Assembly: GCF_004803465.1 (NCBI RefSeq)
Contig: NZ_SRSF01000002.1
Location: 558,001-622,000 of the forward strand
Direction: 5' to 3'
DNA: 64,000 nt
From: Neolewinella litorea
Lineage (GTDB): Bacteria; Bacteroidota; Bacteroidia; Chitinophagales; Saprospiraceae
A model generated the notes under the pieces. The model was not told the origin of the DNA. It saw only the letters and a list, made by a program, of their open reading frames with translations, and did not search any database. The position numbers were made by a program, and so were the translations under genes. How positions within the stretch are numbered: the first letter of the stretch is position 1; the number at the start of each line of letters is the position of its first letter. Below are positions 1 through 64,000 of this stretch, piece after piece.

Positions 1-921
1 GGTGAACTGTACTACGAAGACAAGGACGGTGACGGGGCGGACTTTGCCGGTCCCATCCCGGCCGATTTCCCCAAAGGATTCGGTGCCTTCTACGCCATGA
101 AGTATGAGCTGTCGCAGAAGCAATACGTCGACTTCTTCAACACCCTTACCCCGGCTCAGAAAGCGGTGCACGACATCACTGACGCCACCGGAAAAGGTAC
201 CGACGAAGACCACAGCCGCAACTGCATCTCCTACGATCACCGCATCGGGGGCGACGCCACTACGAGTGCGCCCCACGTACCCGTCGGCTTTGTATCCATC
301 GCCGATATGATGGCCTACTTCGACTGGTCGGGACTGCGGCCGATGTCGGAAATGGAATTCGAAAAACTGTGCCGCGGACCCGAACTGCCCGTCAAGGAAG
401 AATACGCCTGGGGCACCGCCAAGATCGCCAAGTGGAAGTTTGAACCCGCCAACGTAAACGGCTCCGGAGAGATCCTGATCAACCTGAACAAGCTCAAGCC
501 CACCGACGGCTACGCCGCCTACGAGAAGACTACGAAGGCTACGCGGTCCGGCTTCGGTCCCCTCCGCTCCGGCATCTTCTCCGCCAGTCTGGGACTCGGC
601 AGCACCCGCGTCTGGAGCGGTGCCGGCTACTACGGCAACATGGAGCTCTCGGGCAACCAGTGGGAAGGCGTAGTGAGCGTGACCCACGCCGATGGCCGCT
701 CGTTCACGAACCGCCACGGCAACGGCTTCCTGCCCGAAAGTGGATACGCCGACGTACCCACCTGGCCCCAAACCGAGCACGGCATCGGCGCCCGCGGCGG
801 GCGCAGCAACAGCGACGAGGACTACCTCCGGGTAGCCGACCGCAGCTACATGACCCTGACCGAATACGACCAACACTCCCGCAACTTTTACATGCAGTTC
901 CGCGGTGTGCGCGGCTTATAA
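1..921 (+). CDS. SUMF1/FGE-fold secreted protein, 5'-truncated by window
   Basis: The reading frame is open from base 1 to the TAA at 919-921, so only the C-terminal part (about 306 codons) is visible. It aligns closely, almost residue for residue, with the complete paralogue at 2174-3673, including the shared KYELSQ, LCRGP, NMELSGNQ and the terminal QFRGVRGL. The fold is that of the formylglycine-generating-enzyme (SUMF1/EgtB/PvdO) superfamily. The paired cysteines near the C-terminus that catalyse formylglycine formation in true FGEs are absent, so a sulfatase-activating role is unlikely. I infer a secreted or surface protein using the fold for binding. The next gene encodes a short T9SS-sorted protein, and the same pairing recurs immediately downstream. 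The N-terminus and signal peptide lie outside the window. Confidence 0.8.
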   Translation, partial: GELYYEDKDGDGADFAGPIPADFPKGFGAFYAMKYELSQKQYVDFFNTLTPAQKAVHDITDATGKGTDEDHSRNCISYDHRIGGDATTSAPHVPVGFVSIADMMAYFDWSGLRPMSEMEFEKLCRGPELPVKEEYAWGTAKIAKWKFEPANVNGSGEILINLNKLKPTDGYAAYEKTTKATRSGFGPLRSGIFSASLGLGSTRVWSGAGYYGNMELSGNQWEGVVSVTHADGRSFTNRHGNGFLPESGYADVPTWPQTEHGIGARGGRSNSDEDYLRVADRSYMTLTEYDQHSRNFYMQFRGVRGL

Positions 922-967
922 TTCACCGACAACTCCATCCATCATGTCACAAGAAATCAATAAGCCC

Positions 968-1669
968 ATGGCAACCCTACGTTCCTTCTTCCTGCTCGTC
1001 GCCCTCTGCATAGCCACCCCTTCCTGGGCCCAGTTTGTCGGCGGGTTTGGCAGCGGTGCCACCGCCACCGGCTTCGGTGGTCAGGCCCAGCTGCCCCTTA
1101 CCCTGCTCAACTTTGATGCTGAACTCAAGAACGACCAGGTGGCGCTGCAGTGGTCTACTATTCACGAGATCGGCACCTCGCACTTTGTTGTCGAGCGCAC
1201 CGCCGATGGCAACACCTTCTCGCCGGTTGGCCGCGTCTCCGCCGCGGGTATGTCGCCCCAGGGGTTGACCCGGAGCTACCACCTGACCGATGCCGCGCCG
1301 CTTATGGGCAGTTCGCTTTACCGCCTCAAGTCGGTTGACCTCGACGGTTCCTTTACATACTCCGAACTCGTCGAAGTTAACCGGGAAGAAAACGATCAGG
1401 CCCTCGCCTTCGCCATTCGCCCAAACCCCAGCACCGGTTCGACCATCGGCGTAGGTCTCGAAGCGCTCTCTGCCGAAGAAACCCTTTTCGTCGAGGTACT
1501 CGACCTGGCCGGCCGCCAGTTGGTGAGCCGCCGGATGCAGGGCAATCCCGGCGATTACCTGCAGCTGGAACTGAAAGACCGGCTACCCGCCGGCACGTAC
1601 TTCCTGCGCCTGAGCCAGGCTTCTACCGGCTCGCACACCAGCCGACTGATCGTAGGTCAGTCCAGATAA
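968..1669 (+). CDS. Short secreted protein with T9SS type A sorting domain
   Basis: A 233-residue product from ATG 968, chosen because MATLRSFF...PSWAQ is a clean signal peptide; the in-frame ATGs at 905 and 944 would place a polar extension before it, and 905 overlaps the preceding gene. After the signal comes a FVGGFGSGATA segment. A central beta-rich region (ending near residue 135, with ERTADG and LYRLK) is typical of the module preceding sorting domains. A C-terminal T9SS domain follows (RPNPSTG near residue 150, then LPAGTYFLRLS). It is 46 bases after the SUMF1-like gene and probably cotranscribed with it. The gene at 3715-4413 is a close paralogue. The pair is known to me only as a conserved arrangement here; the function is unknown. 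A strong terminator follows at 1714. Confidence 0.85.
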   Translation: MATLRSFFLLVALCIATPSWAQFVGGFGSGATATGFGGQAQLPLTLLNFDAELKNDQVALQWSTIHEIGTSHFVVERTADGNTFSPVGRVSAAGMSPQGLTRSYHLTDAAPLMGSSLYRLKSVDLDGSFTYSELVEVNREENDQALAFAIRPNPSTGSTIGVGLEALSAEETLFVEVLDLAGRQLVSRRMQGNPGDYLQLELKDRLPAGTYFLRLSQASTGSHTSRLIVGQSR

Positions 1670-1713
1670 CTGCCACTATTGTGGTGTCCGCAACTATTGC
1701 TGCGGTATAGAGG

Positions 1714-1743
1714 AAAGGGAAAGTGGCGACACTTTCCCTTTTT
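1714..1743 (+). terminator. Rho-independent terminator after the first gene pair
   Basis: A perfect 12-bp stem (AAAGGGAAAGTG at 1714-1725 with CACTTTCCCTTT at 1730-1741) encloses the 4-base loop GCGA and runs into a short T tract. It lies 45 bases past the stop codon at 1669. Confidence 0.85.
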
Positions 1744-2173
1744 CTGTTTACCACATCCTCGGACACTCATTTTGCTCCCGGAAACTTCTGAAGACCATCC
1801 CACATTCCACCAAAGTACTACCGCTTACCGCCTACTTGCCGCCGGTAAATAAATATTAACCGGTGCACGAAATTTTTGCGTTAACGAAAACGTTACCGCG
1901 CAATTCAGGCACTGCCCTCCCGTTTTAAGTATAGTTTTCGAGATGTAATTGCTTTGAAACCAGACACAGATCTCCCGGCTATTGCCCTGGCGATCGATAA
2001 AACACATTTCCTCATGAATTAGCCTGGCTTCGCCAGGGTATCCGATCGCTGTTCCTGCTGGCTAGGCAGTACACAGGATCGCGGCAAGATCGACCTGACT
2101 TTCCATTTCTACTGCCTGCGTAGCAGGGTCGACCGTGCGATATCCGCTGAAGTGAGGTGCCTGGATCTTTACT
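1744..2173. other. Intergenic region between the duplicated gene pairs
   Basis: No credible gene is seen in these 430 bases. The stretch is more AT-rich than its surroundings. It holds a perfect inverted repeat TAACG-AAAA-CGTTA at 1882-1895, which resembles a small operator, and a 6-bp hairpin CCTGGC-TTC-GCCAGG at 2023-2037. GATCTTTA at 2164-2171 sits directly before the next ATG and resembles a weak -7 element. Confidence 0.5.
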
Positions 2174-3673
2174 ATGGTAAAGTATTACTTCATTTTCTGC
2201 ATGCTAATTTCGTGCAGTGCCCTGATGGGCAACAACATCCTCATTGAAAACCTCAGGGTGGAATACGAGGTCGGTAATCCCGACTACGCCCTACTCACCT
2301 TTGACCTTTCCTGGGAGAATGCGTGGCGTACCACCTCCGCTCCCGCCAATTGGGATGCCGCTTGGGTCTTCGCCAAGTACCGCCCGGCACCGGACGGCGA
2401 ATGGCAACACCTCATCCTATCGAATGTCGGACAAACCCCAAACGGGGCCGCTATAGAGGTTATGGAAGGGACCGGCGCAATGGTTTACGCCGCTGCCCCA
2501 ATGACCGGCCCCGCCACCTATTCCCAGGTACAATTGCGGTGGAGCCTGACGGCCAACGGAATCGACCTGATCGAGATCATGGACTTCCGAATCTTCGGCG
2601 TGGAGATGGTCTACGTTCCCGGGGGGTCCTTTTACCTGGGCAGCACCTTCAAGGGCCAGGAGATCAACAAGCTGTACGAAGGTGGCCACCCCAACAAAAA
2701 GGATCCATACCCCGTCACCTCGTCCGATGCGATCCCGGTGGCAAATGCTTCCCACAGCCTGTACTACGACGACGTCTACGGTAACGGTGCGGATGTGGCC
2801 GGCCCCATACCGGCAGCTTTCCCCAAGGGTTTTCGTGCCTTCTACGCCATGAAGTATGAGCTTTCGCAGCAGCAGTACGTTGACTTCTTCAACACCCTGA
2901 CGCCCGCGCAGAAAGCCGTACACGACATTACCGACGCCACGGGCAAAAATACCGACGGCGACCAGGCACGCAACTGTGTTTCGTACGACCCCCTCACGGG
3001 TGAAGATGCCGTCACCACCGCTCCCCACGTGCCGGTGGGCTACGTCTCCGTCCGCGACATGCTGGCGTACCTGGATTGGTCGGGGCTGCGCCCCATGACG
3101 GAAATGGAATTCGAGAAACTGTGCCGCGGACCCGTTTTCCCCGTCGATGCGGAATTTGCCTGGGGCACCGATCAGGTGGCTCGGTGGAAATTCCTCCCCT
3201 CCCTACCCAATGCGCCTAACGAAATCCTGACTAACCTCAACAAACTCAATGCGAACGAAGGTTACGCCGCCTACGACATGACGACTCCAAACACGCGGTT
3301 TGGCCTGGGTCCCCTGCGCTCCGGAATATTCTCCGGTAGTCTTGACCTGGGCACCACCCGCGTCTGGAGTGGTGCCGGCTACTACGGCAATATGGAACTC
3401 TCCGGCAACCAGGCCGAGGGGGTGATCAGCATTACCCACGCCGATGGCCGGGCCTTCACGAACCAGCACGGCAACGGCTTCCTGCCCGAAACGGGCTACG
3501 CTGACGTACCCACCTGGCCCCAGACCTACAACGGCATCGGCATCAAAGGCGGTCACGGAAACAGTATCGTTGACGACCTCCAGGTCGCCGACCGGGCTCA
3601 CATGACCAATGCGCTGTCTAGCGAAAACTTCCGCCCCTACTGGCTGCAGTTTCGCGGCGTACGCGGACTGTAA
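2174..3673 (+). CDS. SUMF1/FGE-fold secreted protein
   Basis: A 499-residue protein with a signal peptide (about residues 1-19). A beta-sandwich-like N-terminal region follows (about 20-150), then a SUMF1-superfamily domain beginning at MVYVPGGSFYLGS (about residue 151) and ending at the C-terminal QFRGVRGL. Genuine formylglycine-generating enzymes have two catalytic cysteines near the C-terminus. The corresponding region here (residues about 460-499) has no cysteine, so it is probably not a sulfatase activator. The family also includes non-catalytic secreted members. It is followed 41 bases later by a T9SS-sorted protein gene, and the pair repeats the arrangement at 1-1669, which implies a tandem duplication. 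The binding partner or ligand is unknown. Confidence 0.85.
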   Translation: MVKYYFIFCMLISCSALMGNNILIENLRVEYEVGNPDYALLTFDLSWENAWRTTSAPANWDAAWVFAKYRPAPDGEWQHLILSNVGQTPNGAAIEVMEGTGAMVYAAAPMTGPATYSQVQLRWSLTANGIDLIEIMDFRIFGVEMVYVPGGSFYLGSTFKGQEINKLYEGGHPNKKDPYPVTSSDAIPVANASHSLYYDDVYGNGADVAGPIPAAFPKGFRAFYAMKYELSQQQYVDFFNTLTPAQKAVHDITDATGKNTDGDQARNCVSYDPLTGEDAVTTAPHVPVGYVSVRDMLAYLDWSGLRPMTEMEFEKLCRGPVFPVDAEFAWGTDQVARWKFLPSLPNAPNEILTNLNKLNANEGYAAYDMTTPNTRFGLGPLRSGIFSGSLDLGTTRVWSGAGYYGNMELSGNQAEGVISITHADGRAFTNQHGNGFLPETGYADVPTWPQTYNGIGIKGGHGNSIVDDLQVADRAHMTNALSSENFRPYWLQFRGVRGL

Positions 3674-3714
3674 TACCGCCACCACTCCTTACCCCTGCCA
3701 AATAGACGCTCCCT

Positions 3715-4413
3715 ATGCGCTTCCTTTACCTTTCCCTTCTTGTTTTGCTGGCGGCTTCCACCCCCGCCCGCGCCCAGTTCGTCGGTGGCTTCGGTAGCGG
3801 TGCCACCGCCAGTGGTTACGAAGGTCAGGCTCAACTTCCCCTGACCCTGCTCCACTTCAAGGCAGAAACTCACGGTGACGGGGTCGAGCTCGCCTGGTCC
3901 ACGATTGACGAGTCCGGTGCCAGCCATTTTCTAGTCGAGCGCACCGCCGACGGAAGGACCTTCTCGCCCGTAGGCCGGGCAGCCGCCGCCGGGAACGCCA
4001 AACGGGCTACCGTGCTACATTACCAACTCATCGACCCCGCCCCCCTGTCCGGCAGTGCCCTGTACCGACTAAAGGCGATAGACCTGGACGGTTCCTTCAC
4101 CTACTCCGATCTGGTGGAGGTGAACCGCGGGGATGACCACGAGCCCCTGGCCTTCGCCATCCACCCCAACCCCAGCACCGGCGGCACGGTCGGCGTAGAA
4201 GTGCAAGCCCTGAACGCCGCCGAGCCCCTGCTGGTGGAAGTACTCGATGCCACCGGCCGCCGCCTGGCCACCCGTAACTACCGCGTCATTCCGGGCGACT
4301 ACCTCCAGGTACAGCTCGCGGATCGCCTGCCTGCGGGCACTTACCTGCTGCGCCTCAGCCAGCCCGGTAGCGGATCGCGGACCAGTCGGCTCATTGTAGG
4401 ACCGGCCCGTTAA
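3715..4413 (+). CDS. Short secreted protein with T9SS type A sorting domain
   Basis: A 232-residue paralogue of the product at 968-1669. The signal peptide ends in PARAQ, the following FVGGFGSGATA motif and the LPLTLL...VERTADG...FSPVGR core are conserved, and the C-terminus is a T9SS sorting domain (HPNPSTG near residue 150, LPAGTYLLRLS near the end). Such domains direct export across the outer membrane through the type IX system and are usually cleaved. It sits 41 bases after the SUMF1-like gene and likely shares its transcript. The repeated association suggests that the two products are exported and act together on the surface; this is inference. Confidence 0.85.
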   Translation: MRFLYLSLLVLLAASTPARAQFVGGFGSGATASGYEGQAQLPLTLLHFKAETHGDGVELAWSTIDESGASHFLVERTADGRTFSPVGRAAAAGNAKRATVLHYQLIDPAPLSGSALYRLKAIDLDGSFTYSDLVEVNRGDDHEPLAFAIHPNPSTGGTVGVEVQALNAAEPLLVEVLDATGRRLATRNYRVIPGDYLQVQLADRLPAGTYLLRLSQPGSGSRTSRLIVGPAR

Positions 4414-4436
4414 ATATCGCGTTTGCTCTCGCTGAC

Positions 4437-6047
4437 CTATTCCACTACGACCCGCCGGTGTACCGGCTGTCGGCCATCCTCCAACCGTAGAAAATACACG
4501 CCCGCGGCAAGCCCCGCAAGGTTCAGGTCCAGACGGTTCGCTCCGGCTTGCAGGGGGTGATTCCGGCTATGCAACGTCCGGCCGGCTGCATCCAGCACGC
4601 TTACCCTTACCGGGCGGGAAGTTTCACTGAGGTAGTCGATGGACGCCCGCCGGGCGCGAACCGGATTGGGGTACACCTCGCTTACTTGGTTAGCTACAAC
4701 CGCGAACGGTACGCTGATCACCTCACTGAGGGTTTCCCGGCCGTCGAAATCGGTCTGCCGCAGGCGGTAGTGATTGTCGCCCGCTGCCGGCAGAAGGTCC
4801 AGGAAGCGGTAATCGGAGGGACTGCGCGTCGTTCCCCGACCGGCAACCCGGCCGATAGGGATGAACGGACCGCCGTTGCGGCTTACCTCCACCCCGAAGC
4901 CCGCGTTGTCGCTCTCGGCCGCCGTGGCCCAGTCCAGTTGAATACCCCGATCGGCCACGGCTCCGGAAAAAGCCAGCCATTCCACCGGCAGTCCGGCCGC
5001 CGCCTCCGGCCAGCCCATGTGGTTCAGTACCGTCGCGGCCGTACCCACGTCGTGGTTCGCATTGCCGTAGGAAAGGGCGTAGTACATCACCTCGCTGGGG
5101 TCGGCGAAGTGGCTGAATGAACTGCCCCGCCGGAAGGTAGCCGGGGCGTAAAGCTGGTACCGTCCGGATCCGCTTTGGTAGGTCGAAAGGTTGGTCTCGT
5201 CGTAGAAGAGCCCGGCACTGTCCCCCTGCAGGGCGGCCGCCACCCCCGCCCCGGGATTGGGAAGAAGGGCGGTCAGGGCCGACGTGTCGGTACCCAGGTC
5301 GACAAAGATGTCGTAGATCGAGGGGTGATAGGTGGCCGGGTTAGCGCCGGCGGAGAAGTAGTAGCCCAGGCAACCGTTGCCCGCCACACCGTCACATTCC
5401 ATCCCGGTAGCAGGCGACCCGTCGTCGATTCGGGCGGTACCGAGAAAGCCGAGGCCGTGGCCCATTTCGTGCAGGGTGAGCGTGACGAAGTCGATTTTGC
5501 CACTGGGGGGCAAGGCATCGGTACCGAAGTAAAAGTTCGGGGCGAAATTTCCGTTGATGAAAACGTTCATGTCCGCACCCTCAAACTGCCCATTTACGAT
5601 TTGCTCGGCCATCGTCTGGGGGTAGATCACCGCATCGCGCCCGTGGATAGGGCCTATGGCCCGCAGGCTGGGCGAGGTAGAGCCCAGGGTGCCTGCGGGC
5701 ATATCGAGTGAGTAGCAGGCATCTACGTTGATCGGCTGGTCGTTCTGCAGCACGTCCGACCAGATGGCCGCCGCATATTCGAAGGCGTTCCTGGCCGAGT
5801 CCGGCCAGGGAGAACAGAGCCGCCCCTGTAGGGTATCGCCGGTCGTCAGGTAATTGATGGCGTAGGTAAGGGCCTTCGGTCGTATCCCTTCCCGGAAGGT
5901 GTACGGGCGCGAGTACGTGTGCTCGCTGTACACGGGGGGCAGGAAGCAGGTACCCCGTTCGTCAAAGGGGATAGGCACCCCTTTCTGAGCGTGGAGCCCT
6001 ATAGGCAGGAGCAGCGCTCCGACCAGGCACCTGTAGAAAAAAAGCAT
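4437..6047 (-). CDS. Secreted zinc metalloprotease with T9SS sorting domain
   Basis: A 536-residue product with a signal peptide ending LHAQ. The protease core contains HEMGHGLGF (around residue 193), a zinc-binding HExxH motif. The metzincin third ligand expected at position 11 is replaced by glycine. About 110 residues further on there is SFSHF followed by EVMYY, which fits a distant third histidine and a Met-turn as in leishmanolysin (M8) peptidases. The C-terminal third contains a beta-sandwich region and a T9SS sorting domain (VYPNPVRA, LAAGVYFLRLED). It is convergent with the preceding gene, with only 23 bases between the stops. It is probably an extracellular protease acting on environmental protein. 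The metalloprotease call is firm and the M8-like assignment is tentative. Confidence 0.85.
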   Translation of the reverse strand: MLFFYRCLVGALLLPIGLHAQKGVPIPFDERGTCFLPPVYSEHTYSRPYTFREGIRPKALTYAINYLTTGDTLQGRLCSPWPDSARNAFEYAAAIWSDVLQNDQPINVDACYSLDMPAGTLGSTSPSLRAIGPIHGRDAVIYPQTMAEQIVNGQFEGADMNVFINGNFAPNFYFGTDALPPSGKIDFVTLTLHEMGHGLGFLGTARIDDGSPATGMECDGVAGNGCLGYYFSAGANPATYHPSIYDIFVDLGTDTSALTALLPNPGAGVAAALQGDSAGLFYDETNLSTYQSGSGRYQLYAPATFRRGSSFSHFADPSEVMYYALSYGNANHDVGTAATVLNHMGWPEAAAGLPVEWLAFSGAVADRGIQLDWATAAESDNAGFGVEVSRNGGPFIPIGRVAGRGTTRSPSDYRFLDLLPAAGDNHYRLRQTDFDGRETLSEVISVPFAVVANQVSEVYPNPVRARRASIDYLSETSRPVRVSVLDAAGRTLHSRNHPLQAGANRLDLNLAGLAAGVYFLRLEDGRQPVHRRVVVE

Positions 6048-6429
6048 GGTAGTAGAAATTAGGCAAATTCACGAGAGAAAGCAGGTCAGCGGGATAAACC
6101 GCTGATCGTCAAAGGTAACGAACCCATCCTCCTTCCCTATTGCCCGGTTTGTCAGCGGAATGCTGTTTGGCCATGTAATCAGCCCCCGGGCGGCGGCGGG
6201 GCGGGTGCCGGGCCTCGACGCAGCGTCGCAAAAAGATATGGTTCCACGCTTCGTTCAGATCAATTCGAAGTAAAAGGTTGAGTTTTAATTATTAACCATT
6301 TGCGAATAAGCAGCCGGTGGGGACGGCGGAGCGGTAGCCCAACAAGAATCAGGATCCTCCCTGCAAGCTCCGGTGCTCCGGGATTACGAAATCGCAACAG
6401 TTGCTGAAGCATCGGCACCGGAGAAGCGC
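6048..6429. other. Intergenic region, no gene seen
   Basis: These 382 bases lie upstream of the metalloprotease and downstream of the LytTR gene, both on the minus strand. No supported ORF, RNA or strong terminator was recognised. The central part (about 6270-6310) is AT-rich and may hold the protease promoter. Confidence 0.4.
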
Positions 6430-7128
6430 CTAGATAAGCTGCCTGATCCGGCGGCTGACGCTGCGGCGATAGGCCCGCCCTACCGGCATCTTTACCCGCT
6501 CAAGCACCCACAAGTCGTCGTGGACCTCCCGAACGTGCCGGTAATTCACCAGATAGTCCCGGTGTACACGCAGAAAGCCGTGGGGCGCGAGCCGGTGCTC
6601 GACCAGCTGGATGGGAATGGAAATGAAGTAACTGCCGTCGGCGAGTTCCAGGCTGGAGTAGTTGCACTGGTCGGACACGTAGAGAATATCATCGATAGCT
6701 ACCCGGATCATGCGCTCATTATGGCGCAGGAGTATGCGGTCGTCGAGGATGTAGTCCTGGGGCGGCCCGGAAGCGGCGTGCCAGGAGACGACCCCGAATG
6801 CGTGCGCAATACACTGGGCGAGATCGGCCCGGGAGCTCTTCCGGGGCAGGGAAGATTCTTTCGGGGCAGTAAGATCGGCGAGGCGAACCACGGGGATACG
6901 CGCAAATTCTTCGATCATGCGGAGGACCACCTCGGGGCCGATGAGGCCATGAAGGTCATTGCCCACCACGAGCAGATCGGGGGTGACGTGGCGGCAGTGC
7001 GCTACCGCTTCGGTTCCACTGGGAGTGACGACCAGAATTTCAAAACCCAATGCCTGCAGGAGTGAGGCGACGCGCTGGGCATCGTCATTTACACCGTCAA
7101 GGACAAGGGCTGTTGCATTGGTGTGCAT
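6430..7128 (-). CDS. LytTR-family response regulator with degenerate receiver domain
   Basis: A 232-residue protein. Residues about 1-115 look like a receiver (REC) fold and residues about 130-232 like a LytTR DNA-binding domain (LRHNERMIRVAIDDILYV, then FLRVHRDYLVN and VGRAYRRSV, typical of the family). In the receiver, the segment PDLLVVGNDLHG aligns with the usual PDLxxxD phospho-acceptor site, but glycine stands where the aspartate should be. It may therefore act independently of phosphorylation or be controlled by another route. No histidine kinase gene is adjacent. A TATATTTA -7-like element on the minus strand (7173 to 7166) lies about 40 bases upstream of the start. Confidence 0.8.
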   Translation of the reverse strand: MHTNATALVLDGVNDDAQRVASLLQALGFEILVVTPSGTEAVAHCRHVTPDLLVVGNDLHGLIGPEVVLRMIEEFARIPVVRLADLTAPKESSLPRKSSRADLAQCIAHAFGVVSWHAASGPPQDYILDDRILLRHNERMIRVAIDDILYVSDQCNYSSLELADGSYFISIPIQLVEHRLAPHGFLRVHRDYLVNYRHVREVHDDLWVLERVKMPVGRAYRRSVSRRIRQLI

Positions 7129-7220
7129 TGCGGGGACGGGGCCATGCCTAATGCACGCCCCGTACTAAATATAGGGCCTGCCGGCCGCAATATTTGCGGT
7201 AAAAAGCGGGTCTGCCGCTC

Positions 7221-8048
7221 CTACAACCGGAACAGCGCGCACTGTCCCATCATGCCGTCGAAGCTCAGATCACTGAGTTGTTCGAGCAGCTCACCGCGGG
7301 TGGGAGCCACGGCCACGACGGAATTGTGGTACACGGCAAAATGACGCTCACGCACGCCGCAGGCCTTCAGGTCCTTCTTAATGGACCGGGCGCTGATCTT
7401 GGAGTACATCTGCATGTAGACGTCGTGCAACTCGGGGTACTGGTCCAGGATCTTCTTGATGTCGCCGGCGTGCTTGTCGCGGGTGGCGGCGTTGCGAAGG
7501 TACTGCCGCAACTCCTGCTCGGCGGCCTGGGCGGCGGGTGAATTCTGCTCTTCCAGGGTCTGGGGGTCAAGGGTTTCGGTTATGCCGCGCACGTCTTTGA
7601 TCTGTTTAAATTCGTATTCGATATCCGAGCGGGAGACACTGCCGTTGCTGCCGTCTTCACAGACGGTCGAGGAAGTCATCACGATCGTGTCGTTGAAGGG
7701 AAGAAGGGCCGCTTCCATATACACGGGCAGCCCCTTGTCGACCATTTCGGCCGGGGCCTGGTCCACGCCCACTACTCCGTAGAGGGTATTTTGCTGCAGG
7801 AGTACGGCGTACTTCTTGTATTGCTTGACCAGGTAGAAATGCCCTTTTTTATACCCGACGAAATTGCGCACCGCCTGCTTTTGGGCGTCGGTGAGTTCCT
7901 CACCGGCGTCCCGGATAAAGCGCTCGATTAGTTCGGGGTCGGCGTAGGCGTCCTCCACCCGGGCGGGATCCAGCCCGGCAAACCGGGAAAGGCGTTCATT
8001 CAGGTAAGTAAATTCCTCGCGCTGGGCGGGACTGAGGTGCATATTCAT
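7221..8048 (-). CDS. Conserved hypothetical protein
   Basis: A 275-residue product from ATG 8048 (MNMHLSPAQREEF). I prefer this start because the frame upstream encodes an unlikely cysteine- and arginine-rich extension and the bases just before 8048 are AT-rich. There is no signal peptide or membrane segment. The protein is charged and mostly helical, with a middle part rich in Gln and Glu (residues about 180-210). I do not recognise the family. It stands alone, with a lipoprotein gene upstream on the same strand 155 bases away. Confidence 0.65.
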   Translation of the reverse strand: MNMHLSPAQREEFTYLNERLSRFAGLDPARVEDAYADPELIERFIRDAGEELTDAQKQAVRNFVGYKKGHFYLVKQYKKYAVLLQQNTLYGVVGVDQAPAEMVDKGLPVYMEAALLPFNDTIVMTSSTVCEDGSNGSVSRSDIEYEFKQIKDVRGITETLDPQTLEEQNSPAAQAAEQELRQYLRNAATRDKHAGDIKKILDQYPELHDVYMQMYSKISARSIKKDLKACGVRERHFAVYHNSVVAVAPTRGELLEQLSDLSFDGMMGQCALFRL

Positions 8049-8202
8049 AAGGTTAAAATAAGCTGGGCTTGCCCTGCTGCACCACCGGGGCTGGTCGCGG
8101 CGCGCAGGTGCAATGAAACAATCGGGATGCGGATTAGTGCATCCCTTTAAGCCTAAACACGAAATAAACCGCGTGGTTGTCCGCTCCTTACCTACAATAG
8201 CG

Positions 8203-9150
8203 TTAACGCGACACGGAAACGACCTCATAATCGACGTCCGGACCGGGAGGCGTACCGAAGCGGGCGTTCACGGCGTAGAGTGTGCTGCCCTTGCGGGTCA
8301 CGGTGGTAGGTACCCGAAAATCTGGATCGGTGATGACGTCGGTGATGCGTCCCGAACGGTAATTGGGGCTCAGTTGGATCTCCGCGATCTGGTTGAAGGC
8401 GTTCTGTACCACGTAGAGGGTTTTACCCACCAGCAGGATACCGTCGCCGGCAATGACCGATCCGCCATCCAGGTCGATGGTCTCGGCAACGCCCGTCGCG
8501 GGGTCCACCAGGTAGAGTTCGCCGAAGGAACTGTTCACGACGATGAGGGCATCCCCGTTCGGCGTGGCCTCGATGCCGTTGGCGTTGAATGCATTGGGCT
8601 GGAATTGAAAATCGCCGGAGAGTGGCAGGGTCGCCGTGGCGCCCGTGGGCTGGTCCGAGGGACTCAGCTCGGCCACGTAAAGGTTGGGGGTAAAGGAATC
8701 CGTGAAGTAGACCGCGTCGCGGGTAACGATCACGTCGTTGACGAACCCGCCGCCGAAGTCGAAGGTGGCCACTACCTGCCGGCTGCGCGTATCGAGCACG
8801 AAGGCACCGCCAGTCCCGTTACCGGAAACGTAGAGGTACTGGGTGCGGGGGTCGAAGGCAAGCCCGACCGATATGCCCGATTCGGGCGTGTAGATAACCT
8901 CCCCGGTGCCGGTGCGGAAGTCTCCCCGGTATATTGAGCCGTCGGCCAAAGAACCCACGTAGAAGGTGTTGCCGGTGCCAGCCACGATACCTTCCGGCTG
9001 AAAGCCATCGGGCAGGGCGATAACCTCGGGGAAGGCCTTTCGGAATTCCACCGCCTGACCAGCGGGTTCGAGGGATTCGGATTCGGGGGTACAGGCGGTG
9101 AACAGGGTGGCGATAAAGCAAAGCCAGAGGCAGGGTCGCAGTAGGGTCAT
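8203..9150 (-). CDS. SMP-30/NHL-like beta-propeller lipoprotein
   Basis: A 315-residue product from ATG 9150, chosen because it gives a lipoprotein signal with lipobox LFTAC; a longer frame to 9198 adds 16 polar residues. The mature part contains repeated propeller-like blades (EGIVAGTGNTFYVGSL, GLAFDPRTQYLYVSG, NDVIVTRDAVYFTD, NGIEATPNGDALIVV), as in the SMP-30/gluconolactonase/NHL superfamily. Such proteins often bind calcium and hydrolyse lactones, but many lipoprotein members have no known activity. Its substrate cannot be told from the sequence. It would be anchored to the inner or outer membrane facing the periplasm or surface. Confidence 0.75.
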   Translation of the reverse strand: MTLLRPCLWLCFIATLFTACTPESESLEPAGQAVEFRKAFPEVIALPDGFQPEGIVAGTGNTFYVGSLADGSIYRGDFRTGTGEVIYTPESGISVGLAFDPRTQYLYVSGNGTGGAFVLDTRSRQVVATFDFGGGFVNDVIVTRDAVYFTDSFTPNLYVAELSPSDQPTGATATLPLSGDFQFQPNAFNANGIEATPNGDALIVVNSSFGELYLVDPATGVAETIDLDGGSVIAGDGILLVGKTLYVVQNAFNQIAEIQLSPNYRSGRITDVITDPDFRVPTTVTRKGSTLYAVNARFGTPPGPDVDYEVVSVSR

Positions 9151-9231
9151 GATCGGGGAATATGATGAGGAAAATAACCGCGACGGAGTCGCTGCCAACG
9201 CAACGGGATTACATTTTTAATGTTTTGACTT

Positions 9232-9561
9232 TTAGCCCATTAGCTTCAACAATCGATCAGCGGCCTTCTCAACTTCCGAATAATTCTGTTGGGCGGCCCG
9301 CTGCTTAATGGCAATGAGTCCGGAATGGTGCACACGGCGGAAATCGCCGTAGGGAAAACCGTAATGACTCTTCGTGTCCTTGCCAGCGTCTTCGTGCAGT
9401 CCGAGGTGCCACTCGCCGTACTCCTTCCAGCTGTGGCGCTCTAGGTATCCGTTCTCGTCCTCAGTCGTGGGTTGGGCCTCGCTCCAATCGCTGTCCTTGA
9501 CGTACTGGTTGGCCTTGATGAGTTCCTTAGCCTTGGATTCGGCGCTTTTGTTGAGTTTCAT
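9232..9561 (-). CDS. Small conserved hypothetical protein
   Basis: A 109-residue soluble protein without signal peptide. The C-terminal half has HYGFPYGDFRRVHHSGLIA followed by KQRAAQQ, a pattern I associate with a widespread family of short uncharacterised bacterial and phage proteins. The preceding region is rich in W, H and E. The start ATG 9561 has no competitor. It is monocistronic as far as can be seen, 81 bases from the propeller lipoprotein. No function is proposed. Confidence 0.7.
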   Translation of the reverse strand: MKLNKSAESKAKELIKANQYVKDSDWSEAQPTTEDENGYLERHSWKEYGEWHLGLHEDAGKDTKSHYGFPYGDFRRVHHSGLIAIKQRAAQQNYSEVEKAADRLLKLMG

Positions 9562-9615
9562 AGTGCTTGGGTTTTGCTATCCGAACGCATCATACCGGCC
9601 CCGGTTCCCTTCACT

Positions 9616-10065
9616 TTACTCGATGTCCACGGTGGTGCCGGTACCGGTAAGTTCGAAGGTAGTGGGCAGGTTTTGGTCGTCCAGGTAGGGACTGAGGTCA
9701 AATTGGTAGGTGGCCTCGATGATGGCCTGACAGGTCATTTCATTCTCCCCCACCCCGTCGTCGAAGATTAGCAGGGCCGCAGTTTGTGTAGGATAGCTTT
9801 CCCGCACCGTGCCGTCGGTCCACAAGCGGAGTTGCCAGGCCTGGGCACTGCAGCCCGTGGCGGAGATGGTGACCGTGAGGCAGCTGCCTTCGGCTTCGGC
9901 GGACACAACGCTGAAATTATCGGAGGTGAGGCGGGGAAGGGGGTTGCGCACCTGGATCTCGGTGCCGCAGTCGGTGACGGCCGGGGCCGGTTCGGCTTTC
10001 GATTTGTCGCAGCCGTCCGTGCGCACCAGGGCCAGGAAGAAGAGGGGCAGCAGGATGATTTTCAT
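9616..10065 (-). CDS. Small secreted/lipoprotein, paralogue of 26774-27205
   Basis: A 149-residue product from ATG 10065. This start gives a hydrophobic signal (MKIILLPLFFLALV) ending near a cysteine (DGC), although the lipobox is not canonical because T-D-G precede the cysteine. Conserved features shared with the protein at 26774-27205 are DCGxxIxV near the start of the mature part, GxCLTVxIxAxGC, a LIFDD segment followed by TCQA, and FDLSPYL near the end. Four mature cysteines are conserved between them, suggesting disulfides. A TATCTTTC -7-like element on the minus strand (10185 to 10178) lies about 113 bases upstream. The function is unknown. Confidence 0.7.
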   Translation of the reverse strand: MKIILLPLFFLALVRTDGCDKSKAEPAPAVTDCGTEIQVRNPLPRLTSDNFSVVSAEAEGSCLTVTISATGCSAQAWQLRLWTDGTVRESYPTQTAALLIFDDGVGENEMTCQAIIEATYQFDLSPYLDDQNLPTTFELTGTGTTVDIE

Positions 10066-10233
10066 GGCAGGGTCAGTAAGGGGTAAGGGAATGGGGCTCC
10101 GTAAACTCCCCAGGGTGATGGCGAAACCAACCGGTAGCGGGGGCACCGACGGCATTCACCTAAAATAAGGAATGCCCGAAAGATAGCAGGAGTTTACCCG
10201 GGATGTAGCGTCGACAGGCACCCCTACGCAATT

Positions 10234-10299
10234 CCGTAATCGGGGTACAAACACCCGTAAACCTGGTTACCCTCCCGCTTCGGCACGAGCCTACCTTTG
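10234..10299 (+). promoter_or_regulatory. Two-site direct-repeat operator and -7 box before the barrel protein gene
   Basis: CCGTAATCGGGGTA (10234-10247) and a weaker copy CCGTAAACCTGGTT (10255-10268) are spaced 21 bp start to start. TACCTTTG at 10292-10299 matches the Bacteroidota -7 consensus TAnnTTTG exactly and begins 37 bases after the start of the second site. The same site pair, spacing and offset occur at 12333-12398 and 15407-15472 on the opposite strand. This points to binding by the AraC-type regulator encoded at 12466-13359 (inference). Confidence 0.75.
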
Positions 10300-10322
10300 G
10301 GGAAAAATCACCCCTCCACCGC

Positions 10323-11090
10323 ATGCGGTATCTCTACTTCCTTTGTCTCGCCGCCCTGCCGTTCAGCCTTTTTTCCCAGCAAAGCGATACCACCGACATA
10401 CACCACGAGTTTTCCGGTCGCGTGACGGTCACGCACAACGGCATTTCCATCATCCCCTCCTTCTCCCTGGACGCGCCCGCTCTGATCGTGAATCTCAAGG
10501 TGGGCGGTGACCGCTTTTCTTTCGAGCCCGACCTGCGCATGAGCCTCGACGGCAAACCGTGGTCGATGCTGTTCTGGGCCCGGTACCGTGCCCTGCGGCA
10601 CGAGCGCGTTTCCCTGCGCTTGGGCATCCACCCGGCCCTGAATTTTCGGACGATCACCGTCGACGACGGGCATTCCCAACGCGATTTGCTGGAATCCCGT
10701 CGCTACGTCGCTACGGAAGTGGTGCCCGGCTACCGGGTCAACGACCGCCTAAGCGTAGGAATGTACTACCTGCTCGGCCACGGCTTCGATGCCGGATTGC
10801 GGCGCAGCCACTTCGTGCAGCTCAACGCCGCCGTGACCGGCATTCGCCTCCCCGATGAATTTCTTCTCGACCTGTTTCCCCAGGCCTATTACCTGCGCAC
10901 CGATGCGCTCGACGGCACCTACTTGGCGGGGGGCTGGCGCCTCAGCCGCGCCGGACTATCCTTTGCTCTGAGCGGACTGGTTAACCGGAGCTTGCGCACC
11001 GAGATCGCTCCGGAACGGAAGTGGATCTGGAACGTGGCCCTGGAATGGAGCTTCGGCGGGGAATACGAACTGGTCCGGCCGAGCATCTGA
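10323..11090 (+). CDS. Outer-membrane beta-barrel-like protein
   Basis: A 255-residue product with a signal peptide ending LFSQQ and a succession of amphipathic beta-strands (for example FSFEPDLRMSLDGKPWSMLFWARYRAL). The last residues of the domain, WNVALEWSFGGEYEL, resemble a barrel end, although the protein does not stop on the usual aromatic residue. No characterised family was recognised. The promoter carries the same 21-bp-spaced site pair as the two promoters of the AraC-linked cluster just downstream, so it is likely coregulated with the exported cupin and hydrolase proteins and may mediate transport for that system (inference). Confidence 0.7.
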   Translation: MRYLYFLCLAALPFSLFSQQSDTTDIHHEFSGRVTVTHNGISIIPSFSLDAPALIVNLKVGGDRFSFEPDLRMSLDGKPWSMLFWARYRALRHERVSLRLGIHPALNFRTITVDDGHSQRDLLESRRYVATEVVPGYRVNDRLSVGMYYLLGHGFDAGLRRSHFVQLNAAVTGIRLPDEFLLDLFPQAYYLRTDALDGTYLAGGWRLSRAGLSFALSGLVNRSLRTEIAPERKWIWNVALEWSFGGEYELVRPSI

Positions 11091-11119
11091 GCGACCCGCA
11101 CGGCGCGGGGTTCGGGCAG

Positions 11120-12253
11120 CTACCCCTCCACCACCTCCGCCAGCACCTCCCGGGCAGTCGACGCAGCGTCCGCCCCGGCCGTGTCCTCAATCTGCTGCAG
11201 TACGGCCGATAACTGCTCCGCGGTGAAGCCCAGGTTCAGGGCGATGCCCAGGTGGCCGCGCAGCATGGGTGCCACGCCTTCCATGCTGCTAAGAGCACCG
11301 ATGGTGGCGATCTCCCGCTCGTGGTAAGTCAGCACGTCGCGGCCGAAGATATCGGCGAAGAGGTGCTCCTTCAGGAAGACGTCGATGACCGGGGCGAAGT
11401 CGCCGTAGTCGGAACGCCCTTCCACCGGCCGCCCGATCAGTTCTCCCAGGGTGGCGCGGCCCCGCTCGTAACGGGATACGCTGTCATCTACCTCGCCGGC
11501 TTCGGGACCCATTTCGTCCTGTATGCCCCGCGCTTGCCGGTCCTCCACGGCGGCCATCAGGGTACGCAGTCCCTGTATGCTGCGCGGGAACCCGGTGTAG
11601 GCGTACAGGTGGACGAGCACTTCCTTGCATTCGTTGACGGTGAGTCCCGCATCGAGGGCGTCGCCCAGAGCGGCTTGCAGTCGCTCCAGGTCGCCCAGGG
11701 TAGTAAGCGAAGCCACGGTGGCAATGTGGCGGTAGCGGTCGTCGGTCGATGCCAGGCTGTCGGTGGAGACCCGTTCCACCGCGATGCCTTGCCGGTATTC
11801 TTCGTCGGTTACGGGTTCACCCCAGATTACCCGTCCGTCGGGGTGCTCTTTGGTCATGGCCAGCTGGACGAACCACTGGCTATTGGCCGCCCCGTGCCAG
11901 TGTTCTACGCCGGGGGGGCACTGCACCGTCTCCCCCTTGCGGAGCAGGCGTACCGGACCGCCCCGCTCCTGGTAGTAGCCCAGTCCGTCCAGCGCCAGCA
12001 GCGACTGTCCGGCCGGATGGTGGTGCCAGTTGCTGCGCGCCTTGGGTGCGAAGGTGACGTTGCCCACGGCCACGGGGCGCTGCTCGTCCTCCACGACCAG
12101 CAGCCGCTCTACCCAGGCGGTACCGGTAAAGTTGCCCCCGCTGATCATTTGTCCGGCGGGAAAGACCGTATTGACCTCCGCGGGCGGCAGCTGACCGACC
12201 AGGCCGGCGGTTCCAAAAAGCAGGAGGAAGTAAAGGGGAAGTTTAAGGGTCAT
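11120..12253 (-). CDS. Exported cupin-carboxymuconolactone decarboxylase fusion
   Basis: A 377-residue protein from ATG 12253, where a signal peptide (MTLKLPLYFLLL) begins. Residues about 30-130 form a cupin: WHHHPAGQ and GVEHWH supply the usual metal-binding histidines. Two carboxymuconolactone-decarboxylase/AhpD-like regions follow (about 165-245, with NECKEVLVHLYAYTGFP; about 270-370, with HEREIATIGAL and HLGIALNLGF). CMD proteins act as decarboxylases or peroxidase-like proteins. It is divergent from the AraC regulator gene, and the shared upstream region carries two direct-repeat sites. The cupin half is closely related to that of the cupin-NTF2 protein at 13367-14188. The substrate is unknown. 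Confidence 0.85.
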   Translation of the reverse strand: MTLKLPLYFLLLFGTAGLVGQLPPAEVNTVFPAGQMISGGNFTGTAWVERLLVVEDEQRPVAVGNVTFAPKARSNWHHHPAGQSLLALDGLGYYQERGGPVRLLRKGETVQCPPGVEHWHGAANSQWFVQLAMTKEHPDGRVIWGEPVTDEEYRQGIAVERVSTDSLASTDDRYRHIATVASLTTLGDLERLQAALGDALDAGLTVNECKEVLVHLYAYTGFPRSIQGLRTLMAAVEDRQARGIQDEMGPEAGEVDDSVSRYERGRATLGELIGRPVEGRSDYGDFAPVIDVFLKEHLFADIFGRDVLTYHEREIATIGALSSMEGVAPMLRGHLGIALNLGFTAEQLSAVLQQIEDTAGADAASTAREVLAEVVEG

Positions 12254-12332
12254 AATTTCGTAACAGATTTTGGTGGGGCCATCCCGGCACCCGCGCGCCG
12301 CCGGCAAGTAATGCCGTTAACGGCCTGCCGGG

Positions 12333-12398
12333 TAAAGGTCCACCGGGGGCGGAAGCGCTACCCTACCCGGATTACGGAGATGCCTACCCCGATTACGG
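12333..12398 (-). promoter_or_regulatory. Two-site direct-repeat operator between the cupin-CMD and araC-type genes
   Basis: Read on the minus strand, CCGTAATCGGGGTAGG (12398 to 12383) and CCGTAATCCGGGTAGG (12377 to 12362) differ at one base and are 21 bp apart. GACCTTTA (12340 to 12333), a weak -7 element, begins 37 bases after the start of the second site. This is the same geometry as at 10234-10299 and 15407-15472. The sites are also about 70 bases upstream of the regulator's own ATG, which has TACCTTAG at 12439-12446 as a possible -7 box, so autoregulation is possible. Confidence 0.8.
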
Positions 12399-12465
12399 TT
12401 TCCCCGCAGCAGGGCTGGATCGGCGGAGCGGCAGTTGCTACCTTAGGATAAACAAAGCAGCCGAC

Positions 12466-13359
12466 ATGGAAGAGGTTCTGATCTTCGAGACGATAAAGCA
12501 ATACTGCGCCTTCAACAAGCACGAGACGCAGCACCCCCTGGTGGCCATGATCGACCTCTCCCGGGCCGACCCACGGAAACTGCGGCGGATGTGCTTCGAG
12601 TTCTACGTGGTCTTCCTCAAGGAGGTGAAGTGCGGCGACCTGCGCTACGGCTGCAACAACTACGACTACGACGAGGGTACGCTGGTCTTCCTGGCCCCCA
12701 GCCAGGTGATCGGCCACAACGGCGACGAATACTATCAGCCCCAGGGGCGGGCCCTGGTCTTCCACCCGGATTTCCTGCCGGGCAGCCCCCTGGCCCAGCG
12801 GATGCCCCAGTACTCTTTTTTCTCCTACGAATCCAATGAGGCGCTCCACCTCTCGAGCCGCGAGCGGGAGCTGATCGAAGACTGCCTCGGCAAGATTGCC
12901 ACCGAGCTGAACCAGCTCATCGACCAGCACACCCGCCAGCTGCTGCTCACGAACATCGAGCTGCTGCTCAACTACTGCACCCGCTTCTACGACCGGCAGT
13001 TCATCACCCGCACCACCGCCAACCAGGGGGTGCTGACCCGCTTCGAGAGCCTGTTGAACGACTACTTCCGGTCGGGGCAGGCGGAAAGCGAAGGGCTACC
13101 CTCCGTCAACTACTTCGCCGAGCGGCTGCACCTGTCGGCCAACTACTTCGGCGACCTCATCAAGCGGGAAACGGGTAAATCGCCGCAGGACCACATCCAA
13201 CTCAAGGTCGTCAATCTGGCCAAGGAGCGACTCTTCGACCCCGGGAAGTCGATCTCGGAAGTGGCCTACGACCTCGGCTTCAAGTACCCTCAGCACTTCA
13301 GCCGCATGTTCAAGAAGGTCACCGGCCAGACGCCTAACGCCTACCGGAACGTGAACTAG
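12466..13359 (+). CDS. AraC-family transcriptional regulator
   Basis: A 297-residue protein. An N-terminal sensory region has the beta-rich look of the AraC-binding domain (residues about 20-190). The C-terminal AraC/XylS DNA-binding domain (about 195-297) contains two helix-turn-helix motifs: FAERLHLSANYFGDLIKRETGKSP and ISEVAYDLGFKYPQHFSRMFKKVTGQTP-type signatures are both present. It is divergent from the cupin-CMD gene and convergent with the hydrolase/cupin-NTF2 operon, 7 bases from its stop. The three promoters nearby share a two-site repeat whose 21-bp spacing fits AraC-type binding to direct repeats. It is the obvious candidate regulator of all three. Confidence 0.92.
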   Translation: MEEVLIFETIKQYCAFNKHETQHPLVAMIDLSRADPRKLRRMCFEFYVVFLKEVKCGDLRYGCNNYDYDEGTLVFLAPSQVIGHNGDEYYQPQGRALVFHPDFLPGSPLAQRMPQYSFFSYESNEALHLSSRERELIEDCLGKIATELNQLIDQHTRQLLLTNIELLLNYCTRFYDRQFITRTTANQGVLTRFESLLNDYFRSGQAESEGLPSVNYFAERLHLSANYFGDLIKRETGKSPQDHIQLKVVNLAKERLFDPGKSISEVAYDLGFKYPQHFSRMFKKVTGQTPNAYRNVN

Positions 13360-13366
13360 GGCGCGG

Positions 13367-14188
13367 CTACCGCGACATCAGCCGCGTAAACGACAGGGCC
13401 GCCAGCTTCCACTTGCCGGCGATCTTCTTGTAGACTTCCGTTACCTCGAAGGGGTTGGTCACCTCGTTGCCGCCCACTACCGCGAGCAGGGTGATGCGGT
13501 TCAGTAGCACCGCGGTGTCGTCAATCACCTTCACCGAGGCCTCGTGAATATCGGCCTGCTTGTAGTGGATGCCGCCACTGCGGATGATGTCCACCTCCCG
13601 CTCCTTGCCCCAGCTGCCGCCCATGTGGACGAACATGGCGTCGTCGTGGAAGAGTTCCGCCAGCCGGTCGGCGTCCTGGTCGGCCATCCACTGCCACTTG
13701 TCGCGGCTCAGCTGCAGCAGCTCGGCTTCGGTGGCCGATTGCGCGTTGGCCCCTACGGCCAGGTATTCTTCCTCGGTAACGGCCTCCTTCCACTCCGTCG
13801 GAGCATCGCCGGTGATGGCCAGATAGGTAACGCCCTCATCGGGGGTGGCGGCGTGCCAGTGTTCCACGCCCGGGGCGCACTTAATGGTTTCTCCCTTACG
13901 GACCACCCGCACCGGCTGGTTCCTTTCCTGGTAATATCCCACCCCGTCGGTGATGATGAGTTGCTGCCCCTTCGGGTGGAGGTGCCAATCAAGTTTCGCT
14001 CCCGGCGCGAAAGTGGCTACCGCCAGGTTGTAGTTGAAGTGCTCGTCCGCATCACTCGGGTGGTAGAGCCATACGTCGCCGGTGTGGTGGACGTTCTCCG
14101 CCTTCTCACCGCGGGGAAAGAGGGCGTCAGACTGGGCCGCCAGCGGCGCAGCAGCGAGGAGGAGGATGAGGTACAGGATATGGAGCAT
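13367..14188 (-). CDS. Exported cupin-NTF2/SnoaL-like fusion
   Basis: A 273-residue protein with signal peptide (ending PLAAQ). The cupin domain (about residues 25-140) has WHLHPKGQ and GVEHWH and strongly resembles the cupin of the protein at 11120-12253 (both contain GYYQER and VRKGET or LRKGET). The C-terminal part (about 150-273) looks like the NTF2/SnoaL (DUF4440) fold, with LSRDKWQWMADQDADRLAELF and KWKLAALSF. It is 40 bases downstream of the hydrolase lipoprotein gene on the same strand, so the two probably form one transcript from the promoter near 15407. It is likely a periplasmic small-molecule enzyme; the substrate is unknown. Confidence 0.85.
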   Translation of the reverse strand: MLHILYLILLLAAAPLAAQSDALFPRGEKAENVHHTGDVWLYHPSDADEHFNYNLAVATFAPGAKLDWHLHPKGQQLIITDGVGYYQERNQPVRVVRKGETIKCAPGVEHWHAATPDEGVTYLAITGDAPTEWKEAVTEEEYLAVGANAQSATEAELLQLSRDKWQWMADQDADRLAELFHDDAMFVHMGGSWGKEREVDIIRSGGIHYKQADIHEASVKVIDDTAVLLNRITLLAVVGGNEVTNPFEVTEVYKKIAGKWKLAALSFTRLMSR

Positions 14189-14228
14189 GATCGAATAATT
14201 CAGGTTGGTTTTTTACGGAAAGGCGGGG

Positions 14229-15323
14229 TCAGTCCAGCCCCTTTTCGACCAGCCAGTCGAGCAGCAGTTGGGCTACGGCCTGGTTGTTGAGGTCGGACAT
14301 TGGAAAGTGGGTGTTGCCTTTCAGGCCGCGGTCGGGCAGTTGCACCAGGGTCACGTCGCCCCCGTGGGCGTTGACTACTTCGGTCCACTGGCGCGCCATG
14401 GCCACAGCCGCGCGCCACTGTTCCTGCCCGGGATTCTCCACCGGCGCGTCGGGAATGTAATCCCCGTAGTAGATGACAATCGGAATGCGGGTAAGCCGCT
14501 CGAAGGTTGCCAGGGGTACGCCCCGCGCACGCAGCGTGCCACCTGCGTAATCGATGGGTTCCGGCACCTCGTCTTCCGGGAAGACGAAGTTGCTGCCCGG
14601 TTCGTAGGCGGCGATTCCGCGAATATTGTCGTTCTCCAGAGCGGCCAGCCAGCCCTGTCCGCCGCTGTGCGAGTGCGTCACCAGCACGCCCGCTCCGAGG
14701 GTATCGAAGAGGGCCGAAACCGCCGCCACGTTCAGATCGATGTTCAGCGGGCCGGTATCTGGTGTTATTTGCCGGTAGAACTGGTTCAGGGCCGCGGGGT
14801 CGCGGGAGAACTGTACGCCGGGATAGAATTCGGTCCCCACCCCGAGCCGGAAGATGCCGAACCACAGTTGATCGTCGGTTGCCGCCGCGATGGTCGTGGG
14901 CTCCGTGCTGCGCCCGGCGAGTCCGCGCCGCGGCTGGTCGAGCAGGTAGACCGGAAAGCGGTGGCGCAGGAAGATGGTCTGAAAGCCCTCGCGCCCGTCG
15001 GGGGTCGACTGCCAGGTCCGCATCGACTGTCCGTAGCCGTGCCAGAACACCAGCGGCAGTTCCCGGGCCCGTACCGGCACCTGGTAGAATACCGCGGCGT
15101 GGTCGCCGTGCAGGGTTTGTCCGGCGGTAGATTGGTTGCCCGGATTGAAGGCCCCGTGCGCGATGGGGTCGAAGGTGCCCGGACTGGTCTTCACGCTACC
15201 GCCGACGGTAAAACTTCCTTGCTCGGCCAGGGCGATCCCGCCCTCGGGGGTACCGGATCGTGGGCTTACGCAGGCGGTCAGGGTCAGCAACAGGCCGAGG
15301 AGTGGAACAAAGGTTTTTCGCAT
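14229..15323 (-). CDS. Alpha/beta-hydrolase lipoprotein
   Basis: A 364-residue product with a lipoprotein signal (lipobox LTAC, cysteine 18). The alpha/beta-hydrolase core shows the oxyanion-loop motif FWHGYGQS (about residues 93-100), a nucleophile elbow in THSHSGGQG (serine about 220) and a late histidine in GNTHFP (about 340). The glutamate in AAYEPGS could be the acid. It resembles secreted esterases of this fold. It is first in an operon with the cupin-NTF2 gene. Its promoter region carries the site pair shared with two neighbouring promoters, placing it in the presumed AraC-type regulon. Confidence 0.85.
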   Translation of the reverse strand: MRKTFVPLLGLLLTLTACVSPRSGTPEGGIALAEQGSFTVGGSVKTSPGTFDPIAHGAFNPGNQSTAGQTLHGDHAAVFYQVPVRARELPLVFWHGYGQSMRTWQSTPDGREGFQTIFLRHRFPVYLLDQPRRGLAGRSTEPTTIAAATDDQLWFGIFRLGVGTEFYPGVQFSRDPAALNQFYRQITPDTGPLNIDLNVAAVSALFDTLGAGVLVTHSHSGGQGWLAALENDNIRGIAAYEPGSNFVFPEDEVPEPIDYAGGTLRARGVPLATFERLTRIPIVIYYGDYIPDAPVENPGQEQWRAAVAMARQWTEVVNAHGGDVTLVQLPDRGLKGNTHFPMSDLNNQAVAQLLLDWLVEKGLD

Positions 15324-15406
15324 GTCGTAGTCTGGTTCGCATACCGAAAAGGGGGCGCTACCGCAGGTGCCGTACCGCTTCGGTAATGCAGCGTCAGTCA
15401 GTCCCG

Positions 15407-15472
15407 CAAAGTTCGTTCGCTTCAGCCTACGGTCGCCTACCCCGATTACGGAAAGGACAACCCGGTTTACCG
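15407..15472 (-). promoter_or_regulatory. Two-site direct-repeat operator before the hydrolase operon
   Basis: On the minus strand, CGGTAAACCGGGTTGT (15472 to 15457) precedes CCGTAATCGGGGTAGG (15451 to 15436) by 21 bp. The latter is identical over 16 bases to the distal site at 12398-12383. GAACTTTG (15414 to 15407), one mismatch from TAnnTTTG, starts 37 bases after the start of the proximal site, as at the other two promoters. The hydrolase ATG is at 15323. Confidence 0.75.
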
Positions 15473-15516
15473 GTAATACTCACCGCCGTTCAGACTCAAA
15501 AGGGAAAGGGAGCGGC

Positions 15517-16242
15517 CTACAGGCTGTCCAGGATGCCCCGTTGCCGCTGACCGAAGTTGAGAGCCTCCATCAGGGTGGCGCTCATCACCTCTTCCAGGTT
15601 GCCGTAGGCTTCGGCGTAGTCCATCTGGCTGCGGCGGATCACTTCCTGGGCCTCCTCGCGGCCGTAGGTGTGGGTGATCTCACACTTGGGCGCGGCGCCC
15701 GGCAGCTGCTTGTAGGTGAGGAAGTAGTGGCGCAGGCGATTGAGGATGGACTCGGGCAGGTCTTTCACGTCGTCCCACCGGCCGTATACTTCGTCGTTGT
15801 CGAGCACCGCAATGATCTTATCGTCGGCCTCCCCGCCGTCGAGCATGCGGAAGCCGCCGATGGCCTTGGCCTTCACGATGATGTTTCCGTGGGTTACTTC
15901 CCGTTCGGTGAGGACACAAATGTCCAGGGGGTCGTCGTCGCCGAGGATGCCCTCGCGGCCGGTCTTTTCCATGCAGAAATCGGCCACGTGGTTCTTGCAG
16001 TAGGTCTGGGGAATGAAGCCGTAGAGGGCGGGGACGATATTGGAGAACTTCTGCGGGCGGTCGATGATGAGGTAGCCCGACTTCTTGTCCACTTCGTACT
16101 TGACCGTATCCGAGGGGATCACCTCGATGAAGGTACTCACGACCTCCGGAGCGTTGTTGCCGATTTCGATACCGTGCCAGGGGTGGCTCTTGTAGCGCAG
16201 GCCGATCAGTTTCCAGAGTTTGTCGTAGGCTTCGTTGCCCAT
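15517..16242 (-). CDS. ppa: Inorganic pyrophosphatase, family I
   Basis: A 241-residue soluble protein. It hydrolyses pyrophosphate to phosphate, pulling biosynthetic reactions forward in the cytoplasm. The family signature DDDPLDICVL (about residues 101-110) supplies the metal-binding aspartates. Other conserved elements are KYEVDKKSGYLIIDR near the start, YGFIPQTY, GGFRMLDGGEADDKIIAV and the later YKQLPG. It is longer than the about 175-residue bacterial norm, as is common in Bacteroidota. An exact TACCTTTG -7 box lies upstream at 16276-16269. Confidence 0.92.
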   Translation of the reverse strand: MGNEAYDKLWKLIGLRYKSHPWHGIEIGNNAPEVVSTFIEVIPSDTVKYEVDKKSGYLIIDRPQKFSNIVPALYGFIPQTYCKNHVADFCMEKTGREGILGDDDPLDICVLTEREVTHGNIIVKAKAIGGFRMLDGGEADDKIIAVLDNDEVYGRWDDVKDLPESILNRLRHYFLTYKQLPGAAPKCEITHTYGREEAQEVIRRSQMDYAEAYGNLEEVMSATLMEALNFGQRQRGILDSL

Positions 16243-16268
16243 GGTCAGGTGCTTTAAGTTTGAGGCCG

Positions 16269-16276
16269 CAAAGGTA
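16269..16276 (-). promoter_or_regulatory. -7 promoter element of the pyrophosphatase gene
   Basis: TACCTTTG on the minus strand matches the Bacteroidota -7 consensus TAnnTTTG exactly. It lies 27 bases upstream of the ATG at 16242, implying a short leader. No clear -33 TTTG element is seen at the usual spacing. Confidence 0.55.
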
Positions 16277-16424
16277 CGCTTTTGGCGGGTGCCGTGCCGG
16301 AGCGACCATTCCCAATCGTCCTTTTCCGGTCTTATTGGATAATTTCGGCTAACAAACCGTTAAGATCCGCTCAGACGGTAACCCCACGCCCGCCGGTTTT
16401 GTCTTTTTCCTGACCCCCACCGCG

Positions 16425-16895
16425 ATGCGTAACCTCCTGATTTGTCTCCTCTTGCCCCTCTTCGGCCTGCACGCCCAGGTCGGCGACACCCTCCTGCAGG
16501 CAGTGCACTGGACCGAGGACGGCCACCCCAACCGGCTGCTGCTCACCCCCGACGGAACGTTTCAAGAGGATTACGGCCCCGACGCCGGCAGCGGACGCTA
16601 CCTTATGGGCCGGTACCGCGTCGACGAAGACAACCAGGAGATCACCCTATCCGTCGACTACTTCCTCGGCAAACGGCGCATTCCCGACCGCTACCGGCGC
16701 GGCCAGGACTTTCACCTCCTCTACCGGATCGATACCCTCAGCGCGGACCGCCTTGTACTGGTTGACCTCCTCACCGGCGAGGCACGCCGCTTCACGGCCG
16801 CCCCCCTGGACCCTGAAGACGATCCCGCCCGCCGCCGTATTCGTCGGAAGCTGCCTACTAAACTGGAATTGCCGGAGGGTTGGGATGGGGGTTAG
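16425..16895 (+). CDS. Secreted hypothetical protein
   Basis: A 156-residue product with a signal peptide (MRNLLICLLLPLFGLHAQ). The mature part starts like a lipocalin-type or quality-control domain (LTPDGTFQEDYG, MGRYRVDEDNQEITLSVDYF) and ends in a basic stretch (RRRIRRK). I do not recognise the family. It is divergent from the pyrophosphatase gene, and a repeat array begins just after its stop. Confidence 0.65.
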   Translation: MRNLLICLLLPLFGLHAQVGDTLLQAVHWTEDGHPNRLLLTPDGTFQEDYGPDAGSGRYLMGRYRVDEDNQEITLSVDYFLGKRRIPDRYRRGQDFHLLYRIDTLSADRLVLVDLLTGEARRFTAAPLDPEDDPARRRIRRKLPTKLELPEGWDGG

Positions 16896-16917
16896 CTTAC
16901 GCCGGACGCTTGTAGTT

Positions 16918-17640
16918 AGTGGCCCCTACAGGCAGGGACATTGCAAGGTCCCCACCTGCTCATTTCACCTCAGCACGGTTTATACGCCGGCGCACAGGCC
17001 CGACGGCCCGGAATACGCCTAGCGATGGCTTAAGCCGTCATGCTGCAGATAATAGCGCACACTTGCAGGCCCTGGCACCTACGGGGCGGGCACGCTGCCA
17101 GGTCCTGCCCGTCACCCTGTTTTTCGCCGGGCCACAGGCCCGACGGCCCGGAATACGCCTAGCGATGGCTTAAGCCGTCATGCTGCAGATAATACCGCAC
17201 ACTCGCAGGTCTTGGCACCTATTGGTCAGGCACACTGCAAGGTCTTTCCCGTCACCCTGTTTTTCGCCGGGCCACAGGCCCGACGGCCCGGAATACGCCT
17301 AGCGATGGCTTAAGCCGTCATGCTGCAGATAATACCGGACAGTTGCAGGTACTGGCCACTACGGGGCGGGCACGCTGCCAGGTCCTGCCCGTCACCCTGT
17401 TTTCCGCCGGGCCACAGGCCCGACGGCCCGGATGGTACATGTAGCGATGGCTTCAGCCGTCATGCTGCAGATAATACCAGACACTTGCAGGTCCTGGCCA
17501 CTATAGGCAGGGACATTGCAAGGTCCTCACCTGCCCATTTCACCACAACACTGATTTATACGCCGGGCCACAGGCCCGACGGCCCGTTGATACGCATAGC
17601 CATGGCTAAGCCGTCATGCTGCTAAAAACTTCGCACACAT
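16918..17640. repeat. Intergenic array of five about 140-bp palindromic repeats
   Basis: Five copies of a unit containing CACAGGCCCGACGGCCC start at 16993, 17133, 17273, 17413 and 17569, so the period is exactly 140 bp for three steps and then 156. Each unit holds an inverted pair GGGCC...GGCCC, a GGCTTAAGCC palindrome and the segment TGCTGCAGATAATA. The first and last units share a divergent left flank (GGCAGGGACATTGCAAGG), while the inner three share another (GTCACCCTGTTTT). No gene is supported here. Confidence 0.85.
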
Positions 17641-17913
17641 GCAGGTCCTACTACCGCCGCCCTGTGGTTTGCGTGGTCGACGTCATGGGTTAAAGCGGTC
17701 TTATCCGCGGACGGTCTCCGGAATCCACGTAGGCCTTGAACCAGTCTAAAAGCGCGAGCAGTTGAAAAAATGATGACTGAACCCAGTATGATGACTGGGT
17801 TTCCCGGAGGTGGGCACCAGATACAGGGGGTGTGATGCTGCCTGGGTGGTATTGAAAAGGCTACTCAGCAACCACCTGACCTCTTTTTGGAAAGTGTTCC
17901 GGTCTAAACGTAG
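17641..17913. other. Spacer between repeat array and transposase remnant
   Basis: No gene is supported. A perfect 8-bp hairpin AACCCAGT-ATGATG-ACTGGGTT lies at 17780-17801. The remainder may be further decayed sequence of the adjacent transposase remnant. Confidence 0.4.
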
Positions 17914-18417
17914 GCTGTCCAATCTATCGGCCCCAGGACCTATCCCACCCCGGTGCCCGGTCACCACTATATGGCCCAGATGATCGGCCTGGCGGTTTTT
18001 AAAATGGAACATGCCAACGCCTACCTGAGCAGAGCGGCCAAGACGGTCGCTTACTTCGCTCAACTCATGGGGTAGAACTACGGACCGCTCTGCCACGCGA
18101 CCATCGACAACTGGACGCGTCGGTTAGGGCTCTACTTCCTGGACTACCGGGAGCGAAACCCGGGGTGCATGGGCATCATCGACGATGAGTATTCAGATCG
18201 GCCGGGAAACGTTAGTCCTCCTGCTAGGCGTGGGGCTGGACGAACACCACAATCACTTCTCCTACATGACCCAGGCTGAGTTGGAGATACTCGGTCTGGA
18301 GGTGCAAACCGGCAGGAAGGCCGATCGGGTGGCGGAGTTCATTGGCCGGCGACTCGACCACCATCCCGGCCTTGGGTTCGAGATCGACATAGATCCGATA
18401 TACACCGCTAAAGGATA
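17914..18417 (+). pseudogene. Decayed insertion-sequence transposase fragment
   Basis: Joining frames gives a transposase-like product. A helical N-terminal part is followed by a helix-turn-helix-type segment (ATIDNWTRRLGLY), then IIDD and, after a frame change, SIQIGRETLVLLLGVGLD, which resembles the start of a DDE catalytic core. An in-frame TAG at 18073-18075 interrupts the first part, and a one-base frame change near 18184 separates the second. The rest of the catalytic domain is missing after the stop near 18417. The pattern recalls a family of Bacteroidota and planctomycete transposases whose exact IS group I cannot name. No terminal inverted repeats were found. Confidence 0.6.
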
Positions 18418-18495
18418 AAAATGCGCTACATCTCTAGTCGTATGACTTGAAAAATCTTGGCCGGTGCGTGTTTCATGGCACCTGCGCGCCGCCGA

Positions 18496-19632
18496 CTACT
18501 CCCGCAACCGCAGATGCAACAACTTACCCGCCGCCGCATCGGTAAGCACGTAGATGGAGCCGTCCGGTGCCTCGGCCACTTCCCGTACGCGTACGACCAG
18601 AGGAATGCGTTCCACTTCCTGGGCCGTGTCACCGTCGACGCTCACGCGGACGATCCCGCTGGCCGTCAGTCCGCCGATGAGGGCCGAACCCCGCCATTCG
18701 GGGAAGAGGTCGCCGGAGTAAAAGACCATTCCCGAAGGCGATATAGTCGGCGTCCAGTGGATGGCCGCGTCCGCGAATTCGGGGCGGGTCGTTGGGTCAG
18801 GGATCTCGGTACCGTCGTAATTATCGCCCCAGCTGACTACGGGCCAGCCGTAGTTGTTGCCGGCCGCCACGGCATTGAACTCGTCGCCGCCGAGCGGACC
18901 CATCTCCGCCAGCCACAGCTTACCGGTGGCCGGATCGATGGCGCCCGCCTCGATGTTGCGGTGACCGTAGGAGTAAATGGCTGCCTGGGCACCGTCGCGG
19001 TCCACGAAGGGATTATCGTCCGGAATGCTCCCATCCGCGTTGAGGCGCACTACCGTGCCCAAATGATTACTCAGGTCCTGGGCGGGGTCGAACTGAAAGC
19101 GTTCGCCCAAGGTAAAGAACAGCGTTCCGTCGTCGGCGAACACCAGGCGGCCGCCGTAGTGATTGGGGCCCTTGAGTTTGGGTTCCTGGCTGAAGAGTAC
19201 TTCAAAATCCTCGATCCGGTCGTCTACCCAGCGGCCGCGACCGAAGGCCGACGAAGCCAGGGAGTCACCGGCCGGCTCGGCGAAGGAGAGGTAGATATAC
19301 TGGTTGTTGGCGAAGTCCGGGTCCAGTACAACGTCGAGCAATCCGCCCTGCCCCCAGTTCAGCACCTCCGGGGTACCCGCCACCGGCTCGGAGAGCGTCG
19401 TATCCGGCTGCACGATCCGCAGGCGGCCGGGGCGTTCGGTGACCAGCATCCGCCCGTCGGGCAGGAAAGCCATTCCCCAGGGGTGGTCGAGGCTGTCGAT
19501 TAGGGTCTTGACCTGCACGGTACCCGCGTCCGTGACCACCTGCCCCTTTTGGGCCTGCAGGGAGGGCAAACAACAAGCAAGAAAAAGAAACAACAGGCCG
19601 AGGACCTGCCGGGGGGTAGCGATAGTTTTCAT
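18496..19632 (-). CDS. PQQ-dependent sugar dehydrogenase-like protein
   Basis: A 378-residue exported protein (signal ending SLQAQ) of the soluble glucose/sorbosone dehydrogenase family, a six-bladed propeller that oxidises aldose sugars in the periplasm using PQQ. Family landmarks are HPWGMAFLPDGRMLVTER, GLLDVVLDP, YGGRLVFADDGTLFFTLGER, YSYGHRN and LWLAEMGPLGGDEFN (cofactor and calcium region). It matches the aldose sugar dehydrogenase (YliI-like) subgroup in length. The electron acceptor and PQQ supply are not visible in the window. It is divergent from the CHAT gene. Confidence 0.88.
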   Translation of the reverse strand: MKTIATPRQVLGLLFLFLACCLPSLQAQKGQVVTDAGTVQVKTLIDSLDHPWGMAFLPDGRMLVTERPGRLRIVQPDTTLSEPVAGTPEVLNWGQGGLLDVVLDPDFANNQYIYLSFAEPAGDSLASSAFGRGRWVDDRIEDFEVLFSQEPKLKGPNHYGGRLVFADDGTLFFTLGERFQFDPAQDLSNHLGTVVRLNADGSIPDDNPFVDRDGAQAAIYSYGHRNIEAGAIDPATGKLWLAEMGPLGGDEFNAVAAGNNYGWPVVSWGDNYDGTEIPDPTTRPEFADAAIHWTPTISPSGMVFYSGDLFPEWRGSALIGGLTASGIVRVSVDGDTAQEVERIPLVVRVREVAEAPDGSIYVLTDAAAGKLLHLRLRE

Positions 19633-19785
19633 AGCACGGTATTTGGCGGCCTAACGGGAAAATGTGGGAGTTGGGTTCAATTTTGCCGGGTGGACCCTTC
19701 CAAGCCGAGGGCCGGGCCCCTCACATGAACCGATGAAAATTAGTTGCGTCATTCAGCTATCTTGGCGGGAACCACCCGCCCCAGC

Positions 19786-22353
19786 TTGCGTCTCCGATTC
19801 TTCATCCTCCTCCTCATTCCGGTGTTGCTGGGAGTAGCCTGCTCGGCTACGACTGAGCGTATCCCGCTGTCCCCGTTCGAGACGGAAATAGCTGCCGGAG
19901 TAGAGCAACTGGCGGCTGACTACACCGCCGGTCGCCTGCCCGAAGCCCTGGCCACCGCCCGAAGCCTGAATTACCGCCTGGAGACAACGCCCGCGCCCGT
20001 CCGGGATGAACTGCGGGTACCGGTAGACCAGTACCTGGCCATGCTCCATTATCACTGGCAGCAGCACGTGGATTCCCTGCAATACTATTCGCGGCGGGCC
20101 GCGCAACGACTCCCCGAAGATCCGGCCCTGGATACCCGGGTGCGTCAGTTGCTCTGCCAGGCCTACGCCACTTTCCACGCCTGGAGCTGGCTGGAGGTGC
20201 AGCTGACCACGCGTTACGCACGCCGCTTGCAGGAGCGCGCCGGACAGGACCGCAGCGCCATCTACGCCGAACTGCTGGTGGTGGAAGGTCAGGCCCTGAA
20301 ACAGTACGCCGACCGCCAACCCGCGGACGAGCGACCTCCACTGTACCACCAAAGCGAGGCGCTGCTGCGGGAGGCCTGGGAACGATACCGCGACCTGGAT
20401 TCCCCCTGGGCCTCCACGGCGGTGGAGAACCTCATCATCGTATCCGTCCGCAGTCCGGAAAATGACCCCCAGCTTCCGGCCCTCATCGACAGCTTCCGCG
20501 CCATGGTCGGCCCCGCGCCCCGCCCTTCCGGGTCGGCCGAACGACTGCTCGGTTACTGGCACGCCTCCCGCGGGCGGGCCGACAGCGCCGCCGCCTACTA
20601 CCGGGCCGTCCTCGAACAACCGGCCTCCTTTTCCAACCACTACGCCGACGAGGCCCGCTACATGCTCATCGAAGGTGCCTTGCAAAACGAGGACTACCAC
20701 CAAGCCTTCGCCCTTACCCTCGCCGACCAGCACCAGCGGGGGTGCTGCCCCTCCGGCGGCGGCGACCCGGCGCCCCTGACCTGCCTGGAAAAACTGGAAT
20801 GCATCTACCACCTCACGGCCCTGGCCGAAATTCACCTGCAGCGCTACGAAAGCCGGGGCGGCAGCGCTGACCTGGATTCGGCGGCCGCATATGTACAGAC
20901 CTCCCTGGAGCGCTACGAAAGCGCCTTTGTAAGCGAAAAGGAAGAAGGCATCCTCAACCAGAGCCTCACCCTGGGCGACCGGGTAATCAACACCGCCCTG
21001 CGCACCGCCGCCTACCGGGCCCGCGCCACCCCCTCGCCGGAGCACCTGAACGCCCTCTTCCAGGCCATGGAAAAGGGGAAGACCTTCCTGCTAACCCGCG
21101 ATCTCCTGCAGATCGCCGGGGCACGCGCGGAACTCACCGCGGCGGACAGCCTCCGCCAGTTACGTACCGCCATCGACCTGATCCAGAAAAACTTTGCCCG
21201 CGACCTGAGCGTCACCGAGACCACCCTGGCGGAATACCAGCTATTGCTGCGCCGGGAAAAGGCACTGCTGGCCCAGAACCAAACCACCAGGTCGGAAGCC
21301 CTGCACGGTGTGACGCGGGGCTACGGGGTGAGTTCGCTCCGCGACGTCCAGCAAGCGTTGACCGACCAGCAGGCCCTCCTGGAGTTTGCCGAATCCGCCG
21401 CGGGCCTGCACGCCTTCTACGTAGACCGTGATACCACGCTGTCCTACCTGATTGCAGGTTCCGCGGTGGAGAAGGCCGACCAGCTGATAGCCCAGCTGGT
21501 GGGTGACCAGCGCAGCATCTCCCCCCGTTTTGATTCCCTCGCCCACGACCTGTATCGCAGCCTGTTGCTGCCCGCTGCCGAAGCGCTGCGCCGCAGGGAA
21601 GAACTGTTAATCGTGCCCACCGCCGCCCTGGCGTCACTGCCGTTTGCCGCATTGCTCCCGCGCCCCGCCGCCCCGGATTCCTCCGACGCCCGCGCATATC
21701 TGGCCGACGACCACCTGATCCGGTACCTGCCCAGTTGGCGAACGGAAGTGCAGCACCGCCGCCTGCGCGTACCGCTCAACGCAACACCCCGCCTCGGCGT
21801 GATCACCTACCCCGCCCTGCGGCCCTACTTCGATCCGCTGAACACCCTGCTAGGCGGCCACTCCGCCGTCAGTACCACTTTCCTGCCCCCGGCACCCAGC
21901 AGTCCGACTCCCTTTGCCTCGCGCACGGCCGACTACGACTGGTTGCAACTCTCCCTGCACGCGGGCGGCGACCAGCAATCGCTGAATGAGAACTACCTCT
22001 ACCTGAGCCCCACGGACAGTCTGAACGGACTGCAGATCGGCGAATACCCCCTGGCACCCCGCCTCGTAGTGCTCGCTGCCTGTTCCTCCTCCCTGGGCTA
22101 CACCTACAAACGCGAGGGCACCTTCAGTCTGCGGCGCAGTTTCCACCGGGCCGGGGTACCGGACGTGGTCTCTTCCCTCTACGACATTCCGGCGGCGGCT
22201 ACCGCCGTATTGCTGCGCGAATTCTACGCCGCCCTGCTGTCCGGCGCGTCTCCGGCCACCGCCCTGAACCGCGCCCAGCGCAAGTGCCGCTCCGGCGCCC
22301 TCGGCGCGCGCTACACCTTGCCCTATTATTGGGCCGGCCTGACGGTGAGCTAA
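19786..22353 (+). CDS. CHAT-domain (caspase-like) lipoprotein with helical repeat region
   Basis: About 855 residues. I chose TTG 19786 because it gives a compact lipoprotein signal (MRLRFFILLLIPVLLGVAC). An earlier TTG at 19744 lies upstream of a -7-like TATCTTGG (19757-19764), and no ATG is available. The middle (about residues 40-500) is helical and TPR-like. The C-terminal CHAT domain contains the catalytic pair: histidine in SLHAGGD (about residue 724) and cysteine in LAACSSSLG (about 766). CHAT proteases are clan CD peptidases. In Bacteroidota many occur as membrane-anchored TPR-CHAT proteins of unknown role. The stop overlaps the convergent gene by four bases. Confidence 0.85.
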   Translation: MRLRFFILLLIPVLLGVACSATTERIPLSPFETEIAAGVEQLAADYTAGRLPEALATARSLNYRLETTPAPVRDELRVPVDQYLAMLHYHWQQHVDSLQYYSRRAAQRLPEDPALDTRVRQLLCQAYATFHAWSWLEVQLTTRYARRLQERAGQDRSAIYAELLVVEGQALKQYADRQPADERPPLYHQSEALLREAWERYRDLDSPWASTAVENLIIVSVRSPENDPQLPALIDSFRAMVGPAPRPSGSAERLLGYWHASRGRADSAAAYYRAVLEQPASFSNHYADEARYMLIEGALQNEDYHQAFALTLADQHQRGCCPSGGGDPAPLTCLEKLECIYHLTALAEIHLQRYESRGGSADLDSAAAYVQTSLERYESAFVSEKEEGILNQSLTLGDRVINTALRTAAYRARATPSPEHLNALFQAMEKGKTFLLTRDLLQIAGARAELTAADSLRQLRTAIDLIQKNFARDLSVTETTLAEYQLLLRREKALLAQNQTTRSEALHGVTRGYGVSSLRDVQQALTDQQALLEFAESAAGLHAFYVDRDTTLSYLIAGSAVEKADQLIAQLVGDQRSISPRFDSLAHDLYRSLLLPAAEALRRREELLIVPTAALASLPFAALLPRPAAPDSSDARAYLADDHLIRYLPSWRTEVQHRRLRVPLNATPRLGVITYPALRPYFDPLNTLLGGHSAVSTTFLPPAPSSPTPFASRTADYDWLQLSLHAGGDQQSLNENYLYLSPTDSLNGLQIGEYPLAPRLVVLAACSSSLGYTYKREGTFSLRRSFHRAGVPDVVSSLYDIPAAATAVLLREFYAALLSGASPATALNRAQRKCRSGALGARYTLPYYWAGLTVS

Positions 22354-23165
22354 CCAGGGTAGTGTTCTCCATCAATGTAGGTCCGGGTGGTGGTCAGGCG
22401 AATGTCCGGCCCGTCCACGTAGTGTACGTCGTTGAAGGCCAGTACGGGTTCTTCACCCGGTACGGTCAGGGCTTTGTGGGCGGCCCGCCAGTGCTTTTCG
22501 CCTTGGAGGGGCACCCATACCATGGAACTGTCGTTACAGACGGTGGCCAGCATGACCAGGGGCTCCACGGAGCTGAACAGGCGCCAGAGTTGGTAAAAAG
22601 CCTTCGTACCCACATCGTAGTGCTTTCTCCAATCCCACCGCACCGCCATATAGGTGCCCGAGGACCGCGTGGGTCGGAAGGCGGTGGAGCACACGCCGCC
22701 GATTTTGCTGCCCAGAAGCAGATGCGCATCCGGATCTTCCGGCAGCGGGGCGCCGCCATTTTGCTCGGCCCCGCAGTAATGCGCAACCAAAACCGATTCT
22801 TCCGGGGAGAAATGCTCCGGGGGGCCGCCAAAGTGGTCCAGGGCCACGAAGCGAACGGCGCTTGCCCCGGGGCCCTGTTCGGTAAGCAGGGATAATCCGT
22901 CCGTGCGCGGCATGCCTTCTTCATCTAATTCGTCCAACGACCACACGCGTTGCATACCCGGTGGCAGGACCATCACGACCGGCTGGGCGTAATACGGTTC
23001 CGCGGAGGGTGGCGGGCTTACCACGTCGGTCGACGGCGAAGGTCGCACGATTACGCTCGGATTGTAGTGGTCGCTGACTTCCTGAAAAGAGCGGTAGTCG
23101 ATTTTGCCGTTCAGCAGGCCCTGGCTGCGCTGCAAACCGACGCGGGAGTAGGGAATTTTGATCAT
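22350..23165 (-). CDS. Hypothetical protein
   Basis: A 271-residue product from ATG 23165 (MIKIPYSRVGLQRSQG); the frame reaches 23195 but the extra ten residues are Thr-rich and unconvincing. It is soluble, with a proline-rich stretch near residues 45-60 and no signal peptide. Segments such as SSGTYMAVRWDW and LVMLATVCND suggest a folded beta-rich domain, but no family is recognised. It is convergent with the CHAT gene. Confidence 0.6.
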   Translation of the reverse strand: MIKIPYSRVGLQRSQGLLNGKIDYRSFQEVSDHYNPSVIVRPSPSTDVVSPPPSAEPYYAQPVVMVLPPGMQRVWSLDELDEEGMPRTDGLSLLTEQGPGASAVRFVALDHFGGPPEHFSPEESVLVAHYCGAEQNGGAPLPEDPDAHLLLGSKIGGVCSTAFRPTRSSGTYMAVRWDWRKHYDVGTKAFYQLWRLFSSVEPLVMLATVCNDSSMVWVPLQGEKHWRAAHKALTVPGEEPVLAFNDVHYVDGPDIRLTTTRTYIDGEHYPG

Positions 23166-23288
23166 GGTACTGGTCGTAGTAAGGATTATGACCACCCACC
23201 TTCCGACGGCGGCCGATTCATCTGATTAATGGTGTTAGCCAACTAGGGTAACCCCTGGATCGGGGCGAATTTGACTCCGGGCAACCGC

Positions 23289-23789
23289 CTATTCCCCCGC
23301 CGCGCCGAAATTTTCCAGGTCGATCCGGCAGCCGCAGAGGCCTTCCGGCCAGGGGCAGCGGGCCGGTTCGTATTCGCAGAATTCCAGGTGGTGGTAGCCC
23401 GAGTCGCCGGGATCGAAGTAGTCTTCGTACATCAGCCGCAGCAGTTGGGGGTACAGTAGGCGGGGCGGCACGCCTTCGGGTGCATCGGCCAGGGTGCGGT
23501 GGGCGGCCCAGAGGTCCAGCAGGTCGCGGACGAGCGCTTCGAGTTGCGCGTCGGTCAGCCGCTCGGCCGGAGGGAACACCTCGGGTGCGAACCCCAGGGC
23601 AACGTACATATTGGAGTTGCTGGCTCCGGAAACGTAGCGCTCCACGTCCGAGAAGTGGCGGATCAGTTCGGCGCGTTGCCGCTCTTCCTCATTGACAAAG
23701 TATTGATCGGCCAGTGGTCGGGGGCGCTCGCGGCGTTGGTGGGCCGCGGTGCGCAGGTCTTCGGTCAGTTGGTCTACATAGCGTTGCAT
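23289..23789 (-). CDS. Conserved hypothetical protein, possibly leaderless
   Basis: A 166-residue product from ATG 23789 (MQRYVDQLTEDL). The frame extends to 23921, but a -7-like TATCTTTC on the minus strand (23802 to 23795) ends six bases before this ATG, so the message probably starts at or next to it. The protein is helical. It has ERYVSG and ADAPEGVPPRLLYPQLLRLMYEDYFD-type segments and a cysteine-containing tail (CEYEPARCPWPEGLCGC) that could bind metal. The function is unknown. Confidence 0.65.
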   Translation of the reverse strand: MQRYVDQLTEDLRTAAHQRRERPRPLADQYFVNEEERQRAELIRHFSDVERYVSGASNSNMYVALGFAPEVFPPAERLTDAQLEALVRDLLDLWAAHRTLADAPEGVPPRLLYPQLLRLMYEDYFDPGDSGYHHLEFCEYEPARCPWPEGLCGCRIDLENFGAAGE

Positions 23790-24008
23790 ACCGTGAAAGA
23801 TAGCAAAGCTTCCTACATACCGAAACGGGATGTGGGCGCGGTCGCGGGTGCCGGCTTCCGACCGGGGCGGCCGGCGGGGTGGGTCCCCAAAAAAAAGAAG
23901 CGGCGCCCCCCGGTTCACCACAGTGGTGGTATCGAGGGGCGAGCCCGCTTCACAAAAGTAATCTCAACTCAAACTTCAAAAGCATAGGTCGTAGAGCACC
24001 GCGAGGGG

Positions 24009-26612
24009 CTACTCATTCTTCTTCTTGTCCGACTTAGTGGGGGCCGGGGCGGCCGAGCGGCGGGCGGCGGCGCGGCGCGTCTGCGTGGGTGCGGCGGCGG
24101 CACCGCCGCCGCCGTTGTCGTCGCCGCCACCCATAAGGTCGTCGTTGCTGACGCCGCGGGTTTTGCGGCGGGCGCGGTCGGCTTCCAGTTCGCCGAACTT
24201 GTAGCTGAAGGTCAGCTTGATGTTGCGGTTGAGGAGGAGGTCTTCCCGGACCTGGGTGAAGTTGGGCGTTTCCAGTTCACTACGCAGCGTCCAGCCGCGA
24301 CCGGCAAAGTTCTCGGCCGACAGGCCTATGGTGCCCCGTCCTTCGTTAAATTCCTTGCTCACGCCCAGGGCGTACATACCGAAGCCGCCGCGCGAGCCCT
24401 GCAGTTGTACCCGCCGGCCCCGCATGAAGGTGAAGGCCTGCGCGCTCCAGCCGTGGTTCAGCTTCAGCTGGCTCATCAACCTGCCGCCGTAGTTAAGGCC
24501 GGCGTTGGTCTGGGTGACGGAGATGCCGTCGGCCCCGGTTACCTGGCCTTCCAGGCGGGCGTAGTCGACGTCGAAGCCGCCGTTGACCGTCCAGCGGTTT
24601 GTCAGATAGAGGTTCAGGAAGGCGTTGATGCCTACCGCCTGCTCTTTGCCGATGTTCTCGTAGGTCGTGAGCAGGGTGCCCTCCAGGCTGTCGATCGGCG
24701 TGCGGACCTCATTTATGGCGTTGGAGGTATTGCGCCCGAAGAGGGAGAGGTTGAGGTAGGTCTTGCCCACCATGCTGCTGTAGCCGAGTTCGTAGTTGTC
24801 GGTCAGCTCCGGGCGCAGCAGGGGGTTACCCACCTCGATGTTCTGGGTGTTTTCCAGGTTGACGTTGGGGTTCAGCTGCCGCAGCCAGGGCCGCTGTATG
24901 CGCCGGCTGTAGGCTGCCTTTACAGTGGTGGACTCCCCTACCCGCTTGGAGAGGTTCAGGCTGGGCACCAGGTTGGCGTAGTCGGGGATCTCGATCGTTT
25001 CCAGGTTCTGGGTGGCCTGGATGCGGGTCTGCTCGTAGCGGAGCCCGGCCTTGACGGTCATTTCACCGGGCAATGACAGGGTGTAGGCACCATAGGCGGC
25101 CACGATGTCCTGTCCGTAGTCCAGCTGCCCGGCCGGGCGTAGTCCGTCGGCGGAGAAGGGGTCCTGCCCTTCGGCACTCAGGTAGCGGAAGTCGCTGTTG
25201 ACCTGCCGCAGGATACCCTTGGCGCCGGCCTCAACGATCTGGGTTTCCCCGATGGGGTGGATGTAGTCGGTCTGGAGGGTGATCTCCTCGTTGTTGCTGT
25301 TATTGAGGTTTTGCAGGCGGCTCAGCACGGTCTCCCGTCCGTCGAGGTTGGAGGATACGAAGTTGGTGTTCTCGTCCGTAGTGCTGTAGAGGGTGGAGAC
25401 GCTGAGTTCGCGGCCGGGCTTGATGACGAAGAGGTAGTCGAGGTTCAGGTCGATGCTGTTGCCGGTGCGCTCGCTCTCAATGTCGCGCAGGAAGGTGGAC
25501 AGGGGTTGCTCGTTAGCGTACACGCTGGTGGTCTGCAGTTGGTCGCGGTTGAAGTTGCGCAGTCCGAAGCGGATGCCCCCGGAGAGGAACTGCCGGTCGG
25601 TGATGTCGTAGTCCAGTCCCAAGTTATACCGACCGAACATCCCGTTGTCGCTGGCCTGTCCGAACTGCTCGCTGCGGCTGTCGGTAAACTGCTGCAGCAG
25701 GGAGGTTTCGGCGTCGTTGTAGAAGGCGCGGCCGAAGCCACCCAGGGTGAGGCCGAACTTGCCCTTGCGGTAGCTGCCGTTCAGGCCGAGGTTGGACCCC
25801 CGCAGTCCGACACCCGTATCCACGTTGAGGAAGTATCCGGCCAGGCTGTTCTTCTTGGTGATGATATTGATGATGCCCCCGCTTCCCTCGGCGTCGTACT
25901 TGGCGGAGGGGCTGGTGATGACCTCCACGCTCTTGATCTGGTCGGCGGGAATCATCTTCATGGCGTCGGCCACGCTGCTGGCGATGATGGTGGAGGGTTT
26001 GTTGTTGATCAGTACGCGGATGTTGCTGTTGCCCCGCAGGCTCACGTTGCCCTCCAGGTCGACTTGCAGCAGGGGTACCCGCCGCAGTACGTCGCTGGCG
26101 TCTCCCCCCTTGCTCAGTTGGTCCTGCTCGGCGTTGTAGACCAGGCGGTCCACCTTCTCCTCGATCAGGGCGCGCTGGCCGGTGACGGTGACTTCCTCCA
26201 GCAGTTCGGCGGAAGCGCCGAGGGTGACGTTGCCGATGGCGGTGGCCTTGCCGCCGGCTACCGTGACGTCGGGCACGGATATTTTTTCGTATCCCAGAAA
26301 GGTGATCTCCACGCGGTAGGTGCCGTCGGCCACGTCGGTAACCGTGAAGCGACCGGCTTCGTCGGTGAGCGTACCGTTTACCAGCTCCGCCGCCGCCGTG
26401 TACAGGCTCACGGTAGCGTAGGCCACCGGGCTTCCGTCGTTGGCATCGGTGACCGTGCCGGTGATGGAGCCCGCCGCGGGCAACCACGCTTTACCGCGCA
26501 GGGAAAAAGCCGTTGCACCGGCGTCCGCGCCCACGGGAAGGGCGGCTAAAGCGACGCCGGTTAGCAACAGGCTGAAAAGAAATATAAAGCGGGGATACAA
26601 ACGAGTCTTCAT
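24009..26612 (-). CDS. TonB-dependent outer-membrane receptor (OMP_b-brl_3 type)
   Basis: A 867-residue protein from ATG 26612 (MKTRLYPRFIFLF signal). Domain order: signal; carboxypeptidase-regulatory-like beta domain (about 48-130, GTVTDANDGSPVAYATV and FLGYEK); TonB plug (about 140-240, EEVTVTGQ and RGNSNIRVLINNKP, IKSVEVITSPSAKYDAEGSG); a long 22-strand-type barrel. The tail is rich in Arg, Ala and Lys, which is unusual for a barrel end. It imports an unknown large substrate using the proton motive force through TonB. A terminator-like hairpin separates it from the upstream gene, so it has its own promoter. Confidence 0.9.
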   Translation of the reverse strand: MKTRLYPRFIFLFSLLLTGVALAALPVGADAGATAFSLRGKAWLPAAGSITGTVTDANDGSPVAYATVSLYTAAAELVNGTLTDEAGRFTVTDVADGTYRVEITFLGYEKISVPDVTVAGGKATAIGNVTLGASAELLEEVTVTGQRALIEEKVDRLVYNAEQDQLSKGGDASDVLRRVPLLQVDLEGNVSLRGNSNIRVLINNKPSTIIASSVADAMKMIPADQIKSVEVITSPSAKYDAEGSGGIINIITKKNSLAGYFLNVDTGVGLRGSNLGLNGSYRKGKFGLTLGGFGRAFYNDAETSLLQQFTDSRSEQFGQASDNGMFGRYNLGLDYDITDRQFLSGGIRFGLRNFNRDQLQTTSVYANEQPLSTFLRDIESERTGNSIDLNLDYLFVIKPGRELSVSTLYSTTDENTNFVSSNLDGRETVLSRLQNLNNSNNEEITLQTDYIHPIGETQIVEAGAKGILRQVNSDFRYLSAEGQDPFSADGLRPAGQLDYGQDIVAAYGAYTLSLPGEMTVKAGLRYEQTRIQATQNLETIEIPDYANLVPSLNLSKRVGESTTVKAAYSRRIQRPWLRQLNPNVNLENTQNIEVGNPLLRPELTDNYELGYSSMVGKTYLNLSLFGRNTSNAINEVRTPIDSLEGTLLTTYENIGKEQAVGINAFLNLYLTNRWTVNGGFDVDYARLEGQVTGADGISVTQTNAGLNYGGRLMSQLKLNHGWSAQAFTFMRGRRVQLQGSRGGFGMYALGVSKEFNEGRGTIGLSAENFAGRGWTLRSELETPNFTQVREDLLLNRNIKLTFSYKFGELEADRARRKTRGVSNDDLMGGGDDNGGGGAAAAPTQTRRAAARRSAAPAPTKSDKKKNE

Positions 26613-26629
26613 CTGGGTGGGATTAGGCA

Positions 26630-26663
26630 CACAAAAGAAGGCCCCGCGGGGAGGCCGCGGGGC
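26630..26663 (-). terminator. Terminator-like hairpin after the small lipoprotein gene
   Basis: A 9-bp GC stem (GCCCCGCGG at 26641-26649 with CCGCGGGGC at 26655-26663) is followed on the minus strand by a T-rich run (26640 to 26630). It lies between the lipoprotein gene and the TonB receptor start. The short direct repeat CGACGATCCGG occurs nearby at about 26691 and 26731. Confidence 0.5.
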
Positions 26664-26773
26664 ACCGATCTACCATCCGGCGTACTTGCTCGACGATCCG
26701 GACCCGGGTGGGTTGGTCTACCCCGGTTTGATCGACGATCCGGCACGCCGGACCATACTTTCGCAGGGGTCGC

Positions 26774-27205
26774 TTATTCAACCAGCAGGGTGGTATCCGT
26801 GCCGATCAGGGAAAGCTCGGAGGGCAGGTCCTCCTCCGAGAGGTAGGGAGAGAGGTCGAACGAGAATTCCCGCGTCAGGTAGGCCTGGCAGGTAAATTCG
26901 TCTACATTGTCGTCAAAGATGAGCCGGGCCGAAGACTGGGTGGGATTGCTTTCCGCTACGTCGCCCGTCGTCACCAGGTCCAGTTTCCAGAATTCTGACG
27001 TACAGCCGCTGGCACCGATCTCCACCGTCAGGCAGCGACCGTCTACGTGGGCCGACTCCAGGTTGTAGTGGTCGGAAGCTAAACCCTCCACCGACCCCAC
27101 GATCCTGATATCGGGACCGCAGTCAAGGGTAAGGGCTTCGTCCTTCTCGCAGGAAAACAACAGGAAGGCGAGCAAAAACAGGGGCAATACAGTGAACTTT
27201 GTCAT
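26774..27205 (-). CDS. Small lipoprotein, paralogue of 9616-10065
   Basis: A 143-residue product from ATG 27205, with a good lipoprotein signal (lipobox LFSC). It shares with the product at 9616-10065 the DCGxxIxI start, the GRCLTVEIGASGC core, LIFDD...TCQA and FDLSPYL. The conserved cysteines suggest two disulfides in the periplasm or on the surface. No function is recognised. It lies between a TonB receptor and an FAD-enzyme gene on the same strand. Confidence 0.75.
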   Translation of the reverse strand: MTKFTVLPLFLLAFLLFSCEKDEALTLDCGPDIRIVGSVEGLASDHYNLESAHVDGRCLTVEIGASGCTSEFWKLDLVTTGDVAESNPTQSSARLIFDDNVDEFTCQAYLTREFSFDLSPYLSEEDLPSELSLIGTDTTLLVE

Positions 27206-27296
27206 GGCAATTCGCGCATTTGGTTTCACCATGAACAGGACGCAGGCGACCGGAAAAGCGTTGGAGGCCGGATCATAATTTTTTCCGATTCAGCGG

Positions 27297-29516
27297 CTAG
27301 CCGACGGGTACTCCGGGCGTGCGGCGCAGCGGGGACCAGATGTCCTTATAACGGGTCGCACCGTAAGCCCGCCTGAGCGCCTGGGCGGCCTGCAGACCGG
27401 ATTGAATAGCCCCGTCTATGTACCCTACGTTCAGACCGAAATCGGTCCAGTCGCCGCAGAGATAAAGGTTACCGTAGCCGCTGCCATCGGGCCGCAGCCG
27501 GTGGCGCGCGGTGTCGGGCAGGGAGAGCGTGTACTGGTCAGTGGGTCGTACGTTCAGCCGCACGTACTGGTAGGCGAACCGTTCTTCCGGCGAGGCCGAC
27601 GCCTGCGGACTGTAAAGCAGTCGTCCGTCGAAGGTGGCATTGGGCGAATAGGCATCCGGCCAGAAGTAGGCCATATAGCGGTCGAGGTACTGGCGGAAGG
27701 AAGCCCGCAGACGGGCAAGTTCCCGAGCCGGAAAGCCGTGGTCCGAATAGGGAGGAAGCGGAGTAGCCAGCGGATACGGACCGGTGAAGTAGGCCACGAA
27801 ACCGGGCCGATTGTCATTCGGCCACTGTTCGTGGGGAAGGACGAGGGTGCTGTCGAGCCACGAGTAGAGCGGGTCTTCGTACACCACCACGTTGGGTGCT
27901 CCCCCGCTTGGCGGCAACCCCCAATCGTACAATTTGAACCCGAGTTTGCGCAGGTTGGGCTTTGTCCAGATCTGGGCCGACTGCGTGGGCGTAGTGGCGA
28001 CCGCCTCCACCATTCGACGCCATTCGGGGCGGTTGTCGATGATGCTCGAGCACACGGTGGTCAGGCAGCCTACCGGAATGCCGAGGATTACCTCGTCGAA
28101 GTCCTCGCCCAGGGTGAGGGTCCGGGTGCCCGCCCCGGGCCAGTCGGCCCACGGATCTTCCAGGTCGACCCCCTCCGTGCGCAGCCGATTGGCTTGGGTG
28201 GGGTCAAGTTGTTCGTAGCGCGGGGTACTGGGCCAGGCCCGGACGCCGTCGGGCAGCACCACCGCCGGGTCGTACTCGGCCGCCGTGAGATCGACCTGGC
28301 GGAGTACGTCGATGCGCTCGATGCGCCCCGCGGGGGAGTGGTAGACCTGCTCGACGCGGTGGAAAAATTCAAACTTGACGCCGCGCGCCTTCAATACCTG
28401 ATAGAGTGGCATCACCAGGGTATCGCCCGTGCCGTAACGCATCTGGAATACGAAACTGCCCTTGTAACCGATCGACTGGATCAGGAACTGCAGGGCCGAG
28501 CCGGCCGCCAGGGCACCGCCCCGGTCGTTGACCAGGTTGGAAAAGGTGCCGGTGTAGAAGAACCGTACCACGACGCTCTCCAACAGGTAGTCCGGCGCAC
28601 CCTGCCGACGCAGCCATTCCCGGAAATCGTACCGGTCGATGGCCTCGAAGTGGAAGGTTTCAGTCTTCTCTTCGTATACGTCGTCGAGCACCCCCTTGAG
28701 CAGGTAGTAGCCAAAGGTGAGAAAGAGGACGATGCGTTCCAGCCGTGGGTGTTTGCTCAGGCCGGCGTACAGCAGGTCGTCGCTCTGTTCCAGGAAATTG
28801 CCGATCTGCCGCAGCAGGCGGCGGTGGTGGGCGTACTCACTATCCATAGCCCGGGCGTGGGCGGTGTGGAAAGCCTCCTGCAGGTTTTGGTACCTGGGGG
28901 GTAGTTTGCGTTGTTGCTGGCTCACCAGAACTCCGACCGCCCCGGCCAACCAGCCGCGCCACCCCCTGGCGGGCAGTCCGAAGTAGGGAAAGAAGTGCGC
29001 CAGGATCAGGCGCTCGATCGGGTTGACGTCTTTGCCGTAGGGGCTGCCCATGACGAACTCCAGCAGCAGGGCCATGCCCTTGCGGATCAGCGCCCAGGGT
29101 GGCAGCGGCCCGGAGGTACCCGGCAGTTCTGCGGTACGGGGAAAGATGAGGGGCCAGCAACTCCAGTGGTCTGACCGTTCCTCCGTCGTCAGGAGGGTGG
29201 TGTCGTTGCGGTCCAGTCCGTCACGGAACAATTCCTGCAGGGGGCTGTCCGGATCCAGTGCCCGCCGGGTGCGTTCGGCGTACACGTCCCGGAAGAGCCT
29301 GAAGGTGGTATCGTACCAGCCCTGCAGGATATGGATGCCGTGTTCTTCGATGCGCCCGTGGTCGCCCCGCCCGGTGGCGGTCTTGCCGCCCAATCGCCAT
29401 CCCGGTTGGTAGACGGTCACTTCGTAGTGCTCCGACCAGCGGGGGTAGTCGGTCAGTTCGTGGGCCGCGGCCAGGGAGGCGAGTCCTCCGCCAAGAATGG
29501 CGATCTGTTTGGGCAT
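27297..29516 (-). CDS. FAD-dependent oxidoreductase, amine-oxidase/carotenoid-desaturase type
   Basis: A 739-residue cytoplasmic protein beginning with a dinucleotide-binding Rossmann motif (ILGGGLASLAAAHEL) followed by QPGWRLGGKTATGRG, the flavin-binding signature of the NAD(P)-binding amine oxidase/phytoene-desaturase superfamily. Near the C-terminus GYGNLYLCGDWTDFGLNVGYIDGAIQSG supplies the second FAD contact region (about residues 690-720). It is about 200 residues longer than typical desaturases. It is five bases from the upstream gene at 29522-30436, so the two are translationally coupled. The substrate could be a carotenoid, squalene or other polyprenyl compound; this cannot be settled by reading. 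Confidence 0.8.
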   Translation of the reverse strand: MPKQIAILGGGLASLAAAHELTDYPRWSEHYEVTVYQPGWRLGGKTATGRGDHGRIEEHGIHILQGWYDTTFRLFRDVYAERTRRALDPDSPLQELFRDGLDRNDTTLLTTEERSDHWSCWPLIFPRTAELPGTSGPLPPWALIRKGMALLLEFVMGSPYGKDVNPIERLILAHFFPYFGLPARGWRGWLAGAVGVLVSQQQRKLPPRYQNLQEAFHTAHARAMDSEYAHHRRLLRQIGNFLEQSDDLLYAGLSKHPRLERIVLFLTFGYYLLKGVLDDVYEEKTETFHFEAIDRYDFREWLRRQGAPDYLLESVVVRFFYTGTFSNLVNDRGGALAAGSALQFLIQSIGYKGSFVFQMRYGTGDTLVMPLYQVLKARGVKFEFFHRVEQVYHSPAGRIERIDVLRQVDLTAAEYDPAVVLPDGVRAWPSTPRYEQLDPTQANRLRTEGVDLEDPWADWPGAGTRTLTLGEDFDEVILGIPVGCLTTVCSSIIDNRPEWRRMVEAVATTPTQSAQIWTKPNLRKLGFKLYDWGLPPSGGAPNVVVYEDPLYSWLDSTLVLPHEQWPNDNRPGFVAYFTGPYPLATPLPPYSDHGFPARELARLRASFRQYLDRYMAYFWPDAYSPNATFDGRLLYSPQASASPEERFAYQYVRLNVRPTDQYTLSLPDTARHRLRPDGSGYGNLYLCGDWTDFGLNVGYIDGAIQSGLQAAQALRRAYGATRYKDIWSPLRRTPGVPVG

Positions 29517-29521
29517 GGCGA

Positions 29522-30436
29522 TCAGACGGTGTTGGGCGCGGGTGGCGGCGCGGGTAAGCGGGTGAATATCCCGCGCAAGGTGCCGAGCAGCTTAACCCAA
29601 CAGGGGGTGGCGCGCCGGGGCAATCGGCCGGTGGGATAGACGGGCTGCCCATTGCGGATGAGTTCCACCAGGCGGGGCTGTCGATTCCAGTCGGCGGCGA
29701 GGCGGTACAGGCGATCGAGCTCCGGCATGATCAACACATTGTCGAACAGCTGCACGCCGAGCGACTCGCCGCAGTGGCAGTGGCCCAGAACATGGCGAAT
29801 GTCACGGTCCGAGAGGGGGTACGTACGCGGGTAGAAGGCCTCAAACTGGGTAAGTAAGTCCACCGCTGCCCCCCCGGGCGAGGCGAAGATCCGCCCCAGG
29901 TCCCCGAAGGCGAACGGCGCCTCCTCCACCATGGCCTGGGCAAAGAGCAGGCGGTACAGGACGACATTCAGAAAGATGCGTTCCGGCGGGCGCTCCTTCT
30001 TCGCGAGCGCGGTGTAGGTCAGGTATCCGTCGATGATGCTACAGTTGTGAGCACGGTACCAGGTGGTGTCGTCGGGCCGGTTCAGGTACTCGTGCCATAG
30101 TTGAGCGGGCGTGGGCAGTAGTGTGGGGTCCACCATTCTGTCGGCGGCCCGCACGGCAAGTTCGCAGGAATAGATGTAGTGCAGGTTCACGGCGCTCCAC
30201 CAGGCGCTGCCCGGGGGCTTACTATTGAGGGGGCGTAGTACGGCCCGTTCCTGCCAGCGCATGAAGGCCAGTTCGGAGTTTCCGAGGCTGGACAGCCCAC
30301 CGTTTCGGTGGCCGTACTTAGCGTAAAACTGCTGCCGGGAAGCGTACCGTTCCGACGGCGAGTCCTGTAAGGATTGCACCCAGGACCGTACTTCCCGCTC
30401 GATTTCCACGAGCGGGCCAGCGACTAGTGGTGGCAT
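29522..30436 (-). CDS. Hypothetical protein in operon with FAD oxidoreductase
   Basis: A 304-residue protein, predicted mostly helical, with no signal peptide. Notable segments are YAKYGHRNGGLSSLGNSE near residue 40, LRPLNSKPPGSAWWSAVNLHYIYS near residue 68 and GHCHCGESLG near 227. The clustered His and Cys could bind metal. I do not recognise the family. Because it precedes the FAD enzyme by five bases on the same strand, it may supply or process the same substrate (inference). Confidence 0.65.
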   Translation of the reverse strand: MPPLVAGPLVEIEREVRSWVQSLQDSPSERYASRQQFYAKYGHRNGGLSSLGNSELAFMRWQERAVLRPLNSKPPGSAWWSAVNLHYIYSCELAVRAADRMVDPTLLPTPAQLWHEYLNRPDDTTWYRAHNCSIIDGYLTYTALAKKERPPERIFLNVVLYRLLFAQAMVEEAPFAFGDLGRIFASPGGAAVDLLTQFEAFYPRTYPLSDRDIRHVLGHCHCGESLGVQLFDNVLIMPELDRLYRLAADWNRQPRLVELIRNGQPVYPTGRLPRRATPCWVKLLGTLRGIFTRLPAPPPAPNTV

Positions 30437-30597
30437 AGTGTGAGGGGCTGTTTATGCGCCCCTACCAAACTGACGCAGAGGCCTTTACAAAACTACGGGC
30501 GGGCCGGGATATTAGCGAAAAAAAGACGTAATTTTCAGTAAAGGAGACACCCCGCCTCCGGCCCCTTTCGTCGTGGTTTGGACCTCCACCTTTGGAT

Positions 30598-32574
30598 ATG
30601 CATCAGGCTCCGGTGGTACGGCTTGTTCTGCTTACCCTGTTACTGGTTACCGCCGCCTCCGGCAGCACCCAGCCCGTGATCGTATTGGACGCCGCCGACG
30701 GCGTGCAGACCGTGGGCACGTACACCGCTTTTTTCCGCACGCCGGACGAACTGTCCATAGAGGAGGTGATCGCCCTGGACAGTTCCGGTGCCTTCCACCG
30801 CCTCAACCAGGCGGCCCCCAATTTCGCAGCCACCTCCGATATTGTCTGGCTGCGCTTCACCGTGCGCAAGGTTTCTCCCCTGCCTTTCTACCTGCACCTG
30901 AGCTCCGCTTTCCTCGACCGGATCGAACTGTACCAGATCGGCGAATCGGGCCCCCGCCTCCTGCGCCGCACGGGCGACGATCTTCCCTTCGCGGAGCGCG
31001 ACCTGCAGGTGCCGAGTTTTCTCCTGCTGCTCGACCAGCGGGTGGAGGAAACCCGCACCTATTACCTGAGCGTCCGCTCCGATCAGCCCCTCTTCTTCTC
31101 CCTGCGCACGGGTACGCCCAAGGCTTACTTTGAGGACCTCCACACCCAGGATTTCCTGCAGGGGGTCTACTTCGGTTTCATGCTGCTGATCTTCCTCTAC
31201 AACTTCCTGATCTACGTATCGCTGCGGGAGAGGGTCTACCTCTACTACGGCTTCTACCTGCTGAGCATTACCCTCTTCATGAGTTTCGTTTTCCAGTACC
31301 TGTTCCAGTACTTCTGGCCCAATTTCCCGCAGCTGAACCGCTACGCGGTCGCTACTGCCGGACTCACCATCATCTCCGCCGTGCTCTTTTCGCGGGAATT
31401 TCTCTCTACCCTCACCAACGCGCCCCGGTTTCACCGGCTTTCCCGTTTTTTCCTTGGCCTGGGCGGCCTCATCATTATCCTCGTCGTCGTACAGGTACCC
31501 TTGCTGGCGTTGATGCTCTCCCAGGCGGGAATTTTGCTGCTGGCCCTGTTCCTGTTCGTCCTCGGTGTGGTATTGTACCGGCGGGGATTCTCCCCGGCCA
31601 AATATTACCTGATCGCCTGGGGCGTACTGATCCTGGGCTTCGTGGCGGCCATGCTGGAATCGCTCAACGTACTTCCCGTGAGCCCCCACCTGAATTCCCT
31701 GCAGATCGGTTCCGCCCTCGAGGTGACCCTGCTCTCCTTCGCCCTGGCCGACCGCATCAATACCTACAAGCGCGACCGCATCCAGGCCCAGCGGGAAGCG
31801 CTGCACGCCGCCCAGACCGCCCACGCCCTGGTAGCCCAGCAGAAGGAAATTCTGGAAGAGCGGGTGGAGGAGCGCACCCGGCAACTCCACGAAACCCTAC
31901 GGCTGGTGGAGATCGAGCGGGAAAAATCCGACCACCTGCTCCTCAGCATCCTACCCAACGACATTGCCGCCGAACTCAAGGAACGGGGGTACGCCGAGCC
32001 GCGCTTCTTCCGCTCCGTCTCGGTCATGTTCATGGATATCGTCCAGTTTTCCAGCCTGACGCGCGGTCTGCCCGCCCGCGAACTGGTGGACCGCCTCGAC
32101 GACATCTTCAACTGCATCGACGATATCGTCAGCACACATAGTCTCGAAAAGATCAAGACCATCGGCGACGCCTACATGGCCGCCGGGGGTATCCCGAACC
32201 CGGATGACGGCCACGCGGTCCAGATTGTAGTCGCGGCCCAGAAGATTCTCGAATGCGTCGCCCAGTTTCCGCCCGATAGCCGGGGCAACTGCTGGCAAAT
32301 GCGCATCGGCATCCATACCGGACCGGTAGTGGCCGGCGTGGTGGGCAAAAACAAGTTCGCCTACGACATCTGGGGCGAAACCGTCAACCTAGCCTCCCGC
32401 ATGGAGGTCAACAGCGCCCCGGGGCGCATCAACGTATCCGAAGCGACATTCAACTACATTCAGGACCACTTTGCCTGCACCTTTCGCGGACAGGTGGAAG
32501 CTAGGAACATCGGTCTGGTCGGCATGTATTTCGTCGAACCTGGCAGTAACGGATCACCCGTCTGTCGTTTCTGA
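30598..32574 (+). CDS. 7TM-sensor adenylate cyclase (class III)
   Basis: A 658-residue membrane protein from ATG 30598 (MHQAPVVRL signal); a TTG six bases earlier is less likely. Order: signal peptide; extracytoplasmic beta domain of the 7TMR-DISMED2 type (about 30-175); seven membrane helices (about 185-390); a coiled coil (about 395-440, QKEILEERVEERTRQL); class III cyclase domain (about 470-635). Catalytic features are the metal aspartates in FMDIVQFSS (about 480) and TIGDAYM (about 523), the adenine-selecting Lys in EKIKTIGD and Asp in AYDIWGE, and the NLASRM region for the transition state. It makes cAMP in response to an unknown external ligand. Confidence 0.9.
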   Translation: MHQAPVVRLVLLTLLLVTAASGSTQPVIVLDAADGVQTVGTYTAFFRTPDELSIEEVIALDSSGAFHRLNQAAPNFAATSDIVWLRFTVRKVSPLPFYLHLSSAFLDRIELYQIGESGPRLLRRTGDDLPFAERDLQVPSFLLLLDQRVEETRTYYLSVRSDQPLFFSLRTGTPKAYFEDLHTQDFLQGVYFGFMLLIFLYNFLIYVSLRERVYLYYGFYLLSITLFMSFVFQYLFQYFWPNFPQLNRYAVATAGLTIISAVLFSREFLSTLTNAPRFHRLSRFFLGLGGLIIILVVVQVPLLALMLSQAGILLLALFLFVLGVVLYRRGFSPAKYYLIAWGVLILGFVAAMLESLNVLPVSPHLNSLQIGSALEVTLLSFALADRINTYKRDRIQAQREALHAAQTAHALVAQQKEILEERVEERTRQLHETLRLVEIEREKSDHLLLSILPNDIAAELKERGYAEPRFFRSVSVMFMDIVQFSSLTRGLPARELVDRLDDIFNCIDDIVSTHSLEKIKTIGDAYMAAGGIPNPDDGHAVQIVVAAQKILECVAQFPPDSRGNCWQMRIGIHTGPVVAGVVGKNKFAYDIWGETVNLASRMEVNSAPGRINVSEATFNYIQDHFACTFRGQVEARNIGLVGMYFVEPGSNGSPVCRF

Positions 32575-32584
32575 ACCACCCGCG

Positions 32585-33361
32585 CTACAGCTGCCCCACG
32601 AAGCGCTGGAAGGCCGCCGGATCTTCCCGTTTCGCGGCGCAGTCGAGGTCGGCGGCGCGGGCGTTGATCTTCTGGATACGGTTCTGGGGATTGGGATGGG
32701 TGCTTAAGAATTCGGTCACCTGGCCCCGGCGTTCCACCTGCTCGAAGAAGCCGGCCGCGCCATTGGTGGCGTAGGGCGTGGCGCAGAGGTAATCAACCGA
32801 ACGGGCGTCGGCCTCCGCTTCGTCTGCTCGGCTGAACCCCAGGTTGATCAACTGGTTGGCGAGCTGCGCCAGAATTCCGGAGTTGTCGCCGCCGGTCAGC
32901 AGCCGTTGCAGGGCCGCCAGTCCGAACCGCTTGGTAGCCTGCTGGGTCGAGTGCCGCTCGGCGGCGTGGGCGATTTCGTGGGCCAGCACCCCGGCAAGCT
33001 GGTCAGGGCCAGTCAGGGAACGGATCAGGCCGGTAAACACGAACAGGTAGCCGCCCGGCGCCGCAAAGGCATTATTCACCGGCCGGTCGATGAGGTAAAC
33101 CCGGTAAGGAAACACATCCGCGTGGGGCACACCGCCGAGGTCCACGATCTCGTCGACCATGCCCTGCACGTACGCGTAGGCTTCCCGGTGGGTGTCCGGA
33201 TCCAGCACGGGAAAGGCAGCGGGGTCCTGCAAAATTTCCGCCATCGCCTGCCGGCCGAGCTCCACGTCCTGGCTGACCGGAAATACGTTGATATCCGGCC
33301 CCCCGGAACAGGCAGTAAGTCCCCCGACCACCAAAAGCAAGAAAAGACGAAGTATGCGCAT
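32585..33361 (-). CDS. M48-family metalloprotease lipoprotein
   Basis: A 258-residue product from ATG 33361, which gives a lipoprotein signal (lipobox LTAC). Zinc site: HEIAHAAERHS (about residue 128) with the downstream glutamate in DEAEADARSVDYL (about residue 190), as in M48 peptidases of the BepA/LoiP type involved in envelope quality control. The fold also includes AAPGGYLFVFTGLI. It is convergent with the cyclase gene (11 bases). A 26-bp hairpin array lies directly upstream of its start, between it and the next gene on the same strand. Confidence 0.9.
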   Translation of the reverse strand: MRILRLFLLLVVGGLTACSGGPDINVFPVSQDVELGRQAMAEILQDPAAFPVLDPDTHREAYAYVQGMVDEIVDLGGVPHADVFPYRVYLIDRPVNNAFAAPGGYLFVFTGLIRSLTGPDQLAGVLAHEIAHAAERHSTQQATKRFGLAALQRLLTGGDNSGILAQLANQLINLGFSRADEAEADARSVDYLCATPYATNGAAGFFEQVERRGQVTEFLSTHPNPQNRIQKINARAADLDCAAKREDPAAFQRFVGQL

Positions 33362-33401
33362 CAACGTCAGAAGCCCCATACCCACCCCCGTGTTCACCCA
33401 G

Positions 33402-33553
33402 TAAAATGCGGCCTCAGGCCGCGACAGTAAAATGCGGCCTCAGGCCGCGAAAGCAGAATGCGGCCTCAGGCCGCGACAGTAAAACGCGGTCTCAGACCGC
33501 GAAAGCAAAACGCGGCCTCAGGCCGCGAAAGCAAGACGCGGTCTCCGACCGCG
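33402..33553. repeat. Six 26-bp hairpin repeats
   Basis: Six perfect 15-base palindromic units start at 33408, 33434, 33460, 33486, 33512 and 33538, with an exact 26-bp period. Four read GCGGCCTCAGGCCGC. The fourth and sixth read GCGGTCTCAGACCGC and GCGGTCTCCGACCGC. The C-to-T change in the left arm is always matched by G-to-A in the right arm, so pairing is kept. The linkers (GACAGTAAAAT, GAAAGCAAAAC and similar) vary more. Confidence 0.9.
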
Positions 33554-33563
33554 CGCCCCCCAC

Positions 33564-34367
33564 CTACTCCACCAACCCCGCTACCCCAGGCCGCAGCCAC
33601 TCCTCCACTTCCCCGTAAGTCAGCTCAATGACCACCTCCCCCGCCGCATATGGCGCGATAGCGTAAGGTTCGTACACGAACCGCACCCCGTCCGGCAGTG
33701 GTGCCAGGTTATCCGTCACCGGCACTGAATCCACGTACAGCATACCTTCCGTAAGCGAATCCCCCCGTTCCGTAAGCAGGCGCCGCAGGTGCGGCTCGCT
33801 CCCTTCCCTGAACAGGTCAGAGAAGGCAAGTCGCCGGGGCGGGGTGGTCGCGAAAGGGAGCAGGGTCGTCACGAAATTGCCGTGGGCACCGCCGGAGTAG
33901 ATGTAGTAATGGTGGGCCAGAACGACCAGACTGTCGTTTTGGAAGACCACTTCCGTTTCATGGTCTTCCGCCATGGTGAAGGCACTGGGGGCTTCTTGCA
34001 GCCATTCTTCCTCCAGTTCCTGTTGCTGGTAGTCGCTGAAGCGGCGTGCCTGCTCGCTGGGCAGCACCTCTTCCAGTGAGGCGCCCACGGCCAGGGGTTC
34101 TCCCAGGACGTAGGCCGCCAGGGTATCATTAATCATGCGCCGGAGCGTGGGGTCGCCGTCGGTCGCGCGCAGGGTAGACAATCGGTAGGTGTAGTACGGC
34201 CCGCGGGGGCGCAGGGCCGCCGAGTCCTCTAGGGTATACGGTTCCCACTTCAGGGGATCGACTGCGGGCCGGACCGCGGTAACCGGGTCATCATCGGGGA
34301 TCGTTTCGGCGTTCTCGCAGGCAAAAAGGCAACACAACAACAGGAGCAGCGGGGCGGCGGTGCGCAT
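33564..34367 (-). CDS. DUF3298-type lipoprotein
   Basis: A 267-residue product from ATG 34367, with a lipoprotein signal (lipobox LFAC). The C-terminal half (about 150-267) matches the DUF3298/RsiV-like pattern: SLVVLAHHYYIYSGGAHGN, then LAFSDLFREG, and near the end FVYEPYAIAPYAAGEVVIELTYGEV. Such domains occur in anti-sigma factors and PdaC-type lipoproteins that bind or act on cell-wall material. The frame continues upstream to 34538, but that part is unlikely to be translated. Confidence 0.8.
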   Translation of the reverse strand: MRTAAPLLLLLCCLFACENAETIPDDDPVTAVRPAVDPLKWEPYTLEDSAALRPRGPYYTYRLSTLRATDGDPTLRRMINDTLAAYVLGEPLAVGASLEEVLPSEQARRFSDYQQQELEEEWLQEAPSAFTMAEDHETEVVFQNDSLVVLAHHYYIYSGGAHGNFVTTLLPFATTPPRRLAFSDLFREGSEPHLRRLLTERGDSLTEGMLYVDSVPVTDNLAPLPDGVRFVYEPYAIAPYAAGEVVIELTYGEVEEWLRPGVAGLVE

Positions 34368-34469
34368 GAGCAAGGGGCGTTTGGAGAACCAAGGTACGGT
34401 GGTTGCCGGGCAGTGATCACCCGTTACGACCCTTAACCCAACCGCCCATTTTGTAGCAAGTCGGGGGCG

Positions 34470-34497
34470 TTGACTTAGGATGTAGCCGTTATCTTTC
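34470..34497 (+). promoter_or_regulatory. Candidate promoter of the conserved hypothetical gene
   Basis: TTGA at 34470 and TATCTTTC at 34490-34497 (one mismatch from TAnnTTTG) are spaced 20 bases start to start, matching the Bacteroidota -33/-7 layout. The ATG is 55 bases downstream at 34552. Confidence 0.5.
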
Positions 34498-34551
34498 CCC
34501 GTTGCCGGTAGGCCTCCGGCCTTTATCTTGCACACCACTCAACACTCGATC

Positions 34552-36192
34552 ATGCCACGACTCGACAGTAGCATACGGGGACTGAATGAGGAACCCCGGG
34601 ACGATTTTGAGGGCCTCTCGTCCAGCCAGATGCGTCAACTTCTGTACTTTTTCCTGGGGCCGGGTAGCCTGGTGAAAGTGCGCGACGACCTCGACGCCGC
34701 CACGTTAGCCGAGCTGCCGCTGCCGCGCTTCGCCACCGACCTGCTGAATGACCTGGCCAAAGGAGAAATCAAACTTACGGCCAAGGGCAACCTGCCCGGC
34801 AAGCTGGTGAAGGACTACTACGCTACCGGCCGCTTGCCGGACTACGCCATCGAGCGTGGCATCACGAAACTGACCGGCGAAGACGACTACCTGCCCATGC
34901 AGACGGTCAAGCACCTGCTGCTCCAACTCAGGTGGATCAAGAAACGGCAGAACCGCCTGTCCATAACGGCCAAGGGTAAAAAGGCGCTCCGGCTCCCGCC
35001 CGCTGATTTCTTCCGCGAAATGTTCGTAGCCCACTTCACCGGCTTCAACCTCGGATGGTGGGACATGTACCCCGACACCTCCATGCTCCAGCATTTCGCA
35101 CCCTACCTCACTTTTCTGTTGCTGGTGCTGGGCGAAACGAAGCGCCCCATCACCGATTACTCCTCCCGGCTGCGGCGGGCGTTTCCCATGCTTAACGAAG
35201 ACTATCCCGGCACCCTGCTGGACCGCGCCACGGAGACCCGACTCTTCGAACGCTACCTGGCCTACTATGGATTCGTGGAAGTCACCAGGGAAAGGTACAA
35301 CCCACCCCAGCCCGCTACGGTAGTTGTCACCGACCGCTTTCGCCGCGTCTTTCACCTCGACCGCGATGCCCGCCCCGCCCCGCCGAGCGAAGAGGAACAG
35401 TACGAAAGACAACTCAAAACCGCCCTGTTCGACGCCGAAATGGGCAGCCAGACCATGATATCCGACGACTTGCCCCTGGAAATGCTCGAAGCATTTCAGC
35501 AACAGATCCGGGAACTGGAACAGCAACACTCCGGTGCCCCGACCGTCCGCATCGGCGACCTGATCGGCGACATTAAGCTCGTACCGCCTCGGGAAATTAC
35601 CGGCCTGTCCATGGCCCGCCGCGAGATCAGCCGCCTCACCGAAGCACTGCGGGCCCAGCGCATTCTGGTCCAGGAGGCCGAGGCCGCCGAACTCGACGAC
35701 ATCAACTTCTACGAGTACCTGTACAACATGCTCCTGAACCACGAGATCGTCCCGCCGCCCCCCGGCACCAAGCGGATGGTCCCCTTCCACGAGGTGTTCC
35801 TGGCCAACTTCGACCCGCTGGAGGCCCTCACCGAGTCGTTCCTGCTGGCGCTCTTTGACCTCGACCATACTTTTCCGGCGGACCTCCTGGCCAGGGAAAT
35901 GCGCTTAGACAACCGCGTGGTACCCAGGCAGCGTGCCCTGGAACACCTGCGGAAGTGGCGGAAGGAATACACTTCCATCACGCCCCTGGCCTTCGAAGTG
36001 GTAACCGACGGCCCACACGTGGAACCACCCAGCGACCGCCAGGCCATAAAATTCTATCTGGTGGCCTACGAGGTCGTTCGCCGGGCCGGCGGGGCACCGG
36101 AAACCTTCGAGGGACCGGGCGTGATGGAGTTTCTGCTGGAAGACGATGAGTGGCGGATTACCGGCGCGGAGTTCCCGGGCTTCGCCTTTTAG
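34552..36192 (+). CDS. Conserved hypothetical protein with winged-helix-like N-terminus
   Basis: A 546-residue cytoplasmic protein from ATG 34552 (MPRLDSSIRGL); an earlier TTG is less likely. Residues about 60-150 contain GEIKLTAKGNLPGKLVKDYY and KKRQNRLSITAKGKKAL, resembling two winged-helix-like repeats found in a family of uncharacterised bacterial proteins. The middle is helical with a charged coil (FQQQIRELEQQ). The last about 60 residues (FLLEDDEWRITGAEFPGF) look like an NTF2/SnoaL-type end. I do not recognise the whole family and assign no function. Confidence 0.65.
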   Translation: MPRLDSSIRGLNEEPRDDFEGLSSSQMRQLLYFFLGPGSLVKVRDDLDAATLAELPLPRFATDLLNDLAKGEIKLTAKGNLPGKLVKDYYATGRLPDYAIERGITKLTGEDDYLPMQTVKHLLLQLRWIKKRQNRLSITAKGKKALRLPPADFFREMFVAHFTGFNLGWWDMYPDTSMLQHFAPYLTFLLLVLGETKRPITDYSSRLRRAFPMLNEDYPGTLLDRATETRLFERYLAYYGFVEVTRERYNPPQPATVVVTDRFRRVFHLDRDARPAPPSEEEQYERQLKTALFDAEMGSQTMISDDLPLEMLEAFQQQIRELEQQHSGAPTVRIGDLIGDIKLVPPREITGLSMARREISRLTEALRAQRILVQEAEAAELDDINFYEYLYNMLLNHEIVPPPPGTKRMVPFHEVFLANFDPLEALTESFLLALFDLDHTFPADLLAREMRLDNRVVPRQRALEHLRKWRKEYTSITPLAFEVVTDGPHVEPPSDRQAIKFYLVAYEVVRRAGGAPETFEGPGVMEFLLEDDEWRITGAEFPGFAF

Positions 36193-36234
36193 TACGTTCG
36201 CAGCACCTGCGCTCCGCCGCCCAAAGTGGTGCGC

Positions 36235-37029
36235 CTAGCTGAGTTCCCGGTACCTGGCCTTGACCAGTACGAAGGCGCCGTACAGCAGGAGCCCCACCGC
36301 GATGATCGCCAGAAAGACACTGCCCGCGCCCCGACTGATGAGCTGGAGTACACCACCCAAACCCTTGTATTGGCCTGGGTCCTGTGCCAGCACCACCTGC
36401 ACCAGGAAGTAAGCCAAGATGAGGTAGACGATCACCCGCGAGCCGTAGCCCACCTTGCCCATCCAGCGGTAGGTGCGCCGTTCTTTCTCCTTCATCTGCC
36501 CCGTATCCAGCTCTTCCATGAAGGTCTCGTTGTACGCCCGGTCAAACTGCAGGTAGGCCGCGTAAAGGGCCGAAAGCGCCAGGAGGCCCACCACGACGAT
36601 GCCAAATGGTTTCTGCATCAGCTCCACCAGCAGGGCCTGCTTATTGCCTTCTGCCCCGCTGCCGCCGGTCACCAGAGTGAGGCTGTACACGCCGAGTAGT
36701 CCGTAGAGGGTACCGCTCATGGCGAAGGCCGAGCGTTGCAGAAGTCCCTCGCCGTCGGTCCCTTCGTTGCTTTCGTCGGTAATGGCCTTGTACCACCGCC
36801 AGGCGCAGTAGGCAAAGAGCCCGATGGCCAGGGCGATCAGGATGACCGTACCGCCGGGCTCGTTCTGTAGGTAGCGGACGATCTGCTGCGGACCTTCGGG
36901 GCCGCCCCGGGCCTGCCCGACCACGGTGGCCAGGGCGAGTCCGCCCACCGTAAGGTAGACGAGCCCCTTGGACAGGTGCCCCCAAAAGTAAATCTGGTGC
37001 CGCAACCGGGTCGACGCGATCTTTGTCAT
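36235..37029 (-). CDS. DUF1206 membrane protein
   Basis: A 264-residue product starting at ATG 37029 (MTKIASTRLRHQIYF); a long upstream frame to 37506 is not supported. Six hydrophobic helices occur in three pairs, each starting with a GxxSKGLVYLTVGG- or YGSRVIVYLILAY-like motif, the DUF1206 pattern of triplicated two-helix units. A charged linker (ESNEGTDGEG) follows the second pair. The role of this inner-membrane family is unknown. Confidence 0.85.
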   Translation of the reverse strand: MTKIASTRLRHQIYFWGHLSKGLVYLTVGGLALATVVGQARGGPEGPQQIVRYLQNEPGGTVILIALAIGLFAYCAWRWYKAITDESNEGTDGEGLLQRSAFAMSGTLYGLLGVYSLTLVTGGSGAEGNKQALLVELMQKPFGIVVVGLLALSALYAAYLQFDRAYNETFMEELDTGQMKEKERRTYRWMGKVGYGSRVIVYLILAYFLVQVVLAQDPGQYKGLGGVLQLISRGAGSVFLAIIAVGLLLYGAFVLVKARYRELS

Positions 37030-37226
37030 GCTTTCTCTTTTACCCGTACAGTACGCATCGCCCGCTTCAGGGTTCGGGGCGGCGGGGCGCGGGTGCCATG
37101 GGAAACACCGCGCGCCCCTACCGCGATCGTCCGTCGCAACATTGGCTTTACCCGGCGGATGGAGGTCCCGGCCGGGGAGTCCGCGCCGCCAAGATCCACG
37201 GATAGCGGGCAGGCGGAATGGCGTGG

Positions 37227-37655
37227 TTACTCCGCTACCACCCGAATGGCGTAGTAGCAGGGCTCGACATCGCAGTCGTACATGATCACCTTGGCGTGGT
37301 AGGTCGCCTCGGCGTCCGGGTTGACGTCCACGATCGGGGTATAGTCGTCGAGGGTATCGTCGGCGACCAGCTTGCCTTTGCCGTCGTAGAGCTGAAGGTC
37401 CAGGTCGGGGCAGTCGCCATCGCAAACCGCGAATATCTTGTAGGGCACTCCACCGTAGAGCTCTACGTCGTGGATTTCGCTTTCTCCCTCCCCGAGTGAG
37501 CCGCAACGGGTAAGGTAGACCATCTCATAGCCGATATCCGTCATTTGTGCGGTCACGTTATTGATCTGGGAGCGGATGCTTTCCTGTTGGCACTGGGCAG
37601 CGGAGGTAGCGTTCAGCCCCAGCAGGGCGAACAGAAAGATAAGGCAAGCTTTCAT
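37227..37655 (-). CDS. Secreted hypothetical protein, cysteine-rich
   Basis: A 142-residue product with a signal peptide ending TSAAQ. The mature part has six cysteines (including AVCDGDCPD and YDCDVEPCYY) and a compact beta pattern resembling a bacterial pre-peptidase (PPC) domain: VPYKIFAVCDGDCPDLDL and TYHAKVIMYDC. It is probably a stable periplasmic or surface protein; no enzyme motif is seen. Confidence 0.7.
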   Translation of the reverse strand: MKACLIFLFALLGLNATSAAQCQQESIRSQINNVTAQMTDIGYEMVYLTRCGSLGEGESEIHDVELYGGVPYKIFAVCDGDCPDLDLQLYDGKGKLVADDTLDDYTPIVDVNPDAEATYHAKVIMYDCDVEPCYYAIRVVAE

Positions 37656-37905
37656 GGTGTGTGATTACGTAAAGTGAGTGAAAAAGGGAATACCCGGGTG
37701 AGGTACGCGCATGATGCGCGAACCAGGTACCGGAATGATTTGCTGGGTGCGGGTGCCGACGGCGATAGGTAGGGCAACACTTGCCGTTACCTACTGCCGG
37801 GGCCAGCTAATATAGCGATTCAGGGCCGGTAGCCGGGGGGCCTCGCACGATTAATGGTCGAAACGTGACGATCACGCTTTGACTCGGAAATCAAATCCCT
37901 GATCC

Positions 37906-38943
37906 TTAACGCTTTATCAATCGCGCGTGAGCGGAACTGCCTGAATCGGTAGTCAGGCGGACGTGGTAGATACCCGACCGGAAAGCGGCCAGTTTAACTT
38001 CCGTGGGAATACCGGCGTAGGTGGTCAGAAGGCGGCCCGACAGATCAAAGACCTCGAGTCGATCGACGCGATCGGTAAAGGTCGGGGCCATGGCAATGTG
38101 GAAGCCCTCGGTGGCCGGATTGGGGTATATCTCGAACGCCGCGGCCACGGCGTCGGTGGCGGGAAGGGCGGTGGTTTCCGAGACACTGAAAATGAAGACC
38201 ATACCCGGTTCGGGACCGTTGTCGAGCAAGGGTAGTTCGTCTTCGCCCAGTTGGTCGAAACTGACGAACTCCGGATCATCGGCCGGGCCCCGCAGGAAAT
38301 ATCCTTCGTCGAAGCCCAGCGTATCATCGTCCGTCGGGAAATAAAAATTCTTGAACAGCGCGAAACCCGGCTGGGTGCCGGCCTCACCGTCCAGCACCTC
38401 CTGTGAACTCGGTCCGTAATGCACCTCGATTCGTCCTGAGCCCTCGTACAGCCAAAGCTGGAAGTTCACGAAGTAGTCTGACTCATCATCCTCCGCGATC
38501 TCGTCGTAAAATCCGGCGTTCTTCCACTGCAGTATCCCGATGCGGTTGGGCCCGGTCCCGGTGATATGGTAGGTGATGGGCGATTCGGCGGAATCCAGGT
38601 GGGCCAGTCCGCGGTCCGCCAGATCAGTAATGTAAGCGTAAAGCAAGTGGTGGGAAGAATCGGTGTAATTGCCATCCGGGTCTGTATACTCGGTTGTGAG
38701 GTCACCGCCAAGGCCCTCCTCGGCATTGAAGTAGAGGGTATCCAGAGGGGCACCAAAAAGGGGGAAGGTGAAGCCGAGCGGCACGCGGAAGTCGGGGTCA
38801 TCCCAGATGGAATCTCCGCTGATGAGGTCACCGCCCGTGAGCTCGGTATATTCTTCCTGAGCGGTGGTGAAAATGTAGGATTGCGCCGGCAGCCAGGAGG
38901 TGAACAGGGAAAGGAATAGCAGGGTGGGTAAAGTGTTTTTCAT
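37906..38943 (-). CDS. Secreted protein with T9SS type A sorting domain
   Basis: A 345-residue protein with a signal peptide ending WLPAQ. A beta-rich domain (about 25-260) containing DGNYTD, WKNAGFYDEI and HYGPSS follows. The C-terminal T9SS domain (about 270-345) starts IYPNPATEGF and continues with LEVFDLSGRLL and FRSGIYHVRLT. The central domain is acidic and may bind calcium or carbohydrate, but no named family is recognised. It is followed by about 250 bases without a gene. Confidence 0.8.
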   Translation of the reverse strand: MKNTLPTLLFLSLFTSWLPAQSYIFTTAQEEYTELTGGDLISGDSIWDDPDFRVPLGFTFPLFGAPLDTLYFNAEEGLGGDLTTEYTDPDGNYTDSSHHLLYAYITDLADRGLAHLDSAESPITYHITGTGPNRIGILQWKNAGFYDEIAEDDESDYFVNFQLWLYEGSGRIEVHYGPSSQEVLDGEAGTQPGFALFKNFYFPTDDDTLGFDEGYFLRGPADDPEFVSFDQLGEDELPLLDNGPEPGMVFIFSVSETTALPATDAVAAAFEIYPNPATEGFHIAMAPTFTDRVDRLEVFDLSGRLLTTYAGIPTEVKLAAFRSGIYHVRLTTDSGSSAHARLIKR

Positions 38944-38965
38944 GGTGTGTGGGTATTGGCAGGAT

Positions 38966-39001
38966 AAAAAAGCCCGCCGGCCAGGGTAATTGGCCGACGG
39001 G
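38966..39001 (-). terminator. Terminator of the sigma/anti-sigma operon
   Basis: An 11-bp stem with one mismatch (38973-38983 with 38991-39001, CCCGCCGGCCA against TGGCCGACGGG) is followed on the minus strand by six T residues. It lies 94 bases past the anti-sigma stop codon. Confidence 0.75.
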
Positions 39002-39094
39002 TATTAGGAAAAGTGTCTGAAAAGTGTCTTCTCCTCTATTCCCTAAAATACAGGGAAGTTACCCGCGAAACCCACATTTTTATGGACCACGAGA

Positions 39095-39880
39095 TCAGGA
39101 TTCTCCTTCCCCCTCGCGTAGTTTTTGCAGCAGCCGGTCGGCCCGTACCGAGAGTTCGGGGTCCTGGCCGGTCATGGCGCGTAATTGTGCTTCGGCGGCG
39201 GTGTCTTGGCCCAACATTAATTCGGCCAAGGCGAGATAATACCGGATAGCGTCTTCTTCCAGCGGGTACCGGCCAGTGTCGAGCAGGTTCGTCAGCATCT
39301 CACGGGCTTCGGCGGGGTGCCCGCTGCCGATGGCTGCCACGCCCGCATAAAGCAGGTTGACGCTGTCAAGGCTCCCGGCGGCGACGCTATCGCGCAGGCT
39401 TGGGTAGGCTGCTTCGTAATCCCGCACGTCGTAAAGCGTGCGTCCGTCCCGCTCTTCATCCGGCCCCAACAGGGCATCCTGCCGCGGCAGCCAGAAGAAA
39501 TGGTCGGCCATCAGGCCGGCGTTGGGATCCGGGCGGGCCAGAAAGAGCCACAGTAGTACGGGCAATAGAAGGCTGGCGGCGATCGCCAGCCACAGGCGCA
39601 TCCGGCGGGGCGGTTCGTTGGCTTTGACGGCAACGGGCGGGAGTTCCCGCTCGAGGCTGCGCAGGCTTTCCCGCAGCCGCTCGCGTTCCACGAGCGTGGG
39701 CCGTTCGGGTTGCAACCCGCGGCGGTAGAGGGCTTCGTGCTGGGCGGCGGCGGCGGCAAGCGCGGGATCGCCGTTCAGACGGTCGCGTAAGTCGCGTTCG
39801 CTTTCCGGCGACAACTCGCCTGCGTAATATGCCTCTATTTCTGCTGCCCAGTCATCCGGTAAATCAGCTGGGAGGATCAT
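39095..39880 (-). CDS. Anti-sigma-factor-like membrane protein
   Basis: A 261-residue protein, coupled to the sigma gene by a four-base overlap. The cytoplasmic part (1-92) contains an acidic helix (IEAYYAGELSPESERDLRDRL) typical of anti-sigma domains, but no zinc HxxxCxxC motif. One membrane helix (about 95-113, LWLAIAASLLLPVLLWLFL) is followed by a periplasmic region (about 115-261) with two TPR-like pairs (AEAREMLTNLLDTGRYP; LALAELMLGQDTAAEAQLRAM). It probably holds the neighbouring sigma factor until an envelope signal arrives. Confidence 0.8.
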   Translation of the reverse strand: MILPADLPDDWAAEIEAYYAGELSPESERDLRDRLNGDPALAAAAAQHEALYRRGLQPERPTLVERERLRESLRSLERELPPVAVKANEPPRRMRLWLAIAASLLLPVLLWLFLARPDPNAGLMADHFFWLPRQDALLGPDEERDGRTLYDVRDYEAAYPSLRDSVAAGSLDSVNLLYAGVAAIGSGHPAEAREMLTNLLDTGRYPLEEDAIRYYLALAELMLGQDTAAEAQLRAMTGQDPELSVRADRLLQKLREGEGES

Positions 39881-40449
39881 TTGGATTTTGTTGGAGGGCT
39901 AACACCGTAGAGGGCACGGAGTCGTACCATACACTTTGATTTATTCGTCTTGGCTGACGCTGCATTCTTATACCCCAGTAATTCGGCAATAGTTGCCCAA
40001 TCGAGGTGGAGAAAGTAAAAGTACGCCAGCAACTGTCGGCACCGTGGCCCCAGCTCTCGCATTTTCTGGTGCACCTCGCGCCGAATTTCTTCCGCTTCCG
40101 CCTCCGAGACAGGCTCCACCAGGGGTTCGGGCAGTTCGTCCGGTTCCCAGCAAATTTCGCGCTTGCGGCGTTTCATCTTGCGGTACAGATTACGCGCCAC
40201 CGCGTTCAAGTACGTGTCCAGGCGGGCCGTCAGCACGGTCAGGCGACCGGAGCGGACGTTCTCGACCAGGATGATCAAGGATTCCGTGAAAAGTTCCACG
40301 GCCAGTTCGTGTCGGTTGGTTTCCTCCGGAGGTATGACCCGTCCCAAAAGGAAACGCACGCAGGGTTCACGGTACTTTCGGTAAATGACGTGAATACCTG
40401 CGTCATCTCCCGACTCCTGCAAGGCCGTTAACAGGGCCTCATCGGACAT
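39877..40449 (-). CDS. ECF-type RNA polymerase sigma factor
   Basis: A 190-residue sigma-70-family protein. Region 2 includes YRKYREPCVRFLLG, AVELFTESLIILVENVRSG and LTARLDTYLNAVARNLYRKMKRRKR. Region 4 is a helix-turn-helix (about 140-175) of the form CRQLLAYFYFLHLDWATIAELLGYKNAASAKT-like, in which the recognition helix follows IAELLGY. It overlaps the anti-sigma gene by four bases (39877-39880). A TATCTTGT -7-like element on the minus strand (40502 to 40495) lies 46 bases upstream. The target genes are not visible. Confidence 0.9.
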   Translation of the reverse strand: MSDEALLTALQESGDDAGIHVIYRKYREPCVRFLLGRVIPPEETNRHELAVELFTESLIILVENVRSGRLTVLTARLDTYLNAVARNLYRKMKRRKREICWEPDELPEPLVEPVSEAEAEEIRREVHQKMRELGPRCRQLLAYFYFLHLDWATIAELLGYKNAASAKTNKSKCMVRLRALYGVSPPTKSK

Positions 40450-40645
40450 AGTATACTAGTTAATGGGTAAGAGGCAAAAAAGTCACCTTGTGAAACAAGA
40501 TAATATTTTTGACCGGAAGGGCAACTGACGCACCGGACTCACTGCCCGGCGGCCGAACTGTTAGCGGGGCCGCAGGGTTTGATCAAATGGCGGATATGCC
40601 GGCGAACCCCAAGGCCGCGTTTGTATCCCTGCGTAAGCGCAAGCT

Positions 40646-43600
40646 ATGATTAAAATTCTGATTCGCGGGCTGCTGGTATTCCTGGGCCTGACGATATTGG
40701 TCCTGGCCGGCCTGGGTATTTACCTGGACGACTACCTGCGCAGTAACGACGAAAAATTTCTGCGGCAAATCGCCTACCCCGCGGGTCTGGATATCGTGTT
40801 CCGCCAGGTCGACCTGACGGCCTGGTCTACCTTTCCCCTCGTGTCCCTTTCCATCGATAGCCTCGTCGTACGCGACACCGTGGGCACCCCGGACGCCCCC
40901 GCCCTGCTGCGCCTCGATCGGCTGGAGGCGGAATTCTCCCTAGCCTCCCTATTCAGCGATACCCTCAGCCTGCGGCGTCTTGACCTCTACCATGGGGCGC
41001 TGTACCTGGCCAGCGACTCCGCGGGTCAATTCAATGCCGGAACTTTGCTCAACGAAGCGGACCAACCCGAACCGCCCGAAAACCGTGCCCTTGGGGATCC
41101 CCCCCAGTTGGCCTGGGATGGGGTACGCGTAGGACTCACCGATATCGACGTCACCTACCTGAACCCGCCACGCAACAAACACATCGAACTCTGCGTCGAT
41201 TCCCTCCGTACGCGGGCCATTCGCACCGACTCCGGTACCGTCGAACTGACTACCCAACTGGCCACCCAGGTACGCGCCCTGGCCTTTAACACCGAAAAGG
41301 GAGCCTACCTCACCGACGCACCGCTGAGCGGGACCATCGCTGCCAGCTTTGGCCCAAGGGCCTGGACCTTCCCCCCCACCCCGCTGCGTATCGGTACGCA
41401 GGACTTCACCATCGGAGCCACCATCGCCCGCACCCCCGGGGAGTTGAGCCACATCTCCATCGCCAACGAGGCGGCCGACTTCGACCTTACTCACCCGCTC
41501 CTCAACGACAAGCTGCGTGAAAAACTATCCGAATACCACGTCACCGGTCGGTTTCCGGTGCACGTCGATATCGCTACCACCCTCCAGCGGGGCAGCGATC
41601 CGGAGGTAACGGTCGACTTTACGCTGAAGGGGCAGCGGGTGCGGGTCAAGGAGTATACCTTTTCAGACGTCTTTACCCGCGGCAAGCTCGTCAACCGCCT
41701 GGAAGAGCGGCTAGGCGGCATCCCCAACAGCCGCAAGAACATGCGGGTGGACCTCGACAGCCTCTACGCTACGTACCTCGGTGCCCGTATCTCAAGTCCG
41801 CACGCCCTGGTGGCCGTCTTCGGCGGCGACGCGCGCCTTCACGCCCCGCTCCACATTACGGGTCCGGCACGGGTCGTGAGCGACTGGTTGCAGAACCGCG
41901 ATTTCTTCTTTAACCGCGGGCGTTTCAGCCTGACCACCGAGATCAACGCTTCCCTGCTTTCTTTCGAGGAAATCGCCTCCACCAGCGAGGGGCGGCTGCA
42001 CTTTCGGAACCTGGACGTGGTCTACCGTCCCGCCGACGTAGCCTTTCCCTTCGAGACTATTACCGTTACCAAGGAGAAGGGCGATGTCAGTTTTCGCCTG
42101 GCGAGCAGTCCCATGCCCACCGGGTTTTCCTTCCGCCTGTTCGGCAACATCAACAACCTTACCCCGCTGCTGATCGACCAGCCCGGGGCGGCCATTACTA
42201 CCGACGTCGCCCTGCTGGCGCCGCGGATCGACTGGACCGACTTCCTCGGGTTCTTCGGACAAAGCGGATATTTCGCCGCCGACACCAGCGCCTCCGCTCC
42301 GCCGGCGGCCAGTACCACCGATCAGGTGCGCGCCATGAAGACGGCCCTGACCGGCCTGCAGCGGTCCTTCCACCCCAGCATTGAAGCGCGCTTCGATACC
42401 GTAGCCTATTACGACGTGCTTTCGGTCACCGACTTTGCTACCGGCCTGCGGTTCTTCGGCGACACCCTTGTGCTGGAGCGCACCACCTTCGACTGGGCCG
42501 ACAGCGACCTCGCCTTCGGGGCGCGCCTCGATCTCTCCCGCGCCCGGGAAACCCCCTTCCGCCTGGCCGCCCAGGCTGAGCACCTCGACCTCAACCGCAT
42601 GCGGCCCGCGCTGACGTATTTCGGCGTGCAGGTACCGGGCGGACTCGATTCCCTGCCCGACGACCTGAGTATTTCCTTTTCCCACGCCGGCATCATCGAA
42701 GACTCCCTCGGCATCCGGCCCGGGACCAACACCGGGGAATTCCGCTTCGACGACGGTCGCAACAACCTTTTCTCCGGTAGCCTCGCCTATACTCCCGGTC
42801 CGGGCGGACTATCCAGCCACCTGCGCCTCGGTGGCGACCCCCAGATCGTGAATGTTCTCTTCGGCTCCCGCGACTTCTTTTTCGGCACCGGAAGGTTCAG
42901 CATCGACCTGTGCATCGACGGCAACCCCACTGACCTACGTAGCGTACTGCGGGATGGCGAACTGCAACTGCGGATCGACAGCAGCCGGATCTCCTACCGG
43001 CCCTCCGACGTCTTCGTACCCGTGGAGCACTTTTCGGTCGACGTAGAAGGCGGCAATGCCACCTACCGCATGGACCTGCTCACCGATTCCACCCGCCGGG
43101 CCGTGGAACTGCGCGGTGAACTGACCAACCTTCCCGCCTTCGTCCTGCCCACCGCCGGCGAAACCTTCCGCGTCCGGGCCGACGCCACCGCCGCCACCCT
43201 CCACTGGGCGGACCTGCGCGACTTCGTGCAGTCCGACAACGAGGACACCACATCAGCTTCCGACTTCGACCCCCAAACCCTCCTTTCGGCTACCGGGGGC
43301 ATCTTCCGGGCCTTTCGCCCCGATCTCAGTCTTCGCGTAGACACCTTCTGGGCCGGGGAGACCACCCCGCTCCTGGGCCTTCACTCTGGGCTGCGTCTGG
43401 TTGACTCCACCGAACTGCGGCTGGAACGGTCGGGCTTCTCCCTCGACGACGGCCGCTTCGAATTTGACGCCAGCTACAGTCTCGACGATAAGCTCCGCTC
43501 ACCCTTCACCGCGCACTGGACTACCGACACCCTGGCCCTGCAGCACCTGGTCGAGCAGTTGCGAATGATGGAAGTTTCCTTGCCCGACGACATTGGACTC

Positions 43601-44152
43601 TTGCGCGGGAAACTCACCATGGACGGCTCCATCCACGGTCTGGTCGACGAGACCGATGGCAAGGTGGTCATGGACAGCACCTACGGCCACCTCCGCTACC
43701 GCCTTACCGACGCGGAACTGGCCGATTGGCCCATGCTTAATCAGATCGGTCGCAAGGCCCGGATGCAACACCGCTTTCGCCATCTCCACTTTGCCCCCCT
43801 CGAAGGGGAGATCCGCGTCGACGGTGGATTGGTTACCCTGCCGCGCATCGAGGTGCAATCTACCGGCTTTCAGGTCTTCCTCGAAGGCGACATCCACCCC
43901 ACCCGCGGGCCGGACTTGCTCATTTCCCTGCCCCTGCGCAACATCGGACGCGGCCTCCTTCCCTCCGCGCCCGACACCACCGGCTACGCCCTTTCCGGTT
44001 GGAAAGTATACCTCGTATACACCACCGGAAAGAACGGCGAGGTCAAGACCAAATTTCGCCTCGGCCGCCGCCGCTATTACAATCAGCGCGGCCGCCTGGA
44101 TGAACTGCGGGAATTGCGGCGGCAGTGGCGGGCGATCCGCCGCTCGCAGTAG
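40646..44152 (+). CDS. AsmA-family large envelope protein
   Basis: A 1168-residue protein with one N-terminal membrane helix (about residues 7-29, LLVFLGLTILVLAGLGIYL). The periplasmic part is long and beta-rich with alternating strands and repeated LxLxRLxL patterns. The AsmA C-terminal type domain (about 1040-1130) includes GEIRVDGGLVTLPRIEVQSTGFQVFLEGD. AsmA/TamB-type proteins span the envelope and are implicated in lipid transfer to the outer membrane. The C-terminus is basic. It is monocistronic as far as seen. Confidence 0.85.
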   Translation: MIKILIRGLLVFLGLTILVLAGLGIYLDDYLRSNDEKFLRQIAYPAGLDIVFRQVDLTAWSTFPLVSLSIDSLVVRDTVGTPDAPALLRLDRLEAEFSLASLFSDTLSLRRLDLYHGALYLASDSAGQFNAGTLLNEADQPEPPENRALGDPPQLAWDGVRVGLTDIDVTYLNPPRNKHIELCVDSLRTRAIRTDSGTVELTTQLATQVRALAFNTEKGAYLTDAPLSGTIAASFGPRAWTFPPTPLRIGTQDFTIGATIARTPGELSHISIANEAADFDLTHPLLNDKLREKLSEYHVTGRFPVHVDIATTLQRGSDPEVTVDFTLKGQRVRVKEYTFSDVFTRGKLVNRLEERLGGIPNSRKNMRVDLDSLYATYLGARISSPHALVAVFGGDARLHAPLHITGPARVVSDWLQNRDFFFNRGRFSLTTEINASLLSFEEIASTSEGRLHFRNLDVVYRPADVAFPFETITVTKEKGDVSFRLASSPMPTGFSFRLFGNINNLTPLLIDQPGAAITTDVALLAPRIDWTDFLGFFGQSGYFAADTSASAPPAASTTDQVRAMKTALTGLQRSFHPSIEARFDTVAYYDVLSVTDFATGLRFFGDTLVLERTTFDWADSDLAFGARLDLSRARETPFRLAAQAEHLDLNRMRPALTYFGVQVPGGLDSLPDDLSISFSHAGIIEDSLGIRPGTNTGEFRFDDGRNNLFSGSLAYTPGPGGLSSHLRLGGDPQIVNVLFGSRDFFFGTGRFSIDLCIDGNPTDLRSVLRDGELQLRIDSSRISYRPSDVFVPVEHFSVDVEGGNATYRMDLLTDSTRRAVELRGELTNLPAFVLPTAGETFRVRADATAATLHWADLRDFVQSDNEDTTSASDFDPQTLLSATGGIFRAFRPDLSLRVDTFWAGETTPLLGLHSGLRLVDSTELRLERSGFSLDDGRFEFDASYSLDDKLRSPFTAHWTTDTLALQHLVEQLRMMEVSLPDDIGLLRGKLTMDGSIHGLVDETDGKVVMDSTYGHLRYRLTDAELADWPMLNQIGRKARMQHRFRHLHFAPLEGEIRVDGGLVTLPRIEVQSTGFQVFLEGDIHPTRGPDLLISLPLRNIGRGLLPSAPDTTGYALSGWKVYLVYTTGKNGEVKTKFRLGRRRYYNQRGRLDELRELRRQWRAIRRSQ

Positions 44153-44599
44153 CCCTGAATTGTCGAGCCCTTCCAGGCCGAGTCAATGAAATACCGGCCC
44201 CCGGTAGATCACGGGGCCCTCCAAGCTTAGCCGACTATTTAAATCACGGCAACTACGCCCGGCCTCCCTGCCTGATGTGTCGGTGCTATGCGCACACGGC
44301 CCCACCCGTTTTCCTGCTCTTATGACCTTGTATAAGTGGTCCAGCCGCCCCGACCCGGGAGAAAAGTATTCTCGCCAACGAATTAAAGAGTCCTCTGCGC
44401 GCAGACCGCATGTTCATGACCAGCAACCGATTGTCGGATACCCAGGTTCTAGTCCCCGAATAAAGATGTATATACATTATTCTTCCAGTCACCCCATCCT
44501 TCTTATTTAATTTTTTCATTTCCCCATTACTAGTTACTTTCGTTAGGAATCACCCACTTAGTATTCAAGACCTTCTCAACAACTCAACTCAAACTGATC
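44153..44599. other. Long intergenic region before susC
   Basis: These 447 bases hold no convincing gene. The part from about 44460 to 44590 is AT-rich and T-tract-bearing and is where the SusC/SusD promoter would lie. No clear TAnnTTTG element was found. Confidence 0.45.
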
Positions 44600-47500
44600 A
44601 TGCGAATTCTACTCCCCCGCGGGGCGGGAGCCTACCTGTTATTGGTGGTCTCCATGCTGTGCGCCAATTTCCTCTCCGCCCAGGTTACCGGCACGGTAAT
44701 CGACGCAGACACCGGTGATCCGCTCATTGGTGCCTCCGTATTGATCAAGGGCACTACTTCCGGGGTTGTTACCGATTTGGACGGCAATTATTCCATCAAT
44801 GCCGAACCGGCCAGTACCCTGGTATTTAGTTACACCGGCTACCAGACTCAGGAAGTGCTCGTCGGAAACGAATCGGTGATAGACGTGACCATGACCTCGG
44901 GGGAGTTGCTGGAGGAAGTGGTGGTCACCGGCTATACCGCCCAGAGCAAGCGCGACATTACCGGAGCCGTTGCGACCGTGGATTCCGAAGAATTGCTGGC
45001 CGTACCCGCCACCACCTTTGCCCAACAGTTGCAGGGTCGCGCTTCCGGAGTGACGGTAGTGAACGACGCTACGCCCGGCGGGGAAGCGACCATCCGTATC
45101 CGGGGATACGGAACGGTGGGGAACAACAGTCCGCTCTATGTGATCGACGGCGTACCCACCCGTAACCAGAACAACCTGAACCCGAACGATATCGAGTCAC
45201 TGCAGGTACTCAAGGACGCCTCAGCCGCCTCCATCTACGGCTCACGGGCCGCCAACGGAGTAGTCATCATTACTACCAAGAAAGGTAAATTAGGCAAGCC
45301 CACCATCTCCTACAACACCTACTACGGCCTGCAGAACGCCGCCCAGGATGTGGAAGTACTTAACGCCGAGGAGCTGGGTCGGTACCTTTACCTGGCCGAT
45401 CTATACGCTGGCAAGGATCCTTCTCACGGACAGTACGACTTCGGTCCGAACGGCGAGGTATCCATCCCTAACTACGTATTTCCCAGTGGCGCCGAAACGG
45501 CCAACGAGGATGAATACGCCCTAACGCCGGGCAACATCAACGCCATCACGCGCTCCGCCGACACCTACTGGTGGGGGGAAGTGACCCGCTCGAATGCCCC
45601 CATTCAGAACCACCAGATTTCCGCTACCGGAGCCACGGAATTCGCGCGCTACGCCTTCAGCATGAACTACTTCGACCAGGAAGCCATCACCCGCTTCGTG
45701 GCCTACGAACGCATGTCGCTGCGTGCCAATACACAGTTCTCGGCCATCAGCGACCGGCTGCGCATCGGGGAGAACTTCACCGTATCCTTCGGCAACCGCA
45801 AGGGCGGCTTCAGCAACAACAACGAGCAGAACGCCGTCTCTGGCTCCTACAAGCACCACCCCCTGCTGCCCGTATACGACATCGCCGGCAACTTCGCCGG
45901 CAGTCGCGGGGCTAACCTCGGCAACAACTTTAACCCCTACGCCGTACTGGCCCGGGACCAAGACGACCGGAACTACAACCTGCGAGCCTTCGGTAACGTA
46001 TACGCGGAATTTGACCTTATCGAGAACCTGACTGCGAAGACGAGCTTTGGCCTGGACGCCAATACCAGCCGCAGCCGGAACATCGGTCGCCCCCAGCCCG
46101 AGTACGTAGAGGGCAACTTCATCAACAGCCTTAGCATCGGTGATTCGTACGAGTACGAATGGGTCTGGACCAACACCCTGGCCTACAGCAAGGAGCTTTC
46201 TTCCGAGCATCAGGTGTCCGGTCTGGCCGGTATCGAGGCCATCAGTGGCTTCGGAGAGTTCTCCAACGCCAGCCGCCAGCGCTTCCCCTCCGAAAACAAC
46301 GCAATCATCTCCTACCTGAACCTTGGTGACCTGACCACGGCCAGTAACAGTGGCGGTACCTTCAAGGATTTCTCGCTGTTCAGTGTCTTCGCCCAGGCGA
46401 ACTACTCCTTCCGCGACCGCTACCTGGTCCAGGTCATCGGCCGCTACGACCAGTCTTCGCGCTTCCTCACCGCCGACAACGCCGCCTTCTTCCCTTCCGT
46501 GAGCCTGGGTTGGCGTGTGTCCGACGAACCCTTCTTCGACGGACTCAGCGGCGTTTTCAGCGACCTTAAACTGCGGTACGGTTGGGGACAAACGGGTAAC
46601 CAGGAGATCGGCGACTACAACGGCTTCACCACCTACCGCTCCAACATCTTCAACGCCGGCTACCCCATCGACGGCAACCCGAGTTCCCCGGTCATCGGTT
46701 TCGATGCCTCCAGCTTTGGCAACCCCCTGGCGCAGTGGGAAACCACGACCTCCAACAACCTCGGTTTCGACGGCAGCATGTTCAACAGCCGCCTCGACGT
46801 AGAACTTGACCTCTGGACCCGCAGCACCACGGACGTTCTTCTACAAGTGCCCATCACCTTCAGTGCGGGAGACGCTTCTCCCCCCGCCTTCAACGTAGGT
46901 GAAGTATCCAACCGCGGTATCGACCTCGGACTGAACTGGACCGGCGGATCGGACAACTTCTACTACAGCATCGGCGGCAACTTCTCCACCTACCGCAATG
47001 AAGTAGTAGCCCTCAACGATGCGGATGCCCGGATCTTCGGCTACGGTTCGCGCGTACCCTCCATGACGGTCACCCAGGCCGGCTTCCCAATTTCCTCCTT
47101 CTTCGGCTTCCAGACCGACGGAATCTTCCAAAGTCAGGCCGAGGCCGATGCCCACCCGGAATACGGCAGCTATAACGCTCCCGGCAAGTTCCGCTTCGTA
47201 GACGTGAACAACGACGGAGTCATATCCGACGCCGACCGTACTATTATTGGCAACCCCCACCCGGACTTCACCTACGGCGTGAACCTGACCCTGGGATACG
47301 GCAATTTCGAACTGAACGTTTTCGGTAACGGGTCGCAAGGCAACGATGTCTTTAACTACACCCGCTTCTTCGCTGACTTCAACACCTTCCAGGGTAACCG
47401 CTCGCGCCGGGCACTGTACGATGCCTGGCAGCCTACCAACCCCACCGCCCCCCGTGAGCAGTGGGTTGCCGCCAACCCCGGCGCCACCTCACCCATCATG

Positions 47501-47794
47501 GACGCCAACGACCAGATCAGCAGCCAGGTATCGGATTACCTTATTGAGGACGGTAGCTTCTTCCGCATCCGCAACATCCAGCTCACTTACACCCTTCCGG
47601 GCAGTCTGGGCTCGCGGCTCGGTCTTTCGAACGCCCAGGTGTACCTGCAGGGACAGAACATGATCACCATCACCAAATACAATGGCCTTAACCCGGAAAT
47701 TCAGTCCAACACCGATACGACGCTAGGATTCGACGGCGGCTACATGCCGGTTTCGAGAACCCTGCTCTTCGGACTGAACATCAGTTTCCAATAA
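44600..47794 (+). CDS. susC: SusC/RagA-type TonB-linked outer-membrane protein
   Basis: A 1064-residue protein with signal peptide (ending FLSAQ). It has the carboxypeptidase-regulatory-like domain (about 30-105, VTGTVIDADTGDPLIGASV and GYQTQEVLVG), the SusC-type sequence ELLEEVVVTGYTAQSKRDITG, a TonB plug (about 130-235, IRGYGTVGNNSPLYVIDGVPT and GSRAANGVVIITTKKG) and a beta-barrel ending in LLFGLNISFQ. With the lipoprotein downstream it forms a nutrient uptake pair. No glycoside hydrolase or sulfatase is adjacent, so the substrate (glycan or peptide) is unknown. Confidence 0.95.
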   Translation: MRILLPRGAGAYLLLVVSMLCANFLSAQVTGTVIDADTGDPLIGASVLIKGTTSGVVTDLDGNYSINAEPASTLVFSYTGYQTQEVLVGNESVIDVTMTSGELLEEVVVTGYTAQSKRDITGAVATVDSEELLAVPATTFAQQLQGRASGVTVVNDATPGGEATIRIRGYGTVGNNSPLYVIDGVPTRNQNNLNPNDIESLQVLKDASAASIYGSRAANGVVIITTKKGKLGKPTISYNTYYGLQNAAQDVEVLNAEELGRYLYLADLYAGKDPSHGQYDFGPNGEVSIPNYVFPSGAETANEDEYALTPGNINAITRSADTYWWGEVTRSNAPIQNHQISATGATEFARYAFSMNYFDQEAITRFVAYERMSLRANTQFSAISDRLRIGENFTVSFGNRKGGFSNNNEQNAVSGSYKHHPLLPVYDIAGNFAGSRGANLGNNFNPYAVLARDQDDRNYNLRAFGNVYAEFDLIENLTAKTSFGLDANTSRSRNIGRPQPEYVEGNFINSLSIGDSYEYEWVWTNTLAYSKELSSEHQVSGLAGIEAISGFGEFSNASRQRFPSENNAIISYLNLGDLTTASNSGGTFKDFSLFSVFAQANYSFRDRYLVQVIGRYDQSSRFLTADNAAFFPSVSLGWRVSDEPFFDGLSGVFSDLKLRYGWGQTGNQEIGDYNGFTTYRSNIFNAGYPIDGNPSSPVIGFDASSFGNPLAQWETTTSNNLGFDGSMFNSRLDVELDLWTRSTTDVLLQVPITFSAGDASPPAFNVGEVSNRGIDLGLNWTGGSDNFYYSIGGNFSTYRNEVVALNDADARIFGYGSRVPSMTVTQAGFPISSFFGFQTDGIFQSQAEADAHPEYGSYNAPGKFRFVDVNNDGVISDADRTIIGNPHPDFTYGVNLTLGYGNFELNVFGNGSQGNDVFNYTRFFADFNTFQGNRSRRALYDAWQPTNPTAPREQWVAANPGATSPIMDANDQISSQVSDYLIEDGSFFRIRNIQLTYTLPGSLGSRLGLSNAQVYLQGQNMITITKYNGLNPEIQSNTDTTLGFDGGYMPVSRTLLFGLNISFQ

Positions 47795-47866
47795 GTCTAC
47801 CCCTCTCGTTCGGGCATTTTCAATAATGCCCTGAGCAAACTAACCCACGATATAAACGCAATAAAA

Positions 47867-49609
47867 ATGAATAGCTTCCGCGTAATAATTCCCCTGCTGG
47901 CGCTGGCCACGGTCTTATGGAACTGTAGCGAAGAGTTTCTGGAAAGAACGCCACAGGGACAGATCAGTACCGCCTCCACCCAAACTCCCGAAGGGGTGGA
48001 AAGCCTCTTGATCGGTGCCTACGCCATGGTTGATGGCACGGGACTCGATGGCCAGGCTCCCTGGAATAATGATATCACCAACTGGGTTTTCGGTGGTATC
48101 GCCTCCGACGATGCACTGAAAGGTACCGATGCCGGCGACCAGCCCGAGCAATCCTTTATTGAACGCTACGAGTTTAACTCTTTCAATGGCCACATCCGCA
48201 ACAAGTGGCGGGGTGTGTACAAAGGCGTGGCCCGGACCAACGACGTTATCACCACTGCCCGCAACGTTGAAGGGTTGACCGAGGAACGCCGCGCGCAAAT
48301 CATCGCCGAGGCCCGGTTCCTACGCGGCATCTTTCACTTCGAGGCCCAAAAGATGTGGCGCTTCCCGATCTACGTCGGTGACGACGTGTACGACATTAAT
48401 GACGTAGAATCGACCAAGGTCCCTAATGACGGCAAAATCTGGGAAGAAATCGAGGCGGATTTCAAGGCTGCCGCCGATGTTCTGCCGGACAACCAGGCAC
48501 AAGTAGGCCGGCCCACCAGCTGGGCGGCCAAGGCCTTCCTCGCCAAAGCCAAGATGTACCAGGGTTGGGACGACAGCGGCAATGCCGTCATCGGTAAACT
48601 GCAGGAAGCCAAGCCCCTGCTCGAAGAGATCATCAACAGCGGTCGCTACCGCCTCACCCCCCAGTTCTCCCACAACTTCCTGGTGGAAACCCGGAACAAC
48701 GAAGAGTCCATCTGGGAAGTACAGTACGCAGTGAGCAGTGCAACCGGTGATGCCGCCACCCAGGGTGTCGGTCTGGCGCACCCCTACATCGCTCCCTGGG
48801 GCTGCTGTGGCTTCTACCAGGCTTCGCAGAACCTCGTTAACGCTTTCCGCACGGACGACGAAGGATTACCATTCCTGGAAACCTTCGACTCGGAAGACGT
48901 TACCCACGAAACCGAGTACACCGACCCGCTTGATCCCCGACTCGACCACACCGTGGGCCGCCCGGGTATCCTGTATAAAAACTTCCAGATCCACCAGACC
49001 GACTTCATCCGCGACCTGTCCTACGCCGGTCCCTTCTCTTCCATGAAGCACGTGGCCGAGCCGGAAGGCTTCGGAGTCACCGGCTGGGGTAACCTCTCGG
49101 CCAACAACTACCGTATCATGCGCTACGGTATGATCCTGCTCTGGCTGGCCGAAGTGGAAGTCGAATTGGGCAACCTGGAACGCGCCCGCGAACTGGTCAA
49201 TCAGATCCGGGAGCGCGCCGGCAACTCGGAAGACTTTGTTCCCAAGGTGATCCAGGGGGCCAACAGCCGCCAGGAGTACAGCTTCGTTGACGGCGAGGTT
49301 GCTGCCAACTATAAGGTCGACACCTACGACGAGCCGTGGACCGATCAGGACATGGCCCGTCAGGCCGTCCGCTTCGAAACCCGCCTCGAGTTCGCCATGG
49401 AAGGCCATCGCTTCTTCGACCTGCAGCGCTGGGGCGTACAGTCGGAAGTACTCAACGCCTACCTCGACAGCGAGGAAGAGCATCGGGTATACCTCCGCGG
49501 CGTAACCTTCGAGGCACCCCAGGACCAGTACTACCCCATCCCCACCGAGGCCATCGACCGCTCGATCCTCAACGGAGAACCGACGATCACCCAGGATCCG
49601 AATTACTAG
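47867..49609 (+). CDS. susD: RagB/SusD-family nutrient-binding lipoprotein
   Basis: A 580-residue product with a lipoprotein signal (lipobox VLWNC). Features of the family are FLERTPQGQIS after the signal, early TPR-like helices (EERRAQIIAEARFLRGIFHFEAQKMW), and near the end LEFAMEGHRFFDLQRWG and YYPIPTEAIDRS. It is 72 bases after susC and followed by a strong terminator at 49683, so the two form an operon. It caps the SusC barrel and captures substrate at the cell surface. Confidence 0.95.
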   Translation: MNSFRVIIPLLALATVLWNCSEEFLERTPQGQISTASTQTPEGVESLLIGAYAMVDGTGLDGQAPWNNDITNWVFGGIASDDALKGTDAGDQPEQSFIERYEFNSFNGHIRNKWRGVYKGVARTNDVITTARNVEGLTEERRAQIIAEARFLRGIFHFEAQKMWRFPIYVGDDVYDINDVESTKVPNDGKIWEEIEADFKAAADVLPDNQAQVGRPTSWAAKAFLAKAKMYQGWDDSGNAVIGKLQEAKPLLEEIINSGRYRLTPQFSHNFLVETRNNEESIWEVQYAVSSATGDAATQGVGLAHPYIAPWGCCGFYQASQNLVNAFRTDDEGLPFLETFDSEDVTHETEYTDPLDPRLDHTVGRPGILYKNFQIHQTDFIRDLSYAGPFSSMKHVAEPEGFGVTGWGNLSANNYRIMRYGMILLWLAEVEVELGNLERARELVNQIRERAGNSEDFVPKVIQGANSRQEYSFVDGEVAANYKVDTYDEPWTDQDMARQAVRFETRLEFAMEGHRFFDLQRWGVQSEVLNAYLDSEEEHRVYLRGVTFEAPQDQYYPIPTEAIDRSILNGEPTITQDPNY

Positions 49610-49629
49610 CACTAACCGGACCCTCGCTG

Positions 49630-49935
49630 GTTGACTACCGTCGATGAAGTGAGGTCCGCTGAATAATTACCCAAAACTGGCAGGCCCGTGACGAGATACG
49701 TCGCGGGCCTTTTCTTTTTTACCCGGCAATAGCTGGACGATCCAGACCGGGTTCTCGCCAGACAACTATCGTCAACGCAGAGAGGCCCTCCAGTTCAGCG
49801 AGGTCCAGACCATTGCTCAAAACTGGCAGCCCCGTGAAGCGCGGGCTCTACTCTATTCTATCCGGCATCAGCAGGACAATCTGGACCGGACACTCCCCGA
49901 ACGACTATCGTCGACGCAGCGAGATCCCGCGCCAC
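49630..49935. repeat. Degenerate three-unit repeat after susD
   Basis: Segments like ACTATCGTCAACGCAGAGAG recur near 49633, 49766 and 49904 (period about 135-140). The following segment AAAACTGGCAG-CCCGTGA occurs twice, near 49673 and 49818. The first copy forms the susD terminator; the second has lost its hairpin symmetry. Confidence 0.5.
49683..49720 (+). terminator. Terminator of the susC-susD operon
   Basis: An 11-bp stem with one G-U pair (GGCCCGTGACG at 49683-49693 with CGTCGCGGGCC at 49699-49709) is followed by a T tract broken by one C (49710-49720). Confidence 0.85.
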
Positions 49936-49949
49936 GGCAATTTCCGAAC

Positions 49950-49980
49950 AAAAAAACCCGCGGCGCAAACGCGCCGCGGG
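49950..49980 (-). terminator. Terminator of the nrd operon
   Basis: A perfect 10-bp stem (CCCGCGGCGC at 49957-49966 with GCGCCGCGGG at 49971-49980) is followed on the minus strand by an uninterrupted T run (49956 to 49950). It lies 31 bases past the nrdA stop. Confidence 0.9.
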
Positions 49981-50011
49981 CCAATGAATGTGGGATTGGG
50001 GAAAATAAATC

Positions 50012-52510
50012 TTAGGCGGAGCAGGCCACACAGTCCGGGTCGTCAAGACTGCACGTCTTGCCGACCTGGGCGGTCTGCTCGGCGCTGAGCTCCTCAAAAC
50101 CTCCGGCCGAAACCGCGGTGGCCGTACCGCTATCCTGCCGGGGCTGGGGCACGCCGCCGGTCATCTTCGCGGGGGCGGATGACTCGCTGCGTGCTCCCTG
50201 CTTGACCTGTCCGTCGCCGTCGTCGCTTTGCTTGACCAGCTGGTCCTTGTCGACAGTGAACTTGATGGCGTCGCGGGCGGCTTTCGTGCGCAGGTAGTAC
50301 ATGCCGGTCTTCAGGCCCTTTTGCCAGGCATAGAAGTGCATGCTGGAGAGCTTGCCGAAGTTCACGTTCTCGACGAAGAGGTTCATCGACTGGCTCTGGC
50401 AAACGAAAGCGCCACGGTCGGCGGCCATGTCAATGACGATCTTCTGGCTGATCTCCCAGACCGTCTTGTAGAGGTCACGCAGGTACTGTGGTACATCGTC
50501 GAAGTCCTGGATGGAGCCGTTGCTCTGCATGAGGCGGTTGCGCATGCCGTTGTTCCACAGCCCAAGGCCGATAAGGTCGTGTAGCAGGTGCTTATTGACC
50601 ACCACGAACTCGCCCGAGAGCGTACGACGGGTGTACATATTGGAGCTGTAGGGCTCGAAGCACTCGTTGTTTCCGAGGATCTGGCTGGTGCTGGCCGTGG
50701 GCATGGGGGCCACGAGCAGACTGTTCCGCATGCCGTACTTGGCGAGGTCCTGCTTCAGGCCGGCCCAGTCCCAACGGTCGGAGGGCGTAACGCCCCAGAG
50801 GTCAAACTGCAGTTCACCTTTGCTGGCCGGACTGCCGGGGTAGCTCTCGTAGTGGCCATCTTTCTTCGCCAGGGCGATCGATTCGGTACAGGCGGCAAAG
50901 TAGATCGCCTCGAAAATGTCCTTGTTCAACTGCCGGGCCTCGTCGCTGTCGAAGGGCATGCGCAGCATAATGAAGGCGTCGGCCAACCCTTGTACGCCCA
51001 GCCCGATGGGGCGGTGGCGCATGTTAGAGTTGCGGGCCTCCTCGATCGGGTAATAGTTGCGGTCGATGACCTTGTTCAGGTTGCGCGTCACTACGCGGGT
51101 CACCTCCACCAGCTTGTCGAGATCGTATTCCCGGGTTTCCTCGTTCACGTACTTGGGCAGGGCCAGACTGGCGAGGTTACAGACGGCTACTTCGTCCGGA
51201 CTGGTGTACTCCATGATCTCCGTACAGAGGTTGGAGCTGCGGATGGTGCCGAGGTTCTGCTGGTTCGATTTGCGGTTGGCGGCGTCCTTATAGAGGATAT
51301 AGGGGGTGCCGGTTTCGATCTGGCTGTCGAGTACCGCGAACCACAGCTCCTGCGCCTTGACGACCTTGCGGGCACGGCCTTCCTGCTCGTACTGGTGGTA
51401 CAGGGCCTCGAACTCACCGCTGTGGGCGTCGCACAGGCCGGGGGCCTCATTGGGGTCAAAGAGACTCCACTCACCGTCCTCCTTCACGCGCTGCATGAAG
51501 AGGTCGTTGACCCAGAGGGCGTAGAAAAGATCGCGGGCGCGCATTTCTTCCTTGCCGTGGTTCTTTTTCAGTTCGAGGAACTCGAAGATGTCGGCGTGCC
51601 AGGGTTCCAGGTAGACCGCGAAGGCGCCTTTACGCTTGCCGCCGCCCTGGTCCACGTAGCGGGCCGTATCGTTGAACACCTTCAGCATCGGCACAATACC
51701 GTTGGAAGTGCCGCCGGTGCCCTTGATGTAGCTGCCCGTGGCGCGGATGTTGTGGATGCTCAGTCCGATCCCGCCGGCGCTCTGGCTGATGCGGGCGCAG
51801 CGCCGGAGCGTCTCGAAGATCCCCTCGATGGAGTCATCCGTCATGGTCAGCAGGAAGCAGGAGCTCATCTGCGGTTTCGGCGTTCCGGAGTTGAAGAGCG
51901 TAGGCGTGGCGTGGATGAACCACTTCTCACTCATCAGTTGGTAGGTCTGGATGGCGCTTTCGATATCGTCCTGGTGGATGCCCACGGCGACACGCATCAG
52001 CATGTGCTGGGGGCGTTCGACCACGGCCCCGTCGCGGCGCATCAGGTAGCTGCGCTCCAGGGTTTTGTAGCCGAAGTAGTCGAACTCGAAGTCGCGGTCG
52101 TAGATGATGGCCGCATCCAGGGTGGTGGCGTTGTCGCGGATCACCTGCATGGTATCGTCGCCGATCAGCCCTGCGGGGTCGCCGGTCTTGGGGTCAACGT
52201 AGTTGTACAGCCCCTCCATGGTGGCGCTGAACGACTTGTCCGTTTCCTTGTGCAGGTTGCTGATGGCAATGCGGGCCGCCAGCTGGGCGTAGTCCGGGTG
52301 GACGGTCGACATTGAAGCGGCGGTCTCTGCGGCCAGGTTGTCCAGCTCTACGGTGGTGACGCCGTCGTACAGGCCCTGGATCACCTTTTTTGAGACAGTG
52401 ATGTGGTCGACAAAGTTCTCGTCCAGTCCGTAGCACAGCTTCTTGATGCGGGCGGTGATCTTGTCGAAGGAGACGTCTTCTCGACGTCCTGAGCGTTTTA
52501 TTACTTGCAT
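50012..52510 (-). CDS. nrdA: Ribonucleoside-diphosphate reductase, alpha subunit (class I)
   Basis: An 832-residue catalytic subunit that reduces ribonucleotides to deoxyribonucleotides. The N-terminal ATP-cone allosteric domain starts [20 protein letters not shown]. The catalytic core shows [21 protein letters not shown] (active-site cysteine in the SSCF motif) and the finger-loop region with NLCTEI. Late [20 protein letters not shown] is a family signature. The C-terminal tail [13 protein letters not shown] carries redox-active cysteines that accept electrons from thioredoxin or glutaredoxin. It is third in the order nrdB, four-helix-bundle gene, nrdA. Confidence 0.96.
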
Positions 52511-52523
52511 GGCGATTAATTTT

Positions 52524-52595
52524 GATATGCGATTTGCGATTCTCGATTCTCGATAGGCGATTTGGCTGCCGCACGGCTCTGCTCACTGCGTTCGT
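52524..52595 (+). repeat. Left inverted-repeat arm of the nrd element
   Basis: It pairs with 53042-53113. The longest identical blocks are 17 bases each (GATTCTCGATTCTCGAT at 52538-52554 and GATTTGGCTGCCGCACG at 52559-52575). Confidence 0.8.
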
Positions 52596-52626
52596 GCCGC
52601 CCTATCTACTCGCTTCGCTCGCAAAT

Positions 52627-53010
52627 TCAGTTCTTGGTTTGGTTAATGCGATCGTCCATGGTGCGAACCGTGCGGACGAAAATGCTGATAAGTTGGTTGT
52701 TTTCATCCAGAAGAGCCGCTAGCCGGTCGGCGGCGTACAATTCGGACTGCTGAATGATTTTCAGGTTGATATGTGTTTCTCTGAGTTCCTTCAGGGCCAA
52801 GCTGCATTTGTGGCGAAAGTCCTTGTCGGACTCCGCCGCACGAGCTTCTCCGTACAGCAGGGCGGGTGCACTGCCCGAGCGGAGAATTTGCTTGCCGAAA
52901 TGCGCTCCGGCGAAACTGCTGGGTAGGTTAGCGGAGAGCCGGACAATCCGTACTGCAAAGTCAATGAGCCGTTGCTCCAGCTGGGCAGACTGCGATTGCG
53001 AGGATTTCAC
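52627..53010 (-). CDS. Four-helix-bundle protein (23S rRNA intervening-sequence protein family)
   Basis: A 127-residue product if translation starts at GTG 53010 (VKSSQSQSAQLEQRL), which matches the usual start of the family; an ATG at 53058 inside the right repeat arm would add 16 atypical residues. Family landmarks are LEQRLIDFAVRIVRLSANLP, the ILRSGSAPALLYGEARAAES motif region, LKELRETHINLKII and LLDENNQLISIF. These proteins form pentameric helical bundles and are typically encoded in rRNA intervening sequences or as isolated genes. The molecular function is uncertain. Confidence 0.85.
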   Translation of the reverse strand: MKSSQSQSAQLEQRLIDFAVRIVRLSANLPSSFAGAHFGKQILRSGSAPALLYGEARAAESDKDFRHKCSLALKELRETHINLKIIQQSELYAADRLAALLDENNQLISIFVRTVRTMDDRINQTKN

Positions 53011-53041
53011 GTTATGCAGATATAGCAGTCGGCGGTTCAAG

Positions 53042-53113
53042 ACGAGCGCAGCGAGCATTCTCGTGCGGCAGCCAAATCAAGAATCGAGAATCGAGAATCA
53101 CATATCGCATACC
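53042..53113 (-). repeat. Right inverted-repeat arm of the nrd element
   Basis: It is complementary to 52524-52595 and ends immediately before the nrdB stop codon at 53114-53116. It includes the alternative ATG 53058 of the four-helix-bundle gene. Confidence 0.8.
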
Positions 53114-54091
53114 TTAAAAGTCTTCATCCAGCGTAAACACCTGCTTGTCCCGGTCGCTGGTTACCCCGGCTTTCTGGTACTCGCCCACCCGCTTTTCGAA
53201 GAAGTTGGTCTTTCCCTGCAGGTTGATCATGTCCATCCACGGGAAGGGGTTTTCGACGTTCCAGACCTTCGATTCCCCGAGTTCCACCAGCAGGCGGTCG
53301 GCGACGAACTCGATGTACTGGCACATCATGTCGGCGTTCATGCCGATCAGGTTCACGGGCAGGGAGTCGCTGACGAACTCCTTTTCGATCTCGACGGCAT
53401 CCTTGATGATCTTGGTCACCATCCCGTCTTCCAGTTTATGGACGATATGGTCGTTGTAGAGCAGACAGGCGAAGTCGCAGTGCATGCCCTCGTCGCGGCT
53501 GATCAGTTCGTTGGAGAAGGTCAAGCCGGGCATCAGACCGCGCTTCTTGAGCCAGAAGATCGAGCAGAAGGAACCGGAGAAGAAAATGCCTTCCACGGCG
53601 GCGAAGGCGACGATGCGCTCCGCGAAACTGCCGTTGTCGATCCAGCGCAGGGCCCACTCGGCCTTCTTCTGCACGCAGGGCATGGTTTCGATGGCGTTGA
53701 ACAGGTGGTCCTTTTCGGCGGGGTCGCTGATGTAGGTGTCGATCAGCAGACTGTAGGTCTCGGAGTGGATGTTCTCCATCATGATCTGGAAACCGTAGAA
53801 GAACTTGGCTTCCGTGTACTGAACCTCGGCCACGAAATTTTCGGCCAGGTTCTCGTTGACAATGCCATCGCTGGCGGCAAAGAAGGCCAGCACGTGTTTG
53901 ATGAAGTAGCGCTCGTTGTCGTTGAGCTTGTTGTTCCAGTCGTTGAGGTCGGCACTCAGGTCGATCTCCTCGGCCGTCCAGAAGCAGGCTTCATTGTCTT
54001 TGTAATAGCGCCAGATGTCGTCGTGCTGGATCGGAAAGAGAACGAAACGGTTGGGGTTCTCTACGAGGATGGGTTCTGTTTGGGCGTTCAT
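53114..54091 (-). CDS. nrdB: Ribonucleoside-diphosphate reductase, beta subunit (class I)
   Basis: A 325-residue ferritin-fold subunit from ATG 54091 ([21 protein letters not shown]); an ATG 27 bases earlier is possible. It houses the di-metal centre and tyrosyl radical. Ligand motifs are [18 protein letters not shown] with the acidic [32 protein letters not shown] (glutamate, histidine and the Tyr region) and [13 protein letters not shown] (late glutamate and histidine). The C-terminal tail (QVFTLDEDF) is the docking peptide for NrdA. It is first in the operon, downstream of a DnaA-box cluster. Confidence 0.95.
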
Positions 54092-54231
54092 GACGGACTG
54101 TTTTGTGGGCAGTTCCAATTGGTATCGGAGTACTGCGGTTGGTTGGTTAAGGGCGTGCGGCCGGTCGTTTCCCCCCGGTAGCTTCGGTGGGGATGGGTCG
54201 GCGCAAACCGTATCGTTGTGGTTGTCAGTGT

Positions 54232-54270
54232 ACTAAGGCGGCTCCCCGTTTGGAAGGATGCCGCCTTAGT
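54232..54270 (-). promoter_or_regulatory. Long hairpin in the presumed nrd leader
   Basis: A perfect 11-bp inverted repeat (ACTAAGGCGGC at 54232-54242 with GCCGCCTTAGT at 54260-54270) has a 17-base loop. It lies between the candidate -7 box at 54346-54339 and the nrdB ATG at 54091, so it would be transcribed in the leader. No T tract follows on the minus strand, so it is not an ordinary terminator. Confidence 0.6.
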
Positions 54271-54338
54271 CTAAGTGGTATCAGCAAGTCGGAACCTGCG
54301 CGGGTACAACCAATTTGTTGTTTTCCCTCGTATAAGTG

Positions 54339-54346
54339 CCAAGATA
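54339..54346 (-). promoter_or_regulatory. Candidate -7 element of the nrd operon
   Basis: TATCTTGG on the minus strand resembles TAnnTTTG. The same TATCTTGG precedes the CHAT gene. It lies just downstream of the first DnaA-box pair (54377-54397), a position suited to control of transcription. The leader to nrdB would be about 240 bases. Confidence 0.45.
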
Positions 54347-54376
54347 GTGCTCCGGTTGGGAGATTTTACCGGGTAT

Positions 54377-54558
54377 TTATCCACAAGGTGTGGATAACTT
54401 TACACATTAACCTGTAAATCAAGTAATTAGCAAGATTTCCCGAGTTCTCCACAATGTGGATAAGGTTATCAACAATGTGGAAAACACAGTCGGTTTTCCA
54501 CAAAAAGGCGTGGAAAGTGAGGCGGGGCGCGGCCGCGGGTGCCGTAAATTGTGGAAAA
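54377..54558. promoter_or_regulatory. Cluster of eight DnaA-box-like 9-mers (candidate oriC or DnaA-controlled nrd promoter)
   Basis: TTATCCACA or its complement occurs exactly at 54377-54385, 54389-54397 (facing, 3 bases apart) and 54455-54463. One-mismatch forms are at 54445-54453 (TTCTCCACA), 54466-54474 (TTATCAACA), 54476-54484, 54494-54502 (TTTTCCACA) and 54550-54558. Four of them, at 54445, 54455, 54466 and 54476, are spaced 10-11 bases apart on one helical face. AT-rich stretches lie at 54394-54436 and 54565-54590. DnaA boxes are known both at chromosome origins and at the E. coli nrdAB promoter. Confidence 0.8.
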
Positions 54559-54631
54559 GCTACGTTTTTTTGGTTTTTTATCGAATGTTTCTAGAGATCG
54601 AATGTAGTTGGCCCTGGATGGTGGGCGGAGT

Positions 54632-55110
54632 GGCTCCAGGCGCGACTCACTCTTCCTCGATGATTCACCTATTCGGCTTGAAAGCCCTCAACCCGCTAGC
54701 CCCGGGCAGAGCGACTACAGGCGCGACTCACTCTTTCACAATGATTCACCTAATCGTGCCTGAAAGCCCTCAACCCGTTAGCCCCGGGCAGAGCGACTCC
54801 AGGCGCGACTCACCATTCCACGACAATTCACTGAATCGGGCTGGAAAGCCCTCAACCCGCTACCCCTTAGGTGGAGCGGCTCCAGGCGCGACTCACCATT
54901 CCACGACAATTCACATAATCGGGCTGGAAAGCCCTCAACCCGCTACTCTACGGGTAGAGCGGCTCCAGGCGCGACTCACCATTCCACGACAATTCACATA
55001 ATCGGGCTGGAAAGCCCTCAACCCGCTACTCTACGGGTAGAGCGGCTCCAGGCGCGACCCAGTATATTACTGTGATTCAAACAAACGGGCCGGAGAGAAG
55101 CGAGCGGCTA
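54632..55110. repeat. Repeat family A array, left block
   Basis: Units of 81-83 bases begin with CGCGACTCAC at about 54641, 54722, 54804, 54887 and 54970. A variant last unit starts at 55053 (CGCGACCCAGTAT) and leads into family B. Each unit has the palindromic GGGCTGGAAAGCCCTCAACCCG and a second hairpin around GCTACTCTACGGGTAGAGC. The same units occur at 59985-60290. Confidence 0.9.
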
Positions 55111-55129
55111 CTTCCCACCCCGGCCGCGG

Positions 55130-55560
55130 CCCTGAAAGGGACGCCCCTATACTAGCGAAGTCAATTCCGAGGGAACCGAGGAAGGGGCTTCGCGGTCATA
55201 GCGCGTCATTCCCCAGCGGCTCTGAAAGGGACGCTCCTACACTAGCGAAGTCAATTCCGAGGGAACCGAGGAGGGGGCTTCGCGGTCATAGCGCGTCATT
55301 CCCCAGCGGCCCTGGAAGGGACGCCCCTATACTAGCGAAGTCAATTCCGAGGGAACCGAGGAAGGGGCTTCGCGGTCATAGCGCGTCATTCCCCAGCGGC
55401 TCTGAAAGGGACGCTCCTACACTAGCGAAGTCAATTCCGAGGAAACCCCGAGGAATGGGCTTCGCAATCAAAGCGCGTGAATCCCCAGCGGCCCTGAAAG
55501 GGACGCCCCTACACCAGCGAAGTCAATTCCGAGGAAACCGAGGAATGGGCTTCGCGGACC
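55130..55560. repeat. Repeat family B array, left block
   Basis: Five units of 90-92 bases carry AGCGAAGTCAATTCCGAG at 55153, 55243, 55333, 55423 and 55515. Each contains GCGAAG...CTTCGC arms around an ATTCC...GGAAT core. Units one and two together resemble units three and four together, a 180-base higher-order repeat. The same family occurs at 60291-60645. Confidence 0.9.
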
Positions 55561-55565
55561 GAGAA

Positions 55566-55601
55566 CAAAAAAAGCCCCGCCCGAAGTATCCGGGCGGGGC
55601 T
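55566..55601 (-). terminator. Terminator of the large T9SS protein gene
   Basis: A perfect 11-bp stem (AGCCCCGCCCG at 55573-55583 with CGGGCGGGGCT at 55591-55601) is followed on the minus strand by seven T residues. It lies 36 bases past the stop at 55638. Confidence 0.9.
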
Positions 55602-55637
55602 AAAACGTAAGCAGTACCGTGAACGGAACTGCGGGCC

Positions 55638-58600
55638 TTACCGCTGAATCAACAGCCGGCGGGTAATACCTTCCGGCTCCGTAGCGAGCCGAACGGTGTA
55701 CACTCCGGTGGCGAACTTGCCGTCGGGAAGCACCAATCGAAGCTGGGTCTGACCGGCGGCAATCATTTGGTTAACCACGCTGCGACCCATCGCGTCAAAG
55801 ACCGTGACTTGGGCATCGCGATCAAGCGCCAGGAAACGAAGGTTGACCTCATCACGGGCCGGGTTCGGGAAGAGTTGCAGGTCCTGCAGGTCGGGAACAG
55901 CGTCCACGGGCGCCGCCGGGGGCGGGGGAGTTGGCGTTCCTATTGACTTATTAGATCCCTTCTGCGTGTGGATGACGATACTGCCCCCACCGAGCACGGT
56001 GGTAGCGTAGCCGGTGTCATCCGCACCCATCTGGTTGTCGTAGACGACCTGACTGGTGGCCTTGTCCCAAATTTTGATCCGGAACTTGTCCTCACCACCT
56101 CCACCGTTGACGTCTCCATCCACGCCGGTCAGCATGAAACCATAGTCGCCCGCGCCATTGACCTGCCCGGAGCCCTTGAATTTGGCATTCGAACCTGCAA
56201 TGGTCAGCCACTGGTAATCGGTACTCTTGAACTTGAAGTCTGCGGCGTTCAGGTGGAAGGTGGTATTACCGTCCGGGACGGACTGCCCCTTCTTGTACTT
56301 GGCTACGAAACCGAAGTTGGCCTTACCCTCCAGGGAGGCATCACCTGAATAGGCTCCGGCCGGTGACCAGATCCATCCACCACCGGTTACGAAGCCGGCG
56401 CTGGGGTCGTAGATGACAACATATGTGGCATTCACCAGCATATCCTGCTCTCCACAAGCATCTGTAACGGTAACGCTGACGGTGTAAACCCCGGCGGCCG
56501 AATACTGGTGGCTACCACTAACGAAGTTATTGTTTTGGTTCACCAAGCCGGTGGAGACGGTACCGTCGCCCCAGTCGATATCTGCGCTGTGGCCATCCTC
56601 GTCATCCGCATCCGTAAAATTGGCCGAGATACTCACCGCTTCGCTGATCGCCACAGGATCTAGGGGTAAGGTGATTGATTGCAGCTCAGGTGCGTCGCTT
56701 TCGTCTACTATAAGGTTACAGTTGTTGTCGATTCCGTCGCATACCTCTTCCGCGCCCGGGTTGATGGCCGGGTCAAAAGGCGCGCAATCATTGGTATCCG
56801 CGTAGCCGTCGTTGTCGTCGTCGGGATCACAAACGTCTCCCTCACCGTCGCCATCGTTGTCGGCTTGGTCGGTGTTCGAAGCGAAGACGCAGTTGTCGTT
56901 CACGTCCAGCACGCCGTCGTTGTCGTCGTCGGGATCACAAACGTCTCCCTCACCGTCGCCATCGTTGTCGGCTTGGTCGGAGTTCGAAGCGAAGAAGCAG
57001 TTGTCGTTCACGTCCAGCACGCCGTCGTTGTCGTCGTCGGGATCGCAAACGTCGCCCTCACCGTCGCCGTCGTTGTCGGCCTGGTCGGAGTTCGAAGCGA
57101 AGACGCAGTTGTCGTTCACGTCCAACACGCCGTCGTTGTCATCGTCGGGGTCACAAACGTCGCCCTCACCGTCACCATCGTTGTCGGCCTGGTCCGGGTT
57201 GGCAGTGAATACGCAATTGTCGTTCACGTCCAGCACGCCGTCGTTGTCGTCATCGGGATCACAAACGTCGCCCTCACCGTCGGCGTCGTTGTCGGCCTGG
57301 TCGGAGTTCGAAGCGAAAATGCAGTTGTCGTTCACGTCCAGCACGCCGTCGTTGTCGTCGTCGGGATCGCAAACGTCGCCCTCACCATCGCCGTCGTTAT
57401 CGGCCTGGTCCGGGTTGGCAGTGAATACACAATTGTCGTTCACGTCCAGCACGCCATCGTTGTCATCGTCGGGGTCACAAAAGTCGCCCAATCCATCTCC
57501 ATCGTTGTCGGCGGAGTACGTAGTAATTCCTACCATGATATTCGATTGAGTGGCGGTGCAATTAGGTGAACCATCATCGGTAACGGTAACCTCGTAAGTA
57601 CCACTAGGCAAGCCGGTGAAGGTTCCATCGGTACTATTAACGGTAACCGGACCAACGGCAGTAAAGGTGGCATTGCCGCGTACATCGGTAGCGGAAACGG
57701 CGATTGCTCCATCATCCGAACCGGGGCAGGTAAGGTCAGTAACGGTCGCGGGGTTGAGTCCGACGTTGCAGGGGTTGATGACTTCTACCTGAAACACCTG
57801 AGAAGGAATTCCACCGACGTTATGGTGATGGTTGATATCCTGAACTTTGATCTCTACAGAATGAAATCCAATCTCCGCAAGAGTGGGCGAACCGCTGAGG
57901 GTAGCGGTCCCGTCCCCGTTATCAACCAGGGAAAGCCAGGAAGGAATGTTTATCCCTATCAAAGCTAACTGGTCACCGTATGCGAGGTCAGGATCCGAGG
58001 CTGTAACCAGGTAAGTGTAGACGGACTCCGCTTCCGCAACCGTTACCGGAATACTGGTAAACGCGGGGCTTGTATTGACTAGCATGCTCACTTCATGAGT
58101 GGCTACCTCGTTGAAACTATCTTCCGCTTTGAAGATGACGTGATTATGCCCCCAATCCGCGGCCGCGGGTGTCCAGCTGAAGGTGGTACTGACCGGATTG
58201 GCCGCGGCAGTAGGAAGGGCCGGCGACAGGCTTGCCCCCCGGGTACTGAAATCGGCTCCGGAGTTTTTATCCTTAGCTTCAGTGATACTGACCAAATCAG
58301 TGGGATCGTCGTCCGAAGCTTGAACGGTATAGGATATGGTCTGACCAGGAGCCACTACCTGATGTACTGCAGTGGCCGGCGTGGGCGGGACATCGAACAC
58401 CGGCCGCTGACTAACTACGATTGAAACCGAGGTTGAGGTCTGATTACCAACGTTGTCAGTGGCCGTGAAATTTATTACATTTGTGCCAAGATTGCTTATC
58501 GACGGTGTCCAGTTGAAGGCACTCTGCACCGGGTTGGCGGTTACCGGGAGTCCCGGTGAAAAATTCGCTCCACTTGGAACTCCTACCGCGTTCAGGGTGA

Positions 58601-59531
58601 CGGTACTTCCAGGGTCGGTATCGGTGGCACGGACACCAAAATTTACGACGTTCCCTGGTCGCGCAAAGATCACTGAGCCATCAGTCGGCGTCAGCGAATA
58701 GTCAAAGGCCGGAGGTGTCGACGGCTGGACCACCTTGATCAAAAAATCAACCATTGTTTTGGACTTGACATTGCCCGACAAGTCAAGGTCTTCCACGACG
58801 GCCACCATAGCAAAGAGCGATCCGACCGGTCGGTTGTATAAATTGGCGGTCACAGTACCGGTAGGACTTATGGAAAATCCTGACAGATCGACCCCGGTAT
58901 ACTCACCGGATTGCGGCAGGCGAAAACGGCGGACATCCCCGTCTGGATCGGCGGAAGCTAAGTTGAAGGTGGCAGAACTCCCTTGGGGCACGTTTAGGAT
59001 CGGGGGGACGGCTACCACAGGCGAGTTGTTACCCAATTTGCCGGGGGAAAGGCTCACCAAAGTTTGAGACAGCCAACTACCACTGGCATTTACTATTCCA
59101 CCAATTCGACAACAGTCACTGAAGAAGGCTGTAAAGTCCTGATAGCTGGGATAGGTATGCGTGATCGTAGTCTCCCCGAAGAACCAGTCTTCCGAGGGAT
59201 CTACTGCAGTGACCTCCAACGAAAACGATTGTGATCCGCCGTCTCCAAACCTTAGATTATCGACAATTCTCGACCGAGTGCCGATTGCTGGGGTCCCGGA
59301 AAAGAAAAAGCTCATCCGCCAGGCTTGCTGGATTTTAAATTCGACCGTGGTTCCTCCTACATGGCGCCAGCTGATCGAACCGTACCGAAAGTGGGAAGCC
59401 TCCAGTAAAGAGGTGGTGAGCAACAGGAAGAACAGAATGCCCCAGGACGTACCCGATCGAGCCGATCCAGAGAACCATCGCTTCAGTGTTCCCCTCTCGG
59501 AACAAGGCGAGGAATAGTATACATTATCCAT
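55638..59531 (-). CDS. Large adhesin-like surface protein with TSP type-3 repeats and T9SS sorting domain
   Basis: A 1297-residue protein. The signal anchor is near residues 28-46. An N-terminal domain (about 47-160, HFRYGSISWRHVGG) is followed by several Ig/cadherin-like domains (about 165-570) and a SprB-like repeat (about 580-660, CPGSDDGAIAVSATD). Six calcium-binding thrombospondin type-3 repeats of 36 residues follow (about 665-905, DNDGDGEGDVCDPDDDNDG). Next come a MopE-like metal-binding motif (about 907-945, CDGIDNNCN), a PKD domain (about 950-1035), a post-COAP-1-like domain (about 1045-1190, GGGWIWSPAGAY) and a T9SS C-terminus (about 1215-1297, LFPNPARDE). It is probably a surface adhesin or matrix protein. 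Directly repeated A/B blocks flank the gene. Confidence 0.9.
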   Translation of the reverse strand: MDNVYYSSPCSERGTLKRWFSGSARSGTSWGILFFLLLTTSLLEASHFRYGSISWRHVGGTTVEFKIQQAWRMSFFFSGTPAIGTRSRIVDNLRFGDGGSQSFSLEVTAVDPSEDWFFGETTITHTYPSYQDFTAFFSDCCRIGGIVNASGSWLSQTLVSLSPGKLGNNSPVVAVPPILNVPQGSSATFNLASADPDGDVRRFRLPQSGEYTGVDLSGFSISPTGTVTANLYNRPVGSLFAMVAVVEDLDLSGNVKSKTMVDFLIKVVQPSTPPAFDYSLTPTDGSVIFARPGNVVNFGVRATDTDPGSTVTLNAVGVPSGANFSPGLPVTANPVQSAFNWTPSISNLGTNVINFTATDNVGNQTSTSVSIVVSQRPVFDVPPTPATAVHQVVAPGQTISYTVQASDDDPTDLVSITEAKDKNSGADFSTRGASLSPALPTAAANPVSTTFSWTPAAADWGHNHVIFKAEDSFNEVATHEVSMLVNTSPAFTSIPVTVAEAESVYTYLVTASDPDLAYGDQLALIGINIPSWLSLVDNGDGTATLSGSPTLAEIGFHSVEIKVQDINHHHNVGGIPSQVFQVEVINPCNVGLNPATVTDLTCPGSDDGAIAVSATDVRGNATFTAVGPVTVNSTDGTFTGLPSGTYEVTVTDDGSPNCTATQSNIMVGITTYSADNDGDGLGDFCDPDDDNDGVLDVNDNCVFTANPDQADNDGDGEGDVCDPDDDNDGVLDVNDNCIFASNSDQADNDADGEGDVCDPDDDNDGVLDVNDNCVFTANPDQADNDGDGEGDVCDPDDDNDGVLDVNDNCVFASNSDQADNDGDGEGDVCDPDDDNDGVLDVNDNCFFASNSDQADNDGDGEGDVCDPDDDNDGVLDVNDNCVFASNTDQADNDGDGEGDVCDPDDDNDGYADTNDCAPFDPAINPGAEEVCDGIDNNCNLIVDESDAPELQSITLPLDPVAISEAVSISANFTDADDEDGHSADIDWGDGTVSTGLVNQNNNFVSGSHQYSAAGVYTVSVTVTDACGEQDMLVNATYVVIYDPSAGFVTGGGWIWSPAGAYSGDASLEGKANFGFVAKYKKGQSVPDGNTTFHLNAADFKFKSTDYQWLTIAGSNAKFKGSGQVNGAGDYGFMLTGVDGDVNGGGGEDKFRIKIWDKATSQVVYDNQMGADDTGYATTVLGGGSIVIHTQKGSNKSIGTPTPPPPAAPVDAVPDLQDLQLFPNPARDEVNLRFLALDRDAQVTVFDAMGRSVVNQMIAAGQTQLRLVLPDGKFATGVYTVRLATEPEGITRRLLIQR
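56822..57500 (-). repeat. 108-bp tandem repeats encoding TSP type-3 units
   Basis: Six 36-codon units repeat with a 108-bp period (for example AAACGTC at 56831 and 56939). Variation is mostly limited to the CVFASNSDQ/CVFTANPDQ positions. DNA identity is high enough for unit gain or loss by slippage or recombination. Confidence 0.9.
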
Positions 59532-59984
59532 AATAAATCAGGAATAAAGGGTGAGAAAATGGCGGGCACAGCCCTCCCCTTCAGGCGAGGGGACCGAGCC
59601 TGCGAGTGCGTGTTAAAAGTTGGGTGGGTTAATCAGCTGATCCTATCCAATGCAATACCTGTTCCGGTCGAGTAACCGAAAAATCATTTATTGCCAAGAA
59701 GAGAAAAAGCGAGGTGTTAAATAAGGGGTGTAAGACGCGTAACTACATAGTGTGATTATACTGGAGGCCAAGACAAATGGCCCGAAACAAACTAAACAAT
59801 GGCCATCCATACGGCAGGCCACATCAAATACCGTTTAGTTAATAATGAAATTATAAATCATAGGTAACCCACCCAAATGATATTAATTTAATTTTTTTCA
59901 ATGCGCAATAATTTTGCATAGCCTCCGTACACCAATACCCTTTGCAAAGTTGATGCGTCTCCAAAGCGCAATTCAGCATTACAC
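59532..59984. other. Intergenic region upstream of the large protein gene
   Basis: About 450 bases without a supported gene. The segment 59820-59940 is strongly AT-rich, in contrast to the GC-rich surroundings, and may include the promoter of the minus-strand gene or a transferred remnant. Confidence 0.45.
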
Positions 59985-60290
59985 TATGATTGCTCCACTC
60001 GGGCTGGAAAGTTCTCAACCCGTTAGCCCCGGGCAGAGCGACTCCAGGCGTGACTAACCATTCCACGACAATTCACATAATCGGGCTGGAAAGCCTTCAA
60101 CCCGCTACTCTACGGGTAGAGCGACTCCAGGCGCGACTCACCATTCCACGACGATTCAGTTAATCGGGCTGGAAAGCCCTCAACCCGCTACCCCTTGGGT
60201 GGAGCGGCTCCAGGCGCGACCCAGTATCTCACTGTGATTGTATCAATCGGGCCGGAGAGAAGCGAGCGGTCACCTCCCACCCCGGCAGCG
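59985..60290. repeat. Repeat family A array, right block
   Basis: Three units (GGGCTGGAAAG...CTCAACCCG at about 60001, 60083 and 60166) and the same variant terminal unit CGCGACCCAGTAT (about 60215) lead into family B, in the same orientation and order as the left block at 54632-55110. Confidence 0.9.
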
Positions 60291-60645
60291 GCCCTGAAAG
60301 GGACACCCCTAGACTAGCGAAGTCAATTCCGAGGGAAACCCAAGGAATGGGCTTCGCGGTCAATGCGCGAGACCCCCCGCGGCCCTGAAAGGGACGCCCC
60401 TACACCAGCGAAGTCAATTCCGAGGGAAACCCGAGGAATGGGCTTCGCGGTCATAGCGCGTCATTCCCCAGCGGCCCTGGAAGGGACGCCCCTATACTAG
60501 CGAAGTCAATTCCGAGGGAACCCCGAGGAATGGGCTTCGCGGTCAAAACGTGTGAATCCCCCAGCGGCCCTGAAAAGGGCGCCCCTACACCAGCGAAGTC
60601 AATTCCAAGGGAACCGAGGAAGGGGCTTCGCGGTCAATGCACCCC
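60291..60645. repeat. Repeat family B array, right block
   Basis: Four units carry AGCGAAGTCAATTCC at about 60315, 60406, 60498 and 60591 (period 91-93). The last ends about 30 bases before the next gene's ATG at 60672. It matches the left array at 55130-55560 in orientation. Confidence 0.9.
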
Positions 60646-60671
60646 CAAAAGACTCAACCTATCTTCACCCC

Positions 60672-61805
60672 ATGAAGCCACTGATCCTTGCTCTCCTGCT
60701 CTTCCTCGGCACCTGCGTCCGCGCCCAGTACTACCCCACCCCCACCGATTGGGCGGAACGCGCCGCCGCGGAAGCCGGTTTCCAGACCGCAGCCCTCGAC
60801 TCGGCCGTGCAATTCGCCCTCGACCACGAATACAGCGGCGCCCGCGACCTCCGCCTGGCCATCCTCAACGCCTTCAGCCGTGAGCCCGGCCACACCCTCA
60901 GGGGGCCCACCAAGGAACGCGGCGGCCCCGCCGGACTGATCATCAAAGACGGCTACATCGTGGCCCGCTGGGGCGACACCGAACGGGTGGACATGACTTT
61001 CAGCGTGACGAAAAGCTACCTGTCGACCACCGCCGGGCTGGCCCTTGACGACGGGCTGATCGAATCCGTCCACGACTCCGTAAGCCGCTACGTCTGGGAC
61101 GGCACCTTCAGCGGCAACCACAACGGCGGCATCACCTGGGAGCACCTGCTGCAGCAGACCTCCGACTGGTCGGGCACCCTCTTCGGACTCGAAGACTGGA
61201 CCGACCGACCCGACCCCGCGGGCAGCTACGACGATTGGAAAAATCGCGAACTCCACGCCCCCAGCACCCACTACAAGTACAACGACGTGCGGGTGAACGT
61301 GCTGGCCTACTCCCTGCTTCAGGTGTGGCGGCAACCCCTGCCGCGCGTGCTCAAGGAACGCATCATGGACCCCATCGGCGCGAGCACCACCTGGCGCTGG
61401 TACGGCTACGACGACAGCTGGGTAGACCTGGACGGGCTGCACATGCAGTCGGTGAGCGGCGGCGGCCACCACGGCGGCGGACTCTTCATCAGCACCGTTG
61501 ATCACGCGCGCCTGGGACTGCTCTTCGCCCGCCGCGGCCGCTGGAACGACCGGCAGTTGATCTCCGAAGGGTGGGTCGACCAAATTCGCACCCCGGCCGC
61601 GGCCAACGCCAGCTACGGATACATGTGGTGGCTCAACGCCGGTGAACGGCGCTGGGACGGGGTGCCCGACCACGTCTACTACGCCGCCGGCTTCGGGGGC
61701 AATTTCATCGTGGTCGACGAGGAACGTGACCTCGTGATCGTAACACGCTGGCTGGAACCCGGCGAGATCGGCGAACTGGTGCGGCGGGTGTACGCGGCCT
61801 TTTAG
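60672..61805 (+). CDS. Class C beta-lactamase-fold serine hydrolase, secreted
   Basis: A 377-residue product from ATG 60672, which starts a signal peptide ending CVRAQ; the frame open to 60552 runs through repeat DNA. Active-site motifs of the family are SVTK (serine about 111), YND (Tyr about 203) and HHGGG (about 266) in place of the KTG box. It probably acts as an esterase or peptidase rather than a beta-lactamase. A -7-like TATCTTCA (60660-60667) ends four bases before the ATG, suggesting a nearly leaderless message that starts at the edge of the repeat array. Confidence 0.88.
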   Translation: MKPLILALLLFLGTCVRAQYYPTPTDWAERAAAEAGFQTAALDSAVQFALDHEYSGARDLRLAILNAFSREPGHTLRGPTKERGGPAGLIIKDGYIVARWGDTERVDMTFSVTKSYLSTTAGLALDDGLIESVHDSVSRYVWDGTFSGNHNGGITWEHLLQQTSDWSGTLFGLEDWTDRPDPAGSYDDWKNRELHAPSTHYKYNDVRVNVLAYSLLQVWRQPLPRVLKERIMDPIGASTTWRWYGYDDSWVDLDGLHMQSVSGGGHHGGGLFISTVDHARLGLLFARRGRWNDRQLISEGWVDQIRTPAAANASYGYMWWLNAGERRWDGVPDHVYYAAGFGGNFIVVDEERDLVIVTRWLEPGEIGELVRRVYAAF

Positions 61806-61846
61806 CGGGAGTCTAATACTTCATATGCGGGAATAAAAGATGTGTA

Positions 61847-61872
61847 TTGCGTTGTTAATTACCCTATCTTAT
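61847..61872 (+). promoter_or_regulatory. Candidate promoter of the FKBP-like/TPR gene
   Basis: TTGC at 61847-61850 and TATCTTAT at 61865-61872 are spaced 18 bases start to start. The gene starts about 60 bases downstream at 61931. The match to TAnnTTTG is partial. Confidence 0.4.
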
Positions 61873-61930
61873 TAGGGCACCCGCCTGGGTGCACGGTAAC
61901 AGCACTTTCCTTCAAAAACGACCCGCTACC

Positions 61931-63424
61931 ATGCAACGCACGACCTTACTCCTCCTGGCCATCCTCCTGGGGCTTACGCCCCTCGTGGCCCAATCCGACG
62001 CCCCACCGGGTACCGTATACTACCAGGTCACCAAACTTAAGGACCCGACCGGGAACCTGATGCAGGTGGAAAATACCCTGATGCTGCCCTACTTTCAGGC
62101 CCGCGTCAACGACGGATCGCAAATCTGGCACGCCCTTTACCGCATCGTTTCGCCCGACGCCAATGAGGCCGGTTACGACTATATCTCCGTCGACGTATAC
62201 GACAACCTCTCCGAACTTCACCTGCCCGAATCGGGGGAAAACCAGGTGATCGAGCAAACCTTCCCGCACACCACTCCGGACCAATTCTGGGGACTCGTGG
62301 AAGAGGATTCCGACGTGATCAGTGAGACCACCTACACCATTGCCGGGGCCCTCATGCCCGCCCCCAGCACCCGGGGTGAACCCAGCGCCCCCCTCCTGGC
62401 CGTCAACTACATGTTGGTACCCCCCGGCAAGGAAAGCGACTACCTGGCTATGGAAACGGAAGTTTTCAAGCCCATCATGGAACAGCACGTCAAGCAGGGC
62501 AGTATGGAAAACTGGTCCCTCTTCGAGCGCGCTATACCGGTGGGTACCGACTTCGGGGCCAATTTCGCTACCGTAGACGCTTTTTCAGACTGGGACCAGG
62601 TAGAGGCCTACCAGCAAAAGTGGCAGTCGACGGCCACCGCCACCCACCCCAATAAGGACCTGGGCGCGATCATGAATCAGATGACCGACCTCCGGGAACG
62701 CACCCGCATGGAAGTGTGGGAACTTCAGCGCGAAACCACACCGCCCTCATCGGAGTCCATCAGCTACCAGATCATCCAGGAAGGTACCGGTCCGAAGCCC
62801 CTGCGCGGACAGGAGGTCACCTGGTCGGGCAAGGTGATGAACGAACGGGGGGAAACCGTATTTGAGACGTCCTCCCTCGGCGAAGACTGGCAGGACATCC
62901 TGGGCAGTGATCCCACCAACACCCGCTGGAACAACGCCGTGAAGATGGTCGGTGCCGGCGGCATCGTGCAGGTTACGGTGCCGGCCTCCCGGCAGAGTTT
63001 CCGGGAACAGCAGCGGAACGGGGGAGGGCACCTCATCATGAAGATCAACGTCAAGGAGATTGGCCCGCCGGTCAAGTACGGCCACGACAAACTCAAGGAA
63101 ATCCTCACCAGTGAAGGCCTGGAGGCGGCCCAGGAATGGTACGCCGGGCTAAAACGCAGCAATCCCAACGGTTACGTATTTCGCGAAATGCAGATGAATG
63201 CACTGGGTTACGACCTGATGGCCGAGGGCTACGACGAGGAGGCGATCTACGTGCTGGACCTCAACCGCCAGCAATACCCCGATTCCTTCAACGTCTACGA
63301 TAGCCTCGCCGATGCCTACAGCAATGCCGGCAACGACTTCCACGCCAAGGAACATTTCAAGATGGCGCTGAAAAAAAATCCGGATTCCACCTTCACCGCG
63401 GAAAAGCTCGGAAAACTCAAGTAA
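61931..63424 (+). CDS. Exported protein with FKBP-like and TPR-like regions
   Basis: A 497-residue product from ATG 61931, the start of a signal peptide ending PLVAQ. Residues about 25-270 form an unrecognised domain with repeated FxTVDAFSDWDQ-like and LAVNYMLVPPGKESDY segments. Residues about 277-380 resemble an FKBP-type prolyl isomerase (YQIIQEGTGPKPLRGQEVTWSGKV, then VKMVGAGGIVQVTVPAS and LIMKINVKEI), but with low conservation of active-site aromatics. The last about 100 residues contain two TPR-like helical hairpins (AYSNAGNDFHAKEHFKMALKKNP). The role is unknown; a periplasmic chaperone is possible. Confidence 0.75.
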   Translation: MQRTTLLLLAILLGLTPLVAQSDAPPGTVYYQVTKLKDPTGNLMQVENTLMLPYFQARVNDGSQIWHALYRIVSPDANEAGYDYISVDVYDNLSELHLPESGENQVIEQTFPHTTPDQFWGLVEEDSDVISETTYTIAGALMPAPSTRGEPSAPLLAVNYMLVPPGKESDYLAMETEVFKPIMEQHVKQGSMENWSLFERAIPVGTDFGANFATVDAFSDWDQVEAYQQKWQSTATATHPNKDLGAIMNQMTDLRERTRMEVWELQRETTPPSSESISYQIIQEGTGPKPLRGQEVTWSGKVMNERGETVFETSSLGEDWQDILGSDPTNTRWNNAVKMVGAGGIVQVTVPASRQSFREQQRNGGGHLIMKINVKEIGPPVKYGHDKLKEILTSEGLEAAQEWYAGLKRSNPNGYVFREMQMNALGYDLMAEGYDEEAIYVLDLNRQQYPDSFNVYDSLADAYSNAGNDFHAKEHFKMALKKNPDSTFTAEKLGKLK

Positions 63425-63473
63425 GTCCTGGGGGCGTTCATGACCTTTTTTCGGCGCATCCGGTTCCTAAGGC

Positions 63474-64000
63474 ATGGACATCCGTTTTATCCCCCAGGAA
63501 GAGATCGACAAGCAACTCTACAACAGTTGCGTACACTTCGCCACCAACGGGAGCCTCTACGGCTACGACTGGTACCTCAATGCCACCGCCAAGGAATGGG
63601 ACCTCCTGGTGGAGGGCGACAACTACGTCACGGCCATGCCCCTGCCCAAGCGGCAGAATTGGCTAGGGCGTACCTACCTCACCCAGCCTACCCTCGTACC
63701 GGACCTGGCAGTCTACAGCGTGAAGCCCCTCAGCCCGAAACGCATTCAGGCCTTCTGGGACGCCATCCCGGACACCTTCCGCGGAGGGGAACTTACTGTG
63801 GAACCCGCCTCCGTCCCCGGGCAGAGCGGCCGCTTCACCGTTACCTCCGCCGTAGGCGAGGCCCTCTTCCTCAACCAACCCTACGAAGCCATCACCGACA
63901 ACTTCCCCTCCGGCTACTACGACCGTATGGCCCGAGCCGAGGCCGCCGACCTGCTGCCCGTACCGGTGATCAAACCGGAGGCTTTCGCCGCCTTCTGGCT
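63474..64000 (+). CDS. GNAT/FemAB-like protein, 3'-truncated by window
   Basis: It starts at ATG 63474 and stays open to the window end (175 codons visible). The beginning (SLYGYDWYLNATAKEWDLLV, then MPLPKRQNWLGRTYLTQPTLVP) resembles a Bacteroidota family of uncharacterised acetyltransferase/FemAB-fold proteins that may modify cell-wall or lipid precursors. There is no signal peptide. The C-terminal domain lies outside the window. Confidence 0.65.
   Translation, partial: MDIRFIPQEEIDKQLYNSCVHFATNGSLYGYDWYLNATAKEWDLLVEGDNYVTAMPLPKRQNWLGRTYLTQPTLVPDLAVYSVKPLSPKRIQAFWDAIPDTFRGGELTVEPASVPGQSGRFTVTSAVGEALFLNQPYEAITDNFPSGYYDRMARAEAADLLPVPVIKPEAFAAFW

Follow-up and report, generated by a model that had tools for sequence, protein, structure and literature searches.

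Paired direct repeats as putative operators of an AraC-type regulator in Neolewinella litorea and other Bacteroidota

The locus

The window, which is the whole stretch of 64,000 nucleotides analysed here, comes from Neolewinella litorea (NCBI RefSeq assembly GCF_004803465.1, contig NZ_SRSF01000002.1, positions 558,001 to 622,000 of the forward strand). The following genes and promoter elements were located in it, with coordinates on the minus strand given in the direction of reading.

10234-10249, plus strand: distal half-site of the barrel promoter (pair 1), CCGTAATCGGGGTACA
10255-10270, plus strand: proximal half-site of the barrel promoter (pair 1), CCGTAAACCTGGTTAC, 21 bp past the distal start
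10292-10299, plus strand: -7 box of the barrel gene, TACCTTTG, 37 nt past the proximal start
10323-11090, plus strand: target 1, outer-membrane beta-barrel protein of 255 aa, signal-like N-terminus (by eye)
11120-12253, minus strand: target 2, cupin-CMD fusion (Pfam CMD and Cupin_2), signal-like N-terminus (by eye)
12340-12333, minus strand: -7 box of the cupin-CMD gene, GACCTTTA, 37 nt past the proximal start
12377-12362, minus strand: proximal half-site of the cupin-CMD promoter (pair 2), CCGTAATCCGGGTAGG
12398-12383, minus strand: distal half-site of the cupin-CMD promoter (pair 2), CCGTAATCGGGGTAGG, the operator lying between divergent genes
12439-12446, plus strand: -7-like box of the regulator's own promoter, TACCTTAG, 40 nt from the outer end of the distal site
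12466-13359, plus strand: AraC-type regulator of 297 aa (Pfam HTH_18 and HTH_AraC)
13367-14188, minus strand: target 3b, cupin-NTF2 protein (DUF4440/SnoaL), second gene behind the hydrolase promoter, signal-like N-terminus (by eye)
14229-15323, minus strand: target 3a, alpha/beta-hydrolase, lipoprotein-like N-terminus (by eye)
15414-15407, minus strand: -7 box of the hydrolase operon, GAACTTTG, 37 nt past the proximal start
15451-15436, minus strand: proximal half-site of the hydrolase promoter (pair 3), CCGTAATCGGGGTAGG
15472-15457, minus strand: distal half-site of the hydrolase promoter (pair 3), CGGTAAACCGGGTTGT

Read directly from the sequence, the six related sites singled out in the preliminary description form three direct-repeat pairs with starts 21 bp apart in all three, and the fixed phase that it had claimed also holds, a -7-like box starting exactly 37 nt past the start of the proximal site in each of the three window promoters. 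The half-site consensus CSGTAAWCNNGGTW has six perfect matches in the whole window, and these are the six paired sites. A half-site consists of box A (GTAA), 4 bp and box B (GGTA), and 21 nt lie between the end of the proximal half-site and the -7 box. According to base counts, the pairs resemble one another only in the half-sites and in part of the intervening spacer, and conservation is absent from the 21 nt that lead up to the -7 box.

Neither Pfam nor NCBIfam gave a match for the barrel protein at E 0.001. Its structural model (mean pLDDT 81.7) has 12 predicted strands, and a Foldseek fold search placed it among outer-membrane barrels, including Tsx, KdgM, NanC and a COG4313 channel (TM about 0.5), with no specific identity among these neighbours. 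The hydrolase scored 25.8 bits against Abhydrolase_6, slightly under the cut-off of 26.3, and its gene probably forms one operon with the cupin-NTF2 gene, judging from gene order and strand. The cupin half of the cupin-CMD protein was rejected as an (R)-mandelonitrile lyase (NCBIfam NF049940; 127.8 bits, cut-off 140).

The C-terminal half of the regulator matched HTH_18 (78.9 bits) and HTH_AraC (51.6 bits), both over the Pfam cut-offs, and the predicted structure of this domain aligned with the DNA-binding domains of AraC, MarA and SoxS; with its two-HTH C-terminal domain the protein is a member of the AraC/XylS family. The N-terminal half had no Pfam match. Its predicted structure aligned with the regulatory domain of RhaR (5u93_B; Z 16.2, rmsd 3.0 Å, 159 residues) and with 2arc_B (Z 11.6, rmsd 3.7, 151 residues), and the model points to an AraC-type cupin-like regulatory domain. 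Two more specific identities were discarded: HpaA (NCBIfam TIGR02297; 56.9 bits, cut-off 274.65) and a XylS orthologue, the site here being GTAA, 4 bp, GGTA and that of XylS TGCA, 6 bp, GGTA.

Distribution of the paired sites

The paired pattern was found without mismatch at four places in the 4.4-Mb source genome, and in the reversed control at none with up to 3 mismatches. From base composition it is expected about 1e-6 times; set against four places, and together with the consensus counts, this expectation rules out a chance origin of the repeats. Because the pattern was written from the three pairs of the window, only the fourth genomic pair is an independent success. The regulon of the preliminary description withstood a check for spread at unrelated genes of the genome, which holds four pairs only, separated by score from the next match (25.9 bits vs 15.4) and all intergenic when genes are called from reading frames. 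A fifth place (G000 C23, 3 mismatches) lacks a -7 box at the expected position and was taken as chance.

The fourth pair lies about 69 kb from the regulator, upstream of a stand-alone NTF2-like gene similar to one half of a window target. The promoter of this gene has TAACTTGT at offset 37, a box that fits TAnnTTGY, which excerpts of PMC9723704 give as the Flavobacterium psychrophilum variant, and not TAnnTTTG, given there as the sigma-A -7 consensus of Bacteroidota. The regulon of the source genome thus comprises four promoters (cupin-CMD; hydrolase and cupin-NTF2; barrel; stand-alone NTF2-like) and is larger than the window alone could show. All five products have signal-like N-termini (by eye). 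A gene named DJ-1-like by eye adjoins the fourth operator.

Reversed sequence served as control in the pattern and matrix searches, and shuffles in one test. A degenerate pattern with up to 2 mismatches was not specific on its own, giving 76 matches in 60 genomes against 78 in the reversed control (genus, 39 vs 17; outside the genus, 37 vs 61). The places inspected were those in genomes of interest, which excluded, for example, G001, G005, G012, G013, G056 and the rest of G047. Matches in G002 (C30, C64), G014 (C94), G018 (C580), G003, G037 and G046 had no in-phase -7 box and were set aside as chance; the G047 C12 stretch gave nothing above the reporting threshold.

Of 29 model matches in the genus (E ≤ 0.05), 28 lie upstream of genes from a recurring set, and 19 belong to the training set. 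Outside the training set the proportion is 9 of 10, one of the nine being identical in sequence to a window pair. The pair is conserved in orthologous promoters, as expected of the regulon first described, and this includes orthologues on another contig: the barrel orthologue keeps it on a contig other than that of the regulator in three genomes (G016, G018, G004), and NTF2 orthologues keep it on another contig in G017 and about 68 kb from the regulator in G016. Pairs occur in 11/11 genus genomes with a regulator orthologue (≥49% identity) and in 2/10 without (Fisher p 2e-4), a co-occurrence that is partly circular because most training pairs were found beside the regulator. One of the two genomes without the orthologue, G020, counts through a model match inside a long reading frame, which was rejected. 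The 98% complete genome G009 has two good pairs with -7 boxes before hydrolase and barrel genes and a cupin-CMD fused to an NTF2 protein, and no regulator orthologue was detected in it. Iron-sulfur XDH-type subunits are also among the genus targets. Around seven remoter paralogues of the regulator (40-46% identity), no pair above control was found in five cases and a variant pair in two.

In a phase test of 31 family pairs, 7/31 fell below a score of 4 of 6 at offset 37 exactly, a mildly biased count, as the test took in two weak pairs seen to have a -7 box (G006 hydrolase, G007); it left out the chance matches, two weak G004 pairs and the distant pairs of G055, G038, G022 and G024. Both box types, TAnnTTTG and TAnnTTGY, occur at operators.

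The survey of other genera covered 78 loci, namely the best 80 of at least 589 minus L140 and L141 (Neolewinella), to which all counts in this and the next paragraph refer; near-duplicates remain among them (e.g. L178/L179, L208/L217). With a matrix from 21 family pairs, the top match of the whole locus lay at most 130 nt upstream of the regulator and pointed away from it in 65/78 loci (reversed control, 0/78), and the -7 box at offset 37, which is not in the matrix, scored 5 or 6 of 6 in 53 of these 65. After refinement, the target-side -7 box reached the same score at offset 37 in 59/73 loci, and a regulator-side box stood at 39 nt in 52/71 and at 40 nt in 9/71; for none of these counts (65/78, 53/65, 59/73, 52/71) were loci selected on the -7 box. 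The pair lies 56-85 nt upstream of the AraC gene in 69/78 loci. Half-sites are spaced at 21 bp in 71/78 and at 20 bp in 4/78, a preference partly by construction since 21 bp was the spacing on which the half matrices were trained. In 3/78 (L163, L190, L206) the 800 nt upstream of the regulator contained no preferred 20-21 bp pair; in L190 and L206 a pair lies downstream of the regulator instead. In L183 the top-scoring pair lies at a distance of 4.3 kb.

The target-side -7 box begins with T in just 3/73 loci, against 61/71 for the regulator-side box. None of TTG, TTTG and TTGA was prominent at a -33 distance on the regulator side, the threshold being 8 or more of 71 loci. A regulator-side TTG at offset 1-2 touches the distal site. 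The first divergent gene encodes an aldo/keto reductase in 45/73 loci (by clusters, one member Pfam-checked and the other kind named by eye) and a relative of the window hydrolase (54-57% identity) in 4/73. The target families adjoin the regulator in many of the 80 loci; the targets are partly scattered in Neolewinella and elsewhere often clustered behind the regulator.

Interpretation

The pairs are very probably operators of the AraC-type regulator at 12466-13359, acting by class II activation and with a central divergent operator. The AraC-type regulon of the preliminary description is supported, the pair adjoining the regulator in most of the 78 loci from other genera (best 80 of at least 589), and sequence comparison supports a link of the sites to the AraC-type protein that appears much stronger than proximity. 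One regulator subunit would occupy each 16-18 bp half-site through the GTAA and GGTA boxes, and two subunits would sit two helical turns apart on the same face of the DNA. With 21 nt between its end and the -7 box, the proximal half-site covers the place of the -33 element; by this distance it lies at the -35/-33 position, as in class II activation. Once bound, the dimer would retain RNA polymerase at promoters lacking a conserved -33 element. The operator stands at a near-fixed distance from both divergent promoters, and an effect on the gene of the regulator itself is therefore probable.

We observe the sites, their geometry, their conservation and the set of targets; binding, activation, inducer and substrate we infer. 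Because all five products carry signal-like N-termini, the regulon would probably handle, in the envelope, a small compound that is perhaps reactive or of aromatic type. In many Bacteroidota the regulator seems to activate a set of enzymes that are exported, together with a channel of the outer membrane. Elsewhere in the phylum the operator stands mostly before aldo/keto reductases and also before the same cupin, CMD and hydrolase families (best 80 of at least 589 loci). A wider reading, of which we are half convinced, is a Bacteroidota-wide unit of one AraC-type protein, a central operator rigidly phased to two divergent promoters, weakened target -7 boxes ([G/C]AnnTTTG, no conserved -33) and an envelope pathway for an unrecognised small molecule, with the genes together behind the regulator in many genera, and partly scattered but operator-linked in Neolewinella.

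The same operator model could serve another function, the detoxification of reactive carbonyls (aldehydes), as in E. coli YqhC with yqhD-dkgA, and this is a possibility that we hold tentatively. Aldo/keto reductases come first among the divergent targets in 45/73 loci (best 80 of at least 589), iron-sulfur XDH-type subunits are among the genus targets, and a DJ-1-like gene (by eye) lies beside the fourth operator; however, the source-genome regulon lacks a reductase and encodes proteins that appear to be exported, and uptake and breakdown of a compound would account equally well for hydrolases, cupins and a channel.

From the geometry alone, activation would be expected rather than repression. 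That the regulator is a repressor of the target promoters is unlikely, although the proximal site overlaps the -33 position and could exclude polymerase: the target promoters lack a conserved -33 element, their -7 boxes mostly do not start with T while the box on the regulator side comes close to the consensus, and the phasing to the -7 box is rigid. Such phasing is typical of class II activators.

It is highly improbable that the pairs are operators of another regulator and the AraC gene a mere neighbour. The pairs and -7 boxes of G009, which has no detectable AraC orthologue, would fit this; against it stand the position of the pair 56-85 nt upstream of the AraC gene in 69/78 loci (best 80 of at least 589), the five of seven remoter-paralogue stretches with no pair above control, a half-site and 21-bp spacing of the AraC-family type, and the (partly circular) occurrence of pairs in 11/11 genus genomes with the orthologue vs 2/10 without. 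A mobile or non-regulatory repeat family lying near these genes by chance, as near-identical short repeats within one locus might suggest, deserves next to no credence, given just four pairs in the genome, all intergenic and in promoters, similarity confined to half-sites and part of the spacer, and pairs that follow orthologous genes onto other contigs.

To our knowledge, few transcription factor/operator pairs are known in Bacteroidota beyond sugar use. Literature searches, largely without subscription papers, found no description of an AraC-type regulator with these targets or this host group, and searches for the operator strings gave no relevant match and one unrelated match (braconid wasps). 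The operator code predicts regulons in many genera and would place functionally uncharacterised hydrolase, cupin, CMD, NTF2, reductase and channel genes in one pathway. It also supplies a clean promoter design that depends on an activator, in a phylum whose promoters follow a consensus of their own.

E. coli AraC binds 17-bp half-sites spaced at 21 bp at araI1-araI2. The present regulator shares this 21-bp half-site spacing and is likewise predicted to be a two-domain protein with an AraC-like regulatory domain, but identity over the aligned regulatory domain is 11% and no sugar-use operon is among the window targets. In XylS/Pm of Pseudomonas putida, as given in excerpts of PMC5481539, two direct-repeat half-sites consist of box A (TGCA), 6 bp and box B (GGTA), and XylS has two recognition helices; a title in its reference list states that the activator and polymerase sites overlap. 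So far as these excerpts go, the direct-repeat half-sites, the GGTA box B, the two recognition helices and the overlap of activator and polymerase sites are alike in both systems, whereas GTAA, a 4-bp gap, a Bacteroidota -7 promoter and other target genes are found here in place of TGCA, 6 bp and a -10 promoter.

E. coli YqhC is an AraC-type protein that controls the aldo/keto reductase genes yqhD-dkgA and is encoded beside its targets, and descriptions of the yqhD promoter mention a SoxS-like sequence and a 24-bp palindrome (excerpts of PMC8262776 and PMC6115493). By these accounts, an AraC-type regulator encoded beside aldo/keto reductase genes, here putative targets in other genera, is common to both; the 21-bp direct repeat and the other target families differ. 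Unlike the Bacteroidota -7 consensus, the target-side boxes mostly have no first T, which is present in 3/73 of the other-genera loci (best 80 of at least 589).

The three operator pairs of the window, each consisting of two direct-repeat half-sites whose starts lie 21 bp apart, are confirmed together with their geometry: all three, and their -7 boxes, were found on re-reading exactly where the preliminary description had placed them, and a consensus written from the six half-sites matches perfectly at 6 places in the 64-kb window, which are the six reported. The earlier interpretation of these pairs as operators of the AraC-type regulator (297 aa) is supported and extended by the sequence comparisons below, which identify them as candidate binding sites. 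What makes the operator valuable is its predictive power and its recurrence throughout the phylum.

The Neolewinella litorea genome (4.4 Mb, 39 contigs, 98.8% complete) was searched with the paired pattern at up to 3 mismatches, which yielded five places: the three window pairs, a fourth, perfect pair and a place on contig C23. The latter (3 mismatches) has no -7 box in phase and was rejected. A profile of 37 columns (R1), built from 21 pairs of this regulator's family, gave four matches (35.9, 35.0, 28.4 and 25.9 bits), scores that are partly by construction as all four pairs are in the training set; the next match reached only 15.4 bits, and this gap indicates that such pairs are few in the genome despite the overlap. 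The fourth pair is located on the contig of the window (C12, on which the window spans 558001-622000):

C12:501749-501783, minus strand, fourth operator pair, perfect match to the paired pattern

Its first base lies 121 nt from the start codon of a gene encoding a 149-aa DUF4440/SnoaL protein, which shares 55% identity over 120 residues with the NTF2 half of the window cupin-NTF2 protein, and its box TAACTTGT begins at offset 37, counted from the start of the proximal half-site. In the surrounding stretch (L036), a DJ-1/PfpI-like gene (4931-5701, minus strand; named by eye) lies directly upstream of the operator, outside the predicted transcript, and such a gene is also near the NTF2 gene in genomes G016 and G017. 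Two further neighbors (1363-2358 and 5852-7393, both minus strand) resemble by eye epimerase/TIGR01777-type and GH3-type proteins.

At E ≤ 0.05, R1 yielded 29 matches in 13 of the 21 genus genomes, and 28 of these stand before recurring genes, as read from the downstream sequence: cupin-CMD (6), barrel (6), iron-sulfur/XDH-type (5, one of which, in G006, rests only on a long frame starting at +483), hydrolase, NTF2 and the regulator's own gene (3 each), and an exported CBM9-like protein (2; named by eye). The exception is the G020 match described below. The training set holds 19 of the 29; among the other 10, nine precede genes of the recurring set, and one of these nine is identical to a pair of the window. 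A looser degenerate pattern (≤2 mismatches) was not specific alone, with 39 matches in the genus vs 17 in the reversed control, and 37 vs 61 in the other 39 genomes.

Pairs are present in all 11 genus genomes with a regulator orthologue (≥49% identity; the closest one found, in G016, 96%). Among the 10 genomes without one, they occur only in G009 (two real pairs) and G020, whose match lies inside a reading frame and was taken as chance (Fisher p 2e-4 for co-occurrence, in a test that is partly circular). G009 has the target set with two operators (L113, 13086-18176) and a fusion of cupin-CMD and NTF2 into one 513-aa protein; no AraC orthologue was detectable in its genome. In G007 the locus copy has decayed, with broken AraC, cupin-CMD and NTF2 frames, and one operator with GACCTTTG is left (L115, ~9040-10250). 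The pair is kept on a contig other than the regulator's at the barrel orthologues of G016 (C18), G018 (C378) and G004 (C34) and at an NTF2 orthologue of G017 (C1); in G016, the NTF2 orthologue with its pair lies ~68 kb from the regulator.

A scan of named genomes for regulator relatives returned at least 589 stretches, of which the best 80 (57-96% identity) were kept; they include Sphingobacterium, Pedobacter, Mucilaginibacter, Chitinophaga, Dyadobacter, Flavobacterium, Galbibacter and others. For the 78 loci outside Neolewinella among these best 80 of at least 589, a matrix derived solely from the 21 family pairs had its top whole-locus match on the opposite strand, no more than 130 nt before the regulator gene, in 65 of 78 cases (reversed control, 0 of 78). 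Once the matrix had been refined on these loci, scores exceeded 30 in 73 of 78 (control maximum, 11.0), with the consensus CAGTAATATTGGTAGG-N5-CAGTAATCTGTATACC. In a spacing test over the 800 nt preceding the regulator, using half matrices learned at 21 bp, a spacing of 21 bp was preferred in 71 of the 78 loci and one of 20 bp in four; three had no 20-21 bp pair in this range.

Across 31 pairs, the mean match to TAnnTTTG was 4.26 of 6 at offset 37 vs 1.47 (sd 0.24) at background offsets (16 to 109 except 35-37), in a set mildly biased by two weak pairs (G006 hydrolase, G007) included after the -7 box was seen, and by the omission of pairs taken as chance hits, of two weak pairs of G004 and of the distant pairs of G055, G038, G022 and G024. 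Among the best 80 of at least 589 loci, a -7 box scoring ≥5 of 6 lies at offset 37 in 59 of 73 and at offset 36 in 7; measured from the outer edge of the distal site towards the regulator, 52 of 71 have the box at 39 nt and 57 of 71 have the start of the regulator at 64-70 nt (40 and 67 nt in the window). These fixed positions indicate that both divergent promoters are in phase with the operator. In the same loci, the -7 box begins with T in 3 of 73 target-side promoters and in 61 of 71 regulator-side promoters.

With direct repeats at 21 bp, 21 nt between the end of the proximal site and the -7 box, no conserved -33 element and a weakened -7 box, the geometry is the one expected where a dimer of the AraC/XylS type acts as a class II activator. 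In the XylS operator, box A (TGCA) and box B (GGTA) are separated by 6 bp (PMC5481539), and a -7 consensus TAnnTTTG with a TAnnTTGY variant is documented in Flavobacterium psychrophilum (PMC9723704).

The target genes, partly dispersed in Neolewinella, are often clustered in other Bacteroidota loci. Among the best 80 of at least 589 loci (two of them Neolewinella), 45 contain relatives of cupin-CMD, 36 those of stand-alone NTF2 and 28 those of the hydrolase (tblastn, E 1e-15). All five products of the N. litorea regulon have signal-like or lipoprotein-like N-termini as read by eye, and we speculate that the regulon serves to handle, in the envelope, a compound that is reactive or of aromatic type. 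In 45 of 73 loci from these best 80, an aldo/keto reductase gene comes first behind the operator (in 27 of a 384-aa kind, named by eye; in 18 DkgA-like, one of them Pfam-checked). Aldehydes, detoxified as described for YqhC (PMC8262776, PMC6115493), are a possible but less probable alternative for the substrate class. The other first genes encode cupin or cupin-NTF2 (9), CMD (4), relatives of the window hydrolase (4), DLH-type hydrolases (2) and one each of barrel, carboxylesterase, SDR, XdhC and MFS transporter; 4 of the 73 lack a credible frame.

The regulator's C-terminus matches HTH_18 and HTH_AraC, and both the regulatory domain of RhaR and DNA-binding domains of the AraC family align with its predicted structure (mean pLDDT 81). 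Of the stretches surrounding seven less similar paralogues (40-46% identity), five show no pair above control; two (in G024 and G033) contain a related pair whose box B is GGATA, and G033 has one more elsewhere:

L054 (G024), 11854, minus strand, GGATA box B pair
L093 (G033), 2996, plus strand, GGATA box B pair
L094 (G033), 1197, minus strand, GGATA box B pair

These precede SDR or alpha/beta-hydrolase genes, with distant AraC paralogues also on L054 and L093, and suggest a wider family of related operators.

The window also encodes a long TPR and CHAT-like protein (19744-22353, plus strand; named by eye), apparently unrelated to the regulon.
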